Source: Symploca sp. SIO2E6 | GTDB lineage: Bacteria > Cyanobacteriota > Cyanobacteriia > Cyanobacteriales > Coleofasciculaceae | NCBI GenBank assembly: GCA_010672425.1 | Contig: JAAHGR010000003.1 | Coordinates: forward strand, 1 to 32,181 | Length of the DNA stretch: 32,181 bases | Direction of reading: 5' to 3' | Shown: positions 1 through 32,181 of the stretch, one piece after another | How the letters are laid out: each line of letters begins with the position of its first letter | Numbering within the stretch: position 1 is the first letter of the stretch | The notes under the pieces: generated by a model | The model's input: only the letters and a program-made list of their open reading frames with translations | The model's database searches: none | What the model was told of the DNA's origin: nothing | Made by a program: the position numbers and the translations under genes

Positions 1-2
1 TG

Positions 3-197
3 GCAGTATGGGCGCACGCAGTATGGGCGCAGGCAGTATGGGCGCAGGCAGTATGAGCGCAGGCAGTATGGGCGTAGGCAGTATGGGCGCACGCAGTATG
101 GGCGTAGGCAGTATGGGCGTAGGCAGTATGGGCGCACGCAGTATGGGCGCACGCAGTATGGGCGCACGCAGTATGGGCGCACGCAGTATGGGCGCAC
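3..197. repeat. 15-bp minisatellite, 13 units
   Basis: Thirteen head-to-tail 15-bp units of the form GCAGTATGGGCGCAC fill this stretch, with variants such as GGCGTAG and GAGCGCAG. A partial 14th unit (GCAGT) runs into GCGCCCCTACA. The period is a multiple of three, so the array stays open as a Met-Gly-Ala-Arg-Ser repeat in one frame. I read that as fortuitous, because there is no ribosome binding site and no recognisable protein after the array. The last five units share the same GCGCAC ending, suggesting recent local duplication. The array is cut by the window edge and may continue to the left. Confidence 0.9.
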
Positions 198-208
198 GCA
201 GTGCGCCC
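190..208. repeat. REP-like hairpin ending the minisatellite
   Basis: GGGCGCAC-GCA-GTGCGCCC is a perfect 8-bp stem with a 3-nt loop, followed by CTACA. The same design (GGCGCAA-GCA-TTGCGCC, then CCTAC) occurs at 21815-21831, so this is one member of a dispersed hairpin family. The left arm is the last unit of the 15-bp array, so the array appears to be an expansion of this arm. Confidence 0.75.
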
Positions 209-328
209 CTACAAATACCATTTTTGTATGCGAAAAAGACAATGGTTGCGATCGTCCAAAAATCTTTGACCTTCGAGGAATTTCTGAATTGGGGGATTTG
301 GTATTAGTACTACAGAGGCTAGGTCAGT

Positions 329-547
329 CTATTCCTTAATTTCTAAATTTTTAACCCTTTCGTCAAGCTGCTTATAGCGACGATCGCGTTTCTCTTCAAC
401 GATAATGGGGACTCCTCCCACTATAGCAGTTAACGCTCCGATGATAGGGCTTTGATTAAGAGCAGTGATTATCGCTAAGGTAGTAACTCCTAATATTTGT
501 ACCACCATCAGTGCAGCAGTGGAGTTTTTATTGGTGCTGTTGTTCAT
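329..547 (-). CDS. small membrane protein, two TM helices plus charged tail
   Basis: This is a 72-residue protein. Two hydrophobic stretches (about residues 11-30 and 33-50) look like membrane helices. They are followed by a highly charged tail (EEKRDRRYKQLDERVKNLE) with coiled-coil character. An AAGGA motif seven bases before the ATG supports the start. It is divergent from the NB-ARC/TPR operon that starts at 708, with about 160 bp between the start codons. I do not recognise the family; the size and layout recall holin-like or small stress membrane proteins, but that is only a resemblance. Composition and ribosome binding site make it likely to be a real gene. Confidence 0.6.
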   Translation of the reverse strand: MNNSTNKNSTAALMVVQILGVTTLAIITALNQSPIIGALTAIVGGVPIIVEEKRDRRYKQLDERVKNLEIKE

Positions 548-613
548 CTTAAATCCTTGTTTACTACAGGTGATTTATCTCCCATAATGCTTACTGTATC
601 TAGGTTTTAGGGA

Positions 614-707
614 ATCATATTCAGCTCTGATTCAGTTCAAGGTTGTTGAATTCCCTGAAAGTGAGCCAGAATTGATCCTATATAGAGAATTCATCTGCTA
701 AGCAAAC
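614..707 (+). promoter_or_regulatory. upstream region shared by both NB-ARC operons
   Basis: A 26-bp block (614-639, containing ATTCAGCTCTGATTCAG) and a second block TGAAAGTGAGCC (656-667) recur at 23343-23368 and 23384-23395 upstream of the paralogous ATPase gene. The sequence around and between the blocks has diverged. Conserved islands in otherwise diverged DNA point to a regulator or promoter shared by both cassettes. No clear -10/-35 pair could be assigned by eye. Confidence 0.55.
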
Positions 708-2138
708 ATGGCAGTTACCCTAAAAGCCTCACCAGAAGGACTAAATCTCGTAGATTCAGCTAGAAGAAGAAAAGGCTGGAGAGCCACAGCATCGATTTGG
801 TGTGATACTGCTGGAACCTCGGTAGCTACCTTGAAGCGGTTTCGGCAAGGGAAAGCTATACAACAAGATGCTTTTCTGGGCATTTGCCAAGCTGTTGGGG
901 TTAATTGGGAAGAAATTATTGATGATACTCCTGCACCACCAACCCAAACAGGAATAGATTTTTTTGCCTATGATGATGTTTGGGTAGGTCGAGAAAATTT
1001 AGTTGCCCAATTGCAGGAGAAAATTGAGGGGTCTTGTCGAGCTTTAATTCTCTTAGGTATTACTGGTATAGGTAAAACAGCCTTAGCAGAATGCTTGGCA
1101 GTGGAGTTAAAGGACAATTGGTTACAGGGGAATTGGCATAATTTTCTTCAAGAAAACTTTGATGACGAAGCGCAATCCTCTGACTTTGGCAGCGTAGCAG
1201 CAAGATGGTTAGAGAAGTGGGGAGAACCCATTACCCCGGATGACCGTAAGGATACCCAGCGCTTGTTGTATCGTTTGGTGAGACATTTGCGAGAAAACCG
1301 CCGTTTGGTGCTGATGGATTCTTTGGAGAAAATCCTCCAAGGTAATGAAGAGGAGGGATGGAGTGATTTTACCGATGAGTGGTGGGTAAAGTTTTTCCAA
1401 AGTTTGTTCTCCGCAGAATCTTGCCAAAGTCGGATTATCATGACTTCCCAGGATTTACCCAAGCAGATAGAAGAGGCAGCAACTCGCTACCAAAATTTCT
1501 GGTATTGCCAACCTTTAATAGGCTTGGAAGAAGAGGAACGAATGCAGTTGTTCGAGAAAACGGGGTTAGAAGTAGATACAGATTCGTCCAATAAACCTTA
1601 TTTGGAGCGAATAGGGACTGCTTATGAGGGACATCCCCTAGCTTTGCGGGTAATTGCCGGAGAAATTGGCAGCAGACCCTTTTATGGGAATGTGGTGGCT
1701 TATTGGAACAAACATGGTAATGAAATAGAAGAGGTAGAAAAAGCCATAGAAGAGGCAGAAACTAAGGGAATTACTGCTTCAGCTGATGACCAGTGGAAGT
1801 TAGACCGATATACTCGTGATTTGAGAAGAAAAGTGCGCTCGCGGCTGCAAATAACTTTTAATCGCTTGGAAAAAGATGTCAAGTCTGCTTATTTGTTACT
1901 TTGCGAGGGTTCAGTATATCGCTGTCCAGTACAGGAGGATTTTTGGTTATCCCATTTAGAGGATTGGGATTATGATGATGAAGATGAGCAATTGGTGGCA
2001 TTGGAGGCACTGCGCGATCGCTATTTGGTTGAGGAGGTAGTGGAGAAGGATCAATTGAAGCTTAGGCAGCATAATTTGATTCGCAGTGTATCCCTGGAAA
2101 GGTTGAAACAATTGGATAAGGACGAGGAAGATGAGTAG
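708..2138 (+). CDS. NB-ARC (STAND, NLR-like) ATPase with N-terminal HTH-like domain
   Basis: This 476-residue protein is a stand-alone STAND NTPase. Residues 1-75 resemble an XRE/Cro-type helix-turn-helix (TSVATLKRFRQGKAIQQDAF, then an ICQAVGVNWEEI helix). A linker leads to a VGRE motif near 94. Walker A is GITGIGKT (117-124), Walker B LVLMD (200-204), the sensor-like motif SRIIMTSQ (241-248) and the NB-ARC motif GHPLAL (308-313). A winged-helix-like region occupies about 385-470. STAND ATPases normally carry their sensor repeats on the same chain; here the chain stops after the winged helix and the TPRs lie on the next gene, which overlaps by 8 nt. It is very similar to the protein at 23431-24852. 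No effector domain is visible, so it could be a transcriptional switch or could act through a partner. An immune (anti-phage) role is possible but not shown. Confidence 0.9.
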   Translation: MAVTLKASPEGLNLVDSARRRKGWRATASIWCDTAGTSVATLKRFRQGKAIQQDAFLGICQAVGVNWEEIIDDTPAPPTQTGIDFFAYDDVWVGRENLVAQLQEKIEGSCRALILLGITGIGKTALAECLAVELKDNWLQGNWHNFLQENFDDEAQSSDFGSVAARWLEKWGEPITPDDRKDTQRLLYRLVRHLRENRRLVLMDSLEKILQGNEEEGWSDFTDEWWVKFFQSLFSAESCQSRIIMTSQDLPKQIEEAATRYQNFWYCQPLIGLEEEERMQLFEKTGLEVDTDSSNKPYLERIGTAYEGHPLALRVIAGEIGSRPFYGNVVAYWNKHGNEIEEVEKAIEEAETKGITASADDQWKLDRYTRDLRRKVRSRLQITFNRLEKDVKSAYLLLCEGSVYRCPVQEDFWLSHLEDWDYDDEDEQLVALEALRDRYLVEEVVEKDQLKLRQHNLIRSVSLERLKQLDKDEEDE

Positions 2139-5100
2139 TATTACGCCTTCTGGTGAATCTGTTTTAAAAAAACTAGGTATAGATACAATCGCAGTAAAAG
2201 CCATGAAACGAGGGATTAAGCGTTCTTCCTCTCGTGCGGTTATTAATTGGCTGACGAAATATAAACCTCATCCAGATGCTTCTAATTTAGAAAAAGTTAA
2301 AGGTTTGATGGAAGTGTTTTATCATCTATGTGAAATAAACTCTTTCAAACAAGCAAGTGAAATATTATTTACTATATTAAAGACCCCAACAAAAGAACAA
2401 TTACATAATCAACTTTATACTTGGGGATACTATCAAATACCCCTGACATTATACAGGAAAATCATCTATAAAATTGATTCTAAAATTGATGCAATTATTT
2501 TAAACAATAGTGGAAATGCATATCTAATTATGGGGGATTTTACCAAAGCAATTAATAATTATCAACAGAGCTTAAATATTGCTCAACATATAGGAGATCT
2601 ATCACTAGAAAGTCAATCCTTGGGAAATATAGGGAACTTTTATAAAGGTACTGGAAATTCAAGCAAGGCTCTTGAATATTATCAAAATAGTCTGAGAGTT
2701 GCTGAAAAAATCACAGATAATCAATTGATAGCAGGATGTTTAAGAAGTATTGGAGAAGCATATTTTGACTTAATTAACTATCAACAAGCAAGTTCTTATT
2801 TAGAACGATCATTAAAAATTGCTCAAGAAATACACGATGACCAAGAAGAATGTCAAAGCTTAGCAGGTCTAGGAAAAATTTACTTACTTCAAGAAAATGC
2901 GGAACAAGCTATTAATTACTATCAAAAAAGTTTATCAATTGCTAGAAAAATTAGTTCCCGGCATAGTGAGGAATCAGCTTTGGCAAGTTTAGGCAGTGCT
3001 TATTTTTTATTAGGGAATAATATTCAATCTGTTCAATATTTAGAAGAAAGTTTAACCATTGCCAAGGACATTAGTTATCCTCGCGGTCAGGAAAATAACT
3101 TGGAAATATTAGGAGCAATTTATCATCGTCAAGGTGATTATGAGCAAGCGATGGCATATTACCAAGAAAGTCTAAAAATTGCACGACAATTTCAAGACCT
3201 TTTTTGGGAAAGTCGCGTACTCAGAAGTATAGCAATGATTAATGCAATTGCAGAAAAATATGATAGTGCTATTCAATACTATGAACAAAGCAAAGAAATA
3301 GCACAGCAAATCGAAGATTACCCAGGAGAAGAAGCGGCATTAGCTTATCTAGGAACACTTTATAACGATTTAGAGCAACCTCTTAATGCTATTGAATGTT
3401 TTCAGCAAAGTTTAGCTATTTCAGAAAAACTTGAAGATTTACCAGCACAAGGAGAATATTTAGAAGACTTAGGAGAAGCTTATTATACATTAGAAGATTA
3501 TGACACTGCCCTTGATTATTTTCAAAAAAGCTTGATTATTAGAGAAAAAATAGAAGATTATCAAGGACAAGGAGAAGTGCTGCTAAATTTAGGATTAACC
3601 TACGAAACTCTTCAGGATTATCAAGCCAGGAATTACTACGAACAAAGTTTAGCGATCGCCAAGAAACTCCAAGACCCTTTGATGGAATTTAACGCTCTTT
3701 CCAGTTTAGGAGATTTTTATTCTATTTTAGATATAAGTAGTAAGGCGATTAAATGTTATCAGCAATGTTTGGAAATTACAGAAAAACCTAAAAATTCTGA
3801 AGAATTTGCTAATACAGAAATAAGTAGTAACTATAGCGAAATAATCTCAGAATTTCAGGAAAAAATAGCAGGTCTAGAGAGAGAAAGTCAATCTAATGAC
3901 AAAGTGCTAGATCTTATACCTATAGTACCTGATAGTAAATCTATTTTGGAGAAAATTGGTATCAATTCAACTCAAATAAAGTCAATTAAACCCCGTAGCA
4001 AAAGAAGTCAATATCGAGCAGTAGTTAATTGGCTGACGAAATATGAGACCAATGCAGATGCTTCAAGTCTTGACAAAGTCAAGGGTTTATTGGAGGTATT
4101 TTTCCATCTGTGTGAAGCTGAAGATTGGAAAAGAAGTAAAATTATTCTTTCGATTCAACTGAATACACCAAACTTGGAAGAATTACTTGTACAGTTAGGT
4201 AGCTGGGGTTATTATTCTCAACAGATTAATTGTTGTAGTAATCTTTTGGATAGATTAGATACCAATACTACTAGTATTTGTCTGAACACTATAGGAAATG
4301 CTTATAATGCTTTAAGCAACTTTTCAAGTTCTCTAGAATGCTACAACAGGGATCTAAAAATAACCAAAAATAATAATGATCGCCAAAGTGAAGGAATCAC
4401 TTGGAACAACATAGGAAACATTTACTTATTTGTAAATGATTATCCTAAAGCCATTGAATGTTGTCAAACAGCGTTATCTTTAGCAAAAGAAACAAATGAT
4501 CGGCAAAATCAGAGTAATACTTTGGGAACTCTTGGTAATATATATGACTCTTTAGGAGATTATAACAAAGCACTTGAATGTCATAAGCAAGCATTAAATA
4601 TAAGTCGAGAAATTTATGATATAAAAGGAGAAGGAAAGGCTCTCTGTGGACTAGGGTGTACTTATCGTAATTTGTGTAATTATCCTGAAGCGATCAAACA
4701 TCATAAGCAACATTTAGAAATAGTCACTATTATTGAAGATATAGAAGAAGAAGCTAATGCCTGGGGGAATTTAGGTAATGTTTATGATGATTTAGGTGAT
4801 TATCATCAAGCTATTTACCACCATCAAAGACAGTTAGAAATAGCACGAGAAATAAGCTCACCTTGGTTAGAAGGAAATGCTCTAGCTAATTTAGGTCTTG
4901 CTCACTTTTCTCTTGGCAATTATAAACAAGTAATCCAATATCAAAATCAGGCTTTAAAAATAGCTAGAGAAATAAAAGATCGCGAAGGAGAAGGTAATAG
5001 ATTAGGAAATTTAGGTCTTGCCTACTTTTCTATGGGAGAATATTCAACAGCCATTGAATATCATTCACTTCACTTAAAAATTGCTCGTGAAATTGGTAGT

Positions 5101-5634
5101 CGGCGTGATGAAGCTAATGCGTTAGGTAATATTGGTAATACTTATTATTTCATGGAAGAATATGAAAAAGCGTTAGATTATGCAAAACAACACTTATTGA
5201 TTTCGCAGCAATTAGGAGATCGTAGAGGAGAAACAACAGCATTCAATAATTTAGGGAATGCTTATGAGGCTTTAGGTAATGTACATAAAGCTATAGAATT
5301 GTATCGAAAAAGCATAGAAATTGCTAGAGAAATTGGTTATCTTACAGGGGAAGGAGAAGCCTTATGTAATTTAGGAACAACAATAAGTCAAAGCAAACAA
5401 TATTTAGAAGCTATCGAACATCTAGAAGCGTCTTTAGCTATTACCCAAAAAACTGGAGACCGCTATGTTGAAGCAATAACCTTATATAACTTAGCAGAAG
5501 TTTACTTGAAATTGAAAGATAAAAATAATGCTCGAAAATTTGCAGAGCAAGCATGGCAAACGGCTAATGAATTAGAAATGCCAGATGTTGGAGATTATCC
5601 AGAATTAATAGATAAACTAGAAACTAATGAGTAA
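2131..5634 (+). CDS. giant TPR receptor, fusion of two complete modules
   Basis: This 1167-residue protein consists of two units of identical plan. Each starts with a roughly 100-residue helical domain (residues about 8-110 and 601-705) with the signature SRAVINWLTKY / YRAVVNWLTKY and HLCE, followed by tandem TPRs with a period near 40 residues (LGNxYxxLGDYxxAIEYxxQSL). The same N-terminal domain opens the proteins at 5627 and 24845, so one ORF holds what are elsewhere two genes. The start ATG overlaps the ATPase stop (ATGAGTAG), implying translational coupling. The gene is visibly more AT-rich than the next module, suggesting a different age or source. By analogy with NLRs the TPRs would sense a ligand and the N-terminal domain may dock to the ATPase; both are inference. 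No signal peptide is seen, so it should be cytoplasmic. Confidence 0.9.
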   Translation: MSSITPSGESVLKKLGIDTIAVKAMKRGIKRSSSRAVINWLTKYKPHPDASNLEKVKGLMEVFYHLCEINSFKQASEILFTILKTPTKEQLHNQLYTWGYYQIPLTLYRKIIYKIDSKIDAIILNNSGNAYLIMGDFTKAINNYQQSLNIAQHIGDLSLESQSLGNIGNFYKGTGNSSKALEYYQNSLRVAEKITDNQLIAGCLRSIGEAYFDLINYQQASSYLERSLKIAQEIHDDQEECQSLAGLGKIYLLQENAEQAINYYQKSLSIARKISSRHSEESALASLGSAYFLLGNNIQSVQYLEESLTIAKDISYPRGQENNLEILGAIYHRQGDYEQAMAYYQESLKIARQFQDLFWESRVLRSIAMINAIAEKYDSAIQYYEQSKEIAQQIEDYPGEEAALAYLGTLYNDLEQPLNAIECFQQSLAISEKLEDLPAQGEYLEDLGEAYYTLEDYDTALDYFQKSLIIREKIEDYQGQGEVLLNLGLTYETLQDYQARNYYEQSLAIAKKLQDPLMEFNALSSLGDFYSILDISSKAIKCYQQCLEITEKPKNSEEFANTEISSNYSEIISEFQEKIAGLERESQSNDKVLDLIPIVPDSKSILEKIGINSTQIKSIKPRSKRSQYRAVVNWLTKYETNADASSLDKVKGLLEVFFHLCEAEDWKRSKIILSIQLNTPNLEELLVQLGSWGYYSQQINCCSNLLDRLDTNTTSICLNTIGNAYNALSNFSSSLECYNRDLKITKNNNDRQSEGITWNNIGNIYLFVNDYPKAIECCQTALSLAKETNDRQNQSNTLGTLGNIYDSLGDYNKALECHKQALNISREIYDIKGEGKALCGLGCTYRNLCNYPEAIKHHKQHLEIVTIIEDIEEEANAWGNLGNVYDDLGDYHQAIYHHQRQLEIAREISSPWLEGNALANLGLAHFSLGNYKQVIQYQNQALKIAREIKDREGEGNRLGNLGLAYFSMGEYSTAIEYHSLHLKIAREIGSRRDEANALGNIGNTYYFMEEYEKALDYAKQHLLISQQLGDRRGETTAFNNLGNAYEALGNVHKAIELYRKSIEIAREIGYLTGEGEALCNLGTTISQSKQYLEAIEHLEASLAITQKTGDRYVEAITLYNLAEVYLKLKDKNNARKFAEQAWQTANELEMPDVGDYPELIDKLETNE

Positions 5635-7165
5635 TGTTATACCTAAGCACAAGCAAGAGCCAGGAGATATTGTCCCCTCTAGTGATTCAGTTTTGGCAAA
5701 GCTAGGTATCAATCCAGCAGAAATTAAATCGGTCAATCCTCGCAGTAAACGCCGCCATTACAGAGCAGTTATCAACTGGCTGAAATACTATCAACCGGGG
5801 CCAGATACTCCAACGATAGTACAAATACGGGGCTGCTTAGAAGCCTTTCACCACCTCTGTGAAGTAGAAGCTTGGGACAAAGCCGCTGAAATACTTGGAG
5901 GAGGTGCAATGGTAAAAGTTACTCTCAATACGACGGATAGTTCTGAGGAAACTTCTTCTCTAGAAGAATTACATAACCAGCTAGGTATTCTGGGTTACTA
6001 TCCCCAACAGATAGAACTCTATCAGAGAATATTTGGCAAAGTAGATGCTGAACTAGATACTCTCTGCTTAAATGGCTTGGGTCTTGCTTACCGTCACCTC
6101 GGCAATAATCAAAAAGCCATTAATTATCATCAGCAACAATTAGAACTTGCTAGAGATCTTGGCGCTCAAGACAGTGTAGGCAATGCTCTGTGTAATCTAG
6201 GCAATATTTATGCTTTTTTAGGACAGTATCCCCAAGCTACCCAATATTACCAGCAATCTTTAGCCGTTGCTCGTGAGATATCTGATCATCAAGGTGAGGG
6301 TAAAGTTCTTGGGAACTTAGGTCTTGTCTGCCGACTTACAGGAGATTTTGCCCAAGCAATCCAATTTCACGTACAACATTTAGAAGTTGCCCAAGAAATT
6401 GATGACCGGGAAGGCTTGAGAAATGCTCTAGAAAATCTAGGAGTAATTTACTACTTGTTGGGAGATTACCAACAAGCTTTAGACCATTTTCAGCAAAGCT
6501 TATTGATGGCTGGTGCAGTGGCAAACACAACAGATGAAGCGATTACTCTAGGTAGTTTGGGTAATGTTTACTATGCTTTGCAAGACTACTCAACAGCAGT
6601 GAATTACCACCAGCAGCAGCTAGAACTATCTCGTGAAATTGGTTACTTGGAGGGAGTGGAAAAGGCTTTAGGGAACTTAGGTTCTGATCACCACGCTTTA
6701 GGGCAATACGATAGGGCAGTTGAATATCATCAGCAAAAGTTAGTCCTTGCCAGACAGCTTGGAGATCAAGAAGGTGAAGCAGCTACCTTAACCAACCTAG
6801 GCAATACTTACGTTTCTCTGGAGAAATACGAGGATGGCATTGAACATCATAAACAAAGTCTAGGAATCAGCATCAGCATTAGTGATCATTTTGCTTCAGC
6901 TACGGCAATTTTCAACTTGGGAGATGCTTACCGATTGCTCAAAGAATTTGACCAAGCTGTGTTACTACTTATGCGCAGCTTGTATCTCTTTAACTGCCTG
7001 AATTCTCCTCACCAAGAAACAGCCATGCTAATTCTCAGTAATATAGCATGGGAAATTGGTATAGATGTATACGCTGACTTACTAGAGGATAAGTTACAAG
7101 TAATTGAACAAGAAGGGAATGATCAAGAAGTGGCTAAGTTAAGAGAGCTGTTGTTTGAGAACTAA
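5627..7165 (+). CDS. TPR receptor protein, single module
   Basis: This 512-residue protein has the module plan of its neighbour once: a short leader, the conserved helical domain at about 20-125 (SKRRHYRAVINWLKYY, HLCEVEAWDKAAEIL) and about eight TPRs of the 40-residue type to near residue 460, then a divergent helical C-terminus. Its ATG overlaps the preceding stop by 8 nt (ATGAGTAA), the same geometry as the junction at 2131. It is less AT-rich than the gene before it. An insertion in the N-terminal domain (GGGAMVKVTLNTTDSSEETS, about 93-112) is absent from the other modules. The role is presumably as an alternative or additional sensor for the ATPase at 708. Confidence 0.88.
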   Translation: MSNVIPKHKQEPGDIVPSSDSVLAKLGINPAEIKSVNPRSKRRHYRAVINWLKYYQPGPDTPTIVQIRGCLEAFHHLCEVEAWDKAAEILGGGAMVKVTLNTTDSSEETSSLEELHNQLGILGYYPQQIELYQRIFGKVDAELDTLCLNGLGLAYRHLGNNQKAINYHQQQLELARDLGAQDSVGNALCNLGNIYAFLGQYPQATQYYQQSLAVAREISDHQGEGKVLGNLGLVCRLTGDFAQAIQFHVQHLEVAQEIDDREGLRNALENLGVIYYLLGDYQQALDHFQQSLLMAGAVANTTDEAITLGSLGNVYYALQDYSTAVNYHQQQLELSREIGYLEGVEKALGNLGSDHHALGQYDRAVEYHQQKLVLARQLGDQEGEAATLTNLGNTYVSLEKYEDGIEHHKQSLGISISISDHFASATAIFNLGDAYRLLKEFDQAVLLLMRSLYLFNCLNSPHQETAMLILSNIAWEIGIDVYADLLEDKLQVIEQEGNDQEVAKLRELLFEN

Positions 7166-7185
7166 TATGGAAGAAATCAAGAATA

Positions 7186-7425
7186 ATGAGAATGTCAGAA
7201 GATAATTACCAAGAAACACTGTCTCTGTTTTTGGAACTAAATCAAGCCCATATCAGCCAAGATCTCTGCCAAGAAGCACAGTTACTCCTCAAACTCAGTA
7301 ACGCTTACTACTCCCAGAATAGTTTTGAGAAAGCCTTGGACTGTTGCAATCGAGGGCTGATAATTGGGGAGCATCCCATTTTGGAAAAAAGGGGGAACTT
7401 ATTCGCGATTAAAACTCGCGAATAA
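7186..7425 (+). pseudogene. truncated TPR gene at the end of the NB-ARC operon
   Basis: About 65 codons of TPR-like sequence (AQLLLKLSNAYYSQNSFEKA, then LDCCNRGLIIGE) break off near 7381 and continue for a few codons into a foreign palindrome that supplies the stop codon. The conserved N-terminal domain of the other modules is missing. It starts 20 bp after the 512-residue gene. I read it as a remnant of a further receptor gene whose 3' part was lost when DNA containing a minus-strand gene end was joined here. It might still be translated as a 79-residue peptide. Confidence 0.65.
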
Positions 7426-7432
7426 GTTCCCC
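7385..7432 (-). terminator. strong intrinsic terminator, 17-bp perfect stem
   Basis: GGGGAACTTATTCGCGA (7392-7408), a 7-nt loop, then TCGCGAATAAGTTCCCC (7416-7432). On the minus strand the stem is followed by C plus a run of six T (7385-7390), the textbook layout. It lies directly behind the stop codon (7436-7438) of the minus-strand fragment described next, so it is that gene's terminator. Confidence 0.85.
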
Positions 7433-7435
7433 AAC

Positions 7436-7579
7436 TTAGATATCTTCTTGCTCGGAATCGAAAGAAATATCTAGTAAGCTCTTCTTAAGAGAATCAATCG
7501 TTTTTTGTAACTCCGAAACGATGGTTCTTCTTAAATTGTCCACTGCTCCCCCAACCAAGCCCTTGAACGGGCTATCGCA
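7436..7579 (-). pseudogene. 3' fragment of an unidentified gene
   Basis: Reading the minus strand, 47 codons are open and end at TAA (7436-7438). The peptide runs from about DSPFKGLVGGAVDNL through a helical stretch (IVSELQKTIDSLKKSLLDIS) to an acidic tail (SEQEDI). No plausible start codon and ribosome binding site precede it; an in-frame TAA lies just upstream (7580-7582). The intrinsic terminator immediately behind the stop makes it likely that this is the genuine 3' end of a gene whose 5' part was deleted. I do not recognise the family. Confidence 0.45.
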
Positions 7580-8012
7580 TTACACCATTGTAATTCCGGT
7601 TTTGTCTCCAACACTTCCCTCAACTATAATAAACACCTCTGTGCTCCTTTGATTAACCATTAGCTGGTTGTGCAGGAGGTTCCCAGAATACTTACCTCGA
7701 ACAGGGATAAATTACGAAAAAACCGATTGTGACAGTAGGGGGTGCGGAATGCGGGGTAAATAGCTACAGCTTACTTGCTGCCATTTTTCCTTTCTATCTT
7801 GCAACCTTCTTTCTTCCTTTGGAGTCTTCTGCCCTCTGCCCTGGAGCCTTATTGCCACCAAAGTGTAAGTATTCAACCGGATATGATATTAGTTGCATTT
7901 ACCATTATTTTTTGATAGTATTATTTTATGATAGCCTTAGTGTACGCCTATATATAAAAATAGTACATAAGTTGGTATTGCTAACGTTAGATTGAATAAC
8001 CAACAAAGAGCA
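7580..8012. other. intergenic spacer with repeat fragments
   Basis: I see no convincing gene in this roughly 430-bp spacer. It contains a fragment reading TTGTAATTCCGGTTTTG (about 7588-7604), related to the repeat ends at 21747 and 21853, a pyrimidine-rich stretch (7780-7850, CTTTCTTCC / CTTCTGCCCTCTGCCC) typical of low-complexity cyanobacterial spacer, and a solo MITE end (7866-7889). A promoter for the nicotinamidase operon must lie here or upstream, but I cannot place it. Confidence 0.5.
7866..7889 (-). repeat. solo MITE terminus
   Basis: These 24 bases match, in inverted orientation, the left end of the MITE-like element at 26347-26370 with one mismatch (TAAGTATTCAACCGG then A-T/C-ATGATAT). 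No matching second end is visible nearby, so this looks like a degraded copy or a relic left by excision or recombination. Confidence 0.6.
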
Positions 8013-8768
8013 ATGATAACTACTTTAGCCACTCCCGATTCCATCTTAGCCGCCATTGAAGCTGCCTTACCCATTGAGCCCCAGCCTTATACTGTAGGCG
8101 ATCGCTCGACAGGTTTAGTTATTGTAGATGTAATTAACGGCTTCTGCACTGTTGGACACGGTTCTTTAGCACCAGCAGAACCCAACGAACAAATAGAGAC
8201 AATGGTGGCAGAGACGAACCGTTTAGCTCAAACTTTTACCGCTAGAGGTTTACCAGTATTGGCATTTTTGGATACCCACGAACCAGGTAAACCAGAACCA
8301 CCATATCCTCATCATTGTGAGCAGGGAACAGGGGAAGAAAAACTAGTTCCGCAACTGGAATGGCTAGAGCATAATCCCCATACCACCTTAATCGAAAAAG
8401 ACTGTATCAATGGTTTTATTGGTGCGATCGCACCAGACACTGGCAATAATACTTTAGTACAATGGGTTAACCAAAATAAACTAGAAGCCTTAGTAGTGGT
8501 GGGAATCTGCACCGATATCTGCGTGATGGATTTTGTTGTCACCATGATATCGGCACGCAATCACGATTTAGTACCAACCTTACAAGATCTTGTCGTCTAT
8601 ACAGAAGGCTGTGCTACTTACGATATGACCCCAGAAATGGTAGCTAAATTTGGTTTACCAAAAACAGCTATTCATCCCCAAAAAGTGACTCATCATATCG
8701 GTTTGTACACGATGGCGGAACGAGGGGCGCTTATTGCTTCTGAAATATTGCTTTCTGAAAAAATGTGA
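8013..8768 (+). CDS. nicotinamidase, plant-type (isochorismatase fold)
   Basis: Hydrolyses nicotinamide to nicotinate plus ammonia in NAD salvage. The 251-residue protein has the isochorismatase-fold triad: Asp39 (VIVDVINGFC), Lys129 (EKDCINGF) and Cys170 (GICTDICV), plus metal-binding candidates in FLDTHEP and PHHC. The motif set (NGFCTVG, PYPHHC, KDCINGF, GICTDICV, SARNHD, HHIGLY) is closer to plant NIC1-type nicotinamidases as I remember them than to bacterial PncA. ATG at 8013 is preferred over an in-frame TTG at 7992, which has no ribosome binding site. It is the first gene of a same-strand run reaching nadB; 25 bp separate it from the next gene. A related amidase substrate instead of nicotinamide is possible. 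Confidence 0.85.
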   Translation: MITTLATPDSILAAIEAALPIEPQPYTVGDRSTGLVIVDVINGFCTVGHGSLAPAEPNEQIETMVAETNRLAQTFTARGLPVLAFLDTHEPGKPEPPYPHHCEQGTGEEKLVPQLEWLEHNPHTTLIEKDCINGFIGAIAPDTGNNTLVQWVNQNKLEALVVVGICTDICVMDFVVTMISARNHDLVPTLQDLVVYTEGCATYDMTPEMVAKFGLPKTAIHPQKVTHHIGLYTMAERGALIASEILLSEKM

Positions 8769-8793
8769 AAATATTGAGTTGAAACAGAAAAAT

Positions 8794-9948
8794 ATGGATA
8801 GCTTTGACTTCTACAACCCTGTTAAGGTTCTATTTGGTCAAGGGAGAATTGCTGCTATTGCTGAAGAAATTCCTCCCAATGCCAAAACTTTAATCACCTA
8901 TGGTGGCGGAAGCATCAAAACCAACGGGGTTTATGAACAGGTTAAGGCTGCCCTTGCTAAGCATACAGTATTTGAGTTCGGTGGTATTACACCTAACCCT
9001 GAGTTGGAAATACTTTTGGATGCTATTAACTTAGCCCGGACAGAAAATATCACTTATCTGTTAGCAGTAGGTGGTGGTTCTGTGATTGATGCCACCAAGT
9101 TTATTGCCACAGCAGTTCCATTTAGCGGAGATCCTTGGGACATCTTGAATGAAAATGCTTCAATAGCTCAAGCTCTACCACTAGGAGTAGTATTAACTTT
9201 GCCAGCTACTGGTTCAGAAATGAACCCTTATTTTGTAATCAGCAGACGAGCTACCCAGGAAAAACTACAGACTAGAAGTGAGTTAGTGTTTCCTCGTTTT
9301 GCTGTCCTCGATCCAAGCGTTACTTTTTCCCTTCCCTTAAATCAAGTCAGTAACGGCATTGTTGACTCCTTCTGTCATACCCTCGAACAATACTTAACCT
9401 ATCCAGTCAATGCTCCCCTTCAGGATCGCATGGCGGAAGCAATTCTGCTCACATTGATTGCAGAAGGACCGAAAACCTTAGCGGCTCCTAGTGATTATCA
9501 AGCAAGGGCAAATTTTATGTGGTGCAGTACGCTAGCAGACAACGAATTGATTGGAGCTGGTGTTCCTCAAGATTGGGCGACTCACATGATTGCTCATGAA
9601 TTGACAGCTTTATATGGACTGGCTCATGCGGAAACTCTAGCAGTTGTGCTACCTAGCTTACTTACGTACAAGCGTGATACCAAGCATGTTAAATTGTTGC
9701 AGTATGCTCAGAGAGTTTGGGGGATTAGCCAAGGTGATGAGGAATCCCGTATCACTCAGGCCATTTTAGCAACTCGCAACTTTTTTGAGTCCGTTGGTGT
9801 GGCTACTCATCTCACAGATTATGAACTGGATTCTACTTGCATACAGCCGATTCTGGAACGTTTGCAAAAACATGGTTTTATTGCTCTAGGAGAACATCAG
9901 GATATTGGCATTGAAGATGTGCAGCACATTTTGAGTTTAAGTATCTAG
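8794..9948 (+). CDS. iron-type alcohol dehydrogenase, YqhD/BDH-like
   Basis: An NAD(P)-dependent group III alcohol dehydrogenase of 384 residues that reduces aldehydes or oxidises alcohols. The nucleotide-binding motifs are GGGS (37-40) and GGGSVIDATK (93-102). Metal ligands Asp191, His195 (GIVDSFCH), His264 (WATHMIAHE) and His278 (YGLAHAE) keep the spacing of Escherichia coli YqhD. The opening FDFYNPVKVLFGQG is typical of the family. I chose ATG 8794 because upstream in-frame codons read into the nicotinamidase stop region. It lies 25 bp after nicotinamidase and 57 bp before the dehydrogenase-like gene, so probably in the same transcript. The substrate cannot be told from sequence. Confidence 0.88.
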   Translation: MDSFDFYNPVKVLFGQGRIAAIAEEIPPNAKTLITYGGGSIKTNGVYEQVKAALAKHTVFEFGGITPNPELEILLDAINLARTENITYLLAVGGGSVIDATKFIATAVPFSGDPWDILNENASIAQALPLGVVLTLPATGSEMNPYFVISRRATQEKLQTRSELVFPRFAVLDPSVTFSLPLNQVSNGIVDSFCHTLEQYLTYPVNAPLQDRMAEAILLTLIAEGPKTLAAPSDYQARANFMWCSTLADNELIGAGVPQDWATHMIAHELTALYGLAHAETLAVVLPSLLTYKRDTKHVKLLQYAQRVWGISQGDEESRITQAILATRNFFESVGVATHLTDYELDSTCIQPILERLQKHGFIALGEHQDIGIEDVQHILSLSI

Positions 9949-10005
9949 CATGTACAGAGTAGGGTGTGTATTGTTATCACAAGATCAAGGAGATAGTAGT
10001 AGTAA

Positions 10006-11148
10006 ATGACTTCAAGCAAACTGATTGGTTTGATGGGCGGTGGTGGAACCGGTTCTGAATTAATTGAGAAGGTACTTCCCTGCTTCAGTGCTATAGAAGA
10101 TCTCTACAATGTAAAATTTGAGTTTTTGCGCTTTGATGACGAGAAATGGAGAACTGCCGCCGAGATAGAGGAGTGGCACGAGCCTTTTTTTGATGCCATG
10201 TGCAACTTCTACGAGCAGGTGAAGGATTGCGGTGGATGTATCCTACGGGGAGCCGTACAAGCACCAGTACTTTACAAAGCACGGGAGCAAGTTAAGCATA
10301 CCTACAAAATCAACCCAGTCAAGGGAATTCCTGAACTCGCTGATTTAACCAGATTTTCTGCTCAGGCACTGGATGGTTTAGAAATGCTTTTAGTGAGGCA
10401 GAATACCTTTGGTATGTTTCACTGTGATGGGGAATATGATCACCAGGGAAATGCGATCGCACAAGTAACTTACAAGAAAGCCGATGTGGAGCAATTAGCT
10501 GACTATTCCTTCGAGTTAGCAGCGGATGGTTGCTTAACTTTAGCAATGCCCACCAGGAAACTAGGAACAGTTGGAGCATTGTGGGAGCAGGTATTTGCTG
10601 AAAAAGCTGCCGCTTATTCCACCGTCAATTACTGCCGTATGGAGCCTTGTATCGAAGATATTGGTCATTATATCAGAACACATAATAACGCTGGCAGCGA
10701 ATATGGTTCCTACGATCTACCCATGAAAAAATATAACGTGATTGTTGGTCCGGAATTATTCATGGACTACATGATGGACGATATTATTTGGATGGTTCAC
10801 GGTGAGCCTTCCATCGCTTGTTCTGCAAACTTCTCCGCCGATGGTTTCTCTTCTTTCCAAACAGTGCATGGAACCGTGACACCCATTGCTGATAAAGATA
10901 TTGTGAATCCCATTGCCATGGTTCATGCTGTAGCTATGTGCTTAAAATATCATTGCCATCTCCCAGAAGCCGGTAAATCTCTGGAATTGGCTGTGAGAAG
11001 AGCCCTAGCTGCTGGTTACCGCACACCCGATATACACCGTAGTAATTCTAGTTACCACAAAGTTGGTACTAAGGCGATGGTGGAGAAAATTATTGATGAG
11101 TTAAAGACACTAGCAATCCAAAACGAACCTGTTGCTGTCATTTCCTAG
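10006..11148 (+). CDS. divergent isocitrate/isopropylmalate dehydrogenase-like enzyme
   Basis: This 380-residue protein has the beta-decarboxylating dehydrogenase plan: a GGGGTG motif near residues 11-16 in place of the usual GDGIGPE, LLVRQNTFGMF (128-138, like the family's substrate-binding Arg segment), an ELFMDYMMDDI segment (250-260) carrying probable metal-binding Asp residues, and VHGTVTPIADKDIVNP (287-302), the nucleotide-binding HGSAPDIAGK-type loop. Overall divergence and loss of the GDGIG Asp suggest a substrate other than isocitrate or 3-isopropylmalate, probably another beta-hydroxy acid. A GGAG-like motif (AAGGAGA) precedes the ATG. The IS element starts just after its stop codon. 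Confidence 0.8.
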   Translation: MTSSKLIGLMGGGGTGSELIEKVLPCFSAIEDLYNVKFEFLRFDDEKWRTAAEIEEWHEPFFDAMCNFYEQVKDCGGCILRGAVQAPVLYKAREQVKHTYKINPVKGIPELADLTRFSAQALDGLEMLLVRQNTFGMFHCDGEYDHQGNAIAQVTYKKADVEQLADYSFELAADGCLTLAMPTRKLGTVGALWEQVFAEKAAAYSTVNYCRMEPCIEDIGHYIRTHNNAGSEYGSYDLPMKKYNVIVGPELFMDYMMDDIIWMVHGEPSIACSANFSADGFSSFQTVHGTVTPIADKDIVNPIAMVHAVAMCLKYHCHLPEAGKSLELAVRRALAAGYRTPDIHRSNSSYHKVGTKAMVEKIIDELKTLAIQNEPVAVIS

Positions 11149-11171
11149 TTAACTTTTTAGCCGTAAGTCCC

Positions 11172-11250
11172 CCGCTTACCCGATAGGGAAGCGGCGGGAT
11201 ATAAGGCGGTAAAAATTTTTGCGTCCTGAAAGGACAGCGAATATTTTTAC
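11172..11250. repeat. left-end subterminal hairpins of the IS element
   Basis: Two foldable segments lie here. The first is CCGCTT/AAGCGG with an inner CCC/GGG pair (11172-11194), the expected transposase-recognition hairpin. The second is a nested imperfect palindrome: GTAAAAAT (11209-11216) with ATTTTTAC (11243-11250), and inside it GTCCT-GAA-AGGAC (11223-11235). The second could be a transcription signal ahead of tnpB or part of the left end. Confidence 0.6.
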
Positions 11251-11320
11251 AATCTTCCGGTGGGATTGTTACTGCAAATAGTATATAATACTAACAGGTC
11301 GATAATTAGGAGAAGTCACG

Positions 11321-12553
11321 GTGAAGAGACAAGCGGTGAAAGTAAGGTTGTACCCCACTCTGCAACAAAAACAGATACTTGCACAGCATTTTGGTTGTGC
11401 GCGTTGGTGGTGGAATTATGGGCTAAGTCAATGCATTGAAACCTATAAAACAACTGGTAAAAGCTTGTCTCAATCTGGACTAAATTCAATGTTGCCAGCA
11501 CTCAAAAAAAATCAAGAGACTGAATGGCTCAAGGATTGTCACTCACAGGTTTTACAGTCTGTAAGTCTCAATCTTAGTCGTGCTTATCAGAATTTTTTTG
11601 AGGGTAGAGCAAAATACCCTAGATTCAAATCTTATCGTCATCGGCAGTCAATCCAGTATCCGCAGAAGGTAAAACAAGTTGACAATTGTTTAAAATTCCC
11701 AGGGTTTGTGGGAATAGTGAAAGCTAAAATCCACCGACCCCTTGATGGAACTATCAAAACAGTCACGGTTAGCAAATGCCCATCGGGTAAATATTATGCC
11801 TCTGTGTTGATGGAATACGATGGGGATAATCCAACATCAAGTACAGAGGGTAAGGTGATAGGAATTGATTTAGGAATTAAAGATTTTGCAATTACCTACG
11901 ATGGTGATAAAACTTCTAAATACACCAATCCTAAACACCTGTACAAGTATCAAAAAAGATTAGCCGTAAAACAACGGATTGCAGCCCGTAAGCAAAAAGG
12001 CAGCAACCGAAAAAATAAAGCTAACAAGATTACAGCTAGGGTATACGAACGGGTAAGCAATGTCCGCCAAGACTACTTACACAAGCTATCTAGAAAGATA
12101 GTTGATAACCATCAAGTTGTGGTAGTTGAAAATCTCAATGTCAAGGGCATGGTTAGTAACCACAAACTAGCTGCATCTATATCTGATACCTCATGGGGAA
12201 CCTTTGTAAACTTCCTCTCCTATAAATTAGAAAAAGAGGGAAAAGTACTCATAGAAATAGATAGATGGTTCCCTAGTTCCAAACTGTGCTCTAACTGTCA
12301 TTATCAAATAGAAGAATTACCGTTAGAGGTTAGAACTTGGACTTGCCCAAGTTGTGGAACCCACCATGATAGAGATGGGAACGCAGCACAGAATATAAGG
12401 GCTGAAGGTATTAGACTGCTGTCCTCCTCTGGGACGGGGGAGGCTAACGCCAGTGGAGAGGATGTAAGACCAACTCGCGGACGTAAATCCAAGATGCGGC
12501 AATCTTCTGTAAAGCTGGAAGCCAACACTCACCCGTTAGGGGAGTGTGGGTAG
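11321..12553 (+). CDS. tnpB: TnpB, RNA-guided RuvC nuclease of IS200/IS605 family
   Basis: This 410-residue TnpB (OrfB) is the family of compact omega-RNA-guided DNA nucleases ancestral to Cas12. The N-terminal helix-turn-helix region opens VKVRLYPTLQQK and continues CARWWWNYGL. The three RuvC acidic motifs are present: GIDLGIKDFA (first Asp), VVVENLNVKGM (Glu) and HDRDGNAAQNI (last Asp). The zinc finger is complete: CSNC and CPSC. The start is GTG at 11321, preceded by GGAGAAG. A basic tail (PTRGRKSKMRQSSVK) follows the catalytic domain. All catalytic residues are intact, so the protein should be active. The 3' end of the gene overlaps the right-end hairpin and probably the omega RNA. Confidence 0.95.
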   Translation: MKRQAVKVRLYPTLQQKQILAQHFGCARWWWNYGLSQCIETYKTTGKSLSQSGLNSMLPALKKNQETEWLKDCHSQVLQSVSLNLSRAYQNFFEGRAKYPRFKSYRHRQSIQYPQKVKQVDNCLKFPGFVGIVKAKIHRPLDGTIKTVTVSKCPSGKYYASVLMEYDGDNPTSSTEGKVIGIDLGIKDFAITYDGDKTSKYTNPKHLYKYQKRLAVKQRIAARKQKGSNRKNKANKITARVYERVSNVRQDYLHKLSRKIVDNHQVVVVENLNVKGMVSNHKLAASISDTSWGTFVNFLSYKLEKEGKVLIEIDRWFPSSKLCSNCHYQIEELPLEVRTWTCPSCGTHHDRDGNAAQNIRAEGIRLLSSSGTGEANASGEDVRPTRGRKSKMRQSSVKLEANTHPLGECG

Positions 12554-12556
12554 TTC
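12400..12556 (+). ncRNA. candidate omega RNA (reRNA) at the right end of the IS
   Basis: In studied IS200/IS605 elements the guide RNA for TnpB comes from the 3' end of tnpB through the right end, and the guide is the flanking DNA. Here the final part of tnpB contains a structured end with hairpin 12525-12547, and the flank begins near GTTCACAGGGTTTACC (about 12554 onward). Start and end are estimates; no promoter or processing site was identified. Confidence 0.4.
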
Positions 12557-12587
12557 ACAGGGTTTACCTGAACCCAGAGAAGAAATA

Positions 12588-13304
12588 ATGAACCAAAAGA
12601 TTCTTTTTGTCTTTCACCAATCTACTACTAATCCTGGTCCAGTGGGGTATCTGTTGCAACAACGTGGTTATCAACTTGAGATCCGGATTCCGAGTGAGGG
12701 AACTTTGCTTCCCACCACAATGGATAACTATGAAGCTGCCATAGTTTTTGGTGGCGCGATGAGCGTTAACGACAGCGAAACTTTACCATTTCTTCGTACA
12801 GAATTAGATTGGATTTCCACAGTTCTAGGTTCAGGTAAACCTTTTCTTGGTATTTGTCTTGGTGCTCAACTTTTAGCGAAGGTTTTAGGTGCAAAAGTAG
12901 CACCACATCCTCAAGGTAAAGCAGAAATTGGCTATCACCAGATTATGCCAACATCCTCTGGCAATCAATATTTTGACTCTCCGTTGCATTTTTATCACTG
13001 GAATTTGGAGGGTTTTGAGCTACCTTTAGATGCGGTTAAATTAGCATCAGGTAATATTTTTGAAAATCAGGCATTTCGTTATGGTAACAGCGCCTATGGT
13101 GTACAATTTCATCCAGAAATGAGCCAAACGGTTTTGGATAAATGGGTTCAAAACAAAGATCCAGAAATAAACAAAGCATTACAATTACCTGGGGCGCAAT
13201 TATGGGATGAGCAGATGGAAAAACATTTACAGTATGCAACCCTTGTAGAAAACTGGCTTGATAGTTTTTTTTCTCTCTGGCTAAGTGAAGCAAATATTTC
13301 TTAA
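12588..13304 (+). CDS. class I glutamine amidotransferase (GMP synthase-like)
   Basis: This 238-residue protein would release ammonia from glutamine for a synthetase partner or cleave a gamma-glutamyl bond. Nucleophile Cys90 lies in GICLGAQLL; His175 and Glu177 in YGVQFHPEMS complete the triad. Oxyanion-type glycines are in IVFGGAMSV (52-60). It is a free-standing amidotransferase with no synthetase domain, and its length fits the GMP synthase-like stand-alone group. ATG at 12588 follows AGAGAAG; the longer frame starting at 12546 begins inside the IS right end and is rejected. Since no ATP-dependent amide synthetase is in the cluster, a gamma-glutamyl hydrolase role is equally possible. Confidence 0.85.
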   Translation: MNQKILFVFHQSTTNPGPVGYLLQQRGYQLEIRIPSEGTLLPTTMDNYEAAIVFGGAMSVNDSETLPFLRTELDWISTVLGSGKPFLGICLGAQLLAKVLGAKVAPHPQGKAEIGYHQIMPTSSGNQYFDSPLHFYHWNLEGFELPLDAVKLASGNIFENQAFRYGNSAYGVQFHPEMSQTVLDKWVQNKDPEINKALQLPGAQLWDEQMEKHLQYATLVENWLDSFFSLWLSEANIS

Positions 13305-13357
13305 GTTTACAGCTCAGAAATGTTTGCCCATGTTAATGTTGAAGATTGGTTTATATT

Positions 13358-14437
13358 ATGTCTTTTGATGCATCTTTACACCCTTCTACTCTTGCCATTC
13401 ATGCTGATCAGGGCATGGAAACTTGTTCGGATATTGCACCTCCTATACATATGGGACTTGCTTTTCTGCTGAACCATGAAGAAAATCTTGTCTACAACAG
13501 GAGAGACCAACCAACAAGACAAAGACTAGAAAATGTTTTGGGAGCCTTAGAGGGGGGTCATGCTATAGTCTACTCTTCGGGACAAGCCGCTTCCAAGGCT
13601 GTACTAGATCACTTGTGCCCTAAGCGAATAGCCATCAATCGGGGTTATTTTGGCACCTATGAACTTTTTGGCATACAACACCTTGAATTAATCTCCCTTG
13701 AAGAAGAATTTCGCCAGGGGGATCTCGTTTGGCTAGAAACACCCAAAAATCCGGATTGTGAAATTGAGGACATTGCTTACTATGCTGACAAAGCCCATAG
13801 TCAGGGCGCACAAGTTCTAGTCAACAATACTATGGCAACCCCAATACTACAAAATCCTCTCCAATGGGGAGCTGATTTTTGCCTGCATTCTTCTTCTAAA
13901 TATATTTCTGGTCATGCAGATATTCTCAGCGGTTGTTTAGTAGTTCCCGATGCAGAACTTGCTGGAGTGCTAAGAAACGAACGTGACATATACGGCAATA
14001 TTCTTGGTAATTTGGAAACATGGCTGTTGCTGCGCAGTCTCAGAACTCTCTCCGTCAGGGTAAAGCGACAATGCGAAACTGCCAGCCAAATTGCTTCTTG
14101 GTTAGAAAAGCAAGGATTTAAGGTATTTTATCCTTCTTTAGCCAGTCATCCTGGTCGTGATATTGCCCAAAAACAAATGAAGGGAGCAGGGGGTGTTGTC
14201 AGTTTCGAGATGGACACTCAGGAGCAAGCAGAATCTCTAGTTAACCACGTTAGCTTGTTTCAAAATGCTGTTTCCTACGGATGTGTAGAATCTCTGATTC
14301 ACTGGACTTATCAATGGCACAAAAATGCTTCCTCGAAACTGATTAGGCTTGCTATCGGACTTGAAGAGCCTGAAGATCTGATTAAAGATTTGGAGTCCAG
14401 TATCGAGCAAACAAAAAAAGAATTGGGAACTGTTTAA
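13358..14437 (+). CDS. Cys/Met metabolism PLP-dependent enzyme
   Basis: This 359-residue fold-type I PLP enzyme belongs to the cystathionine gamma-synthase/gamma-lyase family, which does gamma- or beta-elimination and replacement on sulfur and related amino acids. The Schiff-base lysine is Lys181 (HSSSKYISGHAD), phosphate contacts come from YSSGQAA (72-78), and YNRRDQPTRQRLE (46-58) corresponds to the family's Tyr/Arg segment. The usual VDNTFATP segment reads VNNTMATP, so the Asp that normally pairs with the pyridine nitrogen appears to be Asn156. It is slightly shorter than typical (about 380-400). ATG 13358 is preferred over TTG 13346. Ten bases separate it from the DinB gene. Confidence 0.85.
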   Translation: MSFDASLHPSTLAIHADQGMETCSDIAPPIHMGLAFLLNHEENLVYNRRDQPTRQRLENVLGALEGGHAIVYSSGQAASKAVLDHLCPKRIAINRGYFGTYELFGIQHLELISLEEEFRQGDLVWLETPKNPDCEIEDIAYYADKAHSQGAQVLVNNTMATPILQNPLQWGADFCLHSSSKYISGHADILSGCLVVPDAELAGVLRNERDIYGNILGNLETWLLLRSLRTLSVRVKRQCETASQIASWLEKQGFKVFYPSLASHPGRDIAQKQMKGAGGVVSFEMDTQEQAESLVNHVSLFQNAVSYGCVESLIHWTYQWHKNASSKLIRLAIGLEEPEDLIKDLESSIEQTKKELGTV

Positions 14438-14447
14438 GGCAAGCAAA

Positions 14448-14960
14448 ATGAAAACAATTGACCATTTTCATAATCTTTCCCACTATAATCGCTCGATGAA
14501 CGAGCAACTCTACAGCATCTGTCAGGAAATACCCGATTCTATACGTAAAGAAGATAAAGGGGCTTTTTTTCGTTCTATTCACGGAACTCTCAACCATCTA
14601 TTGCTTGTAGATCTGATTTGGTTAACTCGCTTTCAAGAGCAACCGTTTGAGTTTGAATCCCTAGAGCAGGAACTTTATCAGGACTTTGATATCCTTTGGC
14701 GTGAACGTCGAATCACTGATGATGAAATTGACAATTGGATTACTAGTCTCACTGAAGAACAGATAGCTGCACCGTTTAAGTTTCACAGCGTTATCAAAAA
14801 ACGAGATTGTGCTTATCCTATGGGGCATATGGTAATGTACTTTTTCACTCATCAAATCCACCACCGAGGTCAAGTGACAACCCTGATCAAACAAGTTGGC
14901 TATGAACCTGGCGATACAGATTTACTCTGGCTTCCCGGCATAGAACTGCCTTTAAGGTAA
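14448..14960 (+). CDS. DinB-family metalloprotein
   Basis: This 170-residue four-helix-bundle protein of the DinB superfamily has the metal triad His50 (GTLNHLL), His135 and His139 (FFTHQIHHRGQ). The family includes thiol S-transferases and thiol-dependent isomerases, and many members have unknown function. The ATG lies 10 bp after the PLP gene and is preceded by AAGGCAAG. In this setting (PLP sulfur-type enzyme, sulfotransferase) a thiol-dependent reaction is attractive, but nothing in the sequence proves it. Confidence 0.85.
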   Translation: MKTIDHFHNLSHYNRSMNEQLYSICQEIPDSIRKEDKGAFFRSIHGTLNHLLLVDLIWLTRFQEQPFEFESLEQELYQDFDILWRERRITDDEIDNWITSLTEEQIAAPFKFHSVIKKRDCAYPMGHMVMYFFTHQIHHRGQVTTLIKQVGYEPGDTDLLWLPGIELPLR

Positions 14961-14965
14961 CAGTT

Positions 14966-14999
14966 CCCGTCGCTCAACTCTTGCGAGTTATAGCGCGGG
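14966..14999. other. hairpin between DinB and TTC38-like genes
   Basis: CCCG-CGCT-AACTC pairs with GAGTT-AGCG-CGGG around a TTGC loop, with small bulges. No T-run follows, so it is not a classical terminator. It could attenuate or stabilise the operon mRNA in the widest gap downstream of the IS. Confidence 0.4.
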
Positions 15000-15059
15000 G
15001 CTTCTGGCAGTTGATGCTAAAATTCGCCTAATCTAGAATTTGAAGATCGCATTATTTTG

Positions 15060-16430
15060 ATGTTAGTTGACGCCAGAGGCTTAGAAAGCACAACCAATGT
15101 CCCTTATGTTATAGACAGCCTCAATATCTTTGTTGAGGCTTTACTAAGTTACGGAATAGAGGGAACAAAAATATTCCAAGGGGTGGAAGCTGAGCCCACT
15201 AGTGTAATAGCTAATACTCATGCTGCAGCATATTGGCTTTACCTAGAAAGTCCCGAAGGCTTTAGGAAGGCAAAACCCTATCTGGATGCAGCAGCTGGTA
15301 ACCTGCATCAGGTAAATGAGCGGGAACAACTCTACTTCCAGGCGATCGAGTTTTGGTACAACGGTGAAATCGACAAAGCCATCCAACATCACCAAACCAT
15401 TGCCCAACAATACCCCCGTGATATCGCTTCCGCTAAGATTTGTCAGTATCACTACTTTAATTTAGGCAACTCTGAAGGTCTGCTGGAAATTGCACAAAAA
15501 GTCTTTGCTGCCAATACAGACTTGTCCTATATGTATAGTATGTTGGCGTTTGGTCTAGAGCAATGTGGCTATCTCCCAGAAGCTGAAGATGCTGCTCGTC
15601 AAGCTATAGCAATGAATAGAGGTGATGCTGCTGCTCACCATGCTCTTGCCCATGTGTTTGATACTCAGGGACGACTCGAAGAAGGCATTGAATTTATGGA
15701 AAGCCATGCCGATACCTGGGAAACCTGTTGCTCATTTATCTATACCCATAATTGGTGGCATACAGCTCTCTATTATTTGGATCTCGAACAGCATGATCAA
15801 GTACTTAACATCTACGATCAGCATTTATGGAAACGCTGGAAAGAGTACTCTCAAGATTTGGCTGGAGCGATCTCAACCCTGTGGCGTCTCGAATTGCGAG
15901 GGGTGAATGTGGGCGATTGCTGGCACGAACCAGCTAGCTATGCTGTTAACCGGATGCAGGAGCAATATCTGCCATTTCTCGATCTACATTACATTTATGC
16001 TTTGGCACGGATGGGATGGAAGGACAAAGTTGAGGAGATGTATGAGAACATGAGCACTCATGCTGCAAAAGTTAAGCCTTGTGTCAGACAGATTTGGACA
16101 GAGATTACTGTTCCAGCAGCTAGAGGATTAGTTGCCCATGGGCAAAGAGACTATCAAACAGCCTTGAAGGAACTTGAGCCAATTCAGGATCGGATGCAAA
16201 TGATTGGTGGAAGTCATGCCCAGAGAGATGTGTTTCAGCAGACTTATCTAGACACATTAGTACAAGCAGGGCATCTTAACCAAGCAATTGAACAACTCGA
16301 AGGACGGGTTCAGCAGCGAGGCAATATTCCTGCCACCTATCGAACATTGGCAACAGTTCATGCTCAGTTAGGGCAAACTGATCAAGCTCAAGCAGCTCAA
16401 GCTAGGGCAGCTCAATTGACAGCTCTATGA
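15060..16430 (+). CDS. TTC38-like tetratricopeptide protein
   Basis: This 456-residue cytoplasmic protein matches the tetratricopeptide repeat protein 38 family, which occurs in bacteria and animals and has no settled biochemical function. Telling motifs are HAAAYWLYLES near 60, AHHALAHVFDTQGRLEEGIE around 200 and THNWWHTALYYLDLE near 240, with degenerate TPR helices before and after. ATG 15060 is chosen over the overlapping TTG 15057. Its stop overlaps the start of the next gene by 4 nt (ATGA), so the two are translationally coupled and may act together. Unlike the receptors in the NB-ARC operons, its repeats are of the irregular TTC38 type. Confidence 0.82.
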   Translation: MLVDARGLESTTNVPYVIDSLNIFVEALLSYGIEGTKIFQGVEAEPTSVIANTHAAAYWLYLESPEGFRKAKPYLDAAAGNLHQVNEREQLYFQAIEFWYNGEIDKAIQHHQTIAQQYPRDIASAKICQYHYFNLGNSEGLLEIAQKVFAANTDLSYMYSMLAFGLEQCGYLPEAEDAARQAIAMNRGDAAAHHALAHVFDTQGRLEEGIEFMESHADTWETCCSFIYTHNWWHTALYYLDLEQHDQVLNIYDQHLWKRWKEYSQDLAGAISTLWRLELRGVNVGDCWHEPASYAVNRMQEQYLPFLDLHYIYALARMGWKDKVEEMYENMSTHAAKVKPCVRQIWTEITVPAARGLVAHGQRDYQTALKELEPIQDRMQMIGGSHAQRDVFQQTYLDTLVQAGHLNQAIEQLEGRVQQRGNIPATYRTLATVHAQLGQTDQAQAAQARAAQLTAL

Positions 16431-17977
16431 ATAAAGATACAACAAGCGACAAATCACATTATACTATACTGTTTGCTGGAGGAGCTTTTGCAGCATTAGC
16501 TCTGGCGAAAAGACTAGTTGATCATGCTAAATCCTATCCTTTTCAACTGCTCATAATCGAGAAAAGTGATAGCTGTAATGGTTTGGCTTATAACATTAAC
16601 CAATCTCCCTACGTAACAACTAATAACCCAGCAAAAACTTGTTCTATTGACGCATCAGATGAAAACAACTTCATCGATTGGTCGGCTAAATTTGGTTGGC
16701 CTCACTCTCCAGATTGTTATCCTCCAAGATACTTTTTCGGCAAATACCTTGAACATACATTAGCAAAAATTATTTCTTCAGCATCTAATAAAAGAATACA
16801 ATTTAACTACATATGTGGAGAAGAGGTAGTTGATTGTGAACGACAAAAAGATGGTAGTTATCTTGTTTATAGCCAATTAAAGCTTGAAGAAAAAAGGATT
16901 ATATACAGAGCCAATACAGTTATCTTGGCGACAGGTAACAACAAACCAAATTTACCTAAATTTGCGAAAAATTTGTCGCCTAGTCGCATTGTTGAAAATA
17001 CAATGACAGTAGTTAATCAAAAAAAAATCAGTGCATTCGATGTTGATCAAAATATTGCTATTATTGGCTCTGGTTTTTCAGCAATGGATGCCATGACGAT
17101 CAGATTTTTTGAAAAAATCAAACCAGCTCTGGACTATGCTCAAAATTCTGCATCCATCCGTCAGCAAGATATTGGCAAAATCTACATGATTTCCCGCAGA
17201 GGACTAATCAATTATATTCCATCTGAAGAGCCTGAAATATCAGTTAATTATACTCTTTCTAATCAAGTATGCTTAACCCTAGTTGATACATTTTTTGATT
17301 CAAACAAGTTGATTCAGCTCCTCAATCAAGAATTTCGGAGAGGAGAGAGCCTCGGCTACACCAAACATCAAGTAGTTCTTGCACTTGACAATGTATTAAT
17401 AGAGCTTTTGGAAAAGCTTAGCAGTGATTCAGAGCGCCACAAATTTATCAAGGATTATTGGACAGTTTTGCATGCACATCAAAACGAATTACAGGAGCCT
17501 TCAGCTAAAATTTTCCAACTTCTAGAACAGGAAGAAATTCTGCAAGTTATGGAGGGTCATATTAAAGGAAATATACACATGGAAGGCGAAGATGTTGTCA
17601 TTGAATTTGAAGAAAATAGAGAGCCGTTAAAAGTTGATGCAGTTATCAACACTGCTGGTTTGGAGCACTCTTATGAAGAGCTCGTACATCAGAATGCGCT
17701 ACTAACCAATTTAGAGAAACGGGGCTATATATCACCTCATAGGAAAACAAATTTAGGGCTAGAAGTCAACGAACGCTATGAAGCGATTAATCGTGATGGT
17801 TTCTCAATGCCAAACCTTCATCCAGTTGGAAGATTGATCGAGGGCGAAGCCATATATAAAAAATTTGGTCTTTGGTTCACCGGAAATAGTGGCATCAGAA
17901 GCATTAGAAATATGTGTGCTGAGCTAGCGCCTATAATATTACAGGATATAGAATTAAAATCAAATTCAGTGATTTAA
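16427..17977 (+). CDS. FAD/NAD(P)-binding oxidoreductase
   Basis: This 516-residue flavoprotein-type oxidoreductase resembles the FAD-NAD(P)-binding family of YdhS-like proteins. The N-terminal dinucleotide fold reads TILFAGGAFAALALAKRL, a variant of GxGxxG. The ATG-type motif VILATGNNKPNLP lies near residue 165, and a second dinucleotide motif IAIIGSGFSAMDAM near 210. The C-terminal NTAGLEHSY and FTGNSGIRS segments are consistent with FAD contacts. The gene overlaps its predecessor by 4 nt and sits 12 bp before the sulfotransferase. It is more AT-rich than the genes before it, as is the next gene. Distant similarity of this group to N-hydroxylating monooxygenases is known, but no substrate can be assigned. 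Confidence 0.8.
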   Translation: MNKDTTSDKSHYTILFAGGAFAALALAKRLVDHAKSYPFQLLIIEKSDSCNGLAYNINQSPYVTTNNPAKTCSIDASDENNFIDWSAKFGWPHSPDCYPPRYFFGKYLEHTLAKIISSASNKRIQFNYICGEEVVDCERQKDGSYLVYSQLKLEEKRIIYRANTVILATGNNKPNLPKFAKNLSPSRIVENTMTVVNQKKISAFDVDQNIAIIGSGFSAMDAMTIRFFEKIKPALDYAQNSASIRQQDIGKIYMISRRGLINYIPSEEPEISVNYTLSNQVCLTLVDTFFDSNKLIQLLNQEFRRGESLGYTKHQVVLALDNVLIELLEKLSSDSERHKFIKDYWTVLHAHQNELQEPSAKIFQLLEQEEILQVMEGHIKGNIHMEGEDVVIEFEENREPLKVDAVINTAGLEHSYEELVHQNALLTNLEKRGYISPHRKTNLGLEVNERYEAINRDGFSMPNLHPVGRLIEGEAIYKKFGLWFTGNSGIRSIRNMCAELAPIILQDIELKSNSVI

Positions 17978-17989
17978 TTGGTATGCAAT

Positions 17990-18751
17990 ATGTACAATAA
18001 AAAACAACATATCGCTATGTGGAGCTGTCCCCGAAGTCGTTCAACAGCAATTGCTAGAGCTTTTGAACAGTTGGATGAATGCATTGTATTTGATGAGCCC
18101 TTATTTGGAGTTTACCTGGTAAAACAAGGCTTAGAAAAACCTTGTGAAGAAGGAGAAGTAGGGCAATACTTAGAAACAAATTATGAGAAAATAATTGCCA
18201 ATATTACCGGTGAATTACCTAAGGGTGTATCTTTTTCCTTTCAAAAACATCAATCTAAGCATGTATTACCTGAGTTTGGCAAAACTTGGCTCAAATCTTT
18301 GAACAATTTTTTCTTGATTAGGCATCCCAAGGAAATCATCTTGTCATATCATAAGGCATATAAAAAGAAGATGACCATAAATCATATTGGGATAAAACAG
18401 CATTACGAATTGTTTAATGAAATTAGCAGATTAACAGATCAATTACCTCTAGTGATAGACTCAGAAGATGTGGTTAATAGTCCACATCAAGTATTGCCTT
18501 TTTTATGTGATAAACTTGAAATCACATACTCTGAAAAAATGTTTTCTTGGAAAAAAGACACTCAATCATCAAGTCTTTTAAGGATAGAAAATTCTCCTTA
18601 TTCCAGTGGGTGGTACGGTGAAGTACTGAATTCCCCAGGATTTATCAATAAAAAGCAAGAACTTGAATTTCCCAACGAACTAAATCCTCTTCTTGAGCTT
18701 TGTCTGCCTTTTTATCAAAAATTAAAACAATATTGTGTAACTTTTAATTAA
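17990..18751 (+). CDS. PAPS-dependent sulfotransferase family protein
   Basis: This 253-residue protein has the sulfotransferase fingerprint: a 5'-phosphosulfate loop WSCPRSRSTAIARAFE (11-26) and a 3'-phosphate-binding segment FFLIRHPKEIILSYHKAYKK (107-126, with Arg111 and Ser119). Such enzymes move a sulfo group from PAPS to a hydroxyl or amine. The length suits small-molecule sulfotransferases. The first in-frame ATG (17990) is taken; a TTG at 17978 adds four codons. The ribosome binding site is weak, which fits coupling to the gene ending 12 bp earlier. It gives the cluster a tailoring function, so the product may carry a sulfate ester. Confidence 0.82.
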   Translation: MYNKKQHIAMWSCPRSRSTAIARAFEQLDECIVFDEPLFGVYLVKQGLEKPCEEGEVGQYLETNYEKIIANITGELPKGVSFSFQKHQSKHVLPEFGKTWLKSLNNFFLIRHPKEIILSYHKAYKKKMTINHIGIKQHYELFNEISRLTDQLPLVIDSEDVVNSPHQVLPFLCDKLEITYSEKMFSWKKDTQSSSLLRIENSPYSSGWYGEVLNSPGFINKKQELEFPNELNPLLELCLPFYQKLKQYCVTFN

Positions 18752-18758
18752 TATCATC

Positions 18759-19814
18759 ATGCTTGCCCGAATAAATTATCTAACTTGGTCGGCAATTACA
18801 ACTACTCTAATTTTCGGTGTAATTGCCTGTCAACCACCAAAGCAATCAACCACAAGTACTGAAGAAACAACCTCGGCAAAAGCTCTGCCCGGTGAAGGAG
18901 TTAAGGTGCATCCTGCCCACGGTGGTCTCCCGGAAGAAAGTTTTCGAGCTGAGATTGTCAGTACAGCTTTGAAACAACTAGGTTATCAGGTTGAGCCAGT
19001 GAGCGCACTTGACTATAGTGCTAAACTTTTGGCTATAGCTAATGGTGATTTAGACTACACTGTCACCCATTGGGAAAAAAATCACAAAGGATTTTTTGAA
19101 AAAAGTGGCGGTGAACAAAAACTAGAACGAGTTGGGGCAATTATACCCAGAATGCTGCAAGGATATCAGATTGACAAGAAAACGGCTGATGATTATCAAA
19201 TCAACAACCTAGCACAACTCAAAGATCCCAAAATTGCCAAACTCTTTGACTCCAATGGCGATGGTAAAGCAAATTTAGTTGGCTGCGATCCTGGTTGGGG
19301 TTGCGAAGGGATTATCGAGTATCATCTAGAGGCTTACGGACTACAGGATAATGTTACACACGATCAAGGAAAATACCCAGCTCTTATTGCCGATGTGGTG
19401 ACTCGCTATAGACAAGGAGAACCTGTTCTCTACTATACTTGGACTCCCTACTGGCTTGGTGCGGTATTAAAACCTGATGAAGATGTCGTTTGGTTAGAAG
19501 TTCCTAATACTGACTTACCAGAAGCACAAGGGGAGTTAACGGTAGCAGATACCTCAATAGAAGGAAAAAATCTCGGTTTTCCTGTTGATCGCATGAGAAT
19601 TGTCGCTAGCCAGCAGTTCTTATCAGCTAATCCATCTGCTAAGCACTTATTTGAATTAATGGAGATTTCTCCTGAGGATATGAGTGCTGAAAGCTTACGC
19701 ATCAAAGAAGGCGAAGATCGTCCAGAAGATATCCGTCGCCATGCCGAAGAGTGGATTGAACGCCATCAAGAACTGTTCGATAGCTGGGTAGAACAGGCAA
19801 AAAAGGCAGGATAG
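18759..19814 (+). CDS. glycine betaine/proline-type substrate-binding lipoprotein (ProX-like)
   Basis: This 351-residue periplasmic binding protein has a lipoprotein signal (hydrophobic helix then GVIAC, Cys24). It resembles Escherichia coli ProX closely from GEGVKVHPAH onward: DKKTADDYQINNLAQLKDPK, LFDSNGDGKANLVGC, PGWGCEGIIEYHL and LYYTWTPYWLG are near-matches to ProX segments. Tryptophans in VTHWEKNH, GWGCEG and TWTPYW would form the aromatic box that holds a quaternary ammonium. No ProV or ProW (ATPase, permease) gene is in the window, so it is an orphan receptor. Its placement 7 bp after the sulfotransferase suggests the pathway ligand or product is betaine-like. Confidence 0.88.
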   Translation: MLARINYLTWSAITTTLIFGVIACQPPKQSTTSTEETTSAKALPGEGVKVHPAHGGLPEESFRAEIVSTALKQLGYQVEPVSALDYSAKLLAIANGDLDYTVTHWEKNHKGFFEKSGGEQKLERVGAIIPRMLQGYQIDKKTADDYQINNLAQLKDPKIAKLFDSNGDGKANLVGCDPGWGCEGIIEYHLEAYGLQDNVTHDQGKYPALIADVVTRYRQGEPVLYYTWTPYWLGAVLKPDEDVVWLEVPNTDLPEAQGELTVADTSIEGKNLGFPVDRMRIVASQQFLSANPSAKHLFELMEISPEDMSAESLRIKEGEDRPEDIRRHAEEWIERHQELFDSWVEQAKKAG

Positions 19815-19846
19815 GTTTTTTCGTTACGTACTTATGGGGCAAAATA

Positions 19847-21679
19847 ATGCAACACCCTAAAATTTCTCCTTCCAGTTCCTCAAAATTGCAAAATACTCCC
19901 TCCCAATTCGACATTCTGGTAGTAGGTAGTGGTGCAGCGGGACTCTACGCTACCCTATCCTTACCTGCTCATTTACAAGTAGGCTTAATTACCAAAGATA
20001 CTCTCAAAACTGGTTCAAGTAGCTGGGCGCAAGGAGGAATTGCTGCTGCCATTGACCCCTCAGACGCACCGGAGTTACATTTGGCTGATACCCTCAAGGC
20101 TGGTGCTGGTCTTTGTGAACCAGAAGCGGTAAAGTTTTTAGTGGAAAATGCCTCTGCTGCAATTGAGTCCCTTGTAGATATGGGAGTAGCCTTCGATCGC
20201 CAAGGGGAAAAGCTAGCCATGACTCTAGAGGCGGCTCACTCTCGTCCCCGTGTTCTCCATTCTGCCGATACCACAGGAAGAGCTATCATTGATACTCTTA
20301 CGGAGCAAGTATTGCACCGTCCTAATATCCAAGTTATTTCCCCAGCATTTGCTTTGAGCTTGTGGCTTAATGACTTAACTGGTCATTGTCAGGGAATTAG
20401 TATACTTTACCAAGAGCAAATTAGCTGGATCAGAGCATCTGCTGTTATCCTCGCAACTGGTGGTGGCGGTCAAGTATTTTCCCAAACCACGAATCCAACG
20501 GTAAGTACCGGAGATGGAGTAGCACTAGCTTGGCGTGCCGGAGTAATTGTCCGGGATTTAGAGTTTTTCCAATTTCATCCTACTGCTCTAACCAAACTAG
20601 GAGCACCTCGTTTTCTGATTAGTGAAGCAGTTAGAGGAGAAGGAGCCCATTTAGTAGACTATAGAGGACAGCGTTTTGCCTTCAATTATCATTCTGATGG
20701 AGAACTAGCACCAAGAGATGTCGTCAGTCGAGCAATTTTTCGTCACTTAGAGCAAACAGCACCAGAACCTTACTGTGTCTACTTAGATTTGCACCCCATC
20801 CCCCCTGAGCAAATTCGCCACCGTTTCCCCAATATCATCAAAGTGTGTCAACAGTGGGGTATTGATGTCTTTTCTGAACCGATTCCCGTAGCTCCGGCGG
20901 CTCATTACTGGATGGGAGGAATTGTTACTGATGTACACAGTGAAACTTCTATTAAGGGATTATATGCCATCGGCGAAACCGCCAGTACTGGGGTTCACGG
21001 AGCAAATCGTTTAGCGAGTAACTCTTTACTAGAATGCATAGTTTTTGCCGCTGAATTGTCACGGCTAGAAATTGAACCTAATGGGACATCAGTCGAGCCT
21101 GCTTCTGTCATCACTGAGTCAAGAGATTGGGAAGCAGAAATGGAATTGATTAGTTCTATGCGGCAAAATTTACCCCAACTGATGTGGCACAGTGCGGGAA
21201 TTTGTCGTTCTCAAGAAGCATTGGAGGAAGCGATCGCTCAAGTTAGTGATTGGCGTTGTGAACTAACTGCTTTAGAAGTAACCCAATGCTTACTCCAGCT
21301 TACACCAAACCAAACAGTGCAATTAACTTCAGCCAAGGCTCAACAGCAACTCCGAACTTGTGCCGAAGCCCTCAATCTGCTTGATATTGCCTACTTAATC
21401 CTCAAAAGTGCTGCTTGGCGCACGGAAAGTCGAGGGGGACATTACCGCAGAAATTATCTGCAAACTTCACCTGATTGGCAAGTCCATACTTTAGTACAGG
21501 GGGAAAGGTGGAGCAAATCACCGATTGTTCAACTTGCTCAGATGAACTCCAATACTGCTGATGGCCAATCCGGGTTAACCACCCCCGTTATGTTGGGAAT
21601 AGGGCAGAAGGGAGATAGCAGTACTGCAAGCAGAAACCCACAGCCTAAGCAGGAAGCAGGAGGAGCCAAGGGAAGCTGA
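19847..21679 (+). CDS. nadB: L-aspartate oxidase
   Basis: Oxidises L-aspartate to iminoaspartate, the first step of de novo NAD synthesis (NadA then makes quinolinate). The FAD motif ILVVGSGAAGLYA lies near residues 24-36, SSWAQGGIAAA near 58, the active-site Arg segment HSRPRVLHSADTTGRAI near 130, FFQFHPTAL near 240, PAAHYWMGGIVTD and HGANRLASNSLLEC at the C-terminal FAD region. At 610 residues it is longer than most NadB, because of a low-complexity tail of about 45 residues (QPKQEAGGAKGS end). It lies 32 bp after the ProX gene in the same direction. It may be an ordinary housekeeping gene or part of the cluster; no nadA or nadC is seen. Confidence 0.95.
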   Translation: MQHPKISPSSSSKLQNTPSQFDILVVGSGAAGLYATLSLPAHLQVGLITKDTLKTGSSSWAQGGIAAAIDPSDAPELHLADTLKAGAGLCEPEAVKFLVENASAAIESLVDMGVAFDRQGEKLAMTLEAAHSRPRVLHSADTTGRAIIDTLTEQVLHRPNIQVISPAFALSLWLNDLTGHCQGISILYQEQISWIRASAVILATGGGGQVFSQTTNPTVSTGDGVALAWRAGVIVRDLEFFQFHPTALTKLGAPRFLISEAVRGEGAHLVDYRGQRFAFNYHSDGELAPRDVVSRAIFRHLEQTAPEPYCVYLDLHPIPPEQIRHRFPNIIKVCQQWGIDVFSEPIPVAPAAHYWMGGIVTDVHSETSIKGLYAIGETASTGVHGANRLASNSLLECIVFAAELSRLEIEPNGTSVEPASVITESRDWEAEMELISSMRQNLPQLMWHSAGICRSQEALEEAIAQVSDWRCELTALEVTQCLLQLTPNQTVQLTSAKAQQQLRTCAEALNLLDIAYLILKSAAWRTESRGGHYRRNYLQTSPDWQVHTLVQGERWSKSPIVQLAQMNSNTADGQSGLTTPVMLGIGQKGDSSTASRNPQPKQEAGGAKGS

Positions 21680-21746
21680 CTGTCTGTTATCTTTTTTTTC
21701 GATGTGGAATTTTATCCCATTCCCTGCGTAGTCAGACGCTGGTTAT

Positions 21747-21872
21747 ATCAATTCCGGTTGTATCGGAAATGATTAATAATTTGGCTTTTTAGTTAGAAGA
21801 TATAGACACTGGCAGGCGCAAGCATTGCGCCCCTACCAGAGTGAATATTATACCAATGTAGCCGGAATTAAT
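21747..21872. mobile_element. MITE-like element with 20-bp imperfect inverted ends
   Basis: The left end ATCAATTCCGGTTGTATCGG (21747-21766) and the inverse of the right end (21853-21872) agree at 14 of 20 positions, with CCGGAATT conserved. There is no ORF inside. The interior carries the REP-like hairpin 21815-21831. A related end fragment lies near 7588-7604. Its size (126 bp) and lack of coding suggest a non-autonomous element. Confidence 0.45.
21815..21831. repeat. REP-like hairpin
   Basis: GGCGCAA-GCA-TTGCGCC is a perfect 7-bp stem with a 3-nt loop, followed by CCTACCAG. It is the same design as the hairpin at 190-208. Confidence 0.7.
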
Positions 21873-22126
21873 ATTATTTGTTTTTGTGATTTAGCTTTCT
21901 CGTCGCTTTTTGCATATACTCCACAATTTATCTAGTGTCTCAGCAGCATTGATCGCGCCTTATCTCTATCCCAAGAGTTGGGCATACCCTTAGTGCAAAA
22001 GTGTCAGGAGTTCAAGGAGAAACTGCTAAAGCATTGATTCAGAAACCGGGTAACTTTTGTGAGAGGTGGGCATTGCTCACAGGCTCATAACCGAGAATTG
22101 GCCAACATTTTGTCAATACCCACCCC

Positions 22127-22212
22127 AATACTGCTCGGTTAAGAGAGTGTGGGGAGTGTGGGAAGTGTGGGAAGTGTGGGAGGGGGATTTGAGCTTATCC
22201 GAGCAGTATTGA
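22127..22212. mobile_element. 86-bp inverted-repeat element
   Basis: CAATACTGCTCGGTTAAG (22127-22144) and the inverse of 22195-22212 agree at 17 of 18 positions. Between them lies a purine-rich tandem repeat of GTGTGGGGA / GTGTGGGAA units. The near-perfect ends look like a miniature element related to an IS. Confidence 0.55.
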
Positions 22213-22310
22213 AACCCACCCTACGAGCGATCGCACTCAATCTCCTTAAAATTAAATGGTTCACATTGATTTATTTGGTAAAACTAGTGTCATAGTACAC
22301 CTGAGCAATC

Positions 22311-22706
22311 ATGACCTTCAAAGAGCGCTTAATCAAAGAATTAGAACAAATCTCTGAGTCTCAATTTCCTACCATCCTCAACTTTCTTCATCAACTCCAG
22401 CAGCAACCAGCTCAAGAGTTGGAAGTTACCTTCAACCATCTGGTGCAACAATGGAAAGCTGAAACCCGTTTTCTTTCTGACCCCCATCAAATGGTACTCC
22501 ATCCTGCCTACCAGCAAATTATAGGTATGGGTGAAGCTGCGGTACCGCTATTACTGAGGGAATTGGAGAAAAAATCAGGGCGTTGGTTTTGGGCGATAAA
22601 GTCTATCACTCGTGAAGATCCTGTTCCACCAGAGGCAAGAGGACGAACTCAAGTAATGATTCAGGCTTGGCTAGATTGGGGACGGGCGAAGGGGTATCAA
22701 TGGTAG
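22311..22706 (+). CDS. conserved cyanobacterial hypothetical protein
   Basis: This 131-residue soluble protein has an N-terminal helical part (residues 1-55, Gln-rich) and a conserved-looking C-terminal part: HPAYQQIIGMGEAAVPLLLR resembles a single HEAT-like helical pair, followed by a PPEARGRTQVMIQAWLDWGR ending. I recall similar proteins in many filamentous cyanobacteria, often next to a small partner gene, but no function. The stop overlaps a short ORF by 7 nt. It has no obvious link to nadB upstream. Confidence 0.75.
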   Translation: MTFKERLIKELEQISESQFPTILNFLHQLQQQPAQELEVTFNHLVQQWKAETRFLSDPHQMVLHPAYQQIIGMGEAAVPLLLRELEKKSGRWFWAIKSITREDPVPPEARGRTQVMIQAWLDWGRAKGYQW

Positions 22707-22786
22707 GAAATGAGGCATGGCAAAACTTTGCCCGCGAAGCAATTGAAAAACAGTTTCCCCAAATAGAGCGATCGCTTTTGAGGTAA
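22700..22786 (+). CDS. 28-codon ORF coupled to the upstream hypothetical gene
   Basis: ATG at 22700 lies inside the last codons of the 131-residue gene (ATGGTAG overlap). The peptide reads MVGNEAWQNFAREAIEKQF then PQIERSLLR. The overlap and protein-like composition suggest a genuine short partner or a truncated copy of a longer one. The TAA follows a HIP1-containing segment (GCGATCGC), a common site of sequence change in cyanobacteria. Confidence 0.35.
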   Translation: MVGNEAWQNFAREAIEKQFPQIERSLLR

Positions 22787-22900
22787 ACCTCGCTGTATAA
22801 CAGGATACTTTATAAGAATAAAAGTTCTTTGTAACAAAACCTTTACACTACCAACTGAGACCAAAGGCCAAGGCTAGGATGAAAAATGAGTACAAAGATA

Positions 22901-22931
22901 TAACGTTTGGAGCTGACTCCTCCAAACGTTA
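22901..22931. promoter_or_regulatory. 12-bp perfect stem-loop upstream of small gene
   Basis: TAACGTTTGGAG and CTCCAAACGTTA pair perfectly around a 7-nt loop (CTGACTC). No T-run follows, so it is not a standard terminator. It lies 35 bp upstream of the ATG at 22967 and would form in the 5' leader of that gene, or serve as an operator. Confidence 0.5.
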
Positions 22932-22966
22932 AACTTTTGGCTCTAGTTAGTTATCGAGAGGTATAT

Positions 22967-23191
22967 ATGAGAGGTCCCCCTCCTTTAGAGATGCAGCAGC
23001 TCTTCTTGCAAGACCTGTTGGTTTTCATCTACGTGCTTGAACGTACCCTGAGGTATTTCGGCCTGCGTAGAAAATGGACTAAGAACAAAATGGTTAAGGC
23101 AAACTCAATGCTAAACGCTACGACTTACACAACCAGCGTTCTGTATTGCTTGATCTGTCTAGCTCAGCTTGTTCTTATTGGTCTTCAGTAG
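22967..23191 (+). CDS. small hypothetical protein with C-terminal hydrophobic helix
   Basis: This is a 74-residue protein starting MRGPPPLEMQQLFLQDLLVF. It has a basic middle (RRKWTKNKMVKAN) and a final hydrophobic helix (VLYCLICLAQLVLIGLQ) that could enter the membrane. ATG 22967 follows GAGAGGT at a good distance; the longer frame from 22907 starts inside the stem-loop and is rejected. I do not recognise it. It is followed by a possible terminator and then the second NB-ARC operon, so its position resembles that of the small membrane protein near the first operon, though on the other strand relative to it. Confidence 0.5.
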   Translation: MRGPPPLEMQQLFLQDLLVFIYVLERTLRYFGLRRKWTKNKMVKANSMLNATTYTTSVLYCLICLAQLVLIGLQ

Positions 23192-23209
23192 CTGCTGACT
23201 TGACGTTAG

Positions 23210-23244
23210 ATGTGGGGCTGGAGTTTATTCTTTTAGCTCCACAT
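23210..23244 (+). terminator. possible terminator after the small gene
   Basis: ATGTGGGGCT (23210-23219) pairs with AGCTCCACAT (23235-23244), with one G-U pair and a 15-nt loop. No uninterrupted T-run follows, so the assignment is tentative. Confidence 0.35.
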
Positions 23245-23342
23245 TTGAATTAACGCCTCATTTTACTCTCGTCAGAGTTAATACGAAAGCTACTCTAAAC
23301 TGCTCATATTGAGTCTAACGGTTGCTAGATAGGTTTGAGCGT

Positions 23343-23430
23343 ATCATATTCAGCTCTGATTCAGTTCAGTTTATGAGATAAGATGAAAGTGAGCCCAAAG
23401 TGAACCCAAAAATAATTTTGACTGTGTTAA
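23343..23430 (+). promoter_or_regulatory. upstream region of second NB-ARC operon
   Basis: Positions 23343-23368 and 23384-23395 repeat the two conserved blocks found at 614-639 and 656-667 before the first NB-ARC gene. Spacing of the second block to the ATG is 36 bases here and 41 there. They are the only clearly shared pieces of the two leaders. Confidence 0.55.
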
Positions 23431-24852
23431 ATGGCAGTTACCCTAAAAGCCTCACAAGAAGGACTAAATCTCGTCGATCAAGCTAGAAGAAGCAAAGGCT
23501 GGAGAGCCACAGCGTCGATTTGGTGCGATAATGCCGGAACCTCCGTAGCTACCTTGAAGCGGTTTCGGCAAGGAAAAGCTATCCAGCAAGATGCTTTTAT
23601 GGGCATTTGCCAAGCTGTTGGGGTTAATTGGGAAGAAATTATCGATGATACTCCTGCACCACCAACCCAAACCGGGATAGATTTTTTTGCCTATGATGAT
23701 GTTTGGGTAGGTCGAGAAAATTTAGTTGCCCAATTGCAGGAGAAAATTAAGGGGTCTTGTCGAGTATTGACTCTCTTGGGCATCACTGGTATTGGTAAAA
23801 CAGCCTTAGCAGAATGCTTGGCAGTGGAGTTAAAGGAAGATTGGTTACAGAGGAACTGGCATAATTTTCTTCAAGAAAACTTTGATGATGAAGCACAATC
23901 CCCTGATTTTGGTAGCGTAGCAGCAAGATGGTTGGAAAAGTGGGGGGAACCCCTTACCCCAGATGACCGTAAGGATACCCAGCGCTTGTTGTATCGTTTG
24001 GTGAGACATTTACGAGAAAATCGCCTTTTGGTGCTGATGGATTCTTTGGAGAAAATCCTCCAAGGCAATGAAGAGGAAGGATGGAGTGATTTTGCCGATG
24101 ATTGGTGGGTGAAATTTTTCCAAAGTTTCCTCTCGGCAGAATCTTGCCAAAGTCGGATTATCATAACTTCCCAGGATTTGCCTAAGCAGATAGAAGAAGC
24201 AGCAACTCGTTACCAAAATTTCTGGTATTGCCAACCTTTAACAGGATTGGAAGAAGAGGAAAGATTGCAATTATTCCATAAAACGGGGTTAGAAGTAGAT
24301 ACAGATTCGTCTAATAAACCTTATTTAGAGCGAATAGGAACGGCTTATGAGGGTCATCCCCTAGCTTTGCGAGTAATTGCGGGAGAAATTGGCAGTAGAC
24401 CTTTTTATGGGAATGTGGTGGCTTATTGGAACAAACATGGCAGTGAAATAGAAGAGGTAGAAAAAGCTATAGAAGAGGTAGAAACTAAGGGAATAACTGC
24501 TTCAGCTGATGATCAGTGGAACTTAGACCGCTATACTCGTGATTTGAGAAGGAAAGTGCGATCGCGGCTGCAAATCACTTTTAATCGCTTGGAAGAAGAG
24601 GTCAAGTCTGCTTATTTGTTACTTTGCGGGAGTTCAGTATATCGCTGTCCAGTACCGGAGGATTTTTGGTTATCCCATTTAGAGGATTGGGATTACGATG
24701 AGGATGAGCAGTTAGTAGCATTGGAGGCACTGCGCGATCGCCATTTAGTTGAGGAGGTAGTTGAAAAGGATAAATTGCAGCTGAGGCAGCATAATTTGAT
24801 TCGTAGTGTATCCTTGGAAAAGTTAAAGCAATTGGACGAGGAAGATGGGTAA
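23431..24852 (+). CDS. NB-ARC ATPase, paralogue of the one at 708
   Basis: This 473-residue protein is nearly identical in plan and sequence to the first ATPase: HTH-like N-terminus (1-75), VGRE near 94, Walker A GITGIGKT (117-124), Walker B LVLMD (200-204), SRIIITSQ, and GHPLAL (308-313). Differences are scattered substitutions plus a shorter acidic end (DYDEDEQ instead of DYDDEDEQ). The coding DNA is also highly similar, so the duplication is fairly recent or maintained by conversion. It overlaps its TPR gene by 8 nt (ATGGGTAA). It probably works with that receptor, now broken, or with receptors of the first operon. Confidence 0.9.
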   Translation: MAVTLKASQEGLNLVDQARRSKGWRATASIWCDNAGTSVATLKRFRQGKAIQQDAFMGICQAVGVNWEEIIDDTPAPPTQTGIDFFAYDDVWVGRENLVAQLQEKIKGSCRVLTLLGITGIGKTALAECLAVELKEDWLQRNWHNFLQENFDDEAQSPDFGSVAARWLEKWGEPLTPDDRKDTQRLLYRLVRHLRENRLLVLMDSLEKILQGNEEEGWSDFADDWWVKFFQSFLSAESCQSRIIITSQDLPKQIEEAATRYQNFWYCQPLTGLEEEERLQLFHKTGLEVDTDSSNKPYLERIGTAYEGHPLALRVIAGEIGSRPFYGNVVAYWNKHGSEIEEVEKAIEEVETKGITASADDQWNLDRYTRDLRRKVRSRLQITFNRLEEEVKSAYLLLCGSSVYRCPVPEDFWLSHLEDWDYDEDEQLVALEALRDRHLVEEVVEKDKLQLRQHNLIRSVSLEKLKQLDEEDG

Positions 24853-25966
24853 TATTACCCCTTCTGATGATTTAGATTTGGCGGAGCTTGGGATTGAGCC
24901 ATCTGCTATTAAGTCTATTCAGTCACGTTGGAAACGACATCATTACAGAGCAATTATCAACTGGCTTACAAAATACAAACCAGAGCCAAATGCATCTAAT
25001 CTAGAGAAAGTTAGAGCCTTCCTAGAAGCATTTCACCATCTTTGCGAGGTGGAAGATTGGGAAAAAGCTAGCAAAATACTTTTTATTCGACTCAATACAC
25101 CGACCAATGAGCAATTACACAATCAATTGAACACTTGGGGTTACTATCAGGAACAGATTGAGTTATACAACAGAATTATCGATAAGTTAACTCCCCGATT
25201 AGATGCTATTTTCTGCAACGGTCTGAGTAATGCATACGAATCTATTGCCAACTATAATCAGGCAATTGAATTTGCTCAAAGGAGTTTATCACTTACACGG
25301 GAAATATCGGAGCCCAGCATCGAGAGTTCTGCTTTAGTGAATCTAGAAGGACAGGGAGCAGCTTTGGCTAATCTGGGGGCAGTTTACGATTGCCTTGGAA
25401 ATTATTCTCAAGCAATTGATTACTCGAAGAGGAGTTTGGAGATCGCTAGATTAATCGGAGACCGCTATAGTGAGGGGAAAGCTTTGGGGAATCTGGGAAT
25501 GATTTACCATGCTTTAGGAGATTACAATCGATCAGTTGAATACCAGCAGGAATCTTTGGCAATTGCACAGGAGATAGGAGATTACCGAAGAGAAGGGCAA
25601 GCTTTAGGCAATCTGGGGGTAATTTATTTTTCTTTAGGAAACTACAAAGCAGCCATTGATTACGGACAGCAGAGTCTTGTTATTGCCAAGGAAATCGGCG
25701 ATCGCCTAGGTGAAAGTGAAGCATTGACAAATCTGGGAAATGTTTTTATTCAACTTGAGCAATATTCAGAAGCATTAGAATACTTAAAGAAATCGCTGAA
25801 TATTAGTCGAGCAATCGGTGATCGCCTAGGTGAGAGTGAAGCATTGGCAAATCTGGGAAATGCTTTTATTCAACTTGAGCAATATTCAGAAGCATTAGAA
25901 TACTTAAAGAAATCGCTGAATATTAGTCGAGCAATCGGTGATCGCCTAGGCCGTCCCGCATTTTGA
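24845..25966 (+). pseudogene. 3'-truncated TPR receptor gene
   Basis: This starts with the conserved helical domain (about residues 10-110: WKRHHYRAIINWLTKYKPEP, HLCEVEDWEKASKIL), then about six 40-residue TPRs. Genuine sequence ends at 25950 in the middle of the repeat array; the following five codons (RPAF, stop) come from pstA read on the wrong strand. The single-module paralogue at 5627 has about 140 more residues. The last two repeats are 120-bp near-copies. A 373-residue product could still be made and might function, so 'truncated' is safer than 'dead'. Confidence 0.8.
25711..25950 (+). repeat. two nearly identical 120-bp TPR units
   Basis: Copies 25711-25830 and 25831-25950 differ at only three positions by eye (A/G, A/G and T/C near their starts). 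Each encodes one 40-residue TPR starting GESEALxNLGN. The HIP1-like GATCGCCTAGG ends each unit (25700-25710, 25820-25830, 25940-25950). Recent duplication by slippage or unequal crossing-over is the simplest explanation. Confidence 0.9.
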
Positions 25967-26304
25967 GGTGTACTGGTGAGAAACTCCCAGTTAATTTGTC
26001 CTGCACCGTGCCAGACGATATCGCTTAAAATCCAGAGGAAGATGGCGGTGATGGAAATGGCGATTGTCCAGATTATAATTGTTGTTGGTTGTTGGTTGTT
26101 GGTTGTTGGTTGTTGGTTGTTTGTTGTTGGTTGTTGGTTGTTTGTTGTTTGTTGTTGGTTGTTTGTTGTTGGTTGTTTGTTGTTTGTTGTTGGTTGTTTG
26201 TTGTTGGTTGTTTGTTGTTTGGGAATTGGGAATTGGGAATTGGGGATTGTTCCCTTTGTCTTCCTTGTCTTCTTTAATCTTTGATTCTTTTTCATCACTT
26301 CCAC
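25951..26304 (-). pseudogene. pstA: pstA, 5' fragment only (phosphate ABC transporter permease)
   Basis: PstA is one of two membrane permeases of the high-affinity phosphate importer PstSCAB. Here only the N-terminal part remains: a low-complexity Gln/Asn/Thr/Pro segment, one membrane helix (TIAISITAIFLWILSDIVW) and the family motif GAGQINWEFLTSTPQNAGR. Sequence then switches at 25950/25951 into the opposite strand of the TPR gene, losing the rest of the permease. No ATG occurs between the low-complexity tract and the first helix, so the ATG at 26304 (or 26295) must be the start, which puts a heptanucleotide repeat inside the coding region. The fragment cannot form a channel, and no pstB is seen. 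It could reflect rearrangement or a misassembled junction. Confidence 0.85.
26081..26241. repeat. heptanucleotide STRR array (20 + 3 units) in the pstA 5' end
   Basis: Exactly 20 consecutive heptamers, each GTTGTTG or GTTGTTT, fill 26081-26220, followed by three GGGAATT units (26221-26241). On the minus strand this is in frame as a Gln-Pro-Thr-Thr-Asn-Asn-type repeat of PstA. A 7-nt change in copy number would shift the pstA frame; changes of three units would not. Confidence 0.9.
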
Positions 26305-26346
26305 CTTCTACGCACTTTAATCAAAGAATAAAAATATGAACTATTG

Positions 26347-26451
26347 ATATCATGTCCGGTTGAATACTTATCGTTAAGGCTGACGCACCGGACACGGGGA
26401 CACGGGGACGCGGAGACGTTTTTATTATAAGTAATTAGGCGGACATGATAT
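26347..26451. mobile_element. 105-bp MITE-like element between pstC and pstA
   Basis: Perfect 12-bp terminal inverted repeats ATATCATGTCCG / CGGACATGATAT, with similarity extending inward (TACTTAT shared between left end and inverse right end). The interior includes an octamer-type repeat (GACACGGG / GACGCGGAG) and no ORF. A single related end lies at 7866-7889. The size and termini suggest a non-autonomous DNA transposon; the autonomous partner is not in this window. Confidence 0.75.
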
Positions 26452-26453
26452 GA

Positions 26454-26523
26454 CTCATTACTCATTACTCATTACTCATTACTCATTACTCATTACTTAT
26501 TACTCATTACTCATTACTTATTA
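26454..26523. repeat. heptanucleotide STRR array (CTCATTA) at the pstC 3' end
   Basis: Ten heptamers CTCATTA or CTTATTA. The array overlaps the end of pstC: the last codons and the TAA stop (26507-26509) are made of repeat units. Confidence 0.9.
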
Positions 26524-27364
26524 CTTCAGCAACTGCTACTAATGCCAAAATTACCCCCATCAGCAACAAGCCACTAACAAATAGTGCTGAGCGATGATTG
26601 CCTGTGGCGTAGGCCATTTCTAGGGCAATATTGGCAGTAAGGGTCCGCATCGGTTCAAATAGGCTTTTCGGTGTCTGCACTACATTGCCACAAACCATGA
26701 GAACTGCCATAGTTTCACCAATGGCTCGTCCTGTTCCTAAAATCAAGCCGGTAAATAATCCAGACTTGGCAGCAGGAAAAATTACACCTCTGACTGTTCC
26801 CCAGCGGGAAAGTCCTAATGCGAATGCACCTTTGAGGTATTCTGGGGGGACTTTGGCAAAGCTGGCATCTGCGGTCAGGGCGATCGTTGGTAAAATCATG
26901 ATCGTGAGGATCGCAATTCCTGCGAGTAAACTAGTTCCCGGTGGCTGGAGGCTACCAATCAAAGGTACTAGCACCACTAAGCCCCAAAATCCGTAGACGA
27001 CGGAAGGGATACCTGCGAGCAACTCAATCAACCGTCGGTAGAGTCCAGCAATTAGTGAAGGAGCATAATATTGACAAAAGACAGCGGAGAGAATTCCTAG
27101 GGGTGCAGCTAAAAGTACAGCACCAGCCGTTACTAGCAGAGTCCCCCAAAGCATGGGGATAAAGTTGTAAAGATCCTCTGTTGGATGCCAGGAAGCATCT
27201 TGAAAGAAGCGCCTTAATCCCACTTGTCTGAGTACTGGCAGTGCTTCTGTGATCAGAAACACAGTAATCAGAACTACGATCATACCTGCGATCGCCGCTA
27301 AGCCTCGTAGTGTCCAAAGGAGGATTTTGTCTTTCGGGGGTAAATTGCTCTTACTATATCTCAT
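26507..27364 (-). CDS. pstC: phosphate ABC transporter permease PstC
   Basis: This 285-residue inner-membrane permease of the PstSCAB phosphate importer has about six hydrophobic helices. Family motifs include FIPMLWGTLLVTAGAVLLAA, GIPSVVYGFWGLVVLVPLIG and, in the ABC-coupling loop, ALGLSRWGTVRGVIFPAA, plus GTGRAIGETMAVLMV near the C-terminus. It starts at the ATG of MRYSK (27364), which has GGTGAG just upstream; a longer version from 27385 adds seven residues. Its last residues (VISNE) are encoded by an STRR array, suggesting the original end was overwritten. pstS lies about 105 bp upstream and the broken pstA about 200 bp downstream. Confidence 0.92.
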   Translation of the reverse strand: MRYSKSNLPPKDKILLWTLRGLAAIAGMIVVLITVFLITEALPVLRQVGLRRFFQDASWHPTEDLYNFIPMLWGTLLVTAGAVLLAAPLGILSAVFCQYYAPSLIAGLYRRLIELLAGIPSVVYGFWGLVVLVPLIGSLQPPGTSLLAGIAILTIMILPTIALTADASFAKVPPEYLKGAFALGLSRWGTVRGVIFPAAKSGLFTGLILGTGRAIGETMAVLMVCGNVVQTPKSLFEPMRTLTANIALEMAYATGNHRSALFVSGLLLMGVILALVAVAEVISNE

Positions 27365-27423
27365 CAGCTCACCAAGCAGTATCAATAAGCGCTATTTTTT
27401 GGGAGTTTGATACTGTTCTTTTC

Positions 27424-27470
27424 CCCATCTCCCCATCTCCCCATCTCCCCACACTCCCCACACTCCCTCC
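27424..27470. repeat. octamer repeats behind pstS
   Basis: CCCCATCT in three consecutive units, then CCCCACACT-type units. The array ends exactly at the pstS stop codon (27471-27473) and fills part of the pstS-pstC gap. Confidence 0.8.
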
Positions 27471-28319
27471 TCACTCCGAAAGTGGGACAAAGTTTTGCTC
27501 TTGAACAATGTCTTGTACAAGAGGCGATCGCGCAAATTTGATAAACTGTTGATCTAGTCCTGCTGGCTGGGTTTTGGTGACTAAAGTGAGGGAACGGGAG
27601 AGGGGAAATGTACCGTTGAGTACATTCTCTGTCGTTGCTGCTACCCCACCAACGGGTAGTAACTTAATCGGAACTCCTTGGTTAGTGCTATATTCTGCTG
27701 TCCCAATCGACACATAACCAATGGCATTAGGGTTACCTGCCACTGTTTTAATCCCCTGCTCATTATCCCCAATGACTACAGCTGCCTGAATCTCTCTATT
27801 TTTGAGCTGGAAATATTTGAGAAACAATTCTAAGGTAGAACGTCCTTCTGCTTTATTGACTACAGTAATCGGTGCATCCTTACCTCCTACTTCCTGCCAG
27901 TTGTCAATCTTCCCTTGATAGATAGCAACTATTTGTTCATCCTTGAGGGACTCTACAGGATTATCTTGGTGAAGGATAACACCAATACCATCACGAGCGA
28001 TCGCAAAACCCTGAAGATCCTGTTCTTCCTGCTTCAAATTGCGAGAAACCATGCCAATATCAGCTACTCCTTGGCGAGTATCGGCAATACCGCGAGAAGA
28101 GCCTCCCGTTTGCACATCCACCCGCACCTCAGGATGTTCTGCTTCAAAGCGCTTACCAATTTCCGACGCTAAAGGTGCTACTGTACTAGAGCCAGTTAAC
28201 ACTAATTTACCCTGCAAGGTATCAGTTGAGTTAGTAGCTGCTTGCGGAGGCTTACCACAGGATTGTAACCACAAGCAAGTGACTAAACCTAGAGAAATTG
28301 TTGCTAGAGTTTGTTTCAT
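27471..28319 (-). CDS. pstS: phosphate-binding lipoprotein PstS
   Basis: This 282-residue periplasmic phosphate receptor of the Pst importer has a lipoprotein signal with LQSC (Cys21). Phosphate-binding loops are LTGSSTVAPLA near residue 42 and QTGGSSRGIADTRQG near 75, with DIGMVSRNL and later VNKAEGRSTLELF and GDNEQGIKTVAGNPNAIGY. The start is the ATG at 28319, placing the signal peptide at the N-terminus; a longer open frame upstream is repeat DNA plus arsR antisense. No Shine-Dalgarno is visible because the leader is a heptamer array, so translation may be inefficient, leaderless or coupled. The gene follows arsR on the same strand, which suggests ArsR control in addition to or instead of a Pho box; I saw no clear Pho box. 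Confidence 0.92.
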   Translation of the reverse strand: MKQTLATISLGLVTCLWLQSCGKPPQAATNSTDTLQGKLVLTGSSTVAPLASEIGKRFEAEHPEVRVDVQTGGSSRGIADTRQGVADIGMVSRNLKQEEQDLQGFAIARDGIGVILHQDNPVESLKDEQIVAIYQGKIDNWQEVGGKDAPITVVNKAEGRSTLELFLKYFQLKNREIQAAVVIGDNEQGIKTVAGNPNAIGYVSIGTAEYSTNQGVPIKLLPVGGVAATTENVLNGTFPLSRSLTLVTKTQPAGLDQQFIKFARSPLVQDIVQEQNFVPLSE

Positions 28320-28326
28320 GATTGAG

Positions 28327-28392
28327 AATTGGGAATTGGGAATTGGGAATTGGGAATTGGGGATTAATAACTTTGAATTTTGAATTTTGAAT
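28327..28392. repeat. heptamer arrays filling the arsR-pstS gap
   Basis: Five AATTGGG units (28327-28361), a short spacer, then three TTTGAAT units (28372-28392). Together they occupy nearly the whole leader between arsR and pstS. Confidence 0.85.
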
Positions 28393-28407
28393 TGATCTCC
28401 CCATTCC

Positions 28408-28713
28408 CTAATCAAAACAAAGGAGGCAACAACCCAAATCAATTGCCTTGCCACCGTTCCTCTGCCGAATATTGGCTGCACAACGATAAAGCACTGCCTT
28501 GCCATCTCGCGTGGCTGTGACAAAACCCTCTTCCCGTAACACCTTGAGATGATGGGAGAGCAAACTCTGCTCAATACCTAAAACTGCATTTAGTTCCCCA
28601 ACATGTTTCGGTCCTTCCATGAGGATTTTGAGGACACTCAGACGAGTGGTATCCGCCAAAACTTTCAGCTTACGGACACATAAGGCTTGAGAGGAAGTGC
28701 TGTTTGAGTTCAT
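28408..28713 (-). CDS. arsR: ArsR/SmtB-family metalloregulator
   Basis: This 101-residue winged-helix repressor would be released from DNA by arsenite or antimonite. The core reads LADTTRLSVLKILMEGPKHV; the recognition helix is QSLLSHHLKVLREEG (50-63); the wing is TATRDGKAVLYR. The classical arsenic site in helix 3 (CVCxxC) is absent: the segment reads VGELNAVLGI. Cysteines are instead at 12, 78 and in a C-terminal cluster Cys95, Cys96, Cys99 (LGCCLLCF), a layout like the alternative site of Acidithiobacillus ArsR (Cys95, Cys96, Cys102, from memory). It lies downstream of arsS and directly upstream of pstS on the same strand. A perfect palindrome 33 bp upstream of its ATG is the probable operator. 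Confidence 0.92.
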   Translation of the reverse strand: MNSNSTSSQALCVRKLKVLADTTRLSVLKILMEGPKHVGELNAVLGIEQSLLSHHLKVLREEGFVTATRDGKAVLYRCAANIRQRNGGKAIDLGCCLLCFD

Positions 28714-28745
28714 GGTTTATAGTTGGCATGGATTGAATTGTCATT

Positions 28746-28767
28746 GATATGAACTTGAGTTCATATC
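28746..28767. promoter_or_regulatory. candidate ArsR operator
   Basis: The central 20 bases ATATGAACTTGAGTTCATAT form a perfect 9-bp inverted repeat with a 2-bp centre; one more pair (G/C) extends it on each side. It lies between the arsS stop and the arsR start, where an ArsR-family dimer would block the arsR promoter. The AT-rich symmetrical TGAAC/GTTCA core resembles known ArsR/SmtB sites. Confidence 0.75.
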
Positions 28768-28792
28768 TTGATGACAAAAAACTTTGATACCC

Positions 28793-29791
28793 TCAAATCA
28801 AAGCACCACCACAACTCGAACCACAACCCGCTGTGCAACCGTAGCAATAGGAAGCTGTACGAATCTCATCAATGAGATCTAAACTTCCTGCTGCTAGTAG
28901 CTTACTCACGGTTAAAGTCTCCCCTTTGTAAGACTTGGCTGCTAGATTTTCCATCTGGTTAAAGTCACAATCGTAAACATTACCCAGATAGTCAATCGAG
29001 AGTTCATCTCTGCACATTAAATGCTCCACTGTACCGGCATTGAAGTTACGCTCCAAAAATTCCAGATAGGGAGCATAAAGCTTCGTGCGTTGCAAATGAA
29101 ACTTGGTGCGTCCAACGGGTATATTGGTAATCGTAAATAGCTGGTTGAAGTGGATGTCAAAATGTTCTTGCAAGAACAGTTTATAATCTTGCTCCAACTT
29201 CACTTGATTGGGGGTCAGGGAAAAATTTTCTCCTAGAGGTAGTGGGGGATTGTACACTAAATCAAGGATTAACCTGGGGTCTTGACTATAACCCAACCGA
29301 TTGAGCCATTGAAGCGCTCGAATTGAGCTATCATAGACTCCATTGCCCCGCATTTTATCCACATTGTCTTCCAGATAGCAGGGTAAGGAGGCAACTACCC
29401 GTATCTGATGCTGGGCAAAATATTCCGGTAAATTCTCAAAACCTGACTCGAAATAAATTGTCAAGTTGGAACGAACAATTACCTCTTTATTGGTTTTCCT
29501 CGCTGCCTCTACTAAAGGCTTAAAACCATAATTAATCTCCGGGGCACCACCGGTGAGATCGACGATTTTAATTTGAGGAAACCGATAAATTAGTTCAATG
29601 AGCTGCTCACAAAGTTCTGGAGTCAGTTCTTCGGTTCGCTTCGGACCAGCTTCCACATGGCAGTGACTACAAGCCAGATTACAGCGCTTACCCAAATTAA
29701 CTTGTAAAACCTTGATCTGGTTTTTCGTTAAAGGAGTTTGCAGTTTTCGCTGGAAAGGTGTGACTGGTAAGACTGGTGTCTGAATCATCAT
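28793..29791 (-). CDS. arsS: arsenosugar biosynthesis radical SAM protein ArsS
   Basis: This 332-residue radical SAM enzyme matches the ArsS family, which joins the 5'-deoxyadenosyl group of SAM to dimethylarsenite on the way to arsenosugars. The cluster motif is CNLACSHC (Cys37, Cys41, Cys44). Conserved-looking segments are VDLTGGAPEINYGF, VRSNLTI and IDYLGNVYDCDFNQM. The C-terminus has a second Cys cluster, CYGCTAGCGSSCGG (Cys316, 319, 323, 327), fitting a SPASM-like auxiliary cluster or arsenic binding. GAGGT eight bases before ATG 29791 supports this start; 29788 is possible. It follows arsM by 50 bp, so the two are likely co-transcribed. The SAM-joining reaction is known from cyanobacterial homologues; assignment here is by motif and neighbour. 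Confidence 0.9.
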   Translation of the reverse strand: MMIQTPVLPVTPFQRKLQTPLTKNQIKVLQVNLGKRCNLACSHCHVEAGPKRTEELTPELCEQLIELIYRFPQIKIVDLTGGAPEINYGFKPLVEAARKTNKEVIVRSNLTIYFESGFENLPEYFAQHQIRVVASLPCYLEDNVDKMRGNGVYDSSIRALQWLNRLGYSQDPRLILDLVYNPPLPLGENFSLTPNQVKLEQDYKLFLQEHFDIHFNQLFTITNIPVGRTKFHLQRTKLYAPYLEFLERNFNAGTVEHLMCRDELSIDYLGNVYDCDFNQMENLAAKSYKGETLTVSKLLAAGSLDLIDEIRTASYCYGCTAGCGSSCGGALI

Positions 29792-29841
29792 TCTTATTAC
29801 CTCTGTCAGGTTAGTCGTAAGTAATTAACAACAATTGACAA

Positions 29842-30810
29842 TTAACAACAACCACCACCTGTGTAGTACCAAGTAGAATCGGTAACTAAAATTTCCCCCG
29901 GCTCAGAGATTGACAACTTCGCTGCCGTCTTATCACACACTGCTGCTGGTATGCCACGCTGGAGAATATGTCCAGCATTGTCATCAAAATACTCGTTTGC
30001 CCCCATATAAATACCCGTCTTGCCAGTAAAAATACAAGGACCATCTTCAGCAATTGGTACTTTGAAGGAAACCGAATCCAAACTTTCCAACAGCAGAGGC
30101 TGATCTAAATGGTAATTCTGGCAATCTAGTAGTCGGTAGGGACGTCGTGCTCGGATTTCTATCTGACCGAAGCCTACATCTACTAAATGTTGGGTATACT
30201 CTTCATAGGTCAGAGCACCAGAAAGACACATGGCTCTTAACCGTTCATCTTGCCGTAAATGGTCAGGAATCGGACAAGTGGCAATCGGGTCACTCATGAG
30301 CAGCCTTCCTCCTACCTTTAACACCCGGTAAGCTTCTTGCAGCGCTTTATGTAAATCAGCGGGTTCAAAGATATTAAACAGGCAATTTTGAGCAACCACA
30401 TCTACCGAAGCATCTGGCATCGGCAGATTAAAAGCATCTCCCTCCCGAATTTCCACAAAACTGGGGTCAAACCAAGGATTGTCCTGAGCCGCAATTTCCA
30501 GGTTGTGAGCAGCCGCTTCCCGCATCTCCTTAACCGGATCAACCGCAATGACACCGCCGGGATGCCGAGAAAAATAGGCAAATTGCAAAGCTTCCAAACC
30601 ACCACCAACACCAACATACAACACAGTCGGCTGCTTACTGAGTTCCGCTGGATGGACAGTAGTGCCGCAGCCGTAGTTCATTTCCTGCATTTGGAGAGGA
30701 ATCTTTAACTCTGGCAGCTGCAAGGGACTACTTTGGACACAACACAAACCAACTTCCGGTGTTTGAGCTACTTCGGCATAAAATTCGGCTGTTGTTTCAA
30801 GATAGGTCAT
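29842..30810 (-). CDS. arsM: arsenite S-adenosylmethionine methyltransferase ArsM
   Basis: This 322-residue SAM-dependent methyltransferase methylates trivalent arsenic; in arsenosugar producers its dimethyl product feeds ArsS. SAM motif I is VLYVGVGGGLEALQFA (63-78), and the acidic residue after strand 2 is in AVDPV. The arsenic cysteines expected for the family are present: Cys48 (NYGCGT), Cys143 (QNCLFNIF) and Cys195 (AMCLSGAL), plus extra pairs Cys23-Cys24 and a GGGCC C-terminus. The arsenosugar-type form has this long C-terminal domain (about 215-322). AAAGGA five bases before ATG 30810 supports the start. The upstream region is filled by heptamer repeats, with no ArsR-type palindrome like the one before arsR. 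Confidence 0.92.
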   Translation of the reverse strand: MTYLETTAEFYAEVAQTPEVGLCCVQSSPLQLPELKIPLQMQEMNYGCGTTVHPAELSKQPTVLYVGVGGGLEALQFAYFSRHPGGVIAVDPVKEMREAAAHNLEIAAQDNPWFDPSFVEIREGDAFNLPMPDASVDVVAQNCLFNIFEPADLHKALQEAYRVLKVGGRLLMSDPIATCPIPDHLRQDERLRAMCLSGALTYEEYTQHLVDVGFGQIEIRARRPYRLLDCQNYHLDQPLLLESLDSVSFKVPIAEDGPCIFTGKTGIYMGANEYFDDNAGHILQRGIPAAVCDKTAAKLSISEPGEILVTDSTWYYTGGGCC

Positions 30811-31451
30811 CTGAATCCTTTACTTAGTCATTGGTCATTGGTCATTGGTCATTGGTCATTGGTCATTGGTCATTGGTCATTGGTCATTGGTCATTGGTCA
30901 TTAGGATTGATCATACAAAGGACAAACAACAAACAACAAACAACAAAAGACAAAAGACCAAGGACAAAGTTTAACGTAAGTCCTAATCTACTAGGTTATT
31001 AAACTGTTGCTCAATGAGTTTTCCCTGAGAATAGGCTTTGTCTGTACTGAAAGTTTAGTATAGACACTGGGAAGTCTTCATGTGAACTAACACGGAGACA
31101 CAGAGACGCGGAGACGCGGAGACGCGGAGACGCGGGGACAGGGAGAAGAGAAATCCCACCTCATATTTCGTTCATCCCTCCCCATCTCCCAACACTCCCC
31201 ACACTCCTCAAAGAATCTACGCATTATTACGTAGTTAACTCTGCACACAGCACAATAAGACTCCGTATTTACCCTAATATCTCTGCTTCAGCTGGCTGTG
31301 CCTCTGCCTTTCTGCCTAAGTAAGCTGGATTTCATCTATCCCAGGAGGGGTGAATTGAGCAATCACCGGAAAATATTTACATTTTGTAATCTAAAATAGA
31401 TAATACTTCTGGATAAATTGTTCTGTTTGCAGCAGAGAGGAGGTGAAGTGT
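30811..31451. other. repeat-rich spacer upstream of arsM
   Basis: No gene was recognised. It contains ten GTCATTG heptamers plus a partial (30827-30903), an ACAAACA / AAAGACA-type run (about 30920-30965), and four GAGACGCG octamers (31103-31134) with related flanks. The promoter of arsM probably lies among or beyond these repeats. The GAGAGGAGG at 31434-31442 is the ribosome binding site of the gene at 31452. Confidence 0.6.
30827..30903. repeat. heptanucleotide STRR array (GTCATTG)
   Basis: Ten complete GTCATTG units (30827-30896) and a final GTCATTA. It begins 17 bp upstream of the arsM start codon, so it lies in the arsM leader or promoter. Confidence 0.92.
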
Positions 31452-31793
31452 ATGAATAGAGCCCTTAAGGAGTACAACCTCATGGTAATCGATTTAACAG
31501 AAAATGTGTTTGTTCATACCTCGCTCCCTAGTGCAAATCACGCAGCACTCAGGTCTGGATTTATTGGATATCCCATCAATCCTCGCTGGGGTGTCGCTAA
31601 GTTTCAGGCTTGGAGAACTGGACGTCAGTGGCGAGAGGCACTAGCGCAGGGTCAAATGATGGTGCGTTCGACTGATTCGATGCTGGTTCCCGTTACTGCT
31701 CAACAGGAGAACAAGGAAAATACCCCAACTACCAAAAATTTCCCTTTCCCTGTCTGGGCGAAACAGGTACTGAATTATAGCCACTCAGCCTAA
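31452..31793 (+). CDS. small conserved hypothetical protein
   Basis: This 113-residue protein starts at ATG 31452, eight bases after a strong GAGAGGAGG. A second in-frame ATG at 31482 also has AAGGAG at a good distance, and the protein-like sequence (MVIDLTENVFVHTSLPSANH) begins there, so the shorter form may be the product. The middle contains GYPINPRWGVAKFQAWRTGR and a WREALAQGQMMVRSTDSMLV segment; the C-terminus is polar. There is no membrane helix. I do not recognise a function. It is convergent with the toxin gene at 31904. Confidence 0.6.
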   Translation: MNRALKEYNLMVIDLTENVFVHTSLPSANHAALRSGFIGYPINPRWGVAKFQAWRTGRQWREALAQGQMMVRSTDSMLVPVTAQQENKENTPTTKNFPFPVWAKQVLNYSHSA

Positions 31794-31815
31794 ATGATGA
31801 TCTTAATTTTCAAGC

Positions 31816-31859
31816 TTGGGCGGTTATATGCTTCTCTAATCAGAACTAATACCGCCCAA
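31816..31859. terminator. stem-loop between convergent genes
   Basis: TTGGGCGGT (31816-31824) pairs perfectly with ACCGCCCAA (31851-31859) around a 26-nt loop. It lies between convergent gene ends and may act in both directions, but no T-run adjoins it, so it could equally be a repeat element. Confidence 0.4.
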
Positions 31860-31903
31860 ACTCTATGCTCTACGGTAAAACTATAAGCGATCGCACTAGA
31901 AAC

Positions 31904-32161
31904 TCATTCATAATGGCTCCATAGGCGTAAAATTTTAACAACTTTTTGTTCATCAAAGATCTGATAGACTAGTCGATGCTGAATATTAATTCTCCTAGAA
32001 TAATATCCCTGCATATCACCTACTAACTTCTCATATGGAGGATTGTAGGGATTGTCTTGTAAAGCTTCTAGTAGTTTTTGGGTTTTATTTTTGAGACCAG
32101 ATGCTGCGATCTTCTTGGCATCTTTAGCAGCTTGCTTAGATAAAACCACTTCCCATGTCAC
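31904..32161 (-). CDS. Txe/YoeB-type mRNA interferase toxin
   Basis: This 85-residue toxin of the RelE/YoeB superfamily cleaves mRNA at the ribosome. The YoeB-type residues are visible: Glu44 (PPYEKLVGD), Arg56/Arg57 (YYSRRINIQHRLVYQI) and the C-terminal His83-Tyr84 (LRLWSHYE), at positions like those of Escherichia coli YoeB. The start is GTG at 32161, overlapping the stop of the preceding antitoxin gene, the usual tight coupling. An ATG at 32156 is in another frame. It is accessory and unrelated to the arsenic genes. Confidence 0.88.
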   Translation of the reverse strand: MTWEVVLSKQAAKDAKKIAASGLKNKTQKLLEALQDNPYNPPYEKLVGDMQGYYSRRINIQHRLVYQIFDEQKVVKILRLWSHYE

Positions 32162-32181
32162 CAGTCTAAATCCTTAAGTGA
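32158..32181 (-). CDS. antitoxin gene, last seven codons
   Basis: The minus strand reads SLKDLDW then TGA (32158-32160), ending inside the toxin start. Position and overlap make it the antitoxin of the YoeB-type toxin; the family (Phd/YefM or other) cannot be told from seven residues. The gene continues beyond the window. Confidence 0.55.
   Translation of the reverse strand, partial: SLKDLDW

Follow-up and report, generated by a model that had tools for sequence, protein, structure and literature searches.

A conserved arsR-pst unit, probably an arsenic-inducible phosphate importer, beside arsenosugar genes in a cyanobacterium

In the cyanobacterium Symploca sp. SIO2E6, an arsR gene preceded by a predicted operator heads genes of a Pst importer, and comparison of sequences suggests that this arsR-pst unit most likely imports phosphate in response to arsenic. 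The conserved core is arsR-pstSCAB rather than the whole row from arsM to pst. An old question, how phosphate is taken up while arsenate competes for the same transporters, becomes directly testable with a self-contained repressor-importer unit that occurs in at least six phyla and has a conserved operator and a diagnostic loop change.

The gene row and its operator

The window, the whole stretch of 32,181 nucleotides that was analysed, is contig C661 of a draft genome of 8.96 Mb that is 97% complete. Its minus strand encodes the arsenosugar-type arsenite methyltransferase ArsM (29842-30810; NF038099, 576 bits, cut-off 400) and then the arsenosugar biosynthesis radical SAM protein ArsS (28793-29791; TIGR04167, 415 bits, cut-off 300; PF12345 and PF04055), both curated families of this arsenosugar biosynthesis pair scoring above cut-off. 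There follow, on the same strand, the ArsR/SmtB repressor gene arsR (28408-28713; NF033788, 76 bits, cut-off 55), the product of which has a winged-helix domain that also scores above the cut-off of PF01022, pstS (27471-28319; TIGR02136 and PF12849), which encodes a lipoprotein binding protein of phosphate type with the loop KAEGRST, and the permease gene pstC (26507-27385; TIGR02138, 249 bits, cut-off 196), the likely start of which is the ATG at 27364. The TIGR02136 score of pstS, 193 bits, is slightly below the cut-off of 206.6. These profile matches bear out the original prediction of arsM, arsS, arsR, pstS and pstC in line on one strand, and the interval given for the row, 26507-30810, does span arsM to pstC. 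The prediction also counted pstA as a member, which lies outside that interval and is present only as a 5' fragment of ~45 PstA residues (25951-26100, minus strand), after which, at 25951, the frame enters a TPR gene. Elsewhere in the genome, on contig C784, 123 bases (105-227) identical to the window pstA lead into a complete pstA, and both sister genomes of the genus have an intact pstA immediately after pstC, so that the window either was joined chimerically at 25951 or has a local break there. No pstB was present at the arsR-pst locus of any of the three genomes of the genus; a PstB ortholog, 79% identical to the PstB of the Moorena cluster, is encoded at an unlinked site on contig C499. 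The PstSCAB set of the window therefore comprises pstS, pstC and a broken pstA, whereas all four genes are complete in most relatives. As assembled, this copy, broken in pstA and without pstB, counts against a role as an importer unit.

The predicted ArsR operator is an inverted repeat, GATATGAACT-TG-AGTTCATATC, at 28746-28767, 33-54 bp before the arsR ATG. A perfect palindrome had been placed at 28747-28766; the repeat is there and is larger, with 10-bp arms (GATATGAACT and AGTTCATATC) around a 2-nt centre, a 10-2-10 form. It is the sole inverted repeat in the 32-kb window at arms of at least 10 and a spacer of at most 6, and a search of the 8.96-Mb genome that allowed up to 2 mismatches gave no other site. 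Shuffling the 79-bp gap between arsS and arsR yielded such a repeat in 3 of 3000 trials. The operator, of the TGAA-N6-TTCA, 12-2-12 type, stands before the gene of its own presumed regulator, and its form fits the 12-2-12 sites of the ArsR/SmtB family. A search ahead of arsM gave no second copy.

At the end of arsS, sequence and fold indicate a possible weak terminator, CTTTGAT-N8-ATCAAAG-TTTTTT (28776-28803, minus strand). The sister genome L046 has a stronger, clear hairpin at the same place after arsS; the minimum-energy fold of the window pairs differently there, and other loci keep the T-run without a hairpin. The evidence for a terminator in the window is thus suggestive. The operator lies between arsS and arsR, none precedes arsM, and a weak hairpin ends arsS, so that in the window arsMS is probably transcribed apart from arsR-pst. 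The shared strand of the predicted group stands, and its reading as a single group probably gives way to two units. One operon from arsM to pstA, jointly induced via ArsR, is a minor possibility. It would fit the common strand of all the genes and the order in Anabaena UHCC 0204 and a Pleurocapsales strain, where arsM and arsS closely follow pstB (arsR-pst-arsM-arsS). The position of the operator and the terminator-like hairpin speak against it, as does Synechocystis, in which arsM is not under ArsR control (PMC4284471).

Conservation of the arsR-pst unit

Orthologs of the window ArsR, which score at least 118 bits while the next ArsR homologs reach at most 40 bits, were present in 17 of 57 relatives, and pst genes follow arsR in 15 of these 17, directly or past a small insert. 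The wider comparison comprised 80 named ArsR relatives, 79 of them with scorable loci. By script, arsR is directly followed by pstS at 65 of the 79, and pst follows arsR at ~69 if loci whose pstS ORF overlaps or is broken are included. In the tree, arsR-pstSC(A)B was found in Cyanobacteriota, Nitrospirota, Planctomycetota, Verrucomicrobiota, Acidobacteriota and Myxococcota, a lower bound of at least six bacterial phyla. Gene frequencies were taken from an even draw of 386 genomes from the phylum of the window, with ArsS in 162, this ArsR in six and the matching PstS in nine; in all six genomes with this ArsR, the matching PstS is immediately beside it. The unit also occurs on two cyanobacterial plasmids, with no arsenic genes nearby. 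Culturable strains in which it is intact include Moorena bouillonii, Nostoc carneum NIES-2107 and Pseudanabaena galeata CCNP1313, the last with a plasmid copy. From sequence comparison, this distribution looks like that of a transferable cassette.

The operator is retained along with the genes. It was found before arsR at 16 of the 17 relatives' loci, in most of them equally far from the gene, and its arms stay constant while the central bases vary. In three of the 16 sites TTTA replaces TTCA, and the match in L059 is a weaker one, to TGAA-N6-TTCA only. Before arsR at the named loci, ATATGAA-N6-TTCATAT matched with at most 3 mismatches at 61 of 79 and with at most 4 at 73 of 79, where shuffles average ~6 mismatches. 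Further operator-like sites in the relatives were no commoner at 2 mismatches than in a reversed control, and the analysis went on only with those that had 0-1 mismatch. In G039, two additional perfect sites proved to be contig ends within a repeated arsR copy rather than new targets.

Conservation also bears on whether ArsR controls pst at all. ArsR could regulate only itself, with a separate, phosphate-controlled promoter driving most of the expression of pst and the linkage being historical, and the gap between arsR and pstS, 88 bp in the window and 140-300 bp in some relatives, would leave room for this. We consider this quite unlikely. The gap is at most 65 bp in most loci, and the linkage is preserved across phyla. 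A scan with a Pho-box consensus gave no match above shuffles before arsR, pstS or arsM in the window; among six relatives, two had a match before arsR that was reached by just 2 of 60 shuffles, and we read these two matches as chance. The pst genes of G007 stand 20 kb away from arsR-arsM, beside an arsR remnant, and the pst side has preserved its own operator copy with one mismatch. Together, the linkage and operator kept across phyla and the pst-side operator of G007 strongly support the predicted control of pst by this ArsR.

Arsenic genes are less constant neighbours. Of the 69 rows of the Pst tree, 13 have arsM/arsS at the locus, a pattern that requires at least five changes on the tree, two of them forced by well-supported branches; these genes join arsR-pst only in some cyanobacteria, upstream or downstream. 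arsM-arsS stands ahead of arsR in Symploca, Moorena and Aphanothece; other orders are arsM-arsR-pst, and arsS-arsR-pst close to arsC and acr3. In Hydrococcus, an arsM-like and an aquaporin gene come after an ArsR of this type; arsR-arsM-aquaporin is the order at L111. A PhnDCE-like transporter occupies the position of Pst after arsR in L059 and after arsS in L157, which suggests that what these loci have in common is the supply of phosphorus. Outside the arsM/arsS group, arsenic genes are absent from the neighbourhood of most arsR-pst loci, the two plasmids included, an observation that counts against a link with arsenic.

The ArsR cysteines and the PstS loop

Cys12, Cys95 and Cys96 of ArsR are conserved in alignments of 17, 80 and 21 rows and invariant in the 21 diverse rows. 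The window ArsR and its aligned relatives lack the type 1 site (CxCxxC; CVCDLC) and do not have the type 3 site C15/C16/C55; of the type 2 site C95/C96/C102 they have C95-C96, and the third C-terminal cysteine is not conserved. Described As(III)-responsive ArsR proteins use the cysteine sets 32/34/37, 95/96/102, 15/16/55 and 41/80/82 (PMC11868830). Like types 1-3 and ArArsR, this is a small ArsR/SmtB repressor with three cysteines and an operator in its own promoter, but its invariant cysteines are 12, 95 and 96 (PMC11868830), a set that by alignment falls outside the described types. By analogy with SpArsR, a two-thiol MAs(III) site is possible in the window ArsR. The protein would add another cysteine arrangement for arsenic biosensors.

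The inducer could instead be another thiol-binding metal or redox stress. ArsR/SmtB proteins respond to many different metals, this one has neither the type 1 nor the type 2 arsenic site, and many loci have no ars gene nearby. However, arsM, arsS, acr3, arsC, arsI-like and aquaporin genes recur as neighbours, and three thiols suit As(III); we regard a sensor of something other than arsenic as very doubtful. Arsenite induction of pst, as originally predicted, is suggested by the ArsR family, the three invariant cysteines, the arsM, arsS, acr3, arsC and aquaporin neighbours and the precedent of Agrobacterium 5A.

The predicted model of PstS (pLDDT 90.7) has the fold of a phosphate-binding protein, and its best PDB match is 4gd5 (35% identity), a structure with bound phosphate. 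Its loop differs from those of E. coli and solved relatives, which have RxxGSGT or a close variant, whereas ArsR-linked PstS proteins have KAEGR[S/A]T. The window PstS has KAEGRST instead of the canonical R..[GS]SGT. Among 69 linked PstS proteins, 54 have KAEGRST, seven KAEGRAT and most of the remainder single-letter variants; K-x-x-G-R-x-T occurs in 67. A second PstS of the same genome, on contig C998, retains R...SGT. The change to KAEGRST could alter selectivity between phosphate and arsenate, or the ligand itself. The argument that Pst systems discriminate better than Pit, made in the original prediction, does not apply here since no Pit-family (PF01384) permease was found in the window's genome, a family detected in control genomes. 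Any selectivity must therefore be that of this Pst relative to the cell's other Pst. Acr3, likewise detected in control genomes, was also not found in this 97% complete draft.

The altered loop raises the question of whether phosphate is the main substrate. An ArsR-switched importer whose PstS binds another oxyanion or an arsenical, for example arsenate for arsenosugar synthesis, would fit the loop of ArsR-linked PstS proteins, nearly all of which have KAEGR[S/A]T in place of RxxGSGT (E. coli Arg135, Ser139-Thr141) and so a positive charge where a small serine is usual, and would fit the unlike loop of the C998 protein. This appears unlikely. The fold and the closest structures are those of phosphate-binding proteins, the PhnDCE-like substitution in L059 and L157 points to phosphorus, arsM and arsS are missing at most loci, and importing arsenate during arsenic stress would be harmful.

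Proposed mechanism and known systems

We consider it probable that arsR-pstSCA forms an autoregulated, arsenic-inducible phosphate uptake unit. The gene order, the operator and its conservation, the cysteines and the loop are read from the sequence; upon these, the model supposes binding by ArsR, its inducer, co-transcription with pst, phosphate as the substrate and discrimination against arsenate. In the absence of arsenic, an ArsR dimer would sit on the repeat at 28746-28767 and block the promoter of arsR and the downstream pst genes. If cytosolic As(III) or methyl-As(III) increases, a site formed by Cys12, Cys95 and Cys96 would bind it, and arsenic-bound ArsR would leave the DNA, allowing the Pst importer to be made irrespective of the Pho system. 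The importer would then sustain phosphate entry while arsenate competes at the ordinary transporters. The changed PstS loop, KAEGRST, may make it suitable under arsenic, and its PstB would be supplied from the unlinked gene on contig C499. A broader version is more tentative and, in our view, somewhat doubtful as a whole: a mobile, cross-phylum arsR(C12/C95/C96)-pstSCAB in which an untyped trivalent-arsenic sensor controls a PstS with a remodelled loop that rejects arsenate better, importers being swapped under arsenic.

ArsR-driven induction of pst is right in kind and already has a precedent. In Agrobacterium tumefaciens 5A, ArsR1 represses pst1/phoB1, as determined by EMSA and RNA-seq (PMC7965956), and arsenite induces the pst operon via ArsR, independent of phosphate (PMC7965956; review PMC7533571). 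The 5A system, ArsR1/pst1/phoB1/phn1 (PMC7965956, PMC3834237), has an ArsR-repressed second Pst, as proposed here, and a Pho-controlled Pst elsewhere. In 5A, however, pst does not begin with arsR, ArsR1 has different motifs that are not of the 12-2-12 type, and the island contains aio; the present locus has no aio genes, and arsR, with a conserved operator of its own, is the leading gene of the pst unit. A 2013 survey covered pst and phn operons in arsenic islands (PMC3834237). No aio (arsenite oxidase) genes were among those annotated at 22311-32161, and this region does not match the aio-containing island of Li 2013 type.

Co-regulation has also been suggested for cyanobacteria, where Huertas et al. 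(2014) described arsR upstream of pstS in arsenic clusters (PMC4284471). The arsR-pstS(sphX)-gap3-arsJ-acr3 clusters (PMC4284471, PMC3610870) resemble the present locus in having arsR upstream of a PstS gene within an arsenic cluster. They differ in that pstS is alone, without pstCAB, and linked to arsJ, gap3 and acr3, whereas here a whole importer stands behind arsR, beside arsM-arsS; the ArsR types may also differ. What is new is the arsR-pstSCAB module that spans phyla, together with its operator, the set of cysteines in ArsR and the changed loop of PstS: in the part of the literature covered, no description of any of these was found.

Pst genes within an arsenic island also occur in Halomonas GFAJ-1, where deleting either pst operon left arsenic resistance unchanged (PMC5930303), which urges caution in assuming a resistance role here. 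In Nodularia under phosphate limitation, the PstS-like gene of arsR-sphX-gapdh-arsJ was slightly up, by log2 0.75-1.2, and arsR was down (PMC9846622). This expression pattern counts against the proposal, though the ArsR type there may differ. Arsenic represses phosphate transport genes in Synechocystis (PMC4010505), which likewise counts against it, though Pst there may not be ArsR-linked.

The pstA join and gaps of the window

A TPR gene with 120-bp repeats is joined onto the 5' end of pstA in the window (25940-25966), and an intact pstA was located on C784, another contig of the same genome. The join represents either a chimeric contig or a genuine break. A mixture of strains may lie behind it; the pstC-pstA spacer also differs. 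The intergenic gaps of the window are occupied by short low-complexity tandem repeats, GGTTGTTGGTTG, GGGAATTGGGAATTG and TTGGTCATTGGTCA (26079-26230, 28330-28360 and 30830-30900), and a Txe/YoeB-family toxin gene (31904-32161) was found close to the contig end.

Variant surroundings of arsR

An IscB-like ORF lies between arsS and arsR in the related genome G016 (locus L050, 9214-10485), and a search between this ORF and arsR detected no ArsR operator. The same ArsR type is encoded in Leptolyngbya-like genomes (loci L123, L124, L126 and L132), where it is divergent from an apparent kinase-like gene and an apparent ABC transporter.

Other transporters beside the ars genes

At two loci of relatives, a PhnDCE-like ABC transporter occupies the Pst position, adjoining arsR (L059, 3000-5541) or arsS (L157, 3689-6301). 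In the related genome G039, ORFs that would be Pit-like permeases, judging by their sequence alone, adjoin arsM on one contig and arsS on another (L162, 1669-2103; L154, 1255-1707).
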